From Planctomycetota bacterium (GTDB lineage Bacteria; Planctomycetota; Phycisphaerae; Phycisphaerales; Phycisphaeraceae): DNA of 57,341 nucleotides. A program made the position numbers and the translations under genes. Below, in pieces: positions 1 to 57,341 of this stretch. The notes under the pieces are model-generated. The model saw nothing but the letters and a program-made list of their open reading frames with translations. It made no database searches and was not told the DNA's origin. Positions within the stretch are counted from its first letter, which is position 1; each line of letters opens with the position of its first letter. The DNA lies in NCBI GenBank assembly GCA_024279865.1, contig JAJRRC010000074.1, positions 1 through 57,341 on the forward strand, read 5' to 3'.

Positions 1-2
1 GA

Positions 3-239
3 CGGCGACGTGGTGCCTCAGGAGGCGACAAGTTGCGGGAGGCCTGGGATGAATTAGAAGTTGATTCGGTCATAATGGATTCCTTTCTGCCGGGCATTAT
101 CCCGGTTCGGTTTGGAATCCGCTATTCGTGGGCTACCGCACATTCAAGTGTTGCTTGGTTGTTTGGGCATCAAGATGGCTCGTATTGGCGCAGAGTCCAG
201 TATTGCATGGATATTGATCGACGCACAATCATTGAATGA
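3..239 (+). CDS. C-terminal end of an unrecognised protein (cut by window edge)
   Basis: An open frame runs from the window edge to a TGA at 237-239 and would encode about 78 residues. The tail is rich in aromatic residues (Trp, Tyr and Phe around RYSWATAHSS and GSYWRRVQY), which looks more like folded protein than chance translation. I recognise no family. No convincing ribosome binding site precedes the internal TTG at 33, so if real this is the 3' end of a gene that starts outside the window. It runs toward the tRNA-Gly gene on the other strand. It could be a spurious frame. Confidence 0.35.
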   Translation, partial: RRRGASGGDKLREAWDELEVDSVIMDSFLPGIIPVRFGIRYSWATAHSSVAWLFGHQDGSYWRRVQYCMDIDRRTIIE

Positions 240-316
240 TGGAGGTGTTTGCGATTTTTATCGGTTTGCCGGGGGGAGGACAAGGATTGTCATCTATATG
301 TGGAAAGATAAATCAA

Positions 317-389
317 AGCGGGTGATCGGGGTCGAACCGACAACATTCAGCTTGGAAGGCTGACACTCTACCAATTGAGTTACACCCGC
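317..389 (-). tRNA. tRNA-Gly (anticodon TCC)
   Basis: On the minus strand the sequence folds as a standard cloverleaf. The 7-bp acceptor stem GCGGGTG/CACCCGC closes 383-389 with 318-324. The anticodon stem TCAGC/GCTGA encloses the loop CTTCCAA (anticodon TCC), and the T arm carries GTCGGTTCGACCCCGAT. The discriminator base is T at 317 and no CCA is encoded. It reads GGA and GGG codons. It is 73 nt long and normal in every arm. Confidence 0.96.
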
Positions 390-481
390 ATAAATCGTGG
401 TCGATGACCGTGATTATGATGGCCACTTTATCCCATTCACGCAGTTGCGCCAAGTTAAGGTTTCTGTTTTGAACGGCCCTT

Positions 482-1880
482 TTAGCGCGAAAGCTGTTTG
501 AGGCGGTAGTGCAAGGTGGTGCGATTCATCTGTAATTGACGGGCTGCTTGGCTGAAATTGCCTTGGGCTTGGGTTAAAGCATCGTTGAGTAGCTTGTTTT
601 CAAATTGATGCATGGCTTGCTGGTAGTCGCATGGTGGGGATGAGGCAAGGTGGTCCGGGTTTGTTTGGGGAGTGGGGATGAACCATGAATATTGAAGTCG
701 GTGAGGGTTAAACGGTCGCCTTCACAGAGGATGACCGCCCGTTCGATGGCATTGCGGAGTTCACGGACATTGCCTAGCCAAGTGTGGGCTTCGAGTACGG
801 TCATGGAGGCTGGGTCGATCCCTGTGATATGTTTGTCGTAGTACGCTGCTGCTTCGCAGATAAAGTGGTGGACGAGTGCGGGGATATCACTGGGTCGTTG
901 GCTGAGGGGGGGAGGTGAATGTGAAAGAGGTTCAGTCGGTAGTAGAAGTCTTCTCTGAAGTGGCCTTCACGGACTTTTTGTGCGAGATCTTGGTTGGCTG
1001 CTGCGATAAAGCGGCAATGGACGGGGTATTCTTTTTGGCTGCCGACGGGCCGGGCGACGCGTTGTTCGAGGATGCGTAGGAGCATGACTTGAAAGGCAGG
1101 TGTGACAGTTCCGATTTCATCGAGAAAGAGCGTGCCATGGCCTGCTTGTTGGAGGATGCCTTGGCGGTCATGGTCTGCACCGGTGAAGGCTCCTTTGACG
1201 TGGCCGAAGAGTTCGCTGGTGAGAAGGGTTTGGCTGAGGGCACCACAGTTGATTGCGGTGAAGGGTTGGTCGCTGTGACTTGAACGTTGGTGAATAGTTT
1301 GAGCGATGACTTCTTTGCCCGTGCCGCTGGGTCCGGTGACGAGGACGGTGGCGGTGGTGGGCGCGACTTTTTGGATGAGGTGGGCGACTTCGAGCATGGC
1401 TGGGGAGCGTAGTTGGACGGCTCCGGGGAGGCTTTGGATTGCTTGCTGATTGCGTAATTGTTGGTTTTCTTGAACGAGTGAATGCCATTGGATCGCTCGT
1501 GTGAGGGCGAGGATTAGCTCTTGGGTATAGGCTTCAAGCGTGGGGGGATCGATTTTATCCATGGGTTCAATGACATAATCGAATGCGCCGCGTTTGACGA
1601 GGTCGACGATGGCCTCGGCGGCACTTTGTCCGGTGGAGATGATGACGGGGATGCGAGGGTCTATTTTTTGAATTTCCGCGAGCATGGCACGGGCAAAAGG
1701 TAAGCGTATTTGGCCTGAAACCACATAGCCAATGCAAATGGCGTCTGGCAATTCTGTGGCAGATTGGAGGTAGGCTAGGGTTTCAGCTTGGTCGGGGATA
1801 TTGATGACGTGCCAATGTTTTTGAATGGCCTCGATTGCCGATGGCGGGTACCCACTAGAGAGCAGAACGGTTTTGAGCAT
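482..1880 (-). pseudogene. NtrC-family sigma-54 activator, broken by two single-base frameshifts
   Basis: This encodes a sigma-54-dependent enhancer-binding protein. Residues 1-130 form a receiver-like domain that lacks an obvious phosphoacceptor Asp (the strand reads LPDAICIGY). An AAA+ domain follows with Walker A GPSGTGKE, the sigma-54-contacting GAFTGA loop and Walker B GTLFLDEIG. The frame breaks at a run of seven C (906-912 on the plus strand) where eight would continue the usual LPPL..RP..DIP. It resumes at about 804 with WLGNVRELRNAIERA, then breaks again near 633-650, where one more C restores DYQQAMHQFENKLL and a complete Fis-type helix-turn-helix ending in RTTLHYRLKQLSR. Every domain is present, so the damage is recent or is homopolymer sequencing error. 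The gene is divergent from a sigma-54 promoter, its probable target. Confidence 0.85.
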
Positions 1881-2002
1881 TGAAAATTTCCGACAGTGAT
1901 GGATCGCAATTTGAGATGTTTAATTTTAGACACATTGGCGTGGTTCCAAGGTATGGAGGAGAAATTTTTTTTATGATTAAGGGTATAAGGATAGCTTTGG
2001 GT

Positions 2003-2028
2003 GTGGTTTAAACACGTTTTTGTGTTGT
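2003..2028. promoter_or_regulatory. possible enhancer site (dyads) upstream of the sigma-54 promoter
   Basis: Two overlapping dyads lie here: GTGTGGTTTAAACAC and AACAC-gttttt-GTGTT. They sit about 45-65 bp upstream of the -24 element and 120-150 bp from the start of the divergent activator gene. That is the usual place for an activator binding site, but nothing else supports it. Confidence 0.3.
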
Positions 2029-2069
2029 GAGAAATGTTTGTGTCGGGGTATGGTTTTTTTTGATTTTTT

Positions 2070-2085
2070 TGGCACAACCCTTGCA
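2070..2085 (+). promoter_or_regulatory. sigma-54 (-24/-12) promoter
   Basis: The sequence TGGCACAACCCTTGCA matches the sigma-54 consensus TGGCAC-N5-TTGCW. The GG (2071-2072) and GC (2083-2084) are separated by exactly 10 bases, and a T-rich block lies directly upstream. The predicted start is near 2096. It points at the aminotransferase remnant and the amidohydrolase, and it lies next to a divergent sigma-54 activator gene, as this promoter class requires. Confidence 0.8.
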
Positions 2086-2130
2086 ATGAAGATTGCTGTG
2101 GCATGATTTTAAATAAAGGAAAATGACTTT

Positions 2131-2277
2131 ATGGCTACTTCCCTTACCTCTGAAACATTGACGGAGACTCTTGCCATTGCAGGTGGTCCCAAGGCAATGA
2201 CACTTGGTGAAAAGTAAATTGAGTCTCTGTTCCATTGGCCTATCGTGACTGAAGAAGATGAACAGAAAGTAGAATAA
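2131..2277 (+). pseudogene. N-terminal remnant of a DegT/DnrJ/EryC1-type aminotransferase
   Basis: An AAAGGA ribosome binding site at the right distance leads into a 28-codon frame ending LAIAGGPKAMTLGEK before TAA at 2215. Reading through that stop, the same frame gives IESLFHWPIVTEEDEQKVE and then TAA at 2275. Together these match the start of the DegT/DnrJ/EryC1 PLP-aminotransferase family, whose members open with a LAI.GGPKA segment followed by WP..tEEde.av. The remaining ~350 codons, including the PLP lysine, are gone and the amidohydrolase start follows 4 bp later. A deletion after loss of function is the simplest reading. A translated 28-residue leader peptide is a less likely alternative. 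Confidence 0.7.
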
Positions 2278-2281
2278 TTTC

Positions 2282-3166
2282 ATGATTATTGATTCACATC
2301 AACATGTATTTTGGCACGGCCGTGACGATGCGGGCTTGATTGCCGATATGGACGAAAATCGTGTGGACCTGGCGTGGCTGTTGAGTTGGGAGATTGCGCC
2401 CAACGAAGATGCTGCTCACTACCACAAGGTTCTCAATCCATTAAACGTGCGAGATGATGGGACGCATCGGGGGATTTTGTTACGAGATTTAATTACTTGT
2501 CGCGACCGGTATCCCAAACGTTTTGTCTTGGGCTATTGCCCGCATCCTTTGGTGGGTAATGCGGCAGACTTGTTCGAGGCTGCTTATCGCGTACATGGCG
2601 TACGCGTTTGTGGCGAGTGGAAGTTTCGCGTTCTTTTTGATGATCCACGATGCTTAGAACTCTACAAAAAAGCAGGGGAATTGAATTGCCCGGTGGTATT
2701 GCATCTGGATGTGCCTTACCTTGCCAATGAAGAAAATACATCGCAAAAAGATTACTGTCCCAGTTGGTACGGCGGCACGGTCACCAACCTCCAGCGAGCC
2801 CTTGAAGCCTGCCCGCAAACCAACTTTATCGGTCATGCTCCAGGATTCTGGCGTGAAATCAGTGGCGATGCAGACGCGGCCCCGGGGGCTTATCCCAAAG
2901 GTCCGGTGATGCCTGGCGGCAAACTGGACCATATGCTCGAAGCCTATCCCAACCTGTTTGCCGACCTCAGTGCAGGCTCCGCGTTGATGTCGCTCGAACG
3001 TGATCCCGAACACGCCAAAGCGTTCATTCAACGGCATGCCGACCGCTTGCTGTTTGCTCGTGATTACTACGGGGGCGATCTGAATACGTGTTTACAAACA
3101 CTGGATCTTCCCCAAGAGGTGCAGGATAAAATTTATCACGAAAATGCTCGCAAGCTCGCGCCTTAA
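2282..3166 (+). CDS. amidohydrolase family (amidohydrolase_2-type) protein
   Basis: This 294-residue TIM-barrel metal hydrolase opens with MIIDSHQHVF, where His6 and His8 are the family's HxH metal ligands. Further marks are a conserved His in IGHAPGFW (strand 6 region) and LLFARDYYGG near the C-terminus, where the Asp or neighbouring residue completes the site. Length fits the amidohydrolase_2 family, which includes lactonases, decarboxylases and dehydratases acting on sugar or aromatic acids; the substrate cannot be read from sequence. It would be transcribed from the sigma-54 promoter at 2070, behind the aminotransferase remnant. The ribosome binding site is weak, so expression may have depended on coupling to the lost gene. 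No signal peptide is present. Confidence 0.85.
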   Translation: MIIDSHQHVFWHGRDDAGLIADMDENRVDLAWLLSWEIAPNEDAAHYHKVLNPLNVRDDGTHRGILLRDLITCRDRYPKRFVLGYCPHPLVGNAADLFEAAYRVHGVRVCGEWKFRVLFDDPRCLELYKKAGELNCPVVLHLDVPYLANEENTSQKDYCPSWYGGTVTNLQRALEACPQTNFIGHAPGFWREISGDADAAPGAYPKGPVMPGGKLDHMLEAYPNLFADLSAGSALMSLERDPEHAKAFIQRHADRLLFARDYYGGDLNTCLQTLDLPQEVQDKIYHENARKLAP

Positions 3167-3190
3167 AAGCGAGCCGCTTGATTCAAACTT

Positions 3191-3232
3191 AAAACGGACA
3201 CGCAGGTCATTGACTGGCGTGTCCGTTTTTTA
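3191..3232 (+). terminator. intrinsic terminator of the amidohydrolase
   Basis: AAAACGGACACGC and GCGTGTCCGTTTT form a long perfect stem around a 12-nt loop, with a T run on the 3' side. Matching A residues on the 5' side mean it could also act on minus-strand transcripts. Confidence 0.85.
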
Positions 3233-3290
3233 ATTCATCTTGCAAGAAGAATCATGTAGGTCGCGTGCGATTTGTTTGTGATGATCACAA

Positions 3291-3325
3291 AGCCGAACGC
3301 TGAAGTCTGCTGAAGCGTCGGATTC
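3291..3325 (+). repeat. family B hairpin repeat, copy 1
   Basis: The arms CCGAACGCT (3293-3301) and AGCGTCGG (3314-3321) pair over 8 bp with one bulged A around the loop GAAGTCTGCTGA. The element ends in GGATTC. It abuts the stop codon of the convergent SDR gene. Confidence 0.75.
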
Positions 3326-3328
3326 GGT

Positions 3329-4153
3329 TTACCCGCTGCTGCTGGATTCATGACGGCTGGCCATGCGGCCAAGCACCATCGCCGCCAGTGAGGGAAATGC
3401 CGTGGTCAATGCCAGTCCAAAGCGGGTCATGGGCGCGGGCCAAACTTCGGGCTTGGGTTTTCGTAGACAGCGGACGATAGCCTTGGCGACTTTTTCAGGG
3501 CGTTGCATGAACAGGCTTGGGGTGTTGAGTCCTACGTCATCGACACCTGCTCGGGCAGAGACGTTTGGGAAGAATTCGGTATAGGTTCCGATGGGGTGGA
3601 CGGTGGTGACATTGATGGGGGTGTGGGCGAGTTCTGCTCGCAGTGCGCCGCCGAGGGAATCTTGAGCAGCTTTGGTGGCTGCGTAGATGCCGTAGCCGGG
3701 CAGGCTGATTTCTGAGCAGGCGCTGGCGCAGAGGAGCAGATGTCCGCCGGTGGCTTGTTGTTTCATGATGGGGATTGCTTGTTGGATGCAGCGGAGGGTG
3801 CCATAGAAATTGGTTTCGAAGATATCGCGTATTTGTTCGTCGGTGGTTTTTTCGATGGTTTCAAACAAGCCATACCCTGCATTGGCGAAGACTGCGTCAA
3901 GGTGAGGCCAGTGTTGTAGTGTGGTTTGGAAGGCTGCGTGGACTTGTTCGTCAGACTGGACATCACAGGCGATGACTAGGGTTTCGCGGCCGAGGCTTTG
4001 AATCTCCTTGGCGACCTCGTTGAGACGGTCGGCCCGTCGTGCGACCAAGGCCACGTGCATGCCCGCTTGAGCGCACGCCAACGCGGTGGCTTTACCGATG
4101 CCTGAGCTTGCGCCGGTGATGAGGATGGTTTGATCGGTTAGATTTGGAGCCAT
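3329..4153 (-). CDS. short-chain dehydrogenase/reductase
   Basis: This is a 274-residue classical SDR. It has the cofactor glycine motif TGASSGIG at residues 14-21, the NAG motif of strand 4 (FANAGYG), a Ser in the LLCASACSEIS stretch, and the catalytic YAATK (Tyr-x-x-x-Lys). Arg residues after strand 2 (VARRADR) favour NADP(H). The C-terminal extension (ATAFPSLAAMVLGRMASR) is hydrophobic and may touch the membrane, as in SDRs acting on lipids; the substrate is unknown. An AGAGGT ribosome binding site precedes ATG at 4153. It lies downstream of purC on the same strand but beyond that gene's terminator, so it is probably expressed separately. Confidence 0.9.
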   Translation of the reverse strand: MAPNLTDQTILITGASSGIGKATALACAQAGMHVALVARRADRLNEVAKEIQSLGRETLVIACDVQSDEQVHAAFQTTLQHWPHLDAVFANAGYGLFETIEKTTDEQIRDIFETNFYGTLRCIQQAIPIMKQQATGGHLLLCASACSEISLPGYGIYAATKAAQDSLGGALRAELAHTPINVTTVHPIGTYTEFFPNVSARAGVDDVGLNTPSLFMQRPEKVAKAIVRCLRKPKPEVWPAPMTRFGLALTTAFPSLAAMVLGRMASRHESSSSG

Positions 4154-4206
4154 GATAGACCTCTGGTTCTGGTGAACATGTTTTTTTGTACCAATGAATC
4201 ATAGAC

Positions 4207-4248
4207 AAAAAAACGGGCGGCCTCTTGCGAGACAGCCCGTGGTTTTTT
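4207..4248 (-). terminator. intrinsic terminator of purC
   Basis: On the minus strand ACGGGC (4235-4240) pairs with GCCCGT (4213-4218) and a run of seven T follows. It lies directly after the purC stop codon. Confidence 0.8.
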
Positions 4249-4266
4249 AATTTTTCAAAAGCAGCT

Positions 4267-5205
4267 TTAAAGGGGTGCTTTGCTGCCGATGAGTTTTTCG
4301 TAGGCTTCAATATATTTCGCCAGGGTATCGGTGATGATCTGGTCAGGGAGGACTGGGCCTGGATAGTTTTTATCCCACTGGCCGTCCTTGACGAGCGTTT
4401 CAAGATAGTTGCGAACGTATTGCTTGTCGTAGCTGTCCTGGTCGCGGCCGGCTTCGTATTTGTCCGCTGGCCAAAAGCGTGAGCTGTCTGGCGTGAGGAC
4501 TTCATCGATCAAGAGGATTTCACCGTTATCGGTGAGGCCGAATTCGAACTTGGTATCGGCAAGGAGGATCCCTCGGCTGGCGGCATAGTCGTGTCCCATT
4601 TTGTAGATGGTCAAGCTCAAATCTCGCAGCTTGGTCATGACTTCCGTGCCCACCACTTCGCAGGCACCTTCAAAGGAGATGGCTTCATCGTGGACATCAT
4701 CTTTGGTGGTGGGGGTGAAGATTGGCTCAGGCAATTTTTCACATTGCTGAAGTCCTTCAGGTAATTCAACGCCACAGATGGACCCGACCTTTTGGTACTC
4801 TTTCCAGCCTGAGCCGGTGATATAGCCACGGACGACACATTCGATGGGTACGACGTTGGCTTTGTGTCCGACCATGACGCGGCCCTGGACGAGGGCTTTG
4901 TCTTCATCGCTTAGGCCTTGCACATTTTGGGCATCGGTGGCAATGAGGTGGTGTCGAATTTGATCGCTGAGTTTTTCGCCGATCATATCGAACCAGAATT
5001 TGCTGATTTGTGTGAGGAGGACGCCTTTTTGGGGGATGCCGTTGGGCATCACTACGTCAAAAGCGCTGAGGCGATCTGAGGCCACGATCAACAGAACGGG
5101 GGTTCCGTCGGTGAGGTTGGCTTCGTAAATATCGCGTACCTTGCCCTGTCGTCGGCCAGCCAGTGGGAGATTGGTTTTTAAAACAGGTTCGGTGGTCTGA
5201 GTCAT
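4267..5205 (-). CDS. purC: phosphoribosylaminoimidazole-succinocarboxamide synthase
   Basis: SAICAR synthase joins CAIR and aspartate with ATP in step 8 of de novo IMP synthesis, in the cytoplasm. At 312 residues it is the longer, eukaryote/yeast-like form rather than the ~240-residue E. coli type. Recognisable segments are the phosphate-binding GRRQGKVRDIYE, SDRLSAFDVVMPNGIPQKG, ECVVRGYITGSGWKEYQ, and LADTKFEFGL followed by LIDEVLTPDSSRFW. An AAAGGAA ribosome binding site precedes ATG at 5205. No other purine gene is adjacent and no purine riboswitch is seen. Confidence 0.96.
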   Translation of the reverse strand: MTQTTEPVLKTNLPLAGRRQGKVRDIYEANLTDGTPVLLIVASDRLSAFDVVMPNGIPQKGVLLTQISKFWFDMIGEKLSDQIRHHLIATDAQNVQGLSDEDKALVQGRVMVGHKANVVPIECVVRGYITGSGWKEYQKVGSICGVELPEGLQQCEKLPEPIFTPTTKDDVHDEAISFEGACEVVGTEVMTKLRDLSLTIYKMGHDYAASRGILLADTKFEFGLTDNGEILLIDEVLTPDSSRFWPADKYEAGRDQDSYDKQYVRNYLETLVKDGQWDKNYPGPVLPDQIITDTLAKYIEAYEKLIGSKAPL

Positions 5206-5251
5206 GATCGAGAGTTCCTTTGTTTCTTTGGAGAACAGGCGAAAAATTACT

Positions 5252-6949
5252 TTACTGCATTGCAGCAGTGACGGTTTTCAAAATACGGTTAAAGGCCGCC
5301 ATACGCAGCGTGTCATTGGCATCATCTGCTTTGACGTACGAAGCGCGTGGCATGTTCGGGGGGTCTAGGGTCAGGGTTTTCACTGGCCCGTATTGTAAGC
5401 GTGTGATGGACATGCCTGATCCGACCATGGAGAGCAGTTTCCCTGATTCATCGACGATGAATTGGCGTTGATCGAATTGAGGTTGGTCCAGTTGAGGCGT
5501 GATCCATTTGAGTCTCATGCCTTGGGGAGTTTGTTCAATGGCGGCCGGGAAGCTGCCTTTTTGGATCATGCCGACGAGCCATTGGCTTAGGCCGTCAGGC
5601 GTGGTAAGCCAGGGGGAATTTAATGCAGCTGTGATTGCAGGCTTGAGTTGGTCATAGGGCTGGGCTGAGATGCCGAACTGGAAGAAGAAGCGGCCCGTCT
5701 TGGCATCTTGCACAATGTTGATACGGGGGATGGGGATGGCTCCTTGTGTCGCGTATTGTCGTGCATGGCGATCAAGAAAAACTTTGGTGGTTTTGGCGTT
5801 GCTTCGATAAGAAACTTTGACCCGGCCGTTTTCGGTTAAATGGAGATAGACTGATTGATCCGGTCCCACAGCCACATAAAGATCAAACGGCAAGCCATCG
5901 GGGAGCTCTCCTTGGACGAGCATTTCAAAGCCATCTAAATCCGTGCGAAGATCTTCGAGCATAGCCATGAAAACTTCGCCATGCTCCGCCAAGTGTGTGG
6001 GCAATTGACGCAATTGTTTGACTAAACGTTGAGCAGGACCACGCCACGGAGCGTGCTTGATGGCTTTGAGCGTGGCCTGGGCTTCGGCGGTATTGCCCCC
6101 GGTAGCCTGACACCAGCCAGCCCAGAAGCGGTACTGGGATTGATCGTCTACTGTGAGCAATTGATCGAGGATGGGCAAGGCTTCGGTGAACCGGTGTTGC
6201 CCAATTCGATGGCGACTGCGAATTTCCAAGATGGAGCCCGAAGCTTGCTGCTCGGCCGTCAAGGCAGTCATGTAAACCATCTGAAGGTAAATGCTCACCG
6301 GGTCGGCAGGTAAGGTTTCTTCAATGGCTTGAATACGGGCAAGGGTATCGAGAGAAGAATCAAAGCAAACGCCCATCAACTTGTGGTAGGGGCTGTCGGT
6401 CTTGATGATTTTTTTGGCGAGGCCGACAAGCTTTTCATGCAACGGCTTGTTGCCCATGCGGTCCACAATGGCCGCACATTTGAGCAAGAACGGTGGGTCG
6501 TTGAGAAAATCACTGCCTCGCATTCGAATCGCCGAAGCCAGAATAAAATTCATGTGTTTGCAAAACAACGGGGTAATGTCGTTGCGATCTGCATTCATGT
6601 AAGGCAAGAGAAAGTTGTGCAATGCCTGAGGCGTTTTGAACGTGGAAAGCACATACGAACCATACAGCCCATGGGGAGCGTTCCAGATCAACAATTTTCG
6701 CATTTGTTTCGCCAAAGGGGCGTTTCTCATGGCCACCGCGAGCATGTGCATGTCCATGATAATGCGAGCTTTGTAGGGCGATGCAGGGTTGTTCTGGATA
6801 AAATCCAAGGCCGCCCGAAGATAGTCCTGCTCAGGCTTGGGATGCTGGGTGTAGGCTTCTGGAATGGGATAAGCAAAGCTCGGAGTCTGTGCGACCGCTG
6901 GGGATAAAAGCAACGTCGACAAAAGTAAGATCAAGGCATATTTCAACAA
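5252..6949 (-). CDS. secreted protein of unknown function
   Basis: I choose TTG at 6949 because a GGAGG ribosome binding site lies just upstream and the resulting N-terminus MLKYALILLLSTLLLSPAVAQ is a clean Sec signal peptide ending in AVA-Q; an upstream ATG at 6982 lacks both. The mature protein has about 545 residues. Its first half looks alpha-helical and repeat-like (a segment resembling a tetratricopeptide, around EALPILDQLLTVDDQSQYRFWAG). The second half is beta-rich and recalls periplasmic lipid-handling or sensor folds, but I cannot name a family. It sits about 160 bp downstream of pheS on the same strand. Probably periplasmic. Confidence 0.75.
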   Translation of the reverse strand: MLKYALILLLSTLLLSPAVAQTPSFAYPIPEAYTQHPKPEQDYLRAALDFIQNNPASPYKARIIMDMHMLAVAMRNAPLAKQMRKLLIWNAPHGLYGSYVLSTFKTPQALHNFLLPYMNADRNDITPLFCKHMNFILASAIRMRGSDFLNDPPFLLKCAAIVDRMGNKPLHEKLVGLAKKIIKTDSPYHKLMGVCFDSSLDTLARIQAIEETLPADPVSIYLQMVYMTALTAEQQASGSILEIRSRHRIGQHRFTEALPILDQLLTVDDQSQYRFWAGWCQATGGNTAEAQATLKAIKHAPWRGPAQRLVKQLRQLPTHLAEHGEVFMAMLEDLRTDLDGFEMLVQGELPDGLPFDLYVAVGPDQSVYLHLTENGRVKVSYRSNAKTTKVFLDRHARQYATQGAIPIPRINIVQDAKTGRFFFQFGISAQPYDQLKPAITAALNSPWLTTPDGLSQWLVGMIQKGSFPAAIEQTPQGMRLKWITPQLDQPQFDQRQFIVDESGKLLSMVGSGMSITRLQYGPVKTLTLDPPNMPRASYVKADDANDTLRMAAFNRILKTVTAAMQ

Positions 6950-7065
6950 GGCTACCTCCGTGCGGGTTCCTTTGAGGCTCACGGCCAGTCAATAAAACCC
7001 AAGCAAATCGTGCATCCATTTTCCCCGAATTCTAACAGTCCACCCAATCAAAAAAAACCAAGAAG

Positions 7066-7113
7066 ACTTCCGGAACTTCCAGGGGAAGCTTCCGGGGGGC
7101 TTCCGGGGGGGGG
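7066..7113 (-). repeat. family A GC-rich repeat, locus 1 (after pheS)
   Basis: Four imperfect units of the CTTCCGG(GGG) type stand in tandem. On the minus strand the first unit begins right after the pheS TAA, giving TAAcccccccccggaag. It takes up most of the spacer to the next gene. Confidence 0.8.
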
Positions 7114-8121
7114 TTACAGTTGTTTTAGGAATCGCACATCATTTTCAAAAAGCCAACGAATGTCACTGATCCCATACTTACGCATTGCAATGCGTTCAAT
7201 CCCTAGGCCAAAAGCAAACCCTGACCATTCCTGAGGGTCATAGCCCGCTGCTTCAAACACATTGGGATCGACAAGGCCACAACCACCAATTTCAACCCAT
7301 TCCCATTTGTCGCGGATATTCATTTTAATATATAGCTCTGCCGACGGCTCGGTGAATGGGAAATAACTAGGCGTGAGGCGAACCTCTGCCTCAGCCCCAA
7401 AAAACGCATGAGCAAACTGAATCAATGTGGTCTTCAAATCGACCATGCTGACCTTGCGGTCGACGTACAAGCCTTCGATCTGGTGGAACATCGAGTAATG
7501 CGTCGCATCATGTTCGTCCGGCCGATAGACCCGGCCGATGGAAACCACGCGGACCGGCGGCTCGGTGGATTCCATCACGCGAATCTGCACCGTGCTGGTC
7601 TGAGACCGAAGCAAGTGTGGATTAATCGTATCGCCCAACGGATCTTCAAGATAAAAGTTATCCAGTGGATCTCGCGCAGGATGTTCCTTGGGAATGTTCA
7701 ACGCCACAAAGTTGTGGTATTCATCTTCAACCTCTGGCCCTGTGACCGCATCAAAGCCCATGCGTCCAAAAACCTCAATCAATTCATCAATGGTCTGAGT
7801 AATGACGTGCTGACGTCCAAGCTGGGGGTCGAGGCCTGGTTCGGTAATATCAAAAGCAGGGCCTTTGGAGCTTTTTGCATCGCCGAGGGTGGCTTTTTGT
7901 TGTTCGTAGGCCTGGGTCAGTTTTTGGCGTAGCTCATTGGCCTGTTTGCCGAACTGAGGCTTGATTTCTTTGGGGACGTTCTTGAGTTGGCCCATGAGCA
8001 GTTTGACTGCGCCTTTGGCCCCAAGGTATTTGATACGAAATTGCTCTAGGTCCGCAGCAGACGTAAGGGTGCTGAGGTCCTGTTGCGATTGTTGATCCAG
8101 TTCTTCGATTTGTGTAAGCAT
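7114..8121 (-). CDS. pheS: phenylalanine-tRNA ligase alpha subunit
   Basis: This class II synthetase subunit charges tRNA-Phe together with PheT. The N-terminal coiled-coil (about residues 1-90, with FRIKYLGAKGAVKLLMGQLK) binds tRNA. The catalytic part carries motif 2 (RVYRPDEHDATHYSMFHQIEGL) and motif 3 in GFAFGLGIERIAMRKYGI. I use ATG at 8121, giving 335 residues beginning MLTQIEEL; a GTG six codons upstream is possible and neither has a clear ribosome binding site. The following gene is not pheT, so the usual pheST operon is split. The stop codon abuts a family A repeat. It lies 30 bp downstream of typA and is probably co-transcribed with it. Confidence 0.95.
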   Translation of the reverse strand: MLTQIEELDQQSQQDLSTLTSAADLEQFRIKYLGAKGAVKLLMGQLKNVPKEIKPQFGKQANELRQKLTQAYEQQKATLGDAKSSKGPAFDITEPGLDPQLGRQHVITQTIDELIEVFGRMGFDAVTGPEVEDEYHNFVALNIPKEHPARDPLDNFYLEDPLGDTINPHLLRSQTSTVQIRVMESTEPPVRVVSIGRVYRPDEHDATHYSMFHQIEGLYVDRKVSMVDLKTTLIQFAHAFFGAEAEVRLTPSYFPFTEPSAELYIKMNIRDKWEWVEIGGCGLVDPNVFEAAGYDPQEWSGFAFGLGIERIAMRKYGISDIRWLFENDVRFLKQL

Positions 8122-8151
8122 AGCAAGGTAAGGATACACACTTCGGCGGTT

Positions 8152-10008
8152 TTACGCATTTTTGATACGTCGGGCGACCCGTCTGCGATCAGCTTCAGAC
8201 CGCAGGCGTTTTCGCATTCGGATGTGGTCAGGCGTAATTTCGACGAGTTCATCATCTTGAATGTATTCGAGGGAAGCTTCGAGGGGCATCTCTCTGGCGG
8301 GCCTGATCTGACAGGCATCATCTTTGCCTGCTGCTCGGACGTTGCTGTGTTTTTTGCCTGTGCAGACATTGACGGGAATGTCGGTTTCTTTGCAGTGTTC
8401 GCCGACGACTTGGCCTTCGTAGACCATGTCTCCAGGCTTGACGAAGAAAAACCCTCGGTCGTAAAGTTTGTCCAGTGCATAAGTTGTCACAGGCCCGGCA
8501 TCGGTGGCGATCATCACGCCCGCACTTCGCTGGGGAATGTCCCCGCGCATGCGTTCATATTTTTCAAATGTATGGTGGATGAGGGCGCGGCCCTGAGTCG
8601 CGTTGAGCATCTTGGTTCGCAGGCCGATCATGCCGCGAGCTGGAATGCTAAAGACCATGTGAACATATTCACTGGCGCCAGCTTTGGCATTTATGGTGAT
8701 CATTTCAGCTCGGCGGTCGCCGATGAGACGCATGACGGAACTTTGACATTCTGAGGGGCAGTCCACGACGAGACGTTCAATGGGTTCGTGCTGCTTGCCA
8801 TCGATCTCTTTGTAGATGACCTTGGGCTTGCCCGCACAGAGTTCAAAGCCCTCGCGTCGCATGTTTTCCAGAAGAATGCCCAGATGCATCAAGCCACGGC
8901 CAGCGACGTTGAATTCTTCAGGGGTCTCGCCCTGTTCAACTCGCAAAGCCACGTTGGATCGCAATTCTTTTTGCAGACGATCACTGATCTGACGGCTGGT
9001 GAGGAACTTGCCGTCTTGACCTGCAAAAGGGCCATCGTTCACGCGGAAGGTCATATTCAGTGTGGGTTGATCGACATCGACGGGATTGAGAATCGAGCTA
9101 CCATCAATATCGACGATCACGTCCCCAATGTCCACGGGGTCTAATCCAAGAACCGCACAGATATCACCTGCTTCAATTTGAGGGACTTCTTTGCGGTCGA
9201 GTCCTTCAAAAGACAGTGTTTTAAGAATCCGTTGGCGTGTTTTGGTTCCGTCTCGTTGGATGACATCTACGGAGCTGCCTGCTTTGAGGGTTCCGCTGAA
9301 CACACGGCCGATGCCGATGCGGCCGACATAATCAGAATAGTCCAGCGTGGTGACCATCATCTGAAGGGCTTTGCCGTCGCCGAGTATTTTGGGGAGCGGA
9401 ATATGATTGATAATCGCTTCAAAAACAACCCGCATGTCGGTGGTCCGCTGGTCTTCTCGGATCGAGGCCCAGCCTTGTTTGGCTGATGCGTAGAGGACTG
9501 GGAAGTCCAGTGCATCGTCATTGGCTTCTAATTCAACGAGCAGGTCAAAGACTTCATTGACCACTTCGTCGGGTCGGGCATCAGGTCGATCAATTTTATT
9601 GACGATGACGATGGGCTTAAGGTTGTGTTCTAAGGCTTTGCCCAGGACAAAGCGGGTTTGAGGCATGGGGCCTTCAAAAGCATCGACTAAGAGTAGTACG
9701 CCGTCGGCCATGGCCAGGACGCGTTCGACTTCGCCGCCGAAATCGGAGTGACCTGGGGTATCAACGATGTTGATTTTATGTTCTGCACCGTCGGGAGCTT
9801 TATAGGTCACCGCACAGTTTTTGCTGAGGATGGTAATGCCTCGTTCTCGTTCGAGGTCATTGGAGTCCATAATCAGGCCATGTTGTCCACCGGCAAGTTT
9901 GTCGAGATCTTCATTACGGAACATGCCCGATTGATAGAGTAGTTGGTCCACGAGCGTTGTTTTGCCGTGGTCAACATGAGCGATAATAGCGATGTTTCGT
10001 ATGGACAT
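8152..10008 (-). CDS. typA: ribosome-associated GTPase TypA/BipA
   Basis: This translational GTPase of 618 residues binds the ribosomal A site and helps 50S assembly and stress adaptation. The N-terminal G domain shows AHVDHGKTTL (G1), RGITI (G2), DTPGHSDFGGEV (G3), NKIDRPDARP (G4) and SAKQGWAS (G5). A beta-barrel, an EF-G-like domain III/V pair and the BipA-specific C-terminal domain follow, with GLRTKMLNATQGRALIHH typical of the family. The basic tail (RMRKRLRSEADRRRVARR) is also usual. Length is normal. No strong ribosome binding site precedes ATG at 10008. A leading gene of the unit with pheS. Confidence 0.96.
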   Translation of the reverse strand: MSIRNIAIIAHVDHGKTTLVDQLLYQSGMFRNEDLDKLAGGQHGLIMDSNDLERERGITILSKNCAVTYKAPDGAEHKINIVDTPGHSDFGGEVERVLAMADGVLLLVDAFEGPMPQTRFVLGKALEHNLKPIVIVNKIDRPDARPDEVVNEVFDLLVELEANDDALDFPVLYASAKQGWASIREDQRTTDMRVVFEAIINHIPLPKILGDGKALQMMVTTLDYSDYVGRIGIGRVFSGTLKAGSSVDVIQRDGTKTRQRILKTLSFEGLDRKEVPQIEAGDICAVLGLDPVDIGDVIVDIDGSSILNPVDVDQPTLNMTFRVNDGPFAGQDGKFLTSRQISDRLQKELRSNVALRVEQGETPEEFNVAGRGLMHLGILLENMRREGFELCAGKPKVIYKEIDGKQHEPIERLVVDCPSECQSSVMRLIGDRRAEMITINAKAGASEYVHMVFSIPARGMIGLRTKMLNATQGRALIHHTFEKYERMRGDIPQRSAGVMIATDAGPVTTYALDKLYDRGFFFVKPGDMVYEGQVVGEHCKETDIPVNVCTGKKHSNVRAAGKDDACQIRPAREMPLEASLEYIQDDELVEITPDHIRMRKRLRSEADRRRVARRIKNA

Positions 10009-10327
10009 AGGGCGGGCATGGTAGGGCAGTCGCCGTTTAAACGCAAAGCAACAATGGCCTGAGGTAAGTGGCGGGAGTGGCTTGGGCTGGATTTACGGCT
10101 CGTTTTTTTTGTGGGATGAGAGGGTTCCTTGGCTGTTTGTATTTAATTAAGGTTCGCAGTGGGAAGTTCTATAAATACATTTAAGCTTTTTTTATTTTCC
10201 GCCTTATTTATATTGTATGGTTGATTGAGTCAATGCTTGATCTGGGATGGTGCAGCATCGGTTCGTGATGCGGCAGTCGTGCGGCAGGTCAATTTTTAAA
10301 CAGGAAAGATTAGGTGAGGAGGTTGTC

Positions 10328-10903
10328 ATGGCGGTACAAATCAAAGATCTATGCCCGATTTTTCAGAGCAGCCTTTCGCTTGGAAAGGTATTGCCTGGCA
10401 ATCTTTATGATGAAAAAGCCAAACTATTGATCCCCAAAGGCACTCGCTTGGTTCAAGCCAATCTGGACTGTTTAAACAGTGCCGAGTTGCATGTGGGAGA
10501 AGATTGGCCTCGAGAAGGTGATTCTTCTCACAATGCCAATGCCCATGAGATTTTGAGCCAGTTGGCTCAGGCATACAAACAGCCAGCAAAAAAGTCTGTC
10601 AATCAGCGTCAGCATACCCGCCATCAGTGGAAAGTCGTTCTAACGGTGGAATTGCACGAAACAAATGGCGGCAACACGTCTCGCCAAGAACTTGAAGTGA
10701 CTACGCAAGACATTGCCGTGGGCGGATTTTCGTTTATCTATAAACGGTATATTAATCCCGGCTCATTGATTTACGCCCGATTTGAGACACTTCCCAACAA
10801 GCCTTGTCTTAAAGCAGAGGTCAAAAACTGTGTGAATCTTGGCGGGTTTCAGCATCGTATTGGCATGCAGTTCCTCAAAGTTGAAACGCCTGTTTCTAAT
10901 TGA
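10328..10903 (+). CDS. PilZ-domain protein
   Basis: This 191-residue protein ends in a PilZ domain (about residues 90-185), the usual c-di-GMP receptor. The RQHTRHQWK segment supplies the RxxxR-like motif and TTQDIAVGGFSF the D/N-x-S/A-x-x-G motif. The N-terminal half (VLPGNLYDEKAKLLIPKGTRLVQ) resembles the short sensor-like segment found before PilZ in some planctomycete proteins. I set the start at 10328 because GAGGAGG lies six bases before it, although the frame is open further upstream. It stands alone after a 320-bp spacer in which I see only AT-rich sequence. It may adjust motility or adhesion; cheV is 6 kb away. Confidence 0.8.
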   Translation: MAVQIKDLCPIFQSSLSLGKVLPGNLYDEKAKLLIPKGTRLVQANLDCLNSAELHVGEDWPREGDSSHNANAHEILSQLAQAYKQPAKKSVNQRQHTRHQWKVVLTVELHETNGGNTSRQELEVTTQDIAVGGFSFIYKRYINPGSLIYARFETLPNKPCLKAEVKNCVNLGGFQHRIGMQFLKVETPVSN

Positions 10904-10963
10904 TGACAGTAAAGAGATGCAAGGCCAGCAGGGCAATCCGTTGAGGCATGACAAGGTGTTTGC

Positions 10964-10990
10964 ACCGCTTGCGAGGCGGGTTCTTTTTTC
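10964..10990 (+). terminator. weak intrinsic terminator after the PilZ gene
   Basis: ACCGC-ttgcgag-GCGG forms a short stem followed by GTTCTTTTTT. The stem is only four to five pairs, so efficiency is doubtful. Confidence 0.4.
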
Positions 10991-11022
10991 ATTCTGCGAA
11001 CGGTTCTATTAACATTGTTGAG

Positions 11023-11049
11023 ACGCTTTTGAAAAGGCGTTTTGTTTTG
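11023..11049 (+). terminator. intrinsic terminator between PilZ gene and sulfatase
   Basis: ACGCTTTT pairs with AAAGGCGT over 8 bp including one wobble, and a T-rich tail follows (TTTTGTTTTG). It lies about 45 bp before the sulfatase start and probably insulates that gene. Confidence 0.6.
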
Positions 11050-11095
11050 TGATGGAAATGAATCCACCATGTTCGAGGAAGAACGGAAAGAAACG

Positions 11096-12658
11096 ATGGC
11101 CAAACAGAAAAATATTGTCTTTATCACAGCCGACCAGTTGGGGGCGAATTTTGTGGGATGCTACGGGTCAGGCGTGGCCTCGACGCCGACGCTCAACCGT
11201 CTTGCCAAGCAAGGCATGCGCTTTGATCGGTCCTATGCCCATGTGCCGGTGTGTGGCCCCAACCGTGCTACGTTTCTCACCGGGCGCACCGCTGAAGCGC
11301 ATGGCGTGGTGGATAACAATCTAACCCTGACCGGCGATCATCCGACCTATGCCCATGTGTTAAAGGAATCAGGCTATCGTACGGGCGGGTTTGGTAAATT
11401 TCATCAAACCCCCATGCAGCGGCCGCTACCGGAGAGTTTTGACTATCTAGGTTTTGATGAATCGATTCCCACTGAAGACACCAAGCTCGGCCCATGGCTT
11501 GATTGGGTCGAACGTGAACACCCTGAGCATTATGAAAAAGCCCTGAGCGTTTCTTGGCCCATGTCTTATGTCGATGCCTATGGCCCGGACAAACGCAATA
11601 TGCGAGATGTCATGGAACAAGCCCGCAACAAACATCTTCAGTATTTGATAGATGCGTCGAGTTGGCGTTGCATGCACCCGTCGCCGTTGGATGCTGAAAT
11701 CCACCAGACAACTTACATCACCGATATCAGTTTGGATTTTATGGATCGCCACATTCAGAACCATGCAGATCAGCCGTTTATGTGCTTTGTTTCTTATGTT
11801 GATCCGCATGATCCGTACGATCCGCCCGCTCCGTATGACACGATGTTCGACCCGGATGAAATGCCTGACGCGATCCGGGCTCCCAAAGATGGGCACACCA
11901 GTCAAACGCTCGAACACTCGCGTGATTTCAACGGCTTTCGAGATATCTCTGCCAACCCCCAAGAGCTTCGCAAGTTGCGTTCACTTTATCATGGCTCGAT
12001 TCGATTTGTGGATGACCAGATTGCTCGGATTGTTTCTTTTCTTGAAAAGAATAATTTGATGGAAGATACCGTTATTGTCTTTACCACCGATCATGGTGAA
12101 ATGATGGGCGATCATGGCCTCATTACCAAAGGGGTGAAACATTATGACGGGGGCATCCGTGTGCCTCTGATCGTTTGTGGTAGCGGCATTGAGCAAGGAA
12201 CCAGTGATCGACTTTGCTCATCATTGGACCTGTTTCCCACCTTTTGTGATTGGGGTCAGGTGACCCGTCGTCCACCTTTGGAAGGAAAATCATTTGCTCT
12301 GGCATGTGAGAACGAACCTTGCCCTCAATGGGAGCAAGTCACCGTTCAATCCACGCCTAGTAAGGGGGTCGATGTTCGTAGCATTGTGACGGATGATGGT
12401 TGGCGTTTTTCAGTCTTCCTTGAAGAAGGCTATGGCGAAATGTTCAATCTTATCGGAGATCCTCAAGAGTTGAATAATTTATACGAGGACTCTGCTTGGA
12501 CCGCCACGCGTTTGGAATTGCACGAACGGCTCACCCGTGCGTACATGCTCGCCCGCCATACTTATCAGTTCCCCAATTTGCCGTGGGTCGATGGTGAGCC
12601 TTGTGTGCCTGATCACAACATCGGTATGCCGCTGAAAAAACTTTATCCATCGCCATGA
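11096..12658 (+). CDS. type I sulfatase (Cys-type)
   Basis: This belongs to the alkaline-phosphatase superfamily of sulfatases. The signature CGPNR (Cys53-Arg57, form C-x-P-x-R) marks the Cys to be converted to formylglycine. Metal ligands are in FITADQLG near the start and in TTDHGEMMGDHG near the middle. At 520 residues it is of usual length. There is no signal peptide, so the enzyme should be cytoplasmic and act on imported sulfated sugars. I chose ATG at 11096, placed after GGAAAG, because translation then begins directly at the first beta strand; a longer frame starts at 11042. The substrate is unknown. A matching maturase lies at 39368-40747. Confidence 0.92.
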   Translation: MAKQKNIVFITADQLGANFVGCYGSGVASTPTLNRLAKQGMRFDRSYAHVPVCGPNRATFLTGRTAEAHGVVDNNLTLTGDHPTYAHVLKESGYRTGGFGKFHQTPMQRPLPESFDYLGFDESIPTEDTKLGPWLDWVEREHPEHYEKALSVSWPMSYVDAYGPDKRNMRDVMEQARNKHLQYLIDASSWRCMHPSPLDAEIHQTTYITDISLDFMDRHIQNHADQPFMCFVSYVDPHDPYDPPAPYDTMFDPDEMPDAIRAPKDGHTSQTLEHSRDFNGFRDISANPQELRKLRSLYHGSIRFVDDQIARIVSFLEKNNLMEDTVIVFTTDHGEMMGDHGLITKGVKHYDGGIRVPLIVCGSGIEQGTSDRLCSSLDLFPTFCDWGQVTRRPPLEGKSFALACENEPCPQWEQVTVQSTPSKGVDVRSIVTDDGWRFSVFLEEGYGEMFNLIGDPQELNNLYEDSAWTATRLELHERLTRAYMLARHTYQFPNLPWVDGEPCVPDHNIGMPLKKLYPSP

Positions 12659-12675
12659 GGCGCTGAGGGTGGAGT

Positions 12676-13860
12676 CTATTCCCTCGTTGAGTTTTCGGAT
12701 GAAACTTCCGGGGGTGTTTCCGGCGGGCGGCTTTGGGCGTAGTCTTTGAGTTGAGGGACGATCCATTGGGTTCCCAGAATTTTGAGGCAGGATGCCAACG
12801 GGATCGCCAATAGCATGCCTAGCAGTCCCATCAACGCGCCGCCGATCATCACTGCCAGTAGAACCGATAGGGGGTCAAGATTGGTTGCTTTGCCTTGGAC
12901 GATGGGTTCAACGACCCAGCCGTCGATGAGTTGGACAGCCACGTAAACCGCACTTGGCCAGAGGATCAATCCCCAGTCAAAGGATTGTTCTTCTCCCACG
13001 CCATACATACAGCTAAGTGCGACGGCCGCGGCACATCCGATGACCGCTGCATAGGGGATCAAGTTGAGAATGCCACAGATCAGTCCCAGCAAGAGCCAAA
13101 ACCGAACATCCACCATCCACCAACCCAAGCTCAAGAGAATTCCCATAACCGCTGCTTGAATCAGGCGGCCGCGAATAAACGCATGGGTCGCTCGGTCCAT
13201 CTCACGGAGCATGGTCAACGACCGCTCTCGTACATCCAGTGGGATCAACGGATCAAACCATGCAAGGATAGGCCCAAACTTCCAACTGAAAAAGAAAAAA
13301 CAAAAACTAATAATCACCGCCACCAAGCCCAAATACATGGCCATGTTAAACGCAGACCCGATCGCGCCCATGCCGATGTTCAGCGTTCGCAACAACACCT
13401 TGCCCAAGGCCCCGTAGTTCAGATCCATGTCCTGCAGTGAATCCGCCAGTGATGTGACTGTTTGGGAAGGATCATCCGAAGCCTGTTGAGCGATCATCTG
13501 CCAATAAGGCTCCAGCGTGTCTGCATGTTTGATGGCAAAGTGAGACACCGTCGATGAAAGCTGCACCGTCTGGCTGATTGTCGGCGGGATCACCCACAAC
13601 AACACACTCGCCAAAACCACATACGCCCACAATAAAATCAAGGAGGTGGTAACCCAGCGAGGCCAGCGTAATTTTCGATGCACAAGCGTGACCATCGGAT
13701 TAAAAATATAGGCAAATCCCAGTCCGATGAGAATCGGGGCTGTAACGGAGCGGATGGTATAGACCAGCCACAAAACAATTACGCCTCCAATGATCAATGC
13801 CAGATCACGAACCCACGGATAGTCCCACAAATGTGTCGTCTGATTAGAGCGAGAGTTCAT
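12676..13860 (-). CDS. AI-2E family (PerM-type) membrane transporter
   Basis: This protein of 394 residues has about seven to eight hydrophobic segments, the first being LALIIGGVIVLWLVYTI. It has the family's glycine-rich central region (LICGILNLIPYAAVIGCAAAVAL) and the late segment DPLSVLLAVMIGGALMGLLGMLLAIPLA, which is highly characteristic. Members export AI-2, act as Na+/H+ antiporters or have unknown roles, so the name is only a family label. The C-terminal tail (PPETPPEVSSENSTRE) is encoded by a family A repeat. It is convergent with the sulfatase, only 17 bp away, and no terminator is seen between them. Confidence 0.9.
   Translation of the reverse strand: MNSRSNQTTHLWDYPWVRDLALIIGGVIVLWLVYTIRSVTAPILIGLGFAYIFNPMVTLVHRKLRWPRWVTTSLILLWAYVVLASVLLWVIPPTISQTVQLSSTVSHFAIKHADTLEPYWQMIAQQASDDPSQTVTSLADSLQDMDLNYGALGKVLLRTLNIGMGAIGSAFNMAMYLGLVAVIISFCFFFFSWKFGPILAWFDPLIPLDVRERSLTMLREMDRATHAFIRGRLIQAAVMGILLSLGWWMVDVRFWLLLGLICGILNLIPYAAVIGCAAAVALSCMYGVGEEQSFDWGLILWPSAVYVAVQLIDGWVVEPIVQGKATNLDPLSVLLAVMIGGALMGLLGMLLAIPLASCLKILGTQWIVPQLKDYAQSRPPETPPEVSSENSTRE
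12701..12730 (-). repeat. family A GC-rich repeat, locus 2 (in permease 3' end)
   Basis: AACTTCCGGGGGTGTTTCCGGCGGGCGG on the plus strand contains one full and one partial unit. It encodes the PPETPPEVS tail of the permease on the minus strand without breaking the frame. Confidence 0.75.
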
Positions 13861-14019
13861 ATGGCGTAGGTCTCTTTTTTACGTGTGAAAAATGGCATCA
13901 AGAAATACTTTTCTTTTAATCTCCGATTTTTTTTTAGAATATAAAAAGGAGACATGTGAATGGGGCTGCCGGCAATTCCGAAGTCGATTGGGACACTTTT
14001 GGGAGTATGCCCCAAGGTG

Positions 14020-14091
14020 TTCCCGGGGACACTTCCGGGGACACTTCCGGGGATGGCTCCGGGGGTAGCTCCGGGGGTAGTTCCGGGGGGG
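14020..14091 (-). repeat. family A GC-rich repeat, locus 3 (tandem array)
   Basis: At least six units stand in tandem: two spaced 12 bp (cggggacactt) and three of the form (GG)(A/C)TCCGGGGGTAG. The array ends exactly at the TAA of the Minf_1886-like gene (14092-14094 on the minus strand). It is the longest intergenic array in the window. Confidence 0.85.
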
Positions 14092-14499
14092 TTATCCGTT
14101 TTCGCTTAAGACTAATTTTTGGTCAAAGGCATCTGAGAAATCAAAGACATCGATAAAATCTTTAATGGAGTCTTCGTCTGTTTTGCGCATCAGTTCCGCT
14201 TTGACCATGGCAAAGACGATATGTCCAAAGTCTTCACAGGCATAAATGCGGTAGCGGCGTAAGACCGCTCGGGCCATGAGGCCGTATTCTGAAAGTGCAA
14301 ATTGTTTGAGTCCTTCGCACAGTTGGGGCCCGCTGATATGTCTGCTGGCATCGGCATCTTGTGGGTCAAAATCTTCAGCCATTTCGCCATGGATATGGCG
14401 CACCGTGTAATCCAGTCCACGTTGAATAAAAAAGAACGCATCGACGGGATATTTGGTCTGGCCAGCAATTTTCCAGATATTAGGCGTGTCAGACTTCAT
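14092..14499 (-). CDS. Minf_1886-like conserved protein
   Basis: A small soluble protein of about 135 residues. It shows the pattern I associate with the Minf_1886 family: an early YPVDAFFFIQRGLDYT, a central RHISGPQLCEGLKQFALSEYGLMARAVLRRYRI, and a late EDFGHIVFAMVKAELMRKTDEDS. The family is common in planctomycetes and verrucomicrobia and has no assigned function. I place the start at 14499 because AAGGA lies upstream at a usable distance; ATGs at 14511 and 14526 are in frame and possible. The stop codon sits against a family A array. No co-directional neighbour is close. Confidence 0.75.
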   Translation of the reverse strand: MKSDTPNIWKIAGQTKYPVDAFFFIQRGLDYTVRHIHGEMAEDFDPQDADASRHISGPQLCEGLKQFALSEYGLMARAVLRRYRIYACEDFGHIVFAMVKAELMRKTDEDSIKDFIDVFDFSDAFDQKLVLSENG

Positions 14500-14697
14500 G
14501 CTTGGGTCCATCCTTGTTACTTTCACATTATATTATAGGGCTTGCTAATGATATAAGCTATCGGTTTTCAATTGTTCGTCGTTCGTTACCCGTAAGCCGT
14601 CAGAAAAGTTATTTTGTAGTATCTTGTTATTTTGTCTAAGCCTTCTGTTTGTGGCTGGGAGTGTATGACTGGTTATTTATTTAAGGAATGAAATCGT

Positions 14698-15501
14698 ATG
14701 CCCGCCACATCCATTTCTCCACAATTACATGAACGCCGCGAATGGATTTTTCTAATTCTTGCGGGTTTGTTCCTTGGTTCACTGACCATGTTGAACATTT
14801 TGGGCATCAGCCGTTTCATCGCTTTTGCCAGTTGGTCATCAGAGCAGGGGTGGCAGTGGGGGCAATTTGGCGAATTATCCTTTGCCGTGGCGGTGGGGGT
14901 GTTGCCTTATCCGGTGACATTTCTTTGCACCGATTTCATCAGTGAACTCTACGGCCGTCGTCGCGCCAACGGCGTGGTGATGGTGGGCTTGATGCTCAAT
15001 GTCTGGGTCGTTTTCATCCTTTGGCTAGGCGGTATTTTGCCCCCGGTTCCGGAGTTGATTGATGGCTTGCCTGACCCACAGGCAGGGGATTGGGCGTTTT
15101 GGAAGATTCGTCAGTTGACCTTTGGGGCGGTGACGGCTTCGATGATCGCTTACTTGGCAGCCCAGTTCTGCGATGTATACCTGTTTCACTTTTGGAAAAA
15201 ATTAACCAAGGGCAAGCACCTTTGGCTGCGTAACAACGGGTCAACTCTGGTGAGTCAGGGCGTAGATACTGTGGCAGTGATTTTGATTACCCACTTTTTT
15301 GCTCATGCGTTGCCGATTGATGAAACGCGGGCCATTTGGCCTCAGCTTTGGATTTTCATTGCCACGGGCTATGTTTTTAAGGTTTTGGCAGCCTTGCTTG
15401 ATACGCCGTTTTTTTATCTGGGTGTTCGTTGGTTGGGCAGTTATTTGCAAATGGATCCCAATGCCGAGCATCAGGCCGATGTCGAGGAAGCGGGGGGATA
15501 A
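14698..15501 (+). CDS. yhhQ: queuosine precursor transporter (YhhQ/DUF165 family)
   Basis: This membrane protein of 267 residues has about six hydrophobic segments. The diagnostic stretch is AVGVLPYPVTFLCTDFISELYGRRRA, which matches the YhhQ family of 7-cyano-7-deazaguanine / preQ1 importers. Later segments (LWLGGILPPVPE, AYLAAQFCDVYLFHFWK, NNGSTLVSQGVDTVAVILI) are also typical. Imported precursor would feed queuosine modification of tRNA wobble G. AAGGA precedes ATG at 14698. I looked for a preQ1 riboswitch in the 170 bp upstream and saw none. No other queuosine gene is near. Confidence 0.92.
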   Translation: MPATSISPQLHERREWIFLILAGLFLGSLTMLNILGISRFIAFASWSSEQGWQWGQFGELSFAVAVGVLPYPVTFLCTDFISELYGRRRANGVVMVGLMLNVWVVFILWLGGILPPVPELIDGLPDPQAGDWAFWKIRQLTFGAVTASMIAYLAAQFCDVYLFHFWKKLTKGKHLWLRNNGSTLVSQGVDTVAVILITHFFAHALPIDETRAIWPQLWIFIATGYVFKVLAALLDTPFFYLGVRWLGSYLQMDPNAEHQADVEEAGG

Positions 15502-15671
15502 GGTCTGGGCCAATGCAGAGGGGCTTTGGGTGCAAAAAGCTCAAAATTAACCTTGTGGCAATGCCAAGCTCATTCTCTTTTATGCCCATCGGGTCTAAAA
15601 AAAGATGCCACAAGACAAGTAGCGGTCGTCTCGGTACGATACCCGATCTTTAATCCAAGGAGCTTTTTAAA

Positions 15672-16766
15672 ATGGGTGACAAACAGTACCGCATCGGCAT
15701 CATCGGCATCGGGGGCATTTCCACCATGCACGCCAAGGCCATTGGCGATTTACCCAATGCCACGGTGGTCGCAGGTGTTTGCCGCACTGAGGCCAAGGGA
15801 CGTCAGTTTGCAGAAGATTTTGATTGCAAATGGTATGCCGATGCCGAGCAGATGATGGATGAACAAAAGCCCGATATTGTGGCGATCACCACGCCCAGCG
15901 GCGCACATCTGGACCCTGTCAAAGCGGCTGCCAAGCGAGGCATCCACGTGATTTGTGAAAAGCCTTTGGAAATCAACGTGGCCCGCATTGATGAAATGAC
16001 TCGCGTGGCGGACGATGCGGGGATTACGTTGGGCGGCATTTTTCCTCAGCGATTTAATCCTGCGATGTTGTTGGTGCGTGAAGCAGTGGCTCAAGGCCGT
16101 TTCGGCAATATGGCGACCGGGCTGATTTGTGTTCCTTGGTGGCGTGATGATGCGTACTATTCGCCGGACCGTTGGCAAGGGACGTTGGCGCTCGACGGCG
16201 GGGGAGCTTTGATGAATCAAGCCATCCACAACGTCGATGCCTTGCAGTGGCTCATGGCTGCAGATCCATCCTTGGCTAGCTTGTCGCCTGATGAAAATCC
16301 CGTGGACGAGGTTTTTGCCTACACCGCCAAGCGAGGCCACGCTGAAGACTTGATCGAGGTTGAAGATACCGCCAGTGCGGTTCTGAAATTTAAAAATGGT
16401 GCTTTGGCGCAAATATTGGCCGCCACTTCCATGTACCCCGGAACCGACCGACGCATTTGCCTCGGCGGAAGCTGGGGAACTGCCGAAGTGATCGAAGAAC
16501 AAATCACCTTGTTTCACTTTCAAAATGAGCAGGAAAAAGACAAGCAAATTCTCGAACAATTTGCCTCTCAAACCCAAGCGACAGGGGCTTCAGACCCATT
16601 GGCAATTAGCTATGAAGGGCATACTCACAATATCAAGGCCTTCTTAACATCTTTAGACGCAGGCGAACGTCCGGCCATTGATAGTGTGCAGGCACGCAAG
16701 GCCGTGGCGATTATTGAGGCGGTTTATACCTCCGCAGCCGAAGGCAAGCCAGTCAAAGTCAGCTAA
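15672..16766 (+). CDS. Gfo/Idh/MocA family oxidoreductase
   Basis: A dinucleotide-dependent sugar or inositol dehydrogenase-like enzyme of 364 residues. The Rossmann motif GIIGIGGISTMHAKA is at residues 9-23, and VICEKPLEI (about residue 100) holds the conserved Glu-Lys-Pro. The C-terminal alpha/beta domain follows, with GGGALMNQAIHNVDALQWL containing the conserved His that lies near the substrate. Length is typical. AAGGAG at 15657-15662 precedes ATG at 15672. There is no signal peptide. The exact substrate is not readable; in this lineage such enzymes commonly process unusual algal or host sugars. Confidence 0.92.
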   Translation: MGDKQYRIGIIGIGGISTMHAKAIGDLPNATVVAGVCRTEAKGRQFAEDFDCKWYADAEQMMDEQKPDIVAITTPSGAHLDPVKAAAKRGIHVICEKPLEINVARIDEMTRVADDAGITLGGIFPQRFNPAMLLVREAVAQGRFGNMATGLICVPWWRDDAYYSPDRWQGTLALDGGGALMNQAIHNVDALQWLMAADPSLASLSPDENPVDEVFAYTAKRGHAEDLIEVEDTASAVLKFKNGALAQILAATSMYPGTDRRICLGGSWGTAEVIEEQITLFHFQNEQEKDKQILEQFASQTQATGASDPLAISYEGHTHNIKAFLTSLDAGERPAIDSVQARKAVAIIEAVYTSAAEGKPVKVS

Positions 16767-16855
16767 ATTTCGGTGCTTGAAGTGTAGATGGGGGGTGTAT
16801 TTGGCCGATAATCCTGAACATAGGGGCTGAGGTCCCATGGGTTAAGGAAATTTGC

Positions 16856-17788
16856 ATGACAAATCAAACACAACGAATTTTACTTCAAAGCGGAACCAAT
16901 GAAATGGAACTGCTGGAGTTTTACCTTCAAGGCCAGAGCTTTGGCGTGAATGTCGCCAAGATTCGCCAACTCATGCCCTTGAAGGCGACCAAGATCACTC
17001 GACTTCCTCAGTCACATGAAAGCGTTCTAGGCACGGTGTTGTGGCAGGATCAATCTATTACGCTGATCGATCTGAATCACGCCTTTGGAAAAAAGGACGA
17101 GGTCGACAGCGAAAACCAAATTGTGTTGGTGGCAGAATTTAATCAGCAGATTAACGGGTTTCTTGTGGATGGGGTCAACCGCATTCATCGGATTCACTGG
17201 GATCAAATGCAGCCCACGGGCTCTTTTTTAGGTCAATTTCACGTTCCGGTCATTTCGACCGTGACGGTTGAAAAGAATGATATTTTGCTGGTCGACCTTG
17301 AGCATGTGATTGCCAAAATAAACAAGACGGATCATGCCTTTGCAAGCCGTCCGGTTCCAGAGAATATTGCCGGCCGTTCACCGAGCGAAATAAAATTACT
17401 GTTGGCTGAAGACTCTGCCACGATTCAAGCAGTGGTTCTTCAAACGCTAGCTGAAGCGGGTTACACCAACGTGATGGCTTTTGATAATGGGGGTAGTGCA
17501 TACAACCGCATTCGAGATCTCCAGGCACAGGCTCAAGAAGAAAATCGACCGATGGACGATTTCTTGGACTTGGTCATCACTGATATTGAAATGCCTCAGA
17601 TGGACGGGTTGACCTTGTGTCATCGCGTGAAAACCGAGCTGAATCTGAACGTCCCGGTCGTCGTGTTCTCTTCACTGGTGAGTGATGCCATGCAACGAAA
17701 ATGTGAATCAGTGAACGCCGATGCCAATGTTTCCAAGGCAGACGCGGCAGGTTTGGTCGATACCGTTGACCGCTTGTTGGTGGCCTGA
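16856..17788 (+). CDS. cheV: chemotaxis coupling protein CheV (CheW-receiver)
   Basis: CheV links chemoreceptors to CheA and can be phosphorylated. Residues 1-155 form a CheW-like domain (MELLEFYLQGQSFGVNVAKIRQL and later FLVDGVNRIHRIHW). Residues 180-310 form a receiver with the acidic pair in LLLAEDSATIQ, the phosphoacceptor Asp243 in LVITDIEMPQMDG, a Ser in VVFSSL, and a Lys in ADANVSKADA. It has 310 residues, a normal length. AAGGAA precedes ATG at 16856. No other che gene lies in the window, so this is an orphan and its signalling partners are elsewhere. Confidence 0.95.
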   Translation: MTNQTQRILLQSGTNEMELLEFYLQGQSFGVNVAKIRQLMPLKATKITRLPQSHESVLGTVLWQDQSITLIDLNHAFGKKDEVDSENQIVLVAEFNQQINGFLVDGVNRIHRIHWDQMQPTGSFLGQFHVPVISTVTVEKNDILLVDLEHVIAKINKTDHAFASRPVPENIAGRSPSEIKLLLAEDSATIQAVVLQTLAEAGYTNVMAFDNGGSAYNRIRDLQAQAQEENRPMDDFLDLVITDIEMPQMDGLTLCHRVKTELNLNVPVVVFSSLVSDAMQRKCESVNADANVSKADAAGLVDTVDRLLVA

Positions 17789-17867
17789 GGATTGCCTCCA
17801 AACAGCCCTGCTCTCCAATGTTTGGTATAGCCAGTCAATACTTTTTTTAAAAAAATTCTAGAAAGTC

Positions 17868-17896
17868 TTGACCAAATCTGTATCTAGGCGCATAAT
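17868..17896 (+). promoter_or_regulatory. sigma-70-type promoter of a candidate small RNA
   Basis: TTGACC and CATAAT are separated by 17 bp, a near-consensus housekeeping promoter. No gene starts downstream on the plus strand, which suggests a non-coding transcript starting near 17903. Confidence 0.55.
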
Positions 17897-17902
17897 ATTA
17901 GC

Positions 17903-18070
17903 AGACGAGCTCTTGCGGGTCTGAACAACCCATAAAGGAGGATGCCAGCCAAGCAGACGGATACCATATTCTGGTGGTTAGAGAAGAGAAGACCATGCGA
18001 GGTCTGACCCAAACTCAATATACGATATTATTCATCCGTTTTTTTGAGGCTTCTTCGCATGGTTTTTTTA
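17903..18070 (+). ncRNA. candidate small RNA of unknown family
   Basis: The region downstream of the strong promoter ends in a large hairpin: ACCATGCGA (from 17993) pairs perfectly with TCGCATGGT (from about 18054), followed by seven T. Inside it a second hairpin AATAT-acg-ATATT forms. The 5' part has GGGT-ctgaaca-ACCC and an exposed AAAGGAGG at 17934-17941, but the ATG is fused to that motif, too close for normal initiation, and would give only 21 codons. The 3' end overlaps the tail of the minus-strand hydrolase. I do not recognise a known riboswitch or RNA class. Confidence 0.35.
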
Positions 18071-18249
18071 TGCGCAGATTGAATGCCCCATCTCTTGAAA
18101 ATGACCGCACGCATCGCAGCGTACTGCAACGTGAAATCTGACGAAATGCTCCGTTGCGATGGAAACCACTTCCAAAGAAAAACGCCCGCGAGCGTTTCTT
18201 CCTGTTGCAAACGAGACAACGCGACTTCCATACAACGTAATTTCAACTT

Positions 18250-18281
18250 CGCCCCCCCGGAAGTTCCCCCGGAAGATTCTC
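18250..18281 (-). repeat. family A GC-rich repeat, locus 4 (inside hydrolase)
   Basis: Two direct units, CCCCCCCGGAAGTT and CCCCCGGAAGATT on the plus strand. They translate as SSGGTSGGA in the hydrolase, most likely as a surface loop added late in the barrel. Confidence 0.8.
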
Positions 18282-19027
18282 CCACAATTTTCCCTGGCCC
18301 ACTGGCCCATGGCTGTGATGCTGCCAAAGTTGAACGGCTATAACCCAATTCTGTAAATAAAATCTTGCGTTGGTGCTTTTTGCCAAAGGTTTGTAGCTTC
18401 ACCAAGACACGATCCCAGCCAGCGGTAAGATCCCCAGCGGTCGGATTGGGGACTTCGCTCAAAGGGAAATAAGCTTGGATTCCGATATAGTCCAATGCAT
18501 CCCAAAACAACACATCTTCATAGCTGTCCCAATTCGCCCCATAAGTGAGCTTGCCATGATACACGCGGCGAACCGCTCGAATGATCCGACGCCAGTTCGC
18601 CTCACGGTGAAGGGTTTTTTTGTATTCCACGCCCACACAAATATAGATCAGCATGGCCTGCCTGTGCCATCGTGGCTTGGGCCACAATGAACTTTTCATA
18701 GTCTGTAAAAAAACGTTGCCACTGTAATTCAGTGTCGAATTGAATTTTACCTCGCCAGGAAAACGGGCTTCCCCAATACCCCAAGTGAGGCTTGAGCATC
18801 ACCTTCAACCCCCGCTTGGCAGCTTGACGCAAGGGCTCCATCACCGAGGCTTGCTGGGTCTCAGAGTTAAAACGCAGCTCGCCATGACGGCCCACCCACG
18901 CATAAGGATGAAAACTGATCCAATTCACGCCCAGTGGACCCATTTCATCAAGCGTGCGATTCATCTGAGGTGAGTCCCACTCCCCAAGCCCCGACCCAAA
19001 ACAAGTAATCGTCATCCCACGAATCCC

Positions 19028-19069
19028 TCCGCCCCCGCCCCCGCCCCCGCCCCCGGAAGTATCCCCGGC
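19028..19069 (-). repeat. family A GC-rich repeat, locus 5 (in hydrolase linker)
   Basis: Four 6-bp CCGCCC units run into one full CCCCCGGAAGT unit and a partial ATCCCCGG. On the minus strand this gives GDTSG followed by about ten glycines between signal peptide and catalytic domain. Confidence 0.8.
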
Positions 19070-19309
19070 TGTGCTGGCTGAAATGTTCTTGGCGGATTGG
19101 CCGGAAACATCGGCAGTATTTTTCGCAGGTGTTTCCCCTAGCAGGCTCGCAGCGATCAAAATAGGTAAGAGATAAATGAGCATGATGAAGCAAAATTCCT
19201 TGAGCCTAGGTGTGAATAATTGTAGGCATTGACTTGAGGTGGGGAATTAGCAGGGCGAAAAGTTTTCAGAAGAAACGACCAGGTGCTTGAGGTTTTCCCC
19301 TAGGGCCAG

Positions 19310-19322
19310 CTTCCGGGGGGGG
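19310..19322 (+). repeat. family A GC-rich repeat, locus 6 (intergenic)
   Basis: A single GCTTCCGGGGGGG unit lies about 45 bp upstream of tRNA-Arg. Confidence 0.65.
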
Positions 19323-19365
19323 ATTTGCGGTTTTTTGGAAAAAAGATACCATGCTCCCCGCAATT

Positions 19366-19439
19366 GCACCCGTAGCTCAATTGGATAGAGCGGCGGTCTA
19401 CGGAACCGCAGGTTGCAGGTTCGAATCCTGCCGGGTGTA
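19366..19439 (+). tRNA. tRNA-Arg (anticodon ACG)
   Basis: The cloverleaf is complete: acceptor GCACCCG/CGGGTGT (G1-U72 wobble), D arm GCTC..GAGC, anticodon stem GCGGT/ACCGC around CTACGGA (anticodon ACG), and T arm GCAGGTTCGAATCCTGC. A34 should be edited to inosine to read CGU, CGC and CGA. CCA is not encoded. A terminator follows at once. Confidence 0.96.
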
Positions 19440-19447
19440 CTAAAATT

Positions 19448-19483
19448 AAACCCCTTCAAGTTGATCGCTTGGAGGGGTTTTTT
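19448..19483 (+). terminator. intrinsic terminator of tRNA-Arg
   Basis: AAACCCCTTCAAG pairs with CTTGGAGGGGTTT with one wobble, around a 7-nt loop, and six T end it. Confidence 0.9.
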
Positions 19484-19580
19484 GATGGAGTGGGAGGTTA
19501 TTCCAAGCCCAATGCCAAGGCATGCACAAGGCCGACTTTAAATGAACTTATTCTGAAAAACAGAGAATCGTGAAAATAGA

Positions 19581-20528
19581 TTAGTTCGCAGGGTATTGCG
19601 GGGGGTGTCCGTCAAGGACCGCCATGACATCACGCACGACCCAGCTCATGTTCTGTAACGCACAATCCGTCCGCGAGGCTAGGTGAGGCAATAAACGGGC
19701 ATTTGGTAATCCAAACAGCGGATTGGTTGCCTGGGGCGGTTCAGGGTCATGCACGTCTAGCACCGCAAAACTTGCAGGACAGTTTTTGAGATGAACCGCC
19801 AAGGCTTCATCGTTGACCAACATCCCCCGGGCAGCATTGATAAATAGGCCCTCGGGCTTGAGCTGGGCAAAAGCCTTCGTATCAAGCAAATGGTGGTTCT
19901 CAGCGCGGCCATCAACGTGGATACTCAGAATGTCCGACTCGCGGTATAGCTGATCTTTGTCCACCAATTCAATGGGATAGTCGATTTCACTTTGTAGTTG
20001 CTCAGCGGGAAGTAAATCATTGGCGAGGATTTTGATCCCCAACGCATGGGCTGCTTTGCCCAAACGTTTGCCAATACGACCAAAGCCAAGAATTCCCAAG
20101 GTTAATTCATCAAGCTGGCGGCCGACCTGCTCTTTTCGCAATTGATGAAAATCGCTTGGCTCCACCGCTTGGCTCAAGGTATATCGCGGACGATAGTGAT
20201 CAAGTATCAGGCCAAATACATATTCGATCACTGCTTGGGTATTGGCATCCGGCGTATAAACGACTTGGACCCCACGCTCGCGGCAAGCGTCCAGATCAAT
20301 ATTGTCCAAACCCACACCCGCACGTCCCACCACCTTGAGCAGGGGCGCTTGATCTAAAAACGCATCGTCGACTTGGGTATAAGTCCGCACCACCGCCCCT
20401 TGAGCCTTGGCAAGAACCGTGGCGAGGCCAGGTTCATCGTGGGCATGCCATACGACATTAGCGCACGAATCAAGCCACTTGGCGCAGGTGTCGTCAAGCG
20501 TTTCAGTAATAAGGACGGTGTGAGGCAT
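19581..20528 (-). CDS. D-2-hydroxyacid dehydrogenase (SerA-like)
   Basis: An NAD-dependent dehydrogenase of 315 residues, the short form without an ACT domain. The substrate-binding VVGRAGVGLDNIDLDACRERGVQV (around residue 85-110), the Rossmann motif LGILGFGRIGKRLGKAA, and the catalytic Arg in FINAARGMLVNDEAL are clear. The usual catalytic His would be in LLPHLASRTDCA. It may make phosphohydroxypyruvate or reduce another 2-ketoacid; length and gene context do not decide. It lies 17 bp downstream of the ferredoxin stop on the same strand, so the two may be co-transcribed. Confidence 0.88.
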   Translation of the reverse strand: MPHTVLITETLDDTCAKWLDSCANVVWHAHDEPGLATVLAKAQGAVVRTYTQVDDAFLDQAPLLKVVGRAGVGLDNIDLDACRERGVQVVYTPDANTQAVIEYVFGLILDHYRPRYTLSQAVEPSDFHQLRKEQVGRQLDELTLGILGFGRIGKRLGKAAHALGIKILANDLLPAEQLQSEIDYPIELVDKDQLYRESDILSIHVDGRAENHHLLDTKAFAQLKPEGLFINAARGMLVNDEALAVHLKNCPASFAVLDVHDPEPPQATNPLFGLPNARLLPHLASRTDCALQNMSWVVRDVMAVLDGHPPQYPAN

Positions 20529-20544
20529 TTGCCGTTAGCCGAGC

Positions 20545-20802
20545 TTATTCAAAGTGTTCAGCATTTTTAGCGATGTAGTCGGTCCACTCTTCGGGAAGGT
20601 CTTCTTCGGGGAAGATGGCTTTCACGGGGCATTCGTCTACGCATAGGCCGCAGTCGATGCAGGTGTCCGGGTCGATGTAGAGCTGATCCACGGAATCGAA
20701 GTCAGCAGCATCCTTGACAGGATGAATGCAATCGACCGGGCAGACATCGACACAGGCAGTGTCTTTGGTATTTACGCAGGGTTCAGCAATGATATGGGGC
20801 AT
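20545..20802 (-). CDS. 7Fe-type ferredoxin (FdxA-like)
   Basis: A small soluble electron carrier of 85 residues. The N-terminal pattern CVNTKDTACVDVCPVDCI has the extra spacing typical of a [3Fe-4S] site, and CIDCGLCVDECPV supplies a [4Fe-4S] site. The C-terminal part is short and acidic (EEDLPEEWTDYI). I place the start at ATG 20802 because AAGGTG lies 7 bases before it; an ATG two codons upstream is too close to that site. This form is widespread and has a general redox role. The hydroxyacid dehydrogenase follows on the same strand. Confidence 0.93.
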   Translation of the reverse strand: MPHIIAEPCVNTKDTACVDVCPVDCIHPVKDAADFDSVDQLYIDPDTCIDCGLCVDECPVKAIFPEEDLPEEWTDYIAKNAEHFE

Positions 20803-20886
20803 GGTCATACACCTTTTGGTTTTGGAAATGTAACAAAGTAACCCAACAGATTGCCAGTATAAACAGAAGTGCGCTTCAATCAAATC

Positions 20887-20901
20887 CTCCCCCCCGGAAG
20901 T
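20887..20901 (-). repeat. family A GC-rich repeat, locus 7 (intergenic)
   Basis: A single TCCCCCCCCGGAAGT unit lies in the spacer upstream of the ferredoxin gene, 85 bp before its start. Confidence 0.65.
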
Positions 20902-21002
20902 TTTCGATGGTTTTTCTTAGAGCATTTTATTTTTTATGAGGAATGGGGTCATCTGTGCTTTTGGATCCTTTGCTTCTAGGAGGTGGTGGGGGCTTGCAGT
21001 GT

Positions 21003-21028
21003 TTCCCGGGGCCCAACTTCCGGGGGGT
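21003..21028 (+). repeat. family A GC-rich repeat, locus 8 (upstream of HAD gene)
   Basis: TTCCCGGGGCCCAACTTCCGGGGGG holds one partial and one full unit and lies about 35 bp before the HAD hydrolase start. With locus 7, 100 bp away in the opposite orientation, it forms an inverted pair around the divergent spacer. Confidence 0.65.
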
Positions 21029-21063
21029 TGTTGTTTGTGGGTTGTTTTTTTACACTTGCAGCC

Positions 21064-21744
21064 ATGATTAAAGCAATTGTATTTGATTTTGATGGCGTGG
21101 TCGTGGATTCTGAACCCCTGCACTACCGGGCATTTGTCCAGGTGGCCAAGCCGCTGGGGGTGACCATTACCTGGGAGCAATACCTCCAGGAATTTATTGG
21201 CTATGACGACCGCGATGCCTTTCGCGTCATGCTTGGAGGCAGGCCAGGCATGGTCGGCACACCCAAAAACGAGGCCAAACTCGCTCAATTGGGTCATGAC
21301 AAAGCCGTGGCCTTTGAAAATGAAGTCCGAGCAGGCTTTGAACCCATCCCAGGGATTCTGGCATTGATCGAGCAGGCCCACCAGCAGTGGCCGCTTGCCA
21401 TTGCCAGTGGCGCGACCCGTTTTGACATCGACTTGATTTTGGGCGAATTGGGCTTGGCGGACCGATTTAGCCCCATTGTGACCGCCGATGACGTGCAATA
21501 TTCCAAGCCTCACCCTCAAACGTATGCTAAAGCCGTGGGGGAATTGGGTTTTGCAGCAGACCCCAGTGCATGTTTGGCCATTGAGGATACCGCAGCGGGC
21601 ATTGAATCAGCCCGAGAGGCTGGGTTGCAGGTTTTGGGAATCACCAGCACGGGGGATGCTTCTCAGCTTGGCCGTGCGACTCGTGTGGTGGAGACATTTC
21701 AAGGCATTACCCCCCAGCAGCTTGAACAGTGGTTTGGAGGGTAA
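21064..21744 (+). CDS. HAD-superfamily phosphatase / phosphomutase-like
   Basis: A HAD subfamily I enzyme of 226 residues. Motif I is FDFDGVVVDSEP, with Asp nucleophile and second Asp; motif II is the Ser in AIASGATRF; motif III is the Lys in YSKPHPQTY; motif IV is AIEDTAAGIESAREAG. The helical cap after motif I fits the beta-phosphoglucomutase / phosphatase group. I chose ATG at 21064 because it starts directly at motif I; the frame is open upstream but no ribosome binding site marks either. The substrate is probably a sugar phosphate or phosphoglycolate. Confidence 0.88.
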   Translation: MIKAIVFDFDGVVVDSEPLHYRAFVQVAKPLGVTITWEQYLQEFIGYDDRDAFRVMLGGRPGMVGTPKNEAKLAQLGHDKAVAFENEVRAGFEPIPGILALIEQAHQQWPLAIASGATRFDIDLILGELGLADRFSPIVTADDVQYSKPHPQTYAKAVGELGFAADPSACLAIEDTAAGIESAREAGLQVLGITSTGDASQLGRATRVVETFQGITPQQLEQWFGG

Positions 21745-21755
21745 ATTCCAATTGT

Positions 21756-22337
21756 TTATTTGCCTAGAAGTCCTTTGAGGGTGCTGCCTACGTCTTTGGC
21801 TTGGTCTGCTTTTCGCTTGGCATCGATGAGGCTGCGTGCATCTTTGACTTTGCTGAGGAATGAAACGGGTAGGCCGTTCATACTTTCAATCTTGAGAAGG
21901 GCGGTGTCGGCTAGGTCCAACTTGTTGGCTTTGATGTAAGCGGTGGCTTGGTTTAGGAGTGGCTGAGCTTTGGCCATGAGTGCTTGAGCTTTGGCCTTGG
22001 CGGCATCGGCAGCAGCTTGAGCTTGAGCTTTGGCTTGAGCGGCAGCTTTATCAGCAGCGGCTTGTGCTTTGGCCTTGGCCTGGGCAGCAGTTTTTTTAGC
22101 ATCTGCTTTGGCTTTGGCGGCCGCGGCAGCGACGGCTTTGGCTTGTATTTTGGCGGCTGCGGCAGCTTGGGTCGCTGTATCGCTTGCAGCGGTCAAGGCT
22201 TGTGTGGTCGCAGGGGCGGTGATGTCTGGTGCATTGTTGACTGGCGGGGTTTTGGCTGAATCTGAATCGTCGCCGCAGCCGTATAAAGCCAGTGCGACAC
22301 CTGCAACGAGAACCCATTGCCATTTGTATAGTTTCAT
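21756..22337 (-). CDS. Ala/Lys-rich lipoprotein with long coiled coil
   Basis: The signal peptide (WQWVLVAGVALALYGC) ends in a lipobox with Cys21, so it should be lipid-anchored. Residues 50-125 are almost only Ala, Lys and Gln in heptad-like blocks (AAQAKAKAQAAADKAAAQAKAQ), resembling the TolA stalk and forming a long helix across the periplasm. A compact C-terminal part (residues 130-193, with LLNQATAYIKANKLDLADTALLKIE) looks like a TPR-type helix pair. The function is unknown; a structural role between membrane and peptidoglycan is a guess. It is convergent with the HAD gene. Confidence 0.75.
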   Translation of the reverse strand: MKLYKWQWVLVAGVALALYGCGDDSDSAKTPPVNNAPDITAPATTQALTAASDTATQAAAAAKIQAKAVAAAAAKAKADAKKTAAQAKAKAQAAADKAAAQAKAQAQAAADAAKAKAQALMAKAQPLLNQATAYIKANKLDLADTALLKIESMNGLPVSFLSKVKDARSLIDAKRKADQAKDVGSTLKGLLGK

Positions 22338-22528
22338 GGTGCTGTTCCTTTAAGTGTGTTTGGGAATTCCCCGTGGTTTGGTGCACGTCTCCTTGTGGTG
22401 AGAGATGCGATAGAAGTTTAGTGTAAAGGTTTCTTGTGTAAATACCAATGCCAACCGTATCACCTATCACAAAAGAAAAAACTCAGGCTTCAATCACGCG
22501 AGGCAAGTTTATGGAAGGTAGAATATGG

Positions 22529-23887
22529 ATGATGACACAACGCTTGGGATATTTGGTTGTTTTTTGGTTTGCATGCTCGGCTGTGGTCGTGGGAGCAGAA
22601 GAAATTCGCCAAGACGACCCGCTGGTACACACAGCCCATCTATCCTTGCAAAACGGCTCGGTGTCACTGGGTGAAGTGCTTGCCCAAATGTTGGAATGGG
22701 TTGGCTTTGACGGTGGTTCTGTTCGCAAGGCAGTGACTTTACAGATTGCAGTGGCCGGGCCCGCAGGCAAGATTCAATTGCAACAGCTTGAAAAAGTGAC
22801 CGATGGCATTGTGCGATTCAAGGTTGATGCCACGCAATTAACATTGACGTTGGACCGGGTGGCTTTGCGTGCCAAAGAAAAACAGATTCGTCATCAGGTG
22901 CGGGTTTTCATGGAGCAGTGGTTCCCTGAGCAGGCCGCGGCAGCTCGAATGCAATATGGCTTGCGGGTGGTGAGACCCAATGGTCAGCGATCTGAGTTGC
23001 CCCATCATTTTGCCATTGAATATGCGGTGGTTCTGGTGCATGGGATTGATGAGCCGGGGGATATTTGGGATTCACTCATCCCGCATTTGCAAAAAGCAGG
23101 CTACACCGCCATTGAATTTTTTTATCCCAATGATCAGCCGATTGTAGATAGTGCAAAATTGCTGGCTGTCGAGTTGGCTCGCTTGCGAGGATTAGGTATT
23201 GAGCAGGTGAGCTTGGTGTCTCACAGCATGGGTGGGCTGGTCTGTCGTGAAATGCTGACCTCCCCAGAAGCCCCCCCGGAAATTTCGGATACCGAACTCA
23301 CACTCCCGGGGGCACTTCCGGGGGGGCTTCCGGGGGTGGATCGGTTGATTATGGTGGGAACGCCCAATGGGGGTTCGTCGTTGGCTCCTTTGCGTTTGGT
23401 GGGGGAGATGCGTGAGCAGGTGATTCGGTATTTTTCGGGTGATGGCGGGTTGTTTGGGTCGATGTTTGATGGTGCGGGTGAAGCTCAGGTGGATTTGTTG
23501 CCTGGGAGTTCTTTTTTGCGTACGCTCAATGCGAGACCTCATCCTGCGGGGGTGCATTACACTTCGATTGCGGGGATCGCCAGTCCGATTAGCGAAGCAA
23601 AAATTCGTCAGTGGGATCGCCAGGCAAAGGGGTATTTAAGCAAGCAAGGCCAAGCGATGGCATTGGCGTTGCGTGGTGCGTTGGCGGGATTGGTGCGTGG
23701 GGTGGGGGATGGTTGTGTGAGCCTTGCATCTACCCGGTTGGCAGGGGTGACGGATCATGTCACTGTCGAGGCGAACCATCGCACGCTTTTGCGACAGGTT
23801 GGCCCCTTTGGCGAAGAGGTGCCTGTGGCGATTCCGATTATTTTGGATCGGCTGTCAGACAAATCTCGTGCATTACCTGTGCGTTAG
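22529..23887 (+). CDS. secreted alpha/beta-hydrolase (lipase-like)
   Basis: The start at 22529 follows GGAAGG and gives a clean signal peptide (LGYLVVFWFACSAVVVGAEE). After a ~130-residue N-terminal region, an alpha/beta-hydrolase fold begins with VVLVHGIDEPGDIWDSLIPHL (oxyanion-type HG). The nucleophile Ser is in LVSHSMGGLVCREML (about residue 232). MVGTPNGGSSLAPL is typical of triacylglycerol and PGAP1-like lipases; the catalytic His may be the one in VEANHRTLLRQ. A family A insert adds about 23 residues (APPEIS...LPGALPGGLPG) between the nucleophile helix and the next strand. It has 452 residues. Substrate unknown. Confidence 0.82.
   Translation: MMTQRLGYLVVFWFACSAVVVGAEEIRQDDPLVHTAHLSLQNGSVSLGEVLAQMLEWVGFDGGSVRKAVTLQIAVAGPAGKIQLQQLEKVTDGIVRFKVDATQLTLTLDRVALRAKEKQIRHQVRVFMEQWFPEQAAAARMQYGLRVVRPNGQRSELPHHFAIEYAVVLVHGIDEPGDIWDSLIPHLQKAGYTAIEFFYPNDQPIVDSAKLLAVELARLRGLGIEQVSLVSHSMGGLVCREMLTSPEAPPEISDTELTLPGALPGGLPGVDRLIMVGTPNGGSSLAPLRLVGEMREQVIRYFSGDGGLFGSMFDGAGEAQVDLLPGSSFLRTLNARPHPAGVHYTSIAGIASPISEAKIRQWDRQAKGYLSKQGQAMALALRGALAGLVRGVGDGCVSLASTRLAGVTDHVTVEANHRTLLRQVGPFGEEVPVAIPIILDRLSDKSRALPVR
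23270..23338 (+). repeat. family A GC-rich repeat, locus 9 (inside lipase-like gene)
   Basis: One CCCCCCCGGAA unit, a 20-bp spacer, then CTCCCGGGGGCACTTCCGGGGGGGCTTCC-type units in the opposite orientation, forming a potential large hairpin. It is 69 bp (23 codons) long and keeps the reading frame. Confidence 0.82.
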
Positions 23888-24004
23888 AACATTTCGCATC
23901 AATATAGGTGCCGTTTTGAGTTGGATCGCTTCTTTTTCGGCGACTGGCCCAATAATGGACGGCAATCAGTGACACCAAATGCTCTAAGCGTACAGCCATC
24001 ACAA

Positions 24005-24039
24005 AGCCGCCCTCTAAAGTCTGTTGAAAAGTTTGATTC
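24005..24039 (+). repeat. family B hairpin repeat, copy 2 (degenerate)
   Basis: AGCCGCCCTCTAAAGTCTGTTGAAAAGTTTGATTC keeps the loop core and GATTC tail, but the right arm no longer pairs fully. It lies between the lipase-like gene and the next gene, on the same strand as both. Confidence 0.55.
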
Positions 24040-24163
24040 TTCTTGATGCAACACACGCGGATACTTGTCGAGGAGGACTTCAAACAAGAGGAAAGAACCC
24101 TGTCGTCAACAGCAAGTAAAAATTTTCAAGCAATCTATCTCCTCAGTCTGTAAAATTAGAGCG

Positions 24164-25132
24164 ATGCCAATTCCGCTTCCTGAAGTTCTTGTTTGGACCA
24201 ATGCTGCACGCGTGACCTTGACGGGTCAGGTGCTTGGCGCGATGGCGGATGCGGTGACACCCATTGCCATCGGCGGCCGTCGCGGCAGTCCCGTCGACGA
24301 CCTGGCACGAACCTTGGAACTGCCACGCGGAGATGACCTTCGTCTTTTGCTTGTAGAACATCCGCCCGAGTATTTATTTCTCGCTACTTGGGAGGGGATC
24401 ACCCTTGACGACCTCATGGTTGCCCATGAGCATGGCATCACTATTTTGACGCTGGAACCCTTGGCGGTTCAGTTGGGACAGGTTCCGGCAGTTGCATTGG
24501 TCAGCGAGCAACTCCCTGCATTTGAAGCAAGTCCCAGTTGGACCGATGCTGCAGATCCATTGCAAACCCTGGGTATCCTTCGACATTTTAATTACACCAG
24601 TACCGGGCCAGCGGAACATCCGAGCCTCATTGCTCGTTTGACCGAGGCATGGCGGTTGAGCTTGGCGTTGATGGGGATGCCCTTGCGAATTGATGCCGCC
24701 TTGGCTGGGCCGTCAGATCACATGCCAGAGGATCTGCGAAAAATGACAGGCCACTTGAGCATTCACGCCCGACTGCGTGGCGGCAGTACCCTGAGCATGT
24801 TCATCAGTGATCAATCACCCGTGGCGACCCGACAATTAACCTTGCTCGGCGATGAAGGTCAGTTTGTGGTGGGCGAAGAAACCTATCAGCTTTATCAGGC
24901 AGACGGGACGCTGTTGGATCAGTCAGATCACAAGCCTGACGGGGGGCGGACTTTTGCGGATCAGATTGTTTTGGCGTGGCGGAAATTACTCGGCCGATCT
25001 GAAGCCACCAGCCAAGCTTCATTGCAAAGCCAGCGTCAATCCCAAATTCTTGCCTGCATCGGAGCTTGCCAGATCAGCGTTCGAACCAGTGAGCCTGAAA
25101 GTGCCGCCCGATTGCTGGAACTGCATGTTTAA
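24164..25132 (+). CDS. Gfo/Idh/MocA-like protein with a reduced N-terminus
   Basis: This 322-residue protein resembles the C-terminal half of Gfo/Idh/MocA oxidoreductases: a stretch ending FVVGEETYQLYQADGTLLDQS, then TFADQIVLAWRKLL and the closing QILACIGACQISVRTSEPESAARLLEL, all typical of planctomycete members. The N-terminal half (LPEVLVWTNAARVTLTGQVLGAM) has no GxGxxG dinucleotide motif and no EKP. It may therefore be a non-catalytic or regulatory paralogue. I use ATG at 24164; there is no clear ribosome binding site. The AraC regulator follows 40 bp later and the pair probably forms one unit. Confidence 0.6.
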   Translation: MPIPLPEVLVWTNAARVTLTGQVLGAMADAVTPIAIGGRRGSPVDDLARTLELPRGDDLRLLLVEHPPEYLFLATWEGITLDDLMVAHEHGITILTLEPLAVQLGQVPAVALVSEQLPAFEASPSWTDAADPLQTLGILRHFNYTSTGPAEHPSLIARLTEAWRLSLALMGMPLRIDAALAGPSDHMPEDLRKMTGHLSIHARLRGGSTLSMFISDQSPVATRQLTLLGDEGQFVVGEETYQLYQADGTLLDQSDHKPDGGRTFADQIVLAWRKLLGRSEATSQASLQSQRQSQILACIGACQISVRTSEPESAARLLELHV

Positions 25133-25174
25133 AATGGATGGGAGACGCTGTTTTTTTCGTGGCGTGTAGTGAAG

Positions 25175-26371
25175 ATGCGACCCCAAGCCCATACCCTCAA
25201 AACAACGATTGAACTCGAGCAGACCACCTTCCGCCGATTTGCTCGGCGTTACACGCAGACCTATGGCAAGGTGGGCTTGTGTGCGATCACAACCGAAGGA
25301 CAGATTCTTTATACCTACGGCCGTTGGAAATTTGATCAATCAGAAACATGGCAACAAACGCGGCTTTTTGCATTGAGTGAAGCTTTGCGGTGGGGCGAAG
25401 CCACCGTGGTCAGTGGGCCTGAGGATCACTTCTTGTGGGCTGTACCTTTGATGCGTAACAGTCATACGCTGGGCGCGTTGGTGGGCGGGATTTCAGAAAA
25501 ACGTTTGTTTCCCACCGGGCTTGATAAACCTTCAACCGATACGCGGGCTGCCTGTATTGGATTACGCACAATCGCGGAGCAGATGAATTTAACCAATGCT
25601 TCTTTTTTGTATCAACAGCGAACACAATCCCATGAGGAACATCAGCGAGCGGAAGTAATCCATTTGCTCAAACTCAGTCCGCAGTATGATCTACGCCAGA
25701 TTTATCTGCGGGAGGAGCCGGACCTTGTGGCTGCGGTGCGTAAAGGAAATCGTGGCGAGGCTCGCAATATTCTCAACTGCATTCTGGTCAGCATGATGTA
25801 TCACGCGGGCGATCATTTTGATTTGACCAAAAGTTTCTTTATGGAACTCGTCGCCACGGTCACACGCACCGCCGTCGAAGCAGGGGGGAGCCCTTCAGAA
25901 CTGCTGGGTGATAATTTTGCATTCATTTCTGAATTGGCAGGCATTCAAACCAATGAACAGTTAGCGCCTTGGCTGCACAAAGTGCTTGAACGCATTATTG
26001 ATGGGATTGAGAAGCATCGTCAGGATTCTCAGACGGTTTTGTTAATTGATGCGATTACTTATATGAAGCAGCACTTGGGGGAGCCGTTAACGCGGGACGC
26101 GGTGGCGGAGGTGGCGAACATGTCGCCGTCCCATTTTTCACGGACGTTTCATCGCCAGACGGGCCGGAGTTTTACCCAGATGCTCAGTCGCATGCGGGTG
26201 AACCAGGCATCGGAAATGCTCTCTCAGACATCAGAAAGCGTCGGCCGTATTGCTATGGTGTGTGGCTTTGGAGATCAAAGTTATTTTACCAAAGTATTTC
26301 GGCGTTATACCCACCTTTCACCACGCCAGTATCGGCTTCAATATCAATCTCCTCATTCAGCAGCGATGTAA
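25175..26371 (+). CDS. AraC-family regulator with PocR-like sensory domain
   Basis: The N-terminal 130 residues (KVGLCAITTEGQILYTYGRW...FLWAVPLMRNSHTLGALVGGIS) look like a PocR/GAF-type ligand-binding domain. A helical middle region follows (RQIYLREEPDLVAAVRKGNRGEARNILNCIL). The last 100 residues are an AraC DNA-binding domain with two helix-turn-helix motifs, TRDAVAEVANMSPSHFSRTFHRQTG and VGRIAMVCGFGDQSYFTKVFRRYTHLSPRQYR. GTG at 25169 two codons upstream is an alternative start. Regulators of this design often lie near corrinoid methyltransferase or sugar-use genes. Likely targets are the sulfatase directly downstream and perhaps the C1 cluster at 28388. Confidence 0.88.
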   Translation: MRPQAHTLKTTIELEQTTFRRFARRYTQTYGKVGLCAITTEGQILYTYGRWKFDQSETWQQTRLFALSEALRWGEATVVSGPEDHFLWAVPLMRNSHTLGALVGGISEKRLFPTGLDKPSTDTRAACIGLRTIAEQMNLTNASFLYQQRTQSHEEHQRAEVIHLLKLSPQYDLRQIYLREEPDLVAAVRKGNRGEARNILNCILVSMMYHAGDHFDLTKSFFMELVATVTRTAVEAGGSPSELLGDNFAFISELAGIQTNEQLAPWLHKVLERIIDGIEKHRQDSQTVLLIDAITYMKQHLGEPLTRDAVAEVANMSPSHFSRTFHRQTGRSFTQMLSRMRVNQASEMLSQTSESVGRIAMVCGFGDQSYFTKVFRRYTHLSPRQYRLQYQSPHSAAM

Positions 26372-26490
26372 CTTAGCTGAGCCACGAGGCTGTGTGTTTG
26401 ACCTTCTTTTCTTGTGAAGATTGAATAGAAACGCTATAACAAATCGCTGTGATTATCGGTCCAGATGAGTTTTAATAAAGGTTTTTTTTG

Positions 26491-28179
26491 ATGTCAGAAC
26501 AGAGCCCCCCCGGCTCCCCCGGCTCCCCCGGCTCCCCCGGCTCCCCCGGCCCACGTAAGCCCAATGTGATTTTAATTGTGATGGATGATTTGGCTTGGGG
26601 AGATTTGGCTTGTCATGAAAATCCTTATACAAGAACGCCGAACCTTGATGCGATGCATGGGCAATCTGCCCGGCTGACGCGCTATTGTTCAGGACCGTTA
26701 TGTACGCCAGCTCGGGCGAGTTTGATGACCGGTCGATACCCTTATCGCACTCGTGCGATTGATACTTATTGCGGCCGTAGCATGATGGACCCCGATGAAG
26801 TCACCCTCGCAGAAGTGTTACGCCAGGCAGACTATCGCACCGGCATTTTTGGGAAGTGGCATCTCGGTGACTGTTACCCAACGCGTGCGATGGATTTTGG
26901 TTTTGAAGAATCTTTGGTGCATAACGGCGGTGGATTACGCCAAGCAGCCAACTTGGGCCATGACAGTTATTTTGACCCCGACCTGATGCACAACGGCCAA
27001 TTGGTTCCCTCCAAGGGTTATTGCACCGATATCTTCACCGATGCAGCGATGGCCTTTATTGAAGAAAAAAAAGACGATCCTTTCTTTGTCTATCTCGCAA
27101 CCAACGCGCCGCATTGCCCTTTTGAAATTGATAAAAAATGGGTCAAGCCCTATCGGGACATGGGGCTCAACGACAAGTACGCACGTATCTATGGCATGGT
27201 GGAAAACATTGACATGAACGTCGGACGTGTACTCGATCAACTTGACGCGCTAAACCTTGCTGACGATACCATTGTGATTTACACCAGTGATCATGGGCCT
27301 TGCCCCTCGGCAACCCATGAGGGAAAAATTCGCTTTAACGCAGGATTGCGGGATATCAAAGGAACCATGTACGAAGGGGGCATTCGGGTTCCTTGTTTTT
27401 GGCGATGGCCTGGGCATTTTAAAGCTGGCCTCGATGTGGATCGGATTACCAATCCCATTGATCTGCTTCCGACGTTGGTGAATTGTTGTGACGCTGCGTT
27501 GCCAGGGGATCGTACGATTGATGGGGCAGATATCACAAGTTTGCTGAGCGAAGATTCAGATACAGGGTCATGGCCTGACCGAACTTTGTTTATGCAGTGG
27601 CATCGTGGGGATGTACCCAAGCAGTATTACAACTACGCGGTGATTGAACAGCAGTACAAGTTGTATCGTCATGACGAAGATCCTGACGCGGAGCTTTATG
27701 ACATTGAAAATGATCCATCGGAACAGCACGATCTTGCGTCACAAGAACCCACTCGTGTGGATGGGATGCGTCAACGTTATGACGCATGGTTTGAAGATGT
27801 TTCAAATACACGGGGCAAAGACAACTACGCACCGCCACGTATTTATCTTGGGACTGAGCACCATACGGTCCTGACCCGTCAGGATTGGCGTGTGCATGGG
27901 ACCGATGGTTGGGATGACAGTCTGTTTGGTTATTGGGAAACCCTGCTGGTAGAACCCGGCACGCATCAGGCCACCATTCGTTTTACGCAAACGTCACAGC
28001 AGGCAGTGGTTGTTCTGCAATTCAACGAACAGTGTTATGAAGCAACGGTTCCTGCTGAGGCCAGTTCTTGTCAGATCACTTTGGCGGACCTGTCTGTGGG
28101 CCCTTGTCGCGTTGAATCTTGGGTCCAAACCCCAGAATGTCGCATTTCCAGCAAGTCCATTGAATGGGTCAAGCTTTGA
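26491..28179 (+). CDS. type I sulfatase (Cys-type) with GSP-repeat N-terminus
   Basis: A sulfatase of 562 residues. The signature CTPAR (Cys71-Arg75) is followed by ASLMTGRYPYRTR, and metal ligands lie in LIVMDDLAWGD and YTSDHGP. Length and the C-terminal beta part (HQATIRFTQTSQQAVVVLQ) are ordinary. Residues 5-21 are SPPGSPGSPGSPGSPGP, coded by a family A array, inserted before the first beta strand. There is no signal peptide, so it should be cytoplasmic. AAAGG lies 9 bases before ATG at 26491. Activation needs the maturase at 39368-40747. The substrate is probably a sulfated sugar. Confidence 0.92.
   Translation: MSEQSPPGSPGSPGSPGSPGPRKPNVILIVMDDLAWGDLACHENPYTRTPNLDAMHGQSARLTRYCSGPLCTPARASLMTGRYPYRTRAIDTYCGRSMMDPDEVTLAEVLRQADYRTGIFGKWHLGDCYPTRAMDFGFEESLVHNGGGLRQAANLGHDSYFDPDLMHNGQLVPSKGYCTDIFTDAAMAFIEEKKDDPFFVYLATNAPHCPFEIDKKWVKPYRDMGLNDKYARIYGMVENIDMNVGRVLDQLDALNLADDTIVIYTSDHGPCPSATHEGKIRFNAGLRDIKGTMYEGGIRVPCFWRWPGHFKAGLDVDRITNPIDLLPTLVNCCDAALPGDRTIDGADITSLLSEDSDTGSWPDRTLFMQWHRGDVPKQYYNYAVIEQQYKLYRHDEDPDAELYDIENDPSEQHDLASQEPTRVDGMRQRYDAWFEDVSNTRGKDNYAPPRIYLGTEHHTVLTRQDWRVHGTDGWDDSLFGYWETLLVEPGTHQATIRFTQTSQQAVVVLQFNEQCYEATVPAEASSCQITLADLSVGPCRVESWVQTPECRISSKSIEWVKL
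26503..26552 (+). repeat. family A variant repeat, locus 10 (9-bp units in sulfatase)
   Basis: Five CTCCCCCGG-type units of exactly 9 bp code (Gly-Ser-Pro)n at the sulfatase N-terminus. The same 9-bp unit on the other strand appears at 50109-50155. Confidence 0.85.
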
Positions 28180-28311
28180 GCCATGGCCCCTTGGGGTCGA
28201 ACCCTTGGGTCTTTCGATATTGAAAGAAAGCACAAAATTACCAAAGTTTGCTCTTAGAATCCAAGTCTTTCGTCTTTTGGATCGCTATGATTTGGGCGGT
28301 GAATGACATTT

Positions 28312-28370
28312 TAAACACATGGTGTGTTGTCGTTGTTCCTGTTTTAAAAGGCTTGTTTGCTCAAGCCTAA
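28312..28370 (+). promoter_or_regulatory. two hairpins before the corrinoid protein gene
   Basis: AACACA-tgg-TGTGTT and AGGCTTG-tttgct-CAAGCCT lie in the leader. Neither has a T run, so they are not plain terminators. They could be operator or RNA elements controlling the C1 genes. I do not see a cobalamin riboswitch. Confidence 0.3.
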
Positions 28371-28387
28371 TATCTAGGAGAAGCACG

Positions 28388-29026
28388 ATGAGCGTGATGG
28401 AAGACCTGAATAATGCGGTGATTACTGGTAATCGTAACGTGGCGGTGGCCTTGACCCAGCAGATGATCGATGAGGGGGTTACGCCCATGGACATCGTGGA
28501 CAACGGCCTTGTCCCTGGCATGGGGGTGGTGGGGGAGCGTTTTAAGAACAATGAAATTTTTGTTCCTGAGATGCTCATTGCTGCCCGGGCGATGAAAGAG
28601 GCGATGGCCTTGGTCGAACCTCTGTTGGCTGCTGCGGGGATTGAACCAGCATACACCGTCATCGTCGGCACAGTCCAGGGAGACCTTCATGACATCGGCA
28701 AAAACCTCGTGGTCATGATGTTCAAAGGTGCGAACTTCGGCGTGGTCGATTTGGGAACCAACGTGCCTGCGGACGCATTTGTTGCCGCAGCCAAAGAGTA
28801 CGGTGCCGATGTGGTGGCATTGAGCGCTTTATTGACGACCACCATGCCTTCGATGAAAGATACGGTGGTGGCGATGAATGCTGCGGGTCTTGATGGCGTG
28901 AAGGTGATGATCGGCGGCGCGCCGATCACCCAGTCGTTTGCCGACGAAATCGGGGCAGACGGCTACGCAGCCGATGCAGCCAGTGCCGTGGACAAAGCCC
29001 AGGAATTAATCGGGGCGGCCGCTTAA
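28388..29026 (+). CDS. corrinoid (B12-binding) methyltransferase subunit
   Basis: A cobalamin protein of 212 residues of the MtaC/MtbC/MttC/MtvC type. The N-terminal helical cap (residues 1-85) contains GLVPGMGVVGERFKNNEIFVPEML. The Rossmann B12 domain has DLHDIGKN, with His101 as lower axial ligand, followed by VDLGTNVP and the GGAPIT motif near the end. It shuttles a methyl group between a substrate-specific methyltransferase and a pterin-dependent one. AGGAG lies 8 bases before ATG at 28388. It heads the C1 cluster, but a family C repeat separates it from the next gene and the MttB-like partner is not here. Confidence 0.95.
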   Translation: MSVMEDLNNAVITGNRNVAVALTQQMIDEGVTPMDIVDNGLVPGMGVVGERFKNNEIFVPEMLIAARAMKEAMALVEPLLAAAGIEPAYTVIVGTVQGDLHDIGKNLVVMMFKGANFGVVDLGTNVPADAFVAAAKEYGADVVALSALLTTTMPSMKDTVVAMNAAGLDGVKVMIGGAPITQSFADEIGADGYAADAASAVDKAQELIGAAA

Positions 29027-29040
29027 ACAAGACTTACTTG

Positions 29041-29144
29041 TACCAATCCCATAAAAAACTCGTGCGTTTTGTTGTTCGCCGAGACTGAACTGACAAGACT
29101 TTATAAAAATCTCAATGCGCAACAAAAATACGCAATGCGTATTA
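29041..29144 (-). repeat. family C intergenic repeat, copy 1
   Basis: About 104 bp, inverted relative to copies 2 and 3. It begins TACCAATCCCAT, contains AAAAAACTCGTGCGTTTTGTT, and ends at the near-palindrome ATACGCAATGCGTAT. It lies between the corrinoid protein gene and the MetF-type gene. Confidence 0.85.
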
Positions 29145-29264
29145 CTTTAAAAGAGTACGAAAAATTATTTTTGACATGGCAAAGCCGTCACAACCGGCGA
29201 AAGCTATAGTACGCTCTGTAAAAAATACAAAAAAGTCTTGTTTGGGCTGAAAGTGAGATGTACC

Positions 29265-30617
29265 ATGCCGTTTGAAAAAACCATCGCTCGGGCCGAGGCC
29301 TTTCTCAAAGGAATGATGTTTGACTGTCATACCTGTGGTCAGTGTGTGCTGTCTCAGACAGGGATGGTTTGCCCCATGTCCTGTCCCAAGGGGCTTCGCA
29401 ATGGTCCTTGTGGCGGCACGCTGGACGGTAAATGTGAAGTCTATCCCAGTAAGTCCTGTGTCTGGGTGCGGATTCATAATCGAACCTCCCACGAACCGTA
29501 TGACCTGCCCAAACTCATCGCCTCAGCAGATGCCAGTTTGTACCGCACCTCGTCTTACCTGAACCTGCTCAACGGCAAAGATTCTCAAACACGAAAACCC
29601 CTAGACTATCTGGACCTGCCCAAACAACGAACACGCCAACCGATCCAAACCCAATCCAAACTCGAACAGAAACTCAAATCAGGCCAATTCGTTAAACTCT
29701 GTGAACTCCGCTCGCCACGTGAAGCAAACTTTGAGCATTTTGAAGAACAGTGGGAGCTGATTCGCGAACATTTTGATGCTGTGAATATCACAGCCTATCT
29801 CAACGGCAAGCCTTCACTTTCATCACCCTTGGCGGCCAGGCGTTTGCGTGAACTCGGTGCGGACCCCATCTGTCAAACAACTTGTCGGGACTATACCAAG
29901 ACCTCGTTTGTGGCTGAGTTGATTGAAAATCAGATGAACGATGTGCATAACGTGTTGTGTTTGACCGGTGATTCCTATGCAGGCACGCCCAAGATCAAAC
30001 AAGTTTTCGATATGGATTCGTCTTGGATGCTTTATGAAGCACGCCATATTCGAGAGCATCGGCAGATCGCTTTTACCGGGCAGGTGATGAAGAATCCGCC
30101 CAAGCCGTTTTTGGGTGCGGTGATCAATCCATTTACCACGCCGATGAACGTGCCGATTCGCAGGCTCAAGCAGAAGGCTGCTGCGGGGGCTGATTTTATT
30201 CAGACCCAGATGGTGTTTGAGGTTGAGCCGTTTCGTCGGTTTATGGAGTTGGTTTGTCAGGAAAAGATTGATGAAGACGTATTTATTTTGGCGGGTGTGC
30301 CTGTGATTATTTCGCCAGGTGCGTTGAAGATGTTGCCTCATGTGCCGGGGGTCGGGGTTCCACCTGATGTGCTTGAGCGTTTGCAGAACGCCAAAGATTT
30401 GCGGGCTGAGGGGTTGGCTCTCGCTTGTCAAACCATTCGGGAAATTCGGCAAATCCCAGGCATCAGCGGGGTTCATCTGATGTTAATGGGTTCAGACCAC
30501 AGCGTTCTCAAGGATGTGATTGGTGTTCTGGACGAAGAAATTGAGCCCTCTACTTTTCAAAATGTCGCAGGCGATACTCAGCCTGCGACCCAAGGAGTCC
30601 TTTCTCATGTCGATTGA
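29265..30617 (+). CDS. metF: methylene-THF reductase with fused MetV-type cysteine domain
   Basis: Residues 1-90 form a cysteine-rich module of the methylenetetrahydrofolate reductase C-terminal (MetV) family, CHTCGQC (from Cys21), CPMSCPKG and NGPCGGT, which binds a cluster or zinc. Residues 130-430 are a MetF TIM barrel with LCELRSPR, NITAYLNGKPSLSS, CLTGDSYAGTP, a flavin-site AGADFIQTQMVFEV and AGVPVI. In acetogens MetV and MetF are separate subunits; here they are fused, with the MetV part first. It would oxidise methyl-THF produced by the next gene's enzyme, or run the reverse. It has 450 residues. No good ribosome binding site is seen before ATG at 29265. Confidence 0.9.
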   Translation: MPFEKTIARAEAFLKGMMFDCHTCGQCVLSQTGMVCPMSCPKGLRNGPCGGTLDGKCEVYPSKSCVWVRIHNRTSHEPYDLPKLIASADASLYRTSSYLNLLNGKDSQTRKPLDYLDLPKQRTRQPIQTQSKLEQKLKSGQFVKLCELRSPREANFEHFEEQWELIREHFDAVNITAYLNGKPSLSSPLAARRLRELGADPICQTTCRDYTKTSFVAELIENQMNDVHNVLCLTGDSYAGTPKIKQVFDMDSSWMLYEARHIREHRQIAFTGQVMKNPPKPFLGAVINPFTTPMNVPIRRLKQKAAAGADFIQTQMVFEVEPFRRFMELVCQEKIDEDVFILAGVPVIISPGALKMLPHVPGVGVPPDVLERLQNAKDLRAEGLALACQTIREIRQIPGISGVHLMLMGSDHSVLKDVIGVLDEEIEPSTFQNVAGDTQPATQGVLSHVD

Positions 30618-31500
30618 TGCCCTGACGATTGTGGGTGAACGAATTAACCCTGGATTTAAAAGTTCCAAAGCGCTTCTCGATGCCAAAGACCTTGATGGCC
30701 TTGCAGCATTGGCGGTGGATCAGGTTCAAAAAGGCGCGACTTATTTGACCATTAATGTGGGCGAGCACGCATCGGTCGACGACCCGCGTTTTCTGCTGGC
30801 AGTGATTCAAGCGGTTCAGGATGCGGTGGATGTGCCGTTGTCTTTTGATTATCCGCATCAGTCGGTGCAACGGTTGTGTTTAGAAACCTATGACCCCGCC
30901 AAGGCCAATGGGCATAAGCCGATTGTGAATTCCATTGCCGAGGCACGCTGGGACATGCTTGAACTCGTGGGGATTCAACCGTTCAAGTTGGTCATGATGG
31001 CATCAGAGCGTTGCGAGGGTGATGCCATGATTCCCAATCGCAATGCCCCGGAAGTTCATCAGACCGCCAAGCGAATGGTCAGTATGCTAATGGAAAAACA
31101 TGACCAGTTTGAAATGGACGACATGATCATTGATGTTTCACTGGCATCTCTTGGTGCTGATACCGAAGGGCTTACCCGCATGGCTGTGGACTCGATCAAA
31201 GCCATCGGTGCAGATCGAGAACTCGATGGCACCCATCGGCTCGTCGGTTTGTCGAACCTGAGCATCATGCTTCCCAAACTTGCGACTGATGGTAGTCTTT
31301 TGAAGGTCGGTCTGGAATCAGCTTTTTTAACCGAAACCATGCCACATGGCTTGGACATGGTGCTTGGCACGCCTGGCCGCGACTATCAAATCCTTCCCGA
31401 TGATAACTTTATCCTTCAAGGTTTCCGTGAAGCCATCGCACTTGATGGCTTTGATACGCTCATGCGAGTTCAAGAACTTTACACAGCAGCCGTATTATGA
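30607..31500 (+). CDS. methyl-THF:corrinoid protein methyltransferase (pterin-binding)
   Basis: This 297-residue TIM-barrel protein of the dihydropteroate synthase/AcsE/MtgA group moves a methyl group between corrinoid protein and tetrahydrofolate. Marks are the first strand LTIVGERINPGFKSS, the AVDQVQKGATYLTINVG helix-strand, the Asp in DVPLSFDYP, and VGLSNLSIMLP, where the Asn is a known pterin-contact position. AAGGAG precedes ATG at 30607, which overlaps the end of the MetF gene by 11 bp, and the stop codon overlaps the next start as ATGA. That spacing shows a tight operon. The partner is most likely the corrinoid protein at 28388. Confidence 0.92.
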   Translation: MSIDALTIVGERINPGFKSSKALLDAKDLDGLAALAVDQVQKGATYLTINVGEHASVDDPRFLLAVIQAVQDAVDVPLSFDYPHQSVQRLCLETYDPAKANGHKPIVNSIAEARWDMLELVGIQPFKLVMMASERCEGDAMIPNRNAPEVHQTAKRMVSMLMEKHDQFEMDDMIIDVSLASLGADTEGLTRMAVDSIKAIGADRELDGTHRLVGLSNLSIMLPKLATDGSLLKVGLESAFLTETMPHGLDMVLGTPGRDYQILPDDNFILQGFREAIALDGFDTLMRVQELYTAAVL

Positions 31501-32711
31501 AAAAGATTCAACTGATCGTCGATAGCTATTTTGATGGCCACCTCTTGCAAAACGCAGGGCCCTATACCTTCCTCATTGAGGACGGCATCATTGCGAGCAT
31601 TGCGGTGGGCAAGGCTCCATTGGCTTCTCCCCAAGTTCAACTTCTTCAAGCTCCATTTGCCATGCCTGGCCTGTGTGAAGCGCATTGCCATCTGTTTCTC
31701 AATGGCGCGGAGCTGGACGTTAAAAAACGCAAAGACTCTCTCTCCGCACCACGCGAACAAATGCTCCAAGTCGCCCGACAAAGCTTGACGGAAAATTTTA
31801 ACGCAGGTATCACCCTCATCCGCGATGCAGGCGATATCCATGGCATCAATATTGCAATCCGAGAAGAACTCGCCCACGAGCAAGCCATTCACCCCCAACT
31901 TCGCTGCCCCGGCTACGCCATGCGTAAAGCCAAACGCTACGGCAGCTTCATGGCCATCGAAACCACCGATGACCCCCAGAACATTCAAGCCGTCGTCAAA
32001 CAATTGGCTCAAAACGCAGACGACTTAAAAATTCTCCTCACTGGCATCATCGATTTCGAAAAAGGCATCATGAAAGGCAACGTCCAGTTTGACCTCGCTC
32101 AGGCCAAGCTCATTGTGGCTGAAGCTCAAAAATACAACCTGCTCACCTATGCCCATTGCAGCGGGGCAGATGGGTTGAAAATTCTCACCGAGGCAGGCAT
32201 CCATAGCATTGAGCATGGCTTCTTCATGGAGAAAAAATTTCTGGAAGTGATGGCCCAAAAACAAATCGCCTGGGTTCCTACTTTCTCGCCTGTCTTTTTC
32301 CAGTACGCCCGCCCGGAATTTGCCGGCTGGAATCAGACCACCATCGACAAATTGTGGGACATTCTCGATAACCATTTCAAGCATTTAGACATGGCACAAA
32401 ACATGGGCGTTCCCATCGTCGCTGGCTCCGATGCCGGTAGCTATGGCGTGCCCCACGGAACAGGTCTCATCGACGAAATGCTTTTTCATGCTCAAGCCGG
32501 TTTGAGTGTGGATGCCGTGTTAGCCTCCGCCACGTCCACGCCTCGTCAATTATGGGGATGCAACAGCGCCGACCTCAAGGTCGGCAATCGTGCGGACTTG
32601 ATCACCTTGGAAGAATCGCCTTACAAGAACATACAAAACCTGAAAAAAGTACAGACGGTGGTTTTGGGACAAACAATTCATGAAAGTGTTTGTGCCAATA
32701 TCGAGTCTTGA
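31497..32711 (+). CDS. metal-dependent amidohydrolase (imidazolonepropionase-like)
   Basis: A hydrolase of 404 residues. The metal-binding HxH is His63-Cys-His65 in MPGLCEAHCHLF; further ligands are LKILLTGI (the carbamylated-Lys position), TYAHCSGAD, SIEHGFF and AGSDAGSYG. The closing stretch NRADLITLEESP is typical of cyclic amidohydrolases. The start overlaps the preceding methyltransferase stop codon (ATGA), so it is translationally coupled. That position suggests it prepares or recycles a compound used in the C1 pathway, for example by opening a ring or cleaving an amide in a methylated nitrogen compound. This link is inferred from gene order only. Confidence 0.9.
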   Translation: MKKIQLIVDSYFDGHLLQNAGPYTFLIEDGIIASIAVGKAPLASPQVQLLQAPFAMPGLCEAHCHLFLNGAELDVKKRKDSLSAPREQMLQVARQSLTENFNAGITLIRDAGDIHGINIAIREELAHEQAIHPQLRCPGYAMRKAKRYGSFMAIETTDDPQNIQAVVKQLAQNADDLKILLTGIIDFEKGIMKGNVQFDLAQAKLIVAEAQKYNLLTYAHCSGADGLKILTEAGIHSIEHGFFMEKKFLEVMAQKQIAWVPTFSPVFFQYARPEFAGWNQTTIDKLWDILDNHFKHLDMAQNMGVPIVAGSDAGSYGVPHGTGLIDEMLFHAQAGLSVDAVLASATSTPRQLWGCNSADLKVGNRADLITLEESPYKNIQNLKKVQTVVLGQTIHESVCANIES

Positions 32712-32950
32712 ATAACGCGAAAATAGCTGCAAGCATCCTTACTGACGCATCTGTAAAAAGACCGAAGACGCGAATATGGATGTTTTATAAAATTTGATAT
32801 TTCAGTATTGGGAAAAAATTTCATCGGCTTTGACCGGGGAATTGGAGCGGGCGTTTGCCGATACAAGTTGACTTTCAATCATGGTACTCGGACAATTTAG
32901 CATGCGGGCGTTTGGAATGGTTTTGCTTTTGAGAGAAATAAGGAATTGTC

Positions 32951-33880
32951 ATGAAGACTTATTTTACAATGCAGTGTCTGGTGATGTTGATGTTGGTTTT
33001 TGTGGTGACGAATGTGGGCTTGGCACAAGAAAAGGCGGCCACCTACCAGCAAGTATTTACCCAAGGCCAACAGCATCGCAAAAACAAGCAGCACAAACAA
33101 GCCCTCGCCAGCTATCAAGAAGCAAAGGAACTGGCCAAAACGCCCACTCAAACCTCTCAGGCTTATATTTACATCGGCCACTCGTACCGAAGTTTACGCC
33201 AGTGGGCCAAAGCCAACGAGGTATTTAACCAGATTCTAAAAAACGACAAGTTTCCCCACGGCCATCAGATTCAAGCTCGCTACCACCTTGCGGTGGGACA
33301 GAGGACGCTTAAGCAACTCGATGAGGCAAAGGCCAACATCGCCCAATTGCTCGCCATGGAAAAAGTCTCTCCCATATGGCAGGGTTACGCTTATCTGCTT
33401 GATTCGGAAATCGCTTCTCAAACCAAAGATTATAAGTATGCGATTCAAGCCGCCCGCAAGGGCTTGGCGTTGGAAAAAATCAACGTGCATCAACGGGCGA
33501 GCCTGCAATTGACTCTCGCTCACGCATTGCGTGCGAGCAAGCAATATGACGAGGCGATCAAGGCTTATCAAAAAATGCTGGAGATGAAGAAAACGCGCCC
33601 GAATGTTCAGATTGCAGGACTGCATCATCTGGGGGTGTCCTATATGAACAATAAGCAATTGGATGAAGCCATTGACGTTTTTCGCAGGCAACTGGAAACC
33701 TTTCCCAAGCAGGGCCCGAGTATGACAAGTTGGGCGAAATACCGTCTGGCACTGTGCCTGTTGCAGCAGAAGAAGACCGACGAAGCGAAGGAACTTTTCG
33801 AACAAGTGGTCAAAATGCCCAAGGCCAACAAGCATGTGAAGCCAGCTGCCCAGAAACAGCTTGACAAATTGAACAAATAG
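32951..33880 (+). CDS. secreted tetratricopeptide-repeat protein
   Basis: The signal peptide MQCLVMLMLVFVVTNVGLAQ (cleavage after Ala) is followed by about six TPR units between residues 33 and 300, seen as ALASYQEAKEL, AKANEVFNQIL, DEAKANIAQLL, AIQAARKGLAL, DEAIKAYQKML, DEAIDVFRRQL and DEAKELFEQVV. The protein has 309 residues and should be a periplasmic scaffold; partners are unknown. AAGGAA lies 7 bases before ATG at 32951. The 240 bp upstream hold no gene I recognise. It interrupts the C1 cluster and may not belong to it functionally. Confidence 0.88.
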   Translation: MKTYFTMQCLVMLMLVFVVTNVGLAQEKAATYQQVFTQGQQHRKNKQHKQALASYQEAKELAKTPTQTSQAYIYIGHSYRSLRQWAKANEVFNQILKNDKFPHGHQIQARYHLAVGQRTLKQLDEAKANIAQLLAMEKVSPIWQGYAYLLDSEIASQTKDYKYAIQAARKGLALEKINVHQRASLQLTLAHALRASKQYDEAIKAYQKMLEMKKTRPNVQIAGLHHLGVSYMNNKQLDEAIDVFRRQLETFPKQGPSMTSWAKYRLALCLLQQKKTDEAKELFEQVVKMPKANKHVKPAAQKQLDKLNK

Positions 33881-33904
33881 AAGGCCTCCGAGACAATTGA
33901 TCTG

Positions 33905-34666
33905 ATGGAGAAACAATCCAATTATCCCGCCACGGATTCTTCATTGCGTATCGCGGTTGTCGCGTGTGCGGTGATGGAGATCGAACTGGAGCATTACTGC
34001 CAGGGCATGGACCACATTGTTCATGTGGAAATGATGGAGCAGGGTCTGCATAACGATCCCCCGCTGTTGAGCAACCAATTGCAGCAAGCGGTGGGCCGGG
34101 TGGAACAGAGGGTTCTGGATCTGGATGCGATTGTGCTGGTGTACGGGCTGTGCAGTCGAGGGACGGAAAACGTTCGTGCCAAAAATTGCAAATTGGTCAT
34201 GGCCCGCGCTCATGACTGCATTACCCTGCTCTTGGGTTCCAAAGAGCGGTACGCTCAATACATTAAAGATCATCCGGGGACTTACTGGTACAGCCCAGGC
34301 TGGAACAAGCACCACATCCCCCCCGGTAAAGAACGTTACGAAAAGCTCTACGCAGCGTATGTTCAAAAGTATGGCCAGGACAATGCTGAATATTTGATGG
34401 AATCCGAGCAGCACTGGTTCAGTACCTATGACCGGGCTGCGTATGTGGACCTGACCGTGGGGGCGACCCCTCAAGACAAGCAATACACCCAAGACTGTGC
34501 CGACTGGCTCAAATGGGATTATGCCCATGAGTCCGGTGACCCGCAATTGTTCATTGATTTGCTGTTGGGCCGATGGGATGACCAACGGTTTTTGGTTCTC
34601 GAACCGGGGGAATCTCTTGAACTCAGTGGCGATGACCGGGTGATTCGCACCGCAAGCTCTTCTTGA
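33905..34666 (+). CDS. DUF1638-like protein
   Basis: A soluble protein of 253 residues with IAVVACAVMEIELEHYC near the start, ALDAIVLVYGLCSRGTENVRA-like and CKLVMARAHDCITLLLGSKERYAQY in the middle, and conserved Trp/Tyr-rich PGTYWYSPGWNKH. These fit the DUF1638 family as I remember it. That family is often found next to corrinoid and uroporphyrinogen-decarboxylase-type methyltransferase genes, and the placement here agrees. Conserved Cys and His residues (CGLCS-like, AHDC) suggest metal or corrinoid contact. Function unproven. The start is 25 bp after the TPR gene; its stop codon is the first base of a family C repeat. Confidence 0.75.
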   Translation: MEKQSNYPATDSSLRIAVVACAVMEIELEHYCQGMDHIVHVEMMEQGLHNDPPLLSNQLQQAVGRVEQRVLDLDAIVLVYGLCSRGTENVRAKNCKLVMARAHDCITLLLGSKERYAQYIKDHPGTYWYSPGWNKHHIPPGKERYEKLYAAYVQKYGQDNAEYLMESEQHWFSTYDRAAYVDLTVGATPQDKQYTQDCADWLKWDYAHESGDPQLFIDLLLGRWDDQRFLVLEPGESLELSGDDRVIRTASSS

Positions 34667-34767
34667 TACGCATTGCGTATTCTAGTTGCGTGGTGAGAGT
34701 TTTATAAAATTTTGTCAATTCAGTCTCCTCGACTCACAAAATACACGAGTTTTAAATGGGATTGGTA
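34666..34767 (+). repeat. family C intergenic repeat, copy 2
   Basis: It starts at the last base of the DUF1638 stop codon with ATACGCATTGCGTAT and ends GGGATTGGTAT. About 80% identical to copy 1 read in reverse and to copy 3. With copy 1 it brackets 29145-34665 as an inverted pair. Confidence 0.87.
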
Positions 34768-34866
34768 TGAGTATCTCAATGAATCTCTTTTTTTGCATTT
34801 GCACATTTGTCAGACATTCACGACACTACTTTGTTTCATGCTGACAATAATTAAGGAGACTTTGTA

Positions 34867-36804
34867 ATGACGGTGCTTGATGTCGATCCAATGACGCAGA
34901 TGGAGTTGATCCCAACTCAGGTTTTTGAAGCTTCGGGCGAGGCCAATAGGGCTGTGGCTCAGGAAATCGCAGGCCTCATTCGCCAGCGTGCTGCTGAGGG
35001 AAAGCCTTGTGTCTTGGGTCTGGCGACCGGGTCTACCCCCGTGGGTGTTTATGACGAATTGATTCGTTTGCACAAAGAAGAAGGCTTGTCCTTTGCGAAT
35101 GTGGTGACGTTCAACTTAGATGAATATTATCCCATTAAGCCCAATGAGTTACAGAGCTATAATCGTTTCATGGCTGAACATTTGTTTGACCATATCGACA
35201 TTCCCAAAGACCAGATTAACATTCCCGACGGCACGGTTTCTTCTGATACGGTGCATGAGTATTGTCAGCGTTATGAAAAAATGATTGATGATGCGGGTGG
35301 ATTGGACCTCCAGCTATTGGGCATTGGTCGTACGGGGCATATCGGGTTTAACGAGCCTGGTTCAGGGCTTAAAAGTATTACCCGTTTGATTACGTTGGAC
35401 AAAGTGACTCGGATGGATGCTTCGGGGGACTTTTTCGCAGAAGAGAATGTGCCTCGCCGCGCGGTGACGATGGGTGTGGGGTCGATTTTCAAGGCTCGTC
35501 GCGTGGTGTTGTTGGCCTTTGGCGAGAACAAAGCGCCCGTGGTCGCCAAGGCGGTCGAAGGCGAAGTGACCGATGCGATTCCTGCCACGTTGCTTCAGCA
35601 GCATCCTAATGCTCAGATTGTGCTAGATCAGGCGGCCGCGGATTTATTAACGCGCTTTAAAACCCCTTGGGTGGTGGGTCCGATGAAATGGAGCGGCCGC
35701 ACCATTCGCACGGGCGTGATTTGGCTGTCTCAAAAATTGGGGAAGCCCATTTTGAAGCTCACCGAAGAAGACTACAACGAAGCGGGTCTTCAGGACCTGC
35801 TCGCAGAGCATGGCTCTGCCTACGATATTAATGTCCGTGTCTTCCGTGAGATGCAGCGAACCATCACCGGTTGGCCAGGCGGCAAGCCCAAGTCCGCCAA
35901 GGTGGTTGATGATCCGGATTTGGCCCGCGACAAAATATTTCCCAAGCGAGTGTTGATCTTCTCACCTCATCCTGACGACGATGTGATCTCCATGGGTGGC
36001 ACGCTGATCCGTTTGGCGGATCATGGTCACGATGTACATGTGGCTTATCAGGTTTCAGGCAACATCGCGGTGTTCGATGACGATGCTATTCGGTTTGTCG
36101 ATTTTGTGCGTGAATGCAATGAATTGTTCAATATTGAAACTGAGCAGACCACGCAACTTGAACAGCACATCGAAGAATACCTGCATAACAAAGAACCAGG
36201 CCAAGTTGATTCCCCCCAGATCCAAAAGCTCAAAGGGCTCATCCGTCGTGGTGAAGCTCGGGCTGCTTGTCGAGCGTGTGGCGTTCCTGCGAAGAACCTG
36301 CACTTTATGGATATGCCGTTTTACGAAACAGGTCGTGTTCGCAAAAAACCGATCAGCGACAAAGATATTCAAATCATTGTGGACTTGTTCCATGAGATCA
36401 AACCCCACCAAATTTACGCAGCAGGCGACCTGTCTGACCCGCATGGCACCCACCGCGTTTGCCTCGATGCGATCATGCAAGCCATCGAAAAAATTAAGCA
36501 TGAAGATTGGTTTACCGACTGCGAAGTCTGGCTCTATCGCGGTGCGTGGCAAGAATGGGAACCCCAGGCCATCGACATGGCGGTTCCTCTGTCACCTCAG
36601 GAATTACTGCGAAAACGCAATGCTATTTTCAAACATGAATCCCAGAAAGACCGGGCTTTGTTCCCCGGCTCTGACGAACGGGAATTCTGGAAACGGGCTG
36701 AAGATCGCAACTGTGATACCGCCCGCATTTATGACCAGCTAGGCTTGCCTGAGTATGAAGGGATTGAAGCTTTTGTTCGTTGGTCAGCAGATAAAGCCAT
36801 TTAA
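34867..36804 (+). CDS. nagB: NagB-like glucosamine-6-phosphate deaminase fused to a PIG-L/LmbE deacetylase
   Basis: The 645 residues hold two enzymes. Residues 20-280 resemble NagB, with GLATGSTPVGVYDELI, NLDEYYPI, LLGIGRTGHIGFNEPGS and TMGVGSIFKARRVVLLAFG. Residues 350-600 are a PIG-L/LmbE metalloprotein, with FSPHPDDDVISMGGTL (the HPDD zinc motif) and AGDLSDPHGTHRVCLDAI. NagB converts glucosamine-6-phosphate to fructose-6-phosphate and ammonia; PIG-L enzymes remove N-acetyl groups, so one chain could process an N-acetyl-sugar. Fusions of this layout occur in Bacteroidetes and planctomycetes. AAGGAG precedes ATG at 34867. Confidence 0.93.
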   Translation: MTVLDVDPMTQMELIPTQVFEASGEANRAVAQEIAGLIRQRAAEGKPCVLGLATGSTPVGVYDELIRLHKEEGLSFANVVTFNLDEYYPIKPNELQSYNRFMAEHLFDHIDIPKDQINIPDGTVSSDTVHEYCQRYEKMIDDAGGLDLQLLGIGRTGHIGFNEPGSGLKSITRLITLDKVTRMDASGDFFAEENVPRRAVTMGVGSIFKARRVVLLAFGENKAPVVAKAVEGEVTDAIPATLLQQHPNAQIVLDQAAADLLTRFKTPWVVGPMKWSGRTIRTGVIWLSQKLGKPILKLTEEDYNEAGLQDLLAEHGSAYDINVRVFREMQRTITGWPGGKPKSAKVVDDPDLARDKIFPKRVLIFSPHPDDDVISMGGTLIRLADHGHDVHVAYQVSGNIAVFDDDAIRFVDFVRECNELFNIETEQTTQLEQHIEEYLHNKEPGQVDSPQIQKLKGLIRRGEARAACRACGVPAKNLHFMDMPFYETGRVRKKPISDKDIQIIVDLFHEIKPHQIYAAGDLSDPHGTHRVCLDAIMQAIEKIKHEDWFTDCEVWLYRGAWQEWEPQAIDMAVPLSPQELLRKRNAIFKHESQKDRALFPGSDEREFWKRAEDRNCDTARIYDQLGLPEYEGIEAFVRWSADKAI

Positions 36805-36895
36805 CCTAAATGGTGTTTCAATTGAATCGGCGACTGGTGTAGGTGCCGTTTGTTTGAAATGCTTTCTTATTTTTGATGCCTGAAAGGTAGAACCC

Positions 36896-37756
36896 ATGAC
36901 AACGCAGACACCTGACCAGCTTGGTATTTGTAGCTGGTCTACGCATCCATCGACCCCTCAGGAATTGGCCATTCGCACCCGCGAGCTGGGTCTGACCAAG
37001 GTGCAGCTTGCACTGATGTCTTTGTTGGACGAGCCAGAGGTCTGGGGCGATGTCCAGAGCATTCTCGCCGCCGAGGGTGTTACCATTGTTTCAGGCATGT
37101 GTGGCACCACGGGTGAAGACTACAGCACCCTTGAGTCCATTCACCGAACCGGCGGCTTTGTGCCTGATGCGACTTGGGACCAAAGCTGGGCACGGATGCA
37201 GCAGTTTGCAAAAATTGCTCAAGGACTGGGTCTTTCTGAAGTCAGTACGCATTCGGGTTTTTTGCCTGCAGACCCTTCATCGCCCGACTTTGCCAAGCTC
37301 GTCGGACGTGTCGCTGAGGTGGCCAATTGTTTTAGCGATCATGGCCTGAACTTGATCTTTGAGACAGGTCAGGAAACGGCTGCGACCCTCGCTAACTTCC
37401 TCGCAGCCCTTGACGAAAAAGGTGCCACCAACACAGGCGTCAACTTCGATCCCGCCAACATGATTCTTTACGATATGGGTGATCCGGTTGAATCCTTTAA
37501 AACCATTGCTTCACGCGTCTGGCAGGTTCACATCAAGGACGCAACCCGTTCGCCGGTCAAAGGCGAGTGGGGTCTGGAAGTTCCCATCGGCGATGGTGAA
37601 GTGGACTGGCCTGCTTTTGTTCAAGCCTTAAATGAAGCAGACTTTACAGGCAACCTTGTCATTGAACGTGAAGCAGGCGACAACCGCATTGCCGACGTCC
37701 GAACAGCCATCGAACGCCTCAGCGAGGTGATGGCCCAAGTTGCCGTGGCCAGTTAA
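36896..37756 (+). CDS. sugar phosphate isomerase/epimerase-type TIM barrel
   Basis: A xylose-isomerase-like TIM-barrel protein of 286 residues. Marks are GICSWSTHPSTPQEL at the start, VSTHSGFLP, NLIFETGQE (Glu ligand), TGVNFDPANMILYDMGDP (Asp ligand), VWQVHIKDA (His ligand) and NLVIEREAG (Glu ligand). This is the usual metal-ligand order of the family. Substrate unknown; likely a keto-sugar or sugar phosphate. AAAGGTAG lies before ATG at 36896. It follows the NagB fusion by 90 bp and may share its transcript, which fits amino-sugar or rare-sugar catabolism. Confidence 0.9.
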   Translation: MTTQTPDQLGICSWSTHPSTPQELAIRTRELGLTKVQLALMSLLDEPEVWGDVQSILAAEGVTIVSGMCGTTGEDYSTLESIHRTGGFVPDATWDQSWARMQQFAKIAQGLGLSEVSTHSGFLPADPSSPDFAKLVGRVAEVANCFSDHGLNLIFETGQETAATLANFLAALDEKGATNTGVNFDPANMILYDMGDPVESFKTIASRVWQVHIKDATRSPVKGEWGLEVPIGDGEVDWPAFVQALNEADFTGNLVIEREAGDNRIADVRTAIERLSEVMAQVAVAS

Positions 37757-37837
37757 CGCTCTATGTGGGGTTGTATCGCTGAGACCAGATGTATCGAACG
37801 TCTGGTGGCGATACGTTGGACGCAGATATTGAAACAT

Positions 37838-37865
37838 TTGGCGATCATTCTGTAGATGCTATAAT
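37838..37865 (+). promoter_or_regulatory. sigma-70-type promoter of the probable 6S RNA
   Basis: TTGGCG and a perfect TATAAT separated by 16 bp. The predicted start is near 37872. Confidence 0.6.
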
Positions 37866-37871
37866 AGTAGC

Positions 37872-38090
37872 GGATGATAAGGTCCAAAGATTGCTTCTTG
37901 TCTGTAGGGTTCGTCCGACGGTGGTACTTTTTGTCCCGAACCTTGTTGAACCCCAAGGGAGCAGGATCGAGCACGAATGTCAGACCGTCTACGAGCGGAA
38001 GGCAGGGATGACTCGGCGACGCGCCCACCTAACATTGGGGTTCGAGTCAAAACCCATTGCGCGGCCCAAGTGGATAGGAAGTAATCTAAC
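37872..38090 (+). ncRNA. ssrS: probable 6S RNA
   Basis: A transcript of about 220 nt from a TATAAT promoter to a strong terminator, with no reading frame. GAACCCCAA (37948-37956) pairs perfectly with TTGGGGTTC (38035-38043) and closes an internal region. Just before the right arm stands GGCGACGCGCCCACCTA, which resembles the conserved 3' side of the 6S central bubble. 6S RNA mimics an open promoter and holds housekeeping RNA polymerase in stationary phase. SRP RNA, tmRNA and RNase P were considered and lack their hallmark motifs. The assignment rests on one motif, size and position. Confidence 0.5.
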
Positions 38091-38094
38091 CTCT

Positions 38095-38129
38095 AACGGC
38101 TTGCCAAAACTGGCAAGCCGTTTTGTTTT
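38095..38129 (+). terminator. intrinsic terminator of the probable 6S RNA
   Basis: AACGGCTTGCC-aaaact-GGCAAGCCGTT is an 11-bp perfect stem followed by TTGTTTT. Confidence 0.92.
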
Positions 38130-38130
38130 A

Positions 38131-38257
38131 AGCTTTCAGTTTTCAGCAAGAGGGCAAAAAGACAAGATCGGATACACCCTGTCAGCTTTGCAGGAAACTC
38201 CCCGTCTTTCTTTTTCTTCTCTTTCTTACTGACAACTGACAACTGACAACTGATCAC
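38131..38257 (+). repeat. family D element, copy 1
   Basis: The left end is CTTTCAGTTTTCAGCAAGAGGG and the right end TTTCTTACTGACAACTGACAACTGACAACTGATC, tandem 7-mers CTGACAA. The interior does not match copies 2 and 3. It occupies the spacer between 6S and cysE. Confidence 0.75.
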
Positions 38258-38281
38258 TTTTATTGGTACGATAAAGACATT

Positions 38282-39250
38282 ATGAATCAAGAAGATACGA
38301 CATCCCAGTCTCACGTCTCCTTGGACAATCTCGTTGAACAGATGGTTCAGAGCTATCTTGCCGATGGACAAATGCACCATCTCAATGCAACATTCTTGCC
38401 GAGTCGGGAACGAATCATCCAGATTATTGAGCTGACGCGACGACTCCTATTCCCCGGTTTTTTTGATTCCGCCCAATTGACCACCGAAACGGTACGCTTC
38501 CATGTGGGTGATCTCTTAATCCAATTGCGAACCCTGCTCAATGAACAAATCCACCAGGCATTACGCTACGGTGCCAAAGTGCAAGGCAACGTCTCAGAAG
38601 CCTCAGACCATCAAGCTGCCAAGCTGACAACCATCTTTTTACAACGCTTGCCCGAAGTGCGTCGTATGCTGGCGACAGATATTCGAGCTGCTTTTGAAGG
38701 AGACCCAGCCGCTCAAAGCACCGATGAAACCATCTTTTGCTATCCAGGGATTGACGCAATCTTCATCCATCGCGTGGCCCACGAACTCTGGATATTGGAC
38801 ATCCCACTGTTGCCACGCATGATGGGGGAGTACGCCCACAATGAAACAGGCATCGACCTGCACCCCGGAGCAACCGTTGGCGAATCCTTCTTCATCGATC
38901 ACGGCACAGGTGTTGTCATCGGCGAAACCTGCACGCTCGGGAAAAGTGTCAAAATCTATCAGGGAGTCACCCTTGGCGCACTTTCTACCAAAGGTGGACA
39001 AGCATGGAGAGGGTCCAAACGGCATCCTACCATCGACGACAATGTCACCATCTACGGCGGAGCCATTATCCTCGGTGATATCACCATCGGTAAAAATACA
39101 ACCATCGGCGGCAGTGTATTCGTGACCCGTTCGATCCCCGCCAACCATACTGTGACCATGAAGGGTCAGGAACTGGAAATCCATGAGCGTCGAAAACGCA
39201 AGTCCAAAAAGGGACTCGAAGCAGACTCTCTCCTGGACTTTCAAATCTAA
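38282..39250 (+). CDS. cysE: serine O-acetyltransferase
   Basis: This enzyme makes O-acetylserine, the precursor of cysteine. Residues 1-160 form the helical N-terminal domain (DIRAAFEGDPAAQSTDETIFCYPGIDAIFIHRVAHELW, with the conserved Asp and His). Residues 190-290 form the left-handed beta helix with hexapeptide repeats: GIDLHPGATVGESFFIDHGTGVVIGETCTLGKSVKIYQGVTLG, then KRHPTIDDNVTIYGGAIILGDITIGKNTTIGG. At 322 residues it is the long EpsC-like form. The start is at 38282, with no strong ribosome binding site because a family D element ends 24 bp before. No cysK is adjacent. Confidence 0.94.
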   Translation: MNQEDTTSQSHVSLDNLVEQMVQSYLADGQMHHLNATFLPSRERIIQIIELTRRLLFPGFFDSAQLTTETVRFHVGDLLIQLRTLLNEQIHQALRYGAKVQGNVSEASDHQAAKLTTIFLQRLPEVRRMLATDIRAAFEGDPAAQSTDETIFCYPGIDAIFIHRVAHELWILDIPLLPRMMGEYAHNETGIDLHPGATVGESFFIDHGTGVVIGETCTLGKSVKIYQGVTLGALSTKGGQAWRGSKRHPTIDDNVTIYGGAIILGDITIGKNTTIGGSVFVTRSIPANHTVTMKGQELEIHERRKRKSKKGLEADSLLDFQI

Positions 39251-39303
39251 TGCGTTTTGCATTGTGACAGAGACACCACAACGTTACTTACAAGAACCCC
39301 CCA

Positions 39304-39338
39304 AGCCGAGCTCTAAGGTCTTCCGAAGAGTCGGATTC
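39304..39338 (+). repeat. family B hairpin repeat, copy 3
   Basis: CCGAGCTCT pairs with AGAGTCGG (one bulge) around AAGGTCTTCCGA. It lies between the convergent cysE and sulfatase maturase genes. Confidence 0.75.
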
Positions 39339-39367
39339 TTTTAATGTGTGATTGATACAGCAATTTT

Positions 39368-40747
39368 TTACCGGGGTCCGCAGCATTTTTTATACTTGCG
39401 CCCCGACCCGCACGGGCAAGGATCATTGCGTTTGATTTTCCCACTGGGAGCTGTGGGGCGGCCGGGGGCTGCGGGGTTTCGAACCACGCCGTAACGTTCA
39501 TATTCACTGGCAGGCACGCCCATGGCCACGCACTTGGCCATCTTCCGCAGCGTCGGCAAACTATGTTTGTAGAAGGCCATGTACCCTTCACAGAGATAGG
39601 CCAAGCCTTCTTCGCCGTCAGGGGTCAGGCTAATGCGGTCCTTGGGGCAGGCTCCGTGACAATATTTAAGGTAGTCACAGTCGAGGCAGAATTTCGGAAG
39701 CGTATCGAATTTGTCGTTGCCGAATTTCTTTTGTTGATCACTTTCGAGCATTTCGCCGAGGGTTTTGTCCGCAATATTGCCCAAGTGAAATTCAGGGCTT
39801 ACATAGTGGTCGCACGCATACAGATCGCCCGTGTGTTCTAGGGCCACCGCATTGCCACAGGTTTTGGCGTGGACGCATAGCGACGGTGGATATCCCACCG
39901 CAATGCCCAGCATCATGTCGAATAGCTGTACAAAGATGTGGCCGACGTCATTGGACTCGATCCAGCGATCAAAAATACCGTTGAGAAAATATCCCCATTG
40001 GGCCGGAGAGACGCTACGGGCTGCGACGGAAGCTTGGTTTGCTTCAAGGATCGGAAGCAAGGGGCGTTGGTGCTCCTTGGCATCGAGAAGTTGGTCATGT
40101 TCGACAATGGGGATGAATTGGAAGAACGTTGAGCCGATGGATTTAAGAAAATCGTAAATGGCTGCGGGGTCTTGAGCATTGTCTGCCTGGACGACGGTGA
40201 GGGTGTTGAATTCTACTTTGTGTTTTTGCAGAATTTTGATGCCTCGCATCACCTCGGCAAAGCTGCCTTTGCCTTGTTTGTCAAAGCGATAGCGATTGTG
40301 CTGTTCTTCAGGGCCATCGACACTGATACCGACAAGGAACTGGTGTTCGTGAAGAAACTCACCCCATTGGTCATCGAGCAGTGTGCCGTTGGTTTGCAAG
40401 GCATTGACGATGGGGATGTTGGGGCGTGCATAGCGTTTTTGCAGTTCCATGACTTTGCGAAAATACTTAACACCCATGAGCGTTGGTTCGCCGCCTTGGA
40501 AGGCAAAAGAAATTTCGGGGATATTCGCTGGCTGCGATTCAATGTACTGTCTGACAAAGCGGTCCAGTTGTTCTTCGGTCATGCGGAAATTGCTTTTTCC
40601 GCCGAACATGGCTTCTTTTTCCAGATAAAAACAGTAGCTGCAATCAAGGTTACAAATCGGGCCGATGGGCTTGACCATGACGTGAAAGGGATCGCCGGCT
40701 GCGAAGATAGGCAAGGTGACATCAGTAGGTGCGGGGGCTTGAGACAT
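39368..40747 (-). CDS. anaerobic sulfatase-maturating enzyme (radical SAM/SPASM) with SEC-C tail
   Basis: This radical SAM enzyme converts the active-site Cys or Ser of sulfatases to formylglycine without oxygen. The SAM cluster motif is Cys32-x3-Cys36-x2-Cys39 in GPICNLDCSYCFYLEK, with FAFQGGEPTLMG downstream. A SPASM domain follows (SLCVHAKTCGNAVALEHTGDLYACDHYV and FCLDCDYLKYCHGACPKDR) with the seven cysteines for two further clusters. The last 25 residues are a SEC-C zinc motif, NDPCPCGSGRKYKKCC, as in SecA, which is not part of the basic enzyme. It has 459 residues. The divergent promoter region holds a family D element. Its targets here are the sulfatases at 11096 and 26491. Confidence 0.95.
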   Translation of the reverse strand: MSQAPAPTDVTLPIFAAGDPFHVMVKPIGPICNLDCSYCFYLEKEAMFGGKSNFRMTEEQLDRFVRQYIESQPANIPEISFAFQGGEPTLMGVKYFRKVMELQKRYARPNIPIVNALQTNGTLLDDQWGEFLHEHQFLVGISVDGPEEQHNRYRFDKQGKGSFAEVMRGIKILQKHKVEFNTLTVVQADNAQDPAAIYDFLKSIGSTFFQFIPIVEHDQLLDAKEHQRPLLPILEANQASVAARSVSPAQWGYFLNGIFDRWIESNDVGHIFVQLFDMMLGIAVGYPPSLCVHAKTCGNAVALEHTGDLYACDHYVSPEFHLGNIADKTLGEMLESDQQKKFGNDKFDTLPKFCLDCDYLKYCHGACPKDRISLTPDGEEGLAYLCEGYMAFYKHSLPTLRKMAKCVAMGVPASEYERYGVVRNPAAPGRPTAPSGKIKRNDPCPCGSGRKYKKCCGPR

Positions 40748-40756
40748 AATTTAAGA

Positions 40757-40890
40757 AGCGATCAGTTTTCAGCGATCATCTGTCAGTTAAGAGGGAAAAA
40801 TCGGAATATGGTTGATTGGCATTGTTTTGGCATCCATCTTTTTCGGTTCCTTTTCTTACTGATGGCTGATCGCTGACAGCTGATCGCTTG
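40757..40890 (+). repeat. family D element, copy 2
   Basis: The left end is GCGATCAGTTTTCAGCGATCATCTGTCAGTTAAGAGGG; the right end is CCTTTTCTTACTGATGGCTGATCGCTGACAGCTGATCGC. It fills the spacer between the divergent maturase and radical SAM genes, so both promoters must lie in or beside it. Confidence 0.78.
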
Positions 40891-40916
40891 CCTCATTGGT
40901 ATATACTAGGCATGTC

Positions 40917-41789
40917 ATGGACAAATCACCACCCACGCCGCTGTCTGTTTTTGCCAGTCATTCCCGACTTTGGCGTGAGCATCGGTACGTCTATCCGGTC
41001 ATCAGCCGGCGAAGCCGTGGTCTTTCGGTGGGGGTGAATCTCAATCCAGACAAGATATGTAATTTTGGTTGCATCTATTGTCAGGTCGACCGATCCGATG
41101 AAGGTCAACGTCCCCAACCGCTGGACATGGCCGTCGTGCGACAGGAGCTTGAGGTGATCCTCTCTTTGGCTCTCAGTGGTGAAATATGGCAAGACCCCAT
41201 GTTTGCGGATACGCCCGAAGCATTTCGCGTTTTGAGTGATATTGCATTCTCAGGCGACGCAGAGCCCACCAGTTCTCCGAATTTCGAAGACGTGGTCAAG
41301 GCTGCCATTGAAGTTAAAACGCAGCTCAATTTGCCTCAGGTCAAGTTGGTTTTAATCACCAATGCCACATTATTACAACGGCCAGCCGTGGTGCGCTCGC
41401 TGATCGCAATGGACGATCATCAAGGTGAAATCTGGGCCAAGCTTGATGCTGGAACCGAAGCGTACTTTCAAATGATTGATCACACCAAGGTTCCCTTTAA
41501 GCGGGTCTTGGAGAATATTCAGATCGCAGGCAGCAGCCGTCCCTTGGCCATTCAGAGCATGATCGCCCAGGTTGCAGGCAAGCCCATGCCCCTAGTTGAA
41601 CAACAAGCCTACGTCGGCCGTCTCGATGACTTGATGGCCCTGGGCTGCCAAATTAAACAGGTGCAGCTATACACCGTCGCCCGTCCGCCTGCTCAAAGCA
41701 ACGTGCAGCCGGTGACCAAGGCATTCCTCGAGCAGCTACGAGATCAGATCCACGCAGTACGCCCCACATTGGCAGTTGATCTGTTTTAG
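40917..41789 (+). CDS. radical SAM protein (COG0731-like)
   Basis: A radical SAM enzyme of 290 residues. The cluster motif is CNFGCIYC in NLNPDKICNFGCIYCQVDR, preceded by SRRSRGLSVGVNLNP as in the COG0731 group related to wyosine-type enzymes. AFSGDAEPTSSPNF fits the SAM-binding strand, and KLVLITNATLLQ and WAKLDAGTEAYFQMI follow the expected order. The function of this bacterial group is not established; a role in modification of a small molecule or RNA is possible. I chose ATG at 40917 since the shorter form begins right after a weak AGG; a frame open upstream would start inside the family D element. Confidence 0.88.
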   Translation: MDKSPPTPLSVFASHSRLWREHRYVYPVISRRSRGLSVGVNLNPDKICNFGCIYCQVDRSDEGQRPQPLDMAVVRQELEVILSLALSGEIWQDPMFADTPEAFRVLSDIAFSGDAEPTSSPNFEDVVKAAIEVKTQLNLPQVKLVLITNATLLQRPAVVRSLIAMDDHQGEIWAKLDAGTEAYFQMIDHTKVPFKRVLENIQIAGSSRPLAIQSMIAQVAGKPMPLVEQQAYVGRLDDLMALGCQIKQVQLYTVARPPAQSNVQPVTKAFLEQLRDQIHAVRPTLAVDLF

Positions 41790-41856
41790 AGAAGAATCGA
41801 ACCACGGGTGAAGGCGCTTGCCGTACATTGCAATTGATTCACCATCGATAATCACA

Positions 41857-41892
41857 ACGCCGAGCCCTGAAGTCTGCTAAAGGGCCGGATTC
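41857..41892 (+). repeat. family B hairpin repeat, copy 4
   Basis: CCGAGCCCT pairs with AGGGCCGG (one bulge) around GAAGTCTGCTAA. It lies 70 bp downstream of the radical SAM gene on the same strand. Confidence 0.75.
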
Positions 41893-42002
41893 GCTCCTTC
41901 AATGCAACCCATCAATACGAGGCCACGCAGTCGCACTCTACGCCTAAAGCAACTTGCGTAAATAAATGCCACTTGCATTGGAGGATCGGACGCGCCCCCG
42001 GG

Positions 42003-42028
42003 AGCAAGTATGCTTGCTGCTATTTTTA
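42003..42028 (+). terminator. possible terminator between radical SAM gene and glycosyltransferase
   Basis: AGCAAG-tatg-CTTGCT forms a 6-bp perfect stem, with GCTATTTTT after it. It is 215 bp past the radical SAM stop codon, so the assignment is tentative. Confidence 0.4.
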
Positions 42029-42055
42029 CATGATCAACAAAATGATGACGATGAA

Positions 42056-44761
42056 TTACAGTCCCGCCTGCGGAATAAATTCAGCCTTTGGACCGGTGTA
42101 GTCATAACCCAGACACCAATACAGATGGCAAACGGTATAACCATTTTTCAAAATGGGGATCGTGAAAATAGGACCCAGTCGAGCAAAGTAAGGGGGCAGG
42201 GTCTTGCTTTTGAAATCATCAGGATAAAACGACAGCAGCAGAACATTCTTGCCAATTACCCCAGAAGGGTCCTGCCATAACATCCACATCAGACTGTTTC
42301 TGTCCAATAGGTGTCTCGCCATGATATTGCTTGCCGCAGAGGGATCAGGCTCCCAGTTGTAAAATGAAATCTCGCTCGATAGCCAATAGCGATCCATCCC
42401 AATGACCACCGGCCGATGACCTGTACGCGATTCAATGTCCTGTTCAACGAGCTTGACTTCATGAGCCACCTCTTCCCATGCAACAGGAAAAATCATGTGC
42501 TTAAACGGCGGCAAGCCCGGCAAACCCAACGTCACATAGGAAAGACCAAAACCCAAAACCAAGACCGTCGTTACCAAAGTCGCCATCCACAACCGTCTCG
42601 CCCGTGTCACAATCTCCAAACGAAGCGGAGCCAAACTCCATGCCAACAACGGCAAGCTCGCCAGCCAGACAGGACCCGTCCAGTTGAGCTTCGGAGCATG
42701 TTGCAAACTATTGATAAGAAACGGAATCAACGGAATCAACGTGAAAATCAAAGCAAAACGATGACGCGGCCCCAGCCGTGCATCGCCGTCAGGATTCCCA
42801 ACGCAGCCTAGCCTGGTGAGGCACATGAAAATCCCAATTAGACCCATCGGTGTGACCAAAAGAAAGGCCGCCCCAATCAACAAATGCAAGGAAAATTTAG
42901 AGCTGCCCGCCCAACGACGGGTGCCTTGAAAAGTAAAAGACATCCAATCATGTTGATAGTTCCAAATCAACACAGGCAGAAAAATAATCAACGCCACAAG
43001 CACCGCCACATACGGCCCCGGCCGCAAAAACCAACGACGTGATTGGCGATCCAAAAGCAAAAAGACCAACACCGCAGGCCCCAAAACTCCCAAACTATAT
43101 TTAGACAACATGCCCAGGCCTGTAAAAATACCCAGCCCAATCCAGGCCTTGGCTTTGCCCCCGTACAACGCACGTTCTAGAAAATAAAGGCAGCCCGCCC
43201 AGCACGCATAAAGCGGCGCATCAGGCGTCATCACCAACCCCGTACTGAAATACATCGGGAAAACAGCAAGTAACAAAACCGTCCGAAAAGCAGTCGTTTT
43301 GTCAAACAAATGACGAGCCAACTGGAACATGAAAAAGGCTGCCACAAGCCAGCATCCCATCGCAGGCAAACGAATCGCCAGCTCATGGTTGCCAAAAATG
43401 GACGTACTCAATGCAATCAGCCAAGCCACCATCGGCGGGTGGTCCAGATAGCCAATATCCAAGTGCTGAGCATACATCCAGTAGTAGGCTTCTTCTGGAA
43501 TTAAGTTGATGCCCACGCCGTAACTTAAACGCAAGAGCAACACATAAGACACCATGCAAAGCGTGGTGATCCGCCAGAAAAGAGCAGGCGTCGTACGAGT
43601 CACCAAGGCAGAGAAAACAAAAAACGCGCTGCCGATGAGGTTGACCAACGCCGAGGCAATCATCGCAATCACAATAGATATTTTGAGCGGTAAACCCAAG
43701 CCTTGTATCAAGGCGGCAAGAATCGCGCTTCGAAGAAGCAAGGCAAGTAAGCCGATGGAAAGAAGTCGTAAAAATCGCCACACCCGATCATTGGTTGTGG
43801 ATAAAATCCCCTTGGGAAAAACCCATTTTGCATTGAGCCAATAACCCAATCCCATGGCCAGAATAAAACTTAAAAAATGTGCTTTGACAAAATCAAGCCC
43901 ACCACTCCCGGCTACCCCCCCGGAAGTCCCCCCCCGGAATCCACTGAAAAACATGGCTGTGAATAAGAAAAACAAAGCAATGTCCAAAGCCAAACTCGCC
44001 GCTACGACCACGCCCGCACGAGCACCTTTGCCCTGGGGAATCGCGTTGCCGCCCAAGGCACAGAGTTGTTTTAAATAGGAAGTGATCTCCTTCATTCCTA
44101 ATTTTGATTCCCCGTGAATGCGATCCGAAAAAGTAATAGGCACCTCAATCACCCGGAGGTCATCGCCCCCACGGGCAAGAACTTCCATGGCAATCTTGAA
44201 ACCCGACGCATCGCCCCCTAGCTCTAAAAGGTCTTCTCGACGCATCGCAAAAAAGCCTGACATTGGATCACTTACACTCACAATCGGCCAAGCTAAAAGT
44301 GTGGCTGTACGAGAAGTCAACTGACGCCACCAAGGCCACCCCGGCGTATCGCCCCCTAGGATATAACGACTCCCCAATGCAAAGTCATGTGTCCCCGCCA
44401 ACACCGGTGCGACCAAGGCCGGGACTGATGACGGCGGATGACTCAAATCCGCATCCATCACCATCACCGCTTCGGCTCTCGCCGATTGAACGCCATACAT
44501 AATATCCCCCGACAGCCCTTGGTTGGCATCTGATTGCACCAGACGCACGGCTGGGTTCTTTTGGGTCCACGCCTCCACACGCGATTGGGTCCCGTCCGTC
44601 GAGCCACCATCCACGATGAGAATCTCAACGTCAATGCCCGCTTCTGTCGTCGCCGCAAGGACCTCAGGTACAATAAGGTCGATATTGTCGATCTCATTAA
44701 GCGTGGGAATCAGAATTGAAAGGGCCGGGACAGGCAATGGTGAGTCGATCCGTCGGTTCAT
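42056..44761 (-). CDS. three-part membrane glycosyltransferase: GT2 (DPM1-like), GtrA, GT39-like
   Basis: The protein has 901 residues. Residues 12-230 are a family 2 transferase of the dolichol-phosphate mannose synthase type (SILIPTLNEIDNIDLIV, VMDADLSHPPSSV, PMSGFFAMRREDLLEL, ESKLGMKEI). Residues 245-395 are a GtrA-like four-helix membrane domain. Residues 400-890 resemble GT39/ArnT-type polyprenyl-phosphate-sugar transferases: GVGINLIPEEAYYWMYAQHLDIGYLDHPPMVAWLI is highly characteristic. The chain could thus make a polyprenyl-phosphate sugar, flip it, and transfer it. A family A tract adds RGGTSGGVAGSGG (about residues 273-286) in a loop of the GtrA part. Acceptor unknown. Confidence 0.93.
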   Translation of the reverse strand: MNRRIDSPLPVPALSILIPTLNEIDNIDLIVPEVLAATTEAGIDVEILIVDGGSTDGTQSRVEAWTQKNPAVRLVQSDANQGLSGDIMYGVQSARAEAVMVMDADLSHPPSSVPALVAPVLAGTHDFALGSRYILGGDTPGWPWWRQLTSRTATLLAWPIVSVSDPMSGFFAMRREDLLELGGDASGFKIAMEVLARGGDDLRVIEVPITFSDRIHGESKLGMKEITSYLKQLCALGGNAIPQGKGARAGVVVAASLALDIALFFLFTAMFFSGFRGGTSGGVAGSGGLDFVKAHFLSFILAMGLGYWLNAKWVFPKGILSTTNDRVWRFLRLLSIGLLALLLRSAILAALIQGLGLPLKISIVIAMIASALVNLIGSAFFVFSALVTRTTPALFWRITTLCMVSYVLLLRLSYGVGINLIPEEAYYWMYAQHLDIGYLDHPPMVAWLIALSTSIFGNHELAIRLPAMGCWLVAAFFMFQLARHLFDKTTAFRTVLLLAVFPMYFSTGLVMTPDAPLYACWAGCLYFLERALYGGKAKAWIGLGIFTGLGMLSKYSLGVLGPAVLVFLLLDRQSRRWFLRPGPYVAVLVALIIFLPVLIWNYQHDWMSFTFQGTRRWAGSSKFSLHLLIGAAFLLVTPMGLIGIFMCLTRLGCVGNPDGDARLGPRHRFALIFTLIPLIPFLINSLQHAPKLNWTGPVWLASLPLLAWSLAPLRLEIVTRARRLWMATLVTTVLVLGFGLSYVTLGLPGLPPFKHMIFPVAWEEVAHEVKLVEQDIESRTGHRPVVIGMDRYWLSSEISFYNWEPDPSAASNIMARHLLDRNSLMWMLWQDPSGVIGKNVLLLSFYPDDFKSKTLPPYFARLGPIFTIPILKNGYTVCHLYWCLGYDYTGPKAEFIPQAGL
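43905..43941 (-). repeat. family A GC-rich repeat, locus 11 (in glycosyltransferase loop)
   Basis: CTCCCGGCTACCCCCCCGGAAGTCCCCCCCCCGGAATCC on the plus strand holds three units and codes a Gly/Ser/Thr loop between two membrane helices. Confidence 0.82.
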
Positions 44762-45252
44762 GGGTACATCCTACAAATGCAATAATGGGGTGATCTTCCC
44801 ACGATCTGCGTGAGAAGTGAAATCAAATGCCCCTTCTTTTCAAAAATGTTGCATTTGAGCGCCCTCAGCCATGAAAAAAGATATTTCAAACAGACGTTTG
44901 AAGCGTTCGCCAAGGTGATCAACCGGAGTTTTGAGAGGCATTCACCCTGTTCAAACGTGAATTTTAAAGAAAATATTAAAATCATTTCCAGAGTCCCAAA
45001 TGACTTCTAGAATTAGGGTTAGCGAATGTGTTTGTGTCTTTAAAATGTTTAATATTAAGGAATAATGATTTGGATGTGTTTTGATCAAAAGAGCAGGTTT
45101 TAAGTTTTAAAAGTCTGGCTTGGGAGAGAAAATAAAAAAAAAGACATTTCATGAGGCCATCAGCTTGACAAGGGTTTTAGAATCCGTATCATGCCTCTCC
45201 TCAGTCAAACACTGAGCAACGGAAACCAGCCAACGCGGCTGACAATTTCCCG
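44762..45252. other. spacer upstream of the 16S unit, no gene recognised
   Basis: About 490 bp of AT-rich sequence separate the glycosyltransferase start from the 5' rRNA processing arm. The rRNA promoter must lie here because the processing arm at 45253 has to be transcribed, but several AT-rich hexamers compete and I cannot choose one. Small open frames are present but have no ribosome binding site or family likeness. Confidence 0.6.
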
Positions 45253-45283
45253 AGTCGATCTTTGAAAAGTAAACAGTTGTACG
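45253..45283 (+). other. 5' arm of the pre-16S processing stem
   Basis: These 31 bases are complementary to 47235-47265 with two mismatches, which would enclose the whole 16S precursor in a long stem as RNase III needs. The arm also contains ATCTTTGAAAAGTAAACAG, which resembles rRNA leader boxA-type sequences; that resemblance is an inference. Confidence 0.85.
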
Positions 45284-45391
45284 ACAATGCACGAGGATGT
45301 GTTCTTCGTTTGGAAGTTCGTCACGAACTTTCGATCGGGGTAAATACCCAAGCAGAAACGTTAGTATCACAGCCGACGTTTTCTGCGGAAT

Positions 45392-45432
45392 TCACATCTT
45401 TGTGACATGTTGAAAAAATACCCTTTTTTCAA
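45392..45432 (+). other. two hairpins in the 16S leader
   Basis: TCACA-tct-TTGTGA (45392-45404) and TTGAAAAAA-taccc-TTTTTTCAA (45410-45432) are perfect inverted repeats between the processing arm and the mature 5' end. The second would act as a terminator-like element if not overridden by antitermination. Confidence 0.5.
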
Positions 45433-45611
45433 TAATTTAAGAATTAAGATTTTATGATTTTAGATGTAAGATGTGAGTTTTCATTTTAACAGTCAGACGC
45501 TTTTTCAGGTCTGATTGGCGACCGCCTTGACTGGCTTTTAGGAGTCAGTTGGGGCAAATCAGGATCGCCTTCATTTCGAAGCAATGGCTCCCTTGGGAGT
45601 CGCAACGATAA

Positions 45612-47128
<1,517 letters not shown>

Positions 47129-47234
47129 CGGGATATACGTAGACTCCAGTGTGGAGTAATCCACCTGGTGTTATGTCAGCACAACCTCGTCCTGCCTCGG
47201 CAGGATAGCCAGACGGTAACGTTTGGTGAAGCAT

Positions 47235-47265
47235 GTACAACTGTTTACTTTTGAGAGATCGACTC
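47235..47265 (+). other. 3' arm of the pre-16S processing stem
   Basis: Complementary to 45253-45283 at 29 of 31 positions. It lies 110 nt past the mature 3' end and just before the terminator. Confidence 0.85.
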
Positions 47266-47283
47266 AAAATTAAAAAAATGACT

Positions 47284-47318
47284 AAACCCTCGTGAAGCAT
47301 ATTCACGAGGGTTTTTTT
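47284..47318 (+). terminator. intrinsic terminator of the 16S unit
   Basis: AAACCCTCGTGAA-gcat-TTCACGAGGGTTT with a T run. It proves that the 16S transcript ends without 23S. Confidence 0.93.
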
Positions 47319-47360
47319 ATGTCAACTCCGAAATGACTCTCTGAATCTATTTCGAGCCCA

Positions 47361-47463
47361 TACCCATGCCGCAAAAACTCGTTCTCATGCTTATTTATGT
47401 AAACGGCATTGACAAGGCTTTGTAAATTTTTTAATACTCTATAAAAAGACGCAATGTGTATCA
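47361..47463 (-). repeat. family C intergenic repeat, copy 4 (degenerate)
   Basis: The order CCCATGCC..AAAAACTCGT.. TTGACAAGGCTTTGTAAA..CTATAAAAAGACGCAATGTGTATC follows copy 1, with many changes. It is the weakest member. Confidence 0.5.
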
Positions 47464-47482
47464 ATGGTTAAACCACACATCA

Positions 47483-47518
47483 AGCCGACTTCTAAGGTCT
47501 GCCGAAGATGCGGATTCT
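47483..47518 (+). repeat. family B hairpin repeat, copy 5
   Basis: CCGACTTCT pairs with AGATGCGG with one bulge and one mismatch, around AAGGTCTGCCGA. It lies about 30 bp beyond the stop codon of the small minus-strand membrane gene. Confidence 0.68.
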
Positions 47519-47548
47519 TCAAGGGCATGTTTTTGTGAAATGAATGCT

Positions 47549-47713
47549 TCATTGAGCTTCGCTAAATAGTCCACGCTTGGTTTGGGCTTTCCCGCAAAGA
47601 ATATAGACGGTTAAACCAAGGTAGAAAACAAGGAGGCAAACCAACACCCCGCCACAGTAGCGTGTGATGCGCCAAAGCAGTTGGCGAAATGATTTAAAAA
47701 TCAACTTGGCCAT
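47549..47713 (-). CDS. small single-pass membrane protein (54 aa)
   Basis: ATG at 47713 to TGA at 47549 gives 54 residues: a basic N-terminus (MAKLIFKSFRQLLWRITRY), one membrane helix (GGVLVCLLVFYLGLTVYIL) and a short polar tail (CGKAQTKRGLFSEAQ). The positive-inside layout and codon use look real. It follows ackA by 72 bp on the same strand and could be co-transcribed. Upstream sequence has only a weak GAGG. It is too short for a family call; chance origin is possible. Confidence 0.5.
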   Translation of the reverse strand: MAKLIFKSFRQLLWRITRYCGGVLVCLLVFYLGLTVYILCGKAQTKRGLFSEAQ

Positions 47714-47785
47714 GTTCGTTGCCCCCGCCTCGGATTTTTAATAATTGTACAACGCGGTGCGTTTTTCTGTGTGAACGATTCCTTC

Positions 47786-48991
47786 TTAGGCGAATCCTAA
47801 AACTTGGCAAACCTGTGTGACGATGAGTTGTTCTTCATCGGCAGGGAGGTTCCAGACGGTGATGGGGCTTTCGTTGGTAGAAATTTTTTGAGCGTTTTGC
47901 TCATTGGCACGGGTGTCGATTTTGAGGTTGAGCCATGCGAAGGATTCACAGACTTGTTGGCGAATGGTGGGGGCATTTTCGCCAATGCCGCCGGTGAAGA
48001 CCAACGCATCAAGGCCGCCGAGCACCGCGATGAGTGAACCCAAATGTTTGACCAGTTGATAGACAAATAAATCGATGGCTTCTTGGGCGTTGGGATCGTT
48101 GCTGGCAAGTAGGGTTCGCATGTCTGAACTGATGCCTGAGATGCCTAGCAATCCGCTTTGGTGGTAGAGAAGGTTGTGGAGCTCGGCGGGAGTCATTTGT
48201 CCTTTATTAAGAAGGTGGAGCAGAACGCCTGGGTCGATTGATCCGCAGCGGGTCCCCATGACTAGGCCGTCAAGGGGGGTGAAGCCCATGGTGTTGGCAA
48301 TGCTTTTACCGTGTTGAATCGCGCAAGCACTGGCGCCATTGCCTAAGTGGGCGACGATTAGCCGTGGGGGGAGCGGTTGGCCGGTGAGCGTTTCCCAGCG
48401 GGTTACGATGGAGTGATAGGACAGTCCATGAAAGCCATAGCGATAAATGCCTTGGTCATAAAAAGAACGTGGTAATGCCAATCGTTTTGATTCAGATGGC
48501 TGTTCTGCATGAAACGCAGTGTCCAAGCAGACGACCTGTGGCAAGTTGGGTGCGTATTGCCAAAGTGCTTGAATGGGCGCTAAATTGTAGGGTTGATGCA
48601 GGGGGGCAAAGGTGGTGAGTTTTTCTAATTCGTCAAAGTTTTTTTGGTTGACTTGGACAGCTTGTTTGAATTGCGAGCCGCCATGGACGACGCGATGGCC
48701 TGCTGCGATGAGGGTGTAGCGATCAGCAAGATGGCCGGTGAGCCAATTCCAAAGTCGGTCAAAAATTTGTACGTGGTCCCATGCTTTCCCCTCTTGTTGC
48801 CAAGGGGTGTTTGCCACTATTTTTTTGGATTGGTCTTGTACTTTGAAGTGGGGATTGGTGTTGATTTGGTCGATTTGGCCGGTGAGAATTTTTACCGGGT
48901 TACTTTGAGAATCAATAGAAAATACAGCAAATTTAAGGCTCGATGAGCCTGCGTTTAACACAAGGATGGTATTTTTTAAGCGATCAGTCAT
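47786..48991 (-). CDS. ackA: acetate kinase
   Basis: AckA interconverts acetyl phosphate + ADP and acetate + ATP. It has 401 residues with ILVLNAGSSSLKFAVF at the N-terminus (phosphate-binding), HRVVHGG with the conserved Arg and His, CLDTAFHAEQP, VAHLGNGASACAI, FTPLDGLVMGTRCGSIDPGVL and FTGGIGENAPTIRQ near the end. All catalytic marks are present. No phosphotransacetylase gene lies beside it. The start codon is inside the end of a family D element, so the first residues (MTDR) and the ribosome binding site come from the repeat. Confidence 0.96.
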   Translation of the reverse strand: MTDRLKNTILVLNAGSSSLKFAVFSIDSQSNPVKILTGQIDQINTNPHFKVQDQSKKIVANTPWQQEGKAWDHVQIFDRLWNWLTGHLADRYTLIAAGHRVVHGGSQFKQAVQVNQKNFDELEKLTTFAPLHQPYNLAPIQALWQYAPNLPQVVCLDTAFHAEQPSESKRLALPRSFYDQGIYRYGFHGLSYHSIVTRWETLTGQPLPPRLIVAHLGNGASACAIQHGKSIANTMGFTPLDGLVMGTRCGSIDPGVLLHLLNKGQMTPAELHNLLYHQSGLLGISGISSDMRTLLASNDPNAQEAIDLFVYQLVKHLGSLIAVLGGLDALVFTGGIGENAPTIRQQVCESFAWLNLKIDTRANEQNAQKISTNESPITVWNLPADEEQLIVTQVCQVLGFA

Positions 48992-49155
48992 CAGCTATCA
49001 GCTATCAGTAAGAAAAGGAGCAGGAGAAAAGGGTTTTCAAAGAGATCTGTTTTTTTGTTTGCGTGGGAATGGGGCCTTGGAGGTAGGTTTTTTTTAAATC
49101 TGTTTCTGAATATCCCCTTCTTACTGACCGCTGATCGCTAGTCGCTGAGAGCTTA
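48980..49155 (+). repeat. family D element, copy 3
   Basis: The left end is GCGATCAGTCATCAGCTATCAGCTATCAGTAAGAAAAGG; the right end is CCTTCTTACTGACCGCTGATCGCTAGTCGCTGAGAGC, which is roughly its reverse complement. It contains the ackA start codon and leads to the next minus-strand gene end. Confidence 0.8.
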
Positions 49156-49173
49156 TAAAAAACGGATCGTTTT

Positions 49174-50307
49174 TTACAGTCGTCCGAATTGTTTGATCAG
49201 TGACATGATGCGTGGCTGGTTGGAGTCGATTTCGATACTGCGTTGCCAGGCGTGCATGGCCTGATTTTGATGGCGGATGATACGTCGGTTACTTTGAATG
49301 TATTGGGTCATCATGCAAACGCCGATGCCGTTGAGGGCTGCGGTATCGTTGGGGTCGAAGAGCAGGGCAGCGCGAAATTGTCGGAGTGCTTTACTGTGTT
49401 GGCGGTCTTTGAATAACGCATAGCCCATGCGTTCATGGGCCAGGGCACTGGGCGCGATTTGCAGGACGGTTCGCAGGACTGCCATGGCCCGGTCGTAATG
49501 GTCTAGCCGATTGTGCGCCTCGGCCAATCCAAGCAGGATCGGCTCCGCAGGATCGCCTAGCTCATTGGCTTGTCGATACGCACCGATGGCTTTGTTGTAC
49601 AGTTTCATGAGACTATAAGAAGTCCCCAGATTGGCCCAGGCGTTTTGGCTATCGGGGTCAATTTTAGATGCGGTGCGTGCGTAGACCACTGCTTGGGCAG
49701 GACGGCCCAGTTGTAGATAGCAGGAGGCCAAGTGGTGGTTGGCATTGAAATCTTCAGGGTCAATCGCCAGTGCATAGAGGTAGGCTCGGATCGCCAGTTC
49801 AAATTTTTCGAGTAGTTGCCTCATGCGTGCGAGGTAGTAGTGTGCTTCAAAGCTGGTGGGGGCGAGGCGGGTGGCCTGTTCAAATCGAGCTTCAGCTTCT
49901 TGGGGGTTTCCCAGTTCCTGATGCACTTTGCCTGCTCCGAGGTAGGCGTCGAGTAACTTGGGGTTTTCGAGAATGGCTTCATCGAAGGTCATCAACGCAT
50001 TTTTCAGTTCACCTGCTGCCACTTGTGCCTGGGCATCGGCAAGGAGCAATTGGTCACGGGTCAGCACCGGCGGCTGAGAGATCGCAATGGCAACCGGTTG
50101 ATTGGCGTTGGGGGAACCGGGGGAGCCGGGGGAGCCGGGGGAGCCGGGGGATTGAATGTTTTCAGAAGGAAGATTCCCGGTAGCCTGAGGATTTTCTGAA
50201 GGAAAGCTTCCGGGGGTGGGACGGGGCGTGAGAGAGCTACAGCCAGTTGCCAGTAGAATGGCCAGGGCTCCGCCCATTGCATAAATTAGCGCTTCCTTGC
50301 GCATCAT
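49174..50307 (-). CDS. TPR lipoprotein with Pro/Gly/Ser-rich linker
   Basis: The N-terminus EALIYAMGGALAILLATGC ends in a lipobox Cys, so the protein should be membrane-anchored. Residues 29-66 are low complexity (TPGSFPSENPQATGNLPSENIQSPGSPGSPGSPGSP), coded by family A units. Residues 85-375 hold about seven TPR units (e.g. ALMTFDEAILENPKLLDAYLGAGK, AVVYARTASKIDPDSQNAWANLG, ALRQFRAALLFDPNDTAALNGIG). I use the first of two adjacent ATGs (50307). It has 377 residues. It may assemble an envelope complex; partners unknown. It lies upstream of ackA on the same strand, across a family D element. Confidence 0.85.
   Translation of the reverse strand: MMRKEALIYAMGGALAILLATGCSSLTPRPTPGSFPSENPQATGNLPSENIQSPGSPGSPGSPGSPNANQPVAIAISQPPVLTRDQLLLADAQAQVAAGELKNALMTFDEAILENPKLLDAYLGAGKVHQELGNPQEAEARFEQATRLAPTSFEAHYYLARMRQLLEKFELAIRAYLYALAIDPEDFNANHHLASCYLQLGRPAQAVVYARTASKIDPDSQNAWANLGTSYSLMKLYNKAIGAYRQANELGDPAEPILLGLAEAHNRLDHYDRAMAVLRTVLQIAPSALAHERMGYALFKDRQHSKALRQFRAALLFDPNDTAALNGIGVCMMTQYIQSNRRIIRHQNQAMHAWQRSIEIDSNQPRIMSLIKQFGRL
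50109..50220 (-). repeat. family A repeat, locus 12 (9-bp array plus single unit)
   Basis: 50109-50155 holds four or five 9-bp GGGGGAGCC-type units, and 50205-50220 holds one GCTTCCGGGGGTG unit. All code for the lipoprotein linker, in frame. Confidence 0.85.
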
Positions 50308-50544
50308 AAGATACAGATTACCTTGCGAAGGCTTAAGGGACAAGGTGTATTGGGTGGGGTTTGGTTATTTTTTGAAGGTGAACTTACTTTTTTCAACAAA
50401 GTGTTTTCTTTGTTTTTCTTTTTTACTTCGTGTTTTTCGCGGCAAAAAAATCTTTGTTTGATTAAATAGACGACAAAAACATTCGTGACTCACAAACCGG
50501 ATCATGCCCATTTGCAGATATTTGGCGTACAATCTGGGTCTTAT

Positions 50545-50648
50545 CTACGCATTGCGTATTTTAGTTGCGTGGGGAGAGTTTGATAAAGTTTTGTCCATAT
50601 TAGTCTCCGCGAATCACAAAACGCACGAGTTTTAAACATGATTGGTAT
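50545..50648 (+). repeat. family C intergenic repeat, copy 3
   Basis: From TACGCATTGCGTA to ATGATTGGTAT. It fills the last third of the 305-bp spacer upstream of nadE and ends within 2 bp of the nadE start codon. The rest of the spacer is AT-rich without visible genes. Confidence 0.87.
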
Positions 50649-50649
50649 T

Positions 50650-52374
50650 ATGCGAATTGCACTAGCTCAGATCAATCCCACGGTCGGCGACATGGTTGCC
50701 AACGCCCAGCAAATATCCCAAGCCATTGCCCAGGCACGCCAGCAAAAAGTCGACCTCGTCGTTTTCCCCGAGCTAAGCGTCATCGGCTATCCTCCCAAGG
50801 ATTTGCTGCTCAAAAAAATTGCCATTGCCATGTGCGAAAACGTGGTCGCTGAGCTGGCGAGCCAGTGTACGGACATCGCGGCAATCATCGGCTATCCATG
50901 CCCCTCGTCAACTGAACGTGGCCTGGAACTTTATAACGCAGCAGCCTTGTGCCACGATGGCAAAGTGCAGCACCGCTACGTCAAACATCTCTTGCCGACC
51001 TATGACGTTTTTGACGAACGACGATACTTTGAGCCCGGCTACCACGAATCAGGCCAGCTCGATTCGGTGGCGACCTACCAAGGCCAAAAAATCGGCGTCT
51101 CCATTTGCGAAGACCTCTGGACCGACCCTGAATTATCCGCACGGCAACTTTACCATGTGGACCCCGTGGACCAATTGGTCAAAGTCGGCGCTGAGTTGAT
51201 TGTCAATTGTTCTGCGTCGCCTTTTGTGGTGGGCAAACATGCGGTGCGATTGGACCTGTTGCGAAAAACAGCTTTGCGTCACAATCGGCCCGTCATCTAT
51301 TGCAACCAAGTGGGTGGCAATGATGAACTGGTCTTTGATGGCAATAGTTGTGCGGTCGATGCTCAGGGCAATCTGATTGCTCATGCAGCAGCTTTTGAAA
51401 CAGATTTGTGCGTGTTTGATCTGGATGGCTCGACCTTGGCGTCGGCTCCGCCGATGGAAGATTTGGCTTCGGTCTATCACGCGTTGGTTTTGGGATTGCG
51501 AGATTACTGTTACAAGTGCGGGTTCAAATCGGTGGTCATGGGACTTAGTGGCGGCATTGACTCAGCTCTTTGCGGCGCGATTGCCGTCGGCGCGTTGGGC
51601 AAGGATGCAGTGCGAGGCGTGGCGATGCCTTCACGTTACAGCTCTGAAGGTTCGGTGGCTGATGCGTTGGACCTGGCCAAGCGTTTGGGAATTACTTGTC
51701 ATACCGTTCCGATTGCAGAGCCTCATGAAGCCTTGGAAAAACTCGTTACGCCTCACTTTGAAGGTCGGCCCCCAGACGTGACCGAGGAGAACCTTCAAGC
51801 AAGAATCCGAGGCAACGTCTTAATGGCGTTTTCTAATAAGTTTGGTTCTTTACTGGTGACCACGGGGAATAAAAGTGAACTGGCTGTGGGTTACTGTACG
51901 TTGTATGGGGATATGTGTGGCGGGCTTGCGGTGTTAAGCGATGTGCCTAAGACCATGGTCTGGGCGTTGTCGCGTTGGATCAACGATTCGCCTGATTCGC
52001 CGTTGCGTCAGCAATATCAAGGCCAGGTTATTCCGCCCAATTCCATTGAAAAACCACCCAGTGCAGAGTTGCGGCCAGATCAGGTAGATCAAGATTCTTT
52101 GCCCCCGTATGAACAGCTAGACCCAATTATTGAGTTGTACGTTGAGCAGGACCAGTCGGCAGACGAGATTGTTTCTCAGACGGGTTTGGATCGAGAGCTG
52201 GTCTTAAAATTTGTACAGATGATTGATCGCAATGAATACAAACGCAAGCAAGCAGCCCCGGGTATCAAGATCACCGGCCGTGCGTTTGGGTTCGGCAGAC
52301 GTATGCCATTGGCGCAGCGTTATGACAACCGCCCCCCCGGAAGCTTTCCCTTGGGAAAACCTCAAAACGCCTGA
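50650..52374 (+). CDS. nadE: glutamine-dependent NAD+ synthetase
   Basis: This enzyme amidates deamido-NAD with glutamine-derived ammonia, the last step to NAD+. Residues 1-260 are a nitrilase-type glutaminase: Glu in VVFPELSVIGYPPKDLL, Lys in HRYVKHLLPTYDVFDE, Cys in GVSICEDLW. Residues 285-560 are the synthetase with the P-loop VMGLSGGIDSAL and later VTTGNKSELAVGYCTLYGDMCGG. It has 574 residues with ATG at 50650 (MRIALAQINPTVGDM). A start four codons upstream at 50638 lies inside a family C repeat. The C-terminal tail (RPPGSFPLGKPQNA) is coded by a family A unit. Confidence 0.95.
   Translation: MRIALAQINPTVGDMVANAQQISQAIAQARQQKVDLVVFPELSVIGYPPKDLLLKKIAIAMCENVVAELASQCTDIAAIIGYPCPSSTERGLELYNAAALCHDGKVQHRYVKHLLPTYDVFDERRYFEPGYHESGQLDSVATYQGQKIGVSICEDLWTDPELSARQLYHVDPVDQLVKVGAELIVNCSASPFVVGKHAVRLDLLRKTALRHNRPVIYCNQVGGNDELVFDGNSCAVDAQGNLIAHAAAFETDLCVFDLDGSTLASAPPMEDLASVYHALVLGLRDYCYKCGFKSVVMGLSGGIDSALCGAIAVGALGKDAVRGVAMPSRYSSEGSVADALDLAKRLGITCHTVPIAEPHEALEKLVTPHFEGRPPDVTEENLQARIRGNVLMAFSNKFGSLLVTTGNKSELAVGYCTLYGDMCGGLAVLSDVPKTMVWALSRWINDSPDSPLRQQYQGQVIPPNSIEKPPSAELRPDQVDQDSLPPYEQLDPIIELYVEQDQSADEIVSQTGLDRELVLKFVQMIDRNEYKRKQAAPGIKITGRAFGFGRRMPLAQRYDNRPPGSFPLGKPQNA
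52331..52358 (+). repeat. family A GC-rich repeat, locus 13 (in nadE 3' end)
   Basis: One GCCCCCCCGGAAGCTTTCCC unit and a partial mirror copy (TTGGGAAAA). It encodes the end of NadE in frame. Confidence 0.75.
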
Positions 52375-52443
52375 AGTGTTCCTTGTTAAAAATATGCGCA
52401 AGCTAACAGCTTGTGCGTCTTGTCATTGATAGCCGTTAATGTC

Positions 52444-53082
52444 ATGAGCCTGCAAAAATTACTCATTCTCGTCGCGGTTGTTGCCTTGTGCGGATGGTGG
52501 TTGTTCCGTTCTCCTGGTAAGCCGAATTACGCCATCACCAACGAACACCCTGCGGGCAACAAGGTGCTTGCGTTTGGCGACAGTCTCACCGCAGGCAAGG
52601 GCGCCAGCCGATCCGAAGCCTACCCGGCCGTGCTGGCAGAGCGATTGAATATTTCCGTTCTGAACAAGGGTATCAGTGGCGACACCACGCGTGATGGCCT
52701 GCGTCGGCTAGACCGAGACGTCCTCGCTCAGCGGCCGAGCATTGTTTTATTGGGGCTTGGCAGCAATGATTTCATGCAAAAGAAAAACATTGATATGACC
52801 TTCAATAATTCACGCCAAATGATCCAAGCGATTCAGCAAACCGGCGCGTTGGTCATCATGCTTTCCGTGGAGTTTCCGTTGGGCGGTTCGTATGCTAGGC
52901 GGTACCGAGAACTTGCCGAGGAAATGGGTTGTCCGCACGTCACGGATCTTTTAGATGGCATCATTGGCCGTCCAGAATTGATGTCCGACGCGGTGCATCC
53001 CAACGCCCGGGGCTACCAGAAAATGGCAGACAAAATCGAACCCGTGTTGCGTGGGTATTTGAGGGTTGAGGTGGGGGAGTGA
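52444..53082 (+). CDS. SGNH/GDSL hydrolase (TesA-like esterase)
   Basis: A hydrolase of 212 residues with an N-terminal hydrophobic anchor (LLILVAVVALCGWWLF). Block I is VLAFGDSLTAGKGAS (nucleophile Ser), block II the Gly in NKGISGDTTRDGL, block III LLGLGSNDF (Asn), and block V DAVHPNARGYQKMADKI with the Asp-x-x-His dyad. This order fits the TesA/arylesterase branch. It should act in the periplasm on small esters, lipids or acetylated sugars. ATG at 52444 lacks a good ribosome binding site and may be translated by coupling to nadE, 70 bp upstream. Confidence 0.9.
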   Translation: MSLQKLLILVAVVALCGWWLFRSPGKPNYAITNEHPAGNKVLAFGDSLTAGKGASRSEAYPAVLAERLNISVLNKGISGDTTRDGLRRLDRDVLAQRPSIVLLGLGSNDFMQKKNIDMTFNNSRQMIQAIQQTGALVIMLSVEFPLGGSYARRYRELAEEMGCPHVTDLLDGIIGRPELMSDAVHPNARGYQKMADKIEPVLRGYLRVEVGE

Positions 53083-53174
53083 AAGGCTCAAGGGGGATGT
53101 GAGGAGTCGTTTGGCGTGAATGTATACTTTTTGCAATGGACCGTATTCCCACTTTTGTCTTGTTTTGAGTTGTG

Positions 53175-53210
53175 TTCTATTGTATTCTATTAGTAGGCAA
53201 TAGATTCAAT
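53175..53210 (+). promoter_or_regulatory. possible operator of the toxin-antitoxin pair
   Basis: TTCTATTGTATTCTATTAGTAGGCAATAGATTCAATTG has CTATTG and CAATAG half sites in inverted and direct order, right before the antitoxin gene. This fits autorepression by an RHH antitoxin but is not proven. Confidence 0.35.
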
Positions 53211-53227
53211 TGCGAAGGAGCTGATGA

Positions 53228-53467
53228 ATGTCTAAAACGGTGACATTGAGACTTGATGACGAGGTTTATCAGATGTTTCGCAGCATGGCCTCTCAAGATA
53301 ATCGGCCGCTATCGAACTTTATTGAGACGGCTGCTCTGCGATTTATCGAAGAACACGGGTGCGTCGATGAATTTGAAATGGCGGAAATCAAAGAGAATAC
53401 CAAGCTCAATCGCAGCCTAAAAAGCGGTCTTCGTGACGCCAAAGCCCGGCGAGGTCGTTTTGTCTGA
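53228..53467 (+). CDS. ribbon-helix-helix antitoxin
   Basis: A protein of 79 residues. Its start TVTLRLDDEVYQMFRSMASQDNRPLSNFIETAA is the classic ribbon-helix-helix (CopG/Arc) fold: a beta strand of alternating residues, then two helices around a Ser/Pro turn. The basic C-terminal half (SLKSGLRDAKARRGRFV) should bind the toxin. GAAGGAG lies 5 to 6 bases before ATG at 53228. Its stop codon overlaps the toxin start. The antitoxin would repress its own promoter. Confidence 0.85.
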   Translation: MSKTVTLRLDDEVYQMFRSMASQDNRPLSNFIETAALRFIEEHGCVDEFEMAEIKENTKLNRSLKSGLRDAKARRGRFV

Positions 53468-53744
53468 ATATCGAATCTTTGAAACAGATGAATTTGCCAA
53501 GCAGCTTAAAAAGTTGTCCCCACGCGAGGCAGCTTTCTTGCGTAAAAAACTCGATGGCTATGTCTATCCTCAAATTAAGCAAGAGCCTTTTTGGGGAAGC
53601 AAGATCAAAAAGTTGCAAGGCTACACTCCCGAAACATGGCGATACAGAATTGGTAAATTTCGACTGTTCTATGTGATTGATACAGAAGAACAAATCATCT
53701 TTGTCCTGACGGTGGATCATCGCAAGGATGCCTACGGGAGGTAA
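53460..53744 (+). CDS. RelE/ParE-type toxin
   Basis: A protein of 94 residues with IFETDEFAKQLKKLSPREAAFLRKKLDGYVYPQI, then KIKKLQGYTPETWRYRIGKFRLFYVIDTEEQIIFVLTVDHRKDAYGR. The WRYRIGKFRLFY strand pair and the HRKDAYGR tail are characteristic of RelE toxins that cut mRNA on the ribosome. I choose TTG at 53460 because GAGG lies upstream and the frame then overlaps the antitoxin stop codon by 8 bases, the usual coupling. Type II module; target not proven. Confidence 0.88.
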   Translation: MSEYRIFETDEFAKQLKKLSPREAAFLRKKLDGYVYPQIKQEPFWGSKIKKLQGYTPETWRYRIGKFRLFYVIDTEEQIIFVLTVDHRKDAYGR

Positions 53745-53787
53745 GGATGCCGAAAAGGAGGAGCAGTCTTTGCGGCCAAGTTGTCCT

Positions 53788-54567
53788 TCACCCATCCTTC
53801 AAATTCTGCACATGCCAGAGGGCGGCATATTTTAGTTGGGTGCTGACGGAGGCTTTTTGGGCCATGAGTAGGCCGAAGCTGCCGTCGAGGAAACCACGCT
53901 TTAGGACGTAAAACTTAAAGAATGCAAACCATGGGCGAAGTAAGAGGTCCCACGGGCGACAGCGTTTGCCGTCGTCGTACATTTGGCGAGCGACGGGGAG
54001 GAGGCGTTCGTCGAGACGGCTGCCTCCAAAATAATCATCAAAATTGTCTGCATTGCTTGCCCAGGTGCGTTTGTGGAGCAGATCGCCTTGGAGACGGCCT
54101 TCGCGGGTGGGGTCCGATGCCCGTCTGCCTTCGTGCAGAGCATGGGATTGCCATTGTGCTTTGTGGCGATGGATGAGCCTCGATTGCCAATCCGGGTCCC
54201 AGGCTCGGACATGACGGCCAAGGACAAAATTGCGTCGTTTCATCCAAAAAACGTCACAACAGTTTAATTCGTCTTGAGTTAGCGATTGAATCGTCTGGGC
54301 TAATTCCGGCGTAACTTCTTCATCACTATCCAGAATCAGGACCCAGTCGTGCTTGCACAGGCTCGCTGAGAACTGTTTTTGCTCGGTATAGCCTCGCCAG
54401 GGTTCGACAACGTAGGTATCGGCATAGCGTTGGGCGATTTGAGGGGTGTTATCTTCAGACCCAGAATCGACAATAATACACTCGTCAGCCCATTGGACAG
54501 ATTGGCAGGTAGCTTCGAGAGTGTTTTCTGCGTTGGCGCAACAGATGGCGACGCTGATTTTAGCCAT
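53788..54567 (-). CDS. family 2 glycosyltransferase (WaaE/KdtX-like)
   Basis: A transferase of 259 residues. The N-terminal GT-A fold has ISVAICCANAENTLEATCQSVQWADECIIVDSGSEDNT and WVLILDSDEEVTPEL, the DxD-like metal site. The middle part has LHEGRRASDPTREGRLQGDLLHKR and the basic C-terminal helix LLPVARQMYDDGKRCRPWDLLLRPWFAFFKFYVLKRGFLDG, closely resembling lipopolysaccharide core beta-1,4-glucosyltransferases of the WaaE group. I use ATG at 54567 since the preceding stretch of open frame has no ribosome binding site or homology. Convergent with the toxin gene. Confidence 0.9.
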   Translation of the reverse strand: MAKISVAICCANAENTLEATCQSVQWADECIIVDSGSEDNTPQIAQRYADTYVVEPWRGYTEQKQFSASLCKHDWVLILDSDEEVTPELAQTIQSLTQDELNCCDVFWMKRRNFVLGRHVRAWDPDWQSRLIHRHKAQWQSHALHEGRRASDPTREGRLQGDLLHKRTWASNADNFDDYFGGSRLDERLLPVARQMYDDGKRCRPWDLLLRPWFAFFKFYVLKRGFLDGSFGLLMAQKASVSTQLKYAALWHVQNLKDG

Positions 54568-54677
54568 GATCGAGGTAAAACCCTTTGGGCATGAGAGATG
54601 GATCGGAAAAAGACGTTTTAGCCTTGAAAAAAGGCATTGTTGATTGATAAGCCCCGTGGATAGTTCGGGGAAAACAA

Positions 54678-54697
54678 TTCTATTGTGGTCTATTCTA
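54678..54697. other. motif shared with the toxin-antitoxin promoter
   Basis: TTCTATTGTGGTCTATTCTA resembles TTCTATTGTATTCTATTA at 53175-53192. It lies between the glycosyltransferase and the rpsL promoter. Chance is possible in AT-rich sequence. Confidence 0.3.
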
Positions 54698-54728
54698 TCG
54701 AAAATCAATAAAAATTGTCAGGTGCAAC

Positions 54729-54758
54729 TTGCAAAGGATAGGTAAGATGGTTTATACT
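54729..54758 (+). promoter_or_regulatory. sigma-70-type promoter of rpsL-rpsG
   Basis: TTGCAA and TATACT separated by 18 bp, about 40 bp before the rpsL start codon. Confidence 0.6.
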
Positions 54759-54795
54759 GCCCGGCTCGATTTATGATAGCAAAGGTCAAACCATT

Positions 54796-55167
54796 ATGCC
54801 GACCATTAACCAGTTGATTCGTAGCCCCCGCAAAACGCCTAAGGCCAAGAGCCAGGTCAAGGATATCGATGCATGTCCACAGCGTCGCGGGGTTTGCCTT
54901 CAGGTCAAGACTGTAACCCCGAAGAAGCCTAACTCCGCGTTGCGGAAGGTCGCTCGTGTGCGTCTTTCCAACGGCAAGGAAATCAGCGCTTACATTGGTG
55001 GTGAAGGTCACAACCTCCAGGAACACTCCATTGTGCTCGTGCGAGGCGGTCGTGTACGCGATCTGCCGGGTGTGCGATACCATGTGGTGCGTGGCAGCCT
55101 AGATGCCTTGGGTGTGGACGGCCGCAAGCAAGGTCGTTCCAAGTACGGTGCCAAACGCGGTAAGTAA
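54796..55167 (+). CDS. rpsL: 30S ribosomal protein S12
   Basis: S12 sits at the decoding centre and controls translational accuracy. It has 123 residues of normal sequence: [42 protein letters not shown], and [13 protein letters not shown]. The segment [13 protein letters not shown] has Arg88 where most bacteria have Lys; at this position the change to Arg is a known streptomycin-resistance substitution. Asp89, the RimO methylthiolation site, is kept. It leads a two-gene unit with rpsG; fusA and tuf, which usually follow, are absent. Confidence 0.98.
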
Positions 55168-55217
55168 TTTTAAGAATATAAGATATTGACATTAGTCACC
55201 AGTCAACGAGGTTTACG

Positions 55218-55694
55218 ATGCCCCGAAAGTTTACACACTCTGAAGCCCAGCTTCGCCCTGATCCACGCTATAACAGCAAGGTCTTGTCACGTTTCATCAA
55301 CTGCATCATGCTAGACGGCAAAAAAGCGGTCGCTCAACGTGTGGTTTACAATGCTTTGGAAGAAATTGAAAAGCGGACCAAAGGCGCTCCCACTGCCATT
55401 GAAGTCTTCAATCTGGCGATTGAGAACGTGCTTCCGACTGTGGAAGTTCGATCCCGCCGCGTCGGTGGTGCCAACTATCAGGTTCCAATGCAAGTTAAGC
55501 CCAAGCGTCGTCAGAGTCTGGCCTTCCGCTGGATTATCAAAGCGGTTCGTGCTGAAAAAGGCAAGCCCATGCACTTGCGTCTCGCTCGTGAATTGATGGA
55601 TGCCTCTCATAGCGAAGGCAAAGCCATGAACACCCGTGAACAGACCCACCGTATGGCAGAAGCCAACCGTGCGTTCTCTCACTTTGCTTGGTAA
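55218..55694 (+). CDS. rpsG: 30S ribosomal protein S7
   Basis: S7 starts assembly of the 30S head and touches E-site tRNA. It has 158 residues with RPDPRYNSKVLSRFINCIMLDGKKAVAQRVVYNALEEI, VEVRSRRVGGANYQVPMQVKPKRRQSLAFRWII and MNTREQTHRMAEANRAFSHFAW at the end, all typical. A GAGG precedes ATG at 55218, which lies 50 bp after rpsL. The unit stops here: the next element is a SAM riboswitch. Confidence 0.98.
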   Translation: MPRKFTHSEAQLRPDPRYNSKVLSRFINCIMLDGKKAVAQRVVYNALEEIEKRTKGAPTAIEVFNLAIENVLPTVEVRSRRVGGANYQVPMQVKPKRRQSLAFRWIIKAVRAEKGKPMHLRLARELMDASHSEGKAMNTREQTHRMAEANRAFSHFAW

Positions 55695-55765
55695 AATATA
55701 AATATTCCAATGGGCCATCAACGGGGCCTGCAGTTTTACCGTTGAGACAAAATAATACAAGATTC

Positions 55766-55915
55766 GTCGTCTCTTATTGAGAGTGGCTGAGGGATAGGGC
55801 CCTTTGACGCCACCGCAACCGCCTTAGGTTTTAAGGAAATGGTGCGAACTCCCTCCTCGCAGCAGGATGCTTTAGGTAGCATCATTTTGCTGATCGGGGA
55901 AAAATGGGATGCGGC
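55766..55915 (+). ncRNA. SAM-I (S-box) riboswitch
   Basis: The aptamer core is nearly canonical: GAGAGTGGCTGAGGGATAGGGCCC, then TTTGACGCCACCGCAACC (P2 GTGGC/GCCAC, kink-turn and P3), and AAGGAAATGGTGCGAACTCCC before P4. P1 forms from GTCGTCTCTTATT (55766-55778) and AATGGGATGCGGC (55903-55915) with wobbles. It is followed by a terminator at 55938-55980, so high S-adenosylmethionine should switch off the threonine synthase gene downstream. Confidence 0.9.
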
Positions 55916-55937
55916 AACCATTCAATCCAACGAATGC

Positions 55938-55980
55938 AAGCCCCCTCCTTTTTTTCATAAAAGAGATGGGGCTTTTTTTT
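55938..55980 (+). terminator. riboswitch-controlled terminator
   Basis: AAGCCCC (55938 on) pairs with GGGGCTT before a run of eight T. It is the expression platform of the SAM-I element. Confidence 0.9.
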
Positions 55981-56063
55981 GAGCGAGCGGCTATTCACCA
56001 GGAGCCGTCACCAAGAAAAAATATCGAAAACGGATAACGGATAAAAATGAAGGACGTTATACG

Positions 56064-57323
56064 ATGAGCTATGTGAAATGTTTGAAAAGTAGAGAGTCCG
56101 GGGTCGAATATCCCATCGAGCCACGCACCGTATGTGATTTGGATTTTAGTCCGGTGGAAGTGGATTACGACTATGAAGCCATGAAAGGCAAGGTCACCCG
56201 TGAATCCATCGAGGCGGGGCCTTTGTCACTTTGGCGTTATAAGGATTTACTTCCGATTGAAGGCGAACCTCGCACGGGGTTTCATTCAGGGTGGACGCCG
56301 TTGATCAGGGCGGATCGCTTGGCCGCTGAACTAGGCGTTAAAGAACTCTATATCAAAGATGACAGTGCCAACTATCCTTCCTTTAGTTATAAGGATCGGG
56401 TGGTCAGTGTGGCCATTACCAAAGCGTTTGAATTTGGCTTTGATACCGTGGGTTGCGCTTCAACAGGCAACTTGGCACACAGCGTGGCGGCCCATGCAGC
56501 AGCGTCTGGCTTGAACGCTTTTGTGATGGTCCCCGATGACCTTGAAGAAGGCAAGATGGTCGGTATGACCGTGTTCGGCCCAAAGGTTGTTCGCATCAAA
56601 GGCAACTATGACGATGTGAATCGTCTTTGCTCTCAGATTGTAGACAAATACAACTGGGCCATTGTGAACGTCAACCTGCGTCCCTTCTACACCGAAGGCG
56701 CTAAAACCCATGGCTACGAAATCGCAGAACAAATGGGCTGGAAACTCCCTCGCCACACCATTGTCCCCGTGGCAGGTGGAACGATCCTTCCCAAAGTCTA
56801 CAAAGCCTACCGCGAATTGATTGAGCTGGGCTTGGTCGAAGATAACAAGCCAGTTTTTTACGGCGCTCAAGCGGCCGGCTGTAACCCCGTGGTCAAAGCC
56901 ATCAAAGAAGGTCAAGAGCTGTTCCACCCACAAAAACCCAATACCATCGCCAAGAGCATCGCCATCGGCAATCCTGCTGATGGCTACTACGTCATCAAAG
57001 ATATCCTCCAGTCAGGCGGTTGGGGTGAGTCTGCCACCGACTCGGAAATCATCGAGGCCATCAAACTCCTCGCCAAGACCGAAGGCATCTTTACCGAGCC
57101 TGCCGGCGGAACCACGTTGGCCTGTGCGATGAAGTTGATCGCGTCCGGTCGCATCCCCAAGGATGAACCCATCTGCGTTTGTATCACAGGCAACGGCCTC
57201 AAAACCCTCGAAGTGATGCAAGGACAGTTTGAAACCCCTCCCGCAATTCCAGCTAAAATGAAAGACTTCGACGAACTGATCGCTCAAACGGAAACAACCC
57301 CCGGAAACAACCCCCGGAAGTAA
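56064..57323 (+). CDS. thrC: threonine synthase-like PLP enzyme
   Basis: A type II PLP enzyme of 419 residues that should turn O-phosphohomoserine into threonine. Marks are FHSGWTPLIRADRLA, the PLP lysine in NYPSFSYKDRVVSVAI, TVGCASTGNLAHSVAAHAAASG for phosphate binding, VPVAGGTILPKVYKAYREL, and GGTTLACAMKLI near the end. The N-terminal domain (CLKSRESGVEYPIEPRTVCDLDF) resembles long cobalamin-era threonine synthases and paralogues found in methionine clusters. Control by SAM-I is unusual for threonine and may point to a methionine role. The last nine residues (TTPGNNPRK) and the TAA come from a family A repeat. Confidence 0.9.
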   Translation: MSYVKCLKSRESGVEYPIEPRTVCDLDFSPVEVDYDYEAMKGKVTRESIEAGPLSLWRYKDLLPIEGEPRTGFHSGWTPLIRADRLAAELGVKELYIKDDSANYPSFSYKDRVVSVAITKAFEFGFDTVGCASTGNLAHSVAAHAAASGLNAFVMVPDDLEEGKMVGMTVFGPKVVRIKGNYDDVNRLCSQIVDKYNWAIVNVNLRPFYTEGAKTHGYEIAEQMGWKLPRHTIVPVAGGTILPKVYKAYRELIELGLVEDNKPVFYGAQAAGCNPVVKAIKEGQELFHPQKPNTIAKSIAIGNPADGYYVIKDILQSGGWGESATDSEIIEAIKLLAKTEGIFTEPAGGTTLACAMKLIASGRIPKDEPICVCITGNGLKTLEVMQGQFETPPAIPAKMKDFDELIAQTETTPGNNPRK

Positions 57324-57341
57324 CCCCCGGAAGTAACCCCC
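57297..57341 (+). repeat. family A GC-rich repeat, locus 14 (in thrC 3' end)
   Basis: Three CCCCCGGAA(A/G)(C/T)AA units in tandem at 12-bp spacing continue to the window edge. The thrC stop codon is the TAA inside the second unit. Confidence 0.88.

Follow-up and report, generated by a model that had tools for sequence, protein, structure and literature searches.

A SAM-I riboswitch ahead of a ThrC-like gene in a planctomycete points to a MetM/MetO-type methionine operon

The window, by which we mean the whole stretch of DNA that was analysed (57,341 nucleotides; G000:C95:1-57341), belongs to a Phycisphaeraceae-type genome of 3.42 Mb in 122 contigs that is 95.7% complete. On its forward strand two ribosomal protein genes, rpsL (S12, PF00164; 54796-55167) and rpsG (S7, PF00177; 55218-55694), are found as upstream neighbours outside the system described here. 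They are followed by a SAM-I riboswitch aptamer with helices P1-P4 (55771-55910), an intrinsic terminator (55938-55979, a stem at 55938-55974 plus a U tract) and a gene for a ThrC-like PLP enzyme of 419 amino acids (56064-57323), here called metM, whose product is predicted to be an O-phosphohomoserine-dependent homocysteine synthase. A likely ribosome-binding site, GAAGGA (56049-56054), was read from the sequence 9 nt ahead of the ATG, and the contig ends in a 13-bp tandem repeat of about four copies (57289-57341). By metM, the nearest relatives of the genome are 20 loci (L005-L023, L032) with 70-84% identity, all from metagenome genomes of Phycisphaeraceae or their kin (Planctomycetota). In 9 of these 20 the genes for S12 and S7 stand ahead of the switch, the upstream sequence of some being too short to tell.

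The original prediction, made from the letters of the window, had placed a SAM-I aptamer with a terminator directly ahead of a threonine synthase-like gene, and this description was confirmed throughout. The aptamer scores 66.6 bits with RF00162 (gathering score 44.4, E 2.2e-13) and covers model positions 1-108 of 108. It was the sole SAM-I found in the genome, where scoring took in 150 of the 269 first-look candidates. The terminator stem at 55938-55974 has a folding energy of -17.4 kcal/mol (z -3.74), and none of 200 shuffled sequences was equally stable; a simple consensus terminator scan did not list this hairpin because its stem is bulged. The product of the gene scores 216 bits with Pfam PALP and 273 bits with the NCBIfam thrC model TIGR00260 (cut-off 167), a model that does not separate MetM from ThrC, and falls below the cut-off of the PRK08197 model.

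How might this leader work? When the 3' arm of the terminator is cut off or blocked, RNAfold predicts an antiterminator (55899-55956, forward strand) in which the 3' strand of P1 pairs with the 5' arm of the terminator, and which is incompatible with P1 and with the terminator alike; forcing P1 lets the terminator form. In these thermodynamic folds of cut or constrained RNA, P1 with the terminator on the one side and the antiterminator on the other are mutually exclusive, as is usual for S-box leaders that act as off-switches. Folded in full and without ligand, the leader has a lowest-energy structure that contains the terminator and lacks P1 (-80.0 kcal/mol, against -73.1 with P1 forced). Since the unconstrained leader thus already holds the terminator without P1, the decision of the switch must fall during transcription. 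With SAM bound, P1 would form and the terminator would halt transcription; without SAM, the 3' strand of P1 would pair with the 5' arm of the terminator and metM would be read. The folding model predicts a SAM-I off-switch, in which SAM would bind and lower expression. The original prediction had named a promoter between terminator and start codon as a way past the riboswitch. A sigma-70-like promoter scan of 55400-57341 found none, where 1.5 would be expected in shuffled sequence; the scan used a single consensus, which a promoter at 55980-56064 may escape.

The structure of the leader is conserved. A terminator-like hairpin between aptamer and start codon was found in 16 of 20 Phycisphaeraceae-type leaders, namely in the window and in 15 of 19 relatives with an aptamer. 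We aligned 22 leaders: the window, 19 Phycisphaeraceae-type loci, one deltaproteobacterial locus and one from Nonomuraea. Standard pairs occupy 98.1% of the pair cells of the consensus structure, which was derived from the same 22-leader alignment on which it was scored, and 11 of its 24 pairs have changes on both sides. None of 500 shuffles reached any of the five measures, and slid controls were 40.5-48.6% paired.

Is the gene behind the switch a threonine synthase? The closest solved structures are indeed threonine synthases (best 2zsj, E 5.4e-56; also 1uim, 6cgq and 2d1f). The original prediction had proposed a search for a second thrC in the genome, and one was found: an ordinary threonine synthase on contig C79 (241 bits) carrying the stretch NPFRLEGQK. 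Within 16 kb around it no Rfam match reached its gathering score, hence no SAM-I was found there. In the window protein the corresponding stretch reads NLRPFYTEGAK and departs from the ThrC form P-Y/F-R-x-EG-x-K. The R of the ThrC stretch is present in 27 of 35 ThrC-side rows of our alignment, and the Y in 98% of MetM-side rows. By our own criterion 17 positions separate the two sides, including R206 and Y209 (98% each on the MetM side), where the ThrC side carries mostly E or N and R, respectively. The stretch around R206 and Y209 is presumably the one that binds the phosphate of the substrate, if the Thermus enzyme is taken as a guide.

For a tree, loci were picked by similarity to the window protein, regardless of riboswitch or carrier. 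In this tree (82 rows, quick IQ-TREE run with midpoint root and long-branch warnings, built without S. albulus MetM) the window protein falls in a group of 47 that is split from the other 35 with an SH-aLRT of 98. Before alignment, 60 residues were trimmed from the start of the frame that encodes the genome's own ThrC. The matched frames of L034, L052 and L066 are interrupted by stops and were entered with X; L052 aligns badly. A gene for a ThiS-like sulfur carrier, metO, adjoins the gene in 43 of 45 testable MetM-side rows (the window by way of a second contig, see below) versus none of 34 on the ThrC side; L042, L049 and L051 were omitted from this label as their contigs end. SAM-I lies upstream in 28 of the 47 MetM-side rows, the 19 without it including L023, which has no upstream sequence, and near the start in none of the 35 ThrC-side rows, where L078 has one 3.8 kb off. 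Judged from the sequences, the gene behind the riboswitch is therefore most likely metM rather than thrC. As a side observation, an archaeal homologue from Sifarchaeum (L050, 1911-3131) has a MetM-like NINIRSYYVEGSK stretch, yet it stands on the ThrC side, and no MetO was found beside it.

The original prediction had further suggested, as the second of two alternatives, that the gene is a threonine synthase paralogue within a methionine cluster continuing beyond the window, with metY or a carrier protein among the genes after position 57341. A profile built from the carriers of 12 relatives gave one match in the genome (151 bits), right where the 11.5-kb contig C52 begins. The last 33 nt of the window are identical to the first 33 nt of C52; this is the longest overlap of the two ends and lies within the 13-bp repeat, which would explain the assembly break. 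We infer that C52 follows the window from this repeat overlap and the gene order in relatives, rather than from reads. C52 opens with metO (97-393; 98 aa, PF02597 57 bits, ending PAIAGG), followed by an E1 adenylyltransferase of the ThiF/MoeB type (PF00899, 245 bits), a DinB_2 protein (1928-2512; 33 bits against a cut-off of 24.8) and a cysteine desulfurase (TIGR01977, 417 bits). This supports the second alternative: a carrier and a second thrC were found as foreseen, and an E1 besides, but metY was not, as the genome has weak partial PF01053 matches only. Short tandem arrays occur elsewhere in the window too (14046-14089, 23301-23336, 26507-26550 and 50110-50151, besides 57289-57341) and at positions 1-61 of C52. 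They have a common CCCCCGG / CCGGGGG core, a heptamer of which the two strands of the window together hold 43 copies, and one array stands at the contig break.

The gene order in close relatives had also been named as a point to look at, and it is metM-metO-E1-DinB-desulfurase, the same as in the window and C52 combined. In the Phycisphaeraceae-type loci metO is downstream of metM in 20 of 20 and E1 in 19, L005 offering too little sequence. All 18 loci with enough sequence have a DinB relative, between E1 and desulfurase or after E1, and 12 of these 18 have a desulfurase. Three histidines are invariant in all 19 DinB proteins, the one of C52 and those of 18 relatives, the latter by tblastn only. 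Tentatively, and with the odds in our own estimate rather against it, DinB with its three histidines might be an unrecognised part of thiocarboxylate transfer, and the whole might form a complete SAM-switched operon in which desulfurase, E1, DinB and MetO feed MetM. Some further arrangements of the carrier were seen in passing. In L116 (G057:C2) a 484-aa frame (1138-2592), which is followed by SAM-I, metM and another metO, holds a MetO-like carrier fused to E1 (tblastn) with a C-terminus that looks rhodanese-like by eye, and in genome G063 the MetO match lies inside a 507-aa open frame. At the deltaproteobacterial-type loci L025, L026, L029, L030 and L031 (L030 being labelled merely 'uncultured bacterium') the MetO-like protein has about 80 residues past the GG, NIL-like by eye, which would need trimming for a carrier role.

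If MetM makes homocysteine here, what other routes does the genome have? There were no matches to HcyBio/DUF39 (PF01837), and MetX gave a 19-bit fragment at best; as all 14 control genomes likewise stayed below the MetX cut-off, its absence is judged by the 19 bits. The MetB/MetY/MetZ family PF01053 gave 10 partial matches of 18-38 bits, five of them over Pfam's low cut-off. The best of these (37.7 bits) is a cysteine desulfurase, and full members of the family in relatives score 409-457 bits. The sulfhydrylase model NF006003 had no match at E 1e-30. Judged by these scores, a canonical homocysteine route seems to be absent, as far as HcyBio, MetX, PF01053 and NF006003 cover it and given that at 95.7% completeness a gene apparently absent may have been missed. 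The substrate could be supplied by a predicted homoserine kinase (TIGR02535, 463 bits, cut-off 446) as the O-phosphohomoserine source; the canonical thrB model (TIGR00191) had been tried for this kinase and gave nothing over its cut-off. A PF02574 (S-methyl_trans) match of 248 bits lies in an open frame of 1176 aa, which resembles MetH.

The linkage extends over the class. We sampled 198 genomes of the class, at least 80% complete and drawn evenly from a larger group, and counted as strong a MetO match above 100 bits (our own threshold). Strong MetO was found in 40 of the 198 genomes, and in 36 of the 40 it is preceded, at a distance of 1.3-2.6 kb, by a SAM-I of the same strand. In two of the remaining four (G006 and G112) SAM-I immediately precedes metM and metO is located elsewhere, in G058 the contig ends inside metM, and the fourth is the genome of the window. 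For sulfhydrylase-type genes NF006003 (E <= 1e-30) replaced PF01053 across the class because PF01053 also catches cysteine desulfurases. No such match was found in 31 of the 40 strong-MetO genomes versus 6 of the 158 others, among which 28 genomes with weaker MetO matches are counted (Fisher p 2.9e-22, uncorrected for kinship). Two of those six, G064 and G089, also have SAM-I ahead of metM. Among the 40, G016 and G040 carry a strong sulfhydrylase-type gene as well, and seven more carry weaker ones.

The idea that every SAM-I of the class precedes metM had to be dropped: of 74 SAM-I places, 37 have a strong MetO downstream, in a scan whose stricter filters lost weak SAM-I. Eleven of the 37 unlinked places were opened, besides the window's own genome. 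Four stand before metM (those of G006, G112, G064 and G089), three before a PF01053 enzyme and two before an alpha/beta hydrolase taken for MetX, while one (G067), where the scanned frame overlaps the aptamer, gave no family. The last stands before a PAPS reductase, its SAM-I lying at 217-321 of L108 (G109:C51). Hence nine of the 11 opened places stand ahead of a gene that probably serves homocysteine formation, whatever the route.

Taken together, we consider it highly probable (about 0.88) that the gene is metM, forming homocysteine from O-phosphohomoserine and thiocarboxylated MetO, and that it opens a methionine operon, SAM-I-metM-metO-E1-DinB-desulfurase, running from the window into C52. 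The riboswitch, its exclusive folds, the gene order in relatives, the lack of rival pathways and the class-wide linkage support this by computation. We infer the reaction that MetM carries out, the parts played by E1, DinB and desulfurase, and the co-transcription of the genes. The desulfurase would draw sulfur from cysteine; E1 would adenylate the C-terminal GG of MetO, leading to a thiocarboxylate; and MetM would swap the phosphate of O-phosphohomoserine for the sulfur of MetO to give homocysteine. A MetH-type enzyme could then methylate homocysteine, and SAM would close the loop. Hasebe et al. 2024 (Appl Environ Microbiol 90:e01247-24) reportedly found MetO to be thiocarboxylated and O-phosphohomoserine to be the substrate of MetM. 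MetM/MetO seems to be the main or only homocysteine route in this planctomycete.

Other explanations have to be weighed against this. A genuine threonine synthase under SAM control, by which SAM shifts phosphohomoserine between threonine and methionine, would agree with the TIGR00260 score above cut-off and with threonine synthases as nearest structures. Yet it leaves the adjoining carrier and E1 and the missing homocysteine enzymes unexplained, and with the second ThrC of usual NPFRLEGQK type elsewhere in the genome and the 17 differences between MetM and ThrC, R206 and Y209 among them, we regard it as very unlikely. The suggestion in the original prediction that SAM represses threonine formation is unlikely because a separate thrC exists without SAM-I in the 16 kb around it. 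A bifunctional enzyme, chiefly a homocysteine synthase that retains some threonine synthase or threonine deaminase activity, can draw on a Microcystis homologue that made threonine and deaminated threonine in vitro (PMC12172450). The authors of that work question whether it acts fully as MetM in Microcystis, which also counts against our main reading. As the genome has its own ThrC, such an extra activity would be unneeded, and we judge this still less likely.

The original prediction had also compared the locus to the route of Wolinella succinogenes. In that case a MetY-like sulfhydrylase would use the thiocarboxylated carrier, and the ThrC-like gene would be just a companion in the operon. 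A carrier and an E1 are present, and a protein-thiocarboxylate methionine route in Wolinella is on record, given by reference in PMC5764234, which also states that at least one further homocysteine pathway is still undiscovered. The genome has only weak partial PF01053 matches (the best, 37.7 bits, being the desulfurase) and no NF006003 match at E 1e-30, however, and NF006003 is likewise missing from 31 of the 40 strong-MetO genomes. This makes it the least probable of the explanations considered, and the comparison with Wolinella gives way to one with Streptomyces MetM and MetO, where the ThrC homologue itself makes homocysteine.

That route is already published, as is the SAM riboswitch before a Streptomyces metM: according to PMC12172450, MetM is a homocysteine synthase of Streptomyces (Hasebe et al.) with homologues in cyanobacteria, and S. 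albulus metM has a SAM riboswitch upstream and the Microcystis homologue none. The Microcystis MetM-like ThrC is described there as sharing 51.6% identity with S. albulus MetM and as having a metO-like gene beside it. For Bacillota, PMC12452182 gives thrC with T-box rather than SAM leaders, and SAM leaders for hom1. In the accessible text of a 2026 review (PMC13257386) the word MetM does not occur, and our literature search returned nothing joining SAM riboswitch, Planctomycetes and methionine. The present analysis seems to add three things to this: the linkage across the class, the absence of alternative routes, and a gene order that includes E1, DinB and desulfurase. A methionine riboswitch can expose misannotation: a 'thrC' after SAM-I and before a ThiS-like gene is probably a homocysteine synthase. 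Since the presence of MetO pairs with the absence of sulfhydrylase-type genes, the MetM route may explain methionine synthesis in many planctomycetes annotated as auxotrophs, and the gene order proposes E1, desulfurase and DinB as partners of the carrier.

Compared with known systems, the locus combines familiar parts. With ThrC (TIGR00260) it has in common the PALP family of PLP enzymes and the presumed substrate O-phosphohomoserine; unlike ThrC, the window protein stands in a separate tree group, has the R206/Y209 pattern and adjoins a carrier gene. With SAM-I (S-box, RF00162) leaders it has in common the full aptamer, the terminator platform and a target gene that probably makes homocysteine, whereas the target here, in contrast to the usual SAM-I, is a homologue of ThrC that annotation calls threonine synthase. 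Krishnamoorthy and Begley 2011 reportedly described for Wolinella succinogenes a route with a carrier-protein thiocarboxylate as sulfur source and MetY as synthase; the sulfur source would thus be common to both, while no MetY was found in the window's genome. An actinobacterial locus from Nonomuraea (L048), which surfaced in the same similarity search, has the same plan as the window, with no terminator-like hairpin seen after its aptamer, unlike most Phycisphaeraceae-type leaders. Beyond the carrier gene the window's locus continues with E1, DinB and a cysteine desulfurase, as it does in relatives. The closest known counterpart is MetM/MetO of S. albulus, with which the locus has in common a ThrC-like enzyme, an adjoining gene for a ThiS-like carrier and an upstream SAM riboswitch.
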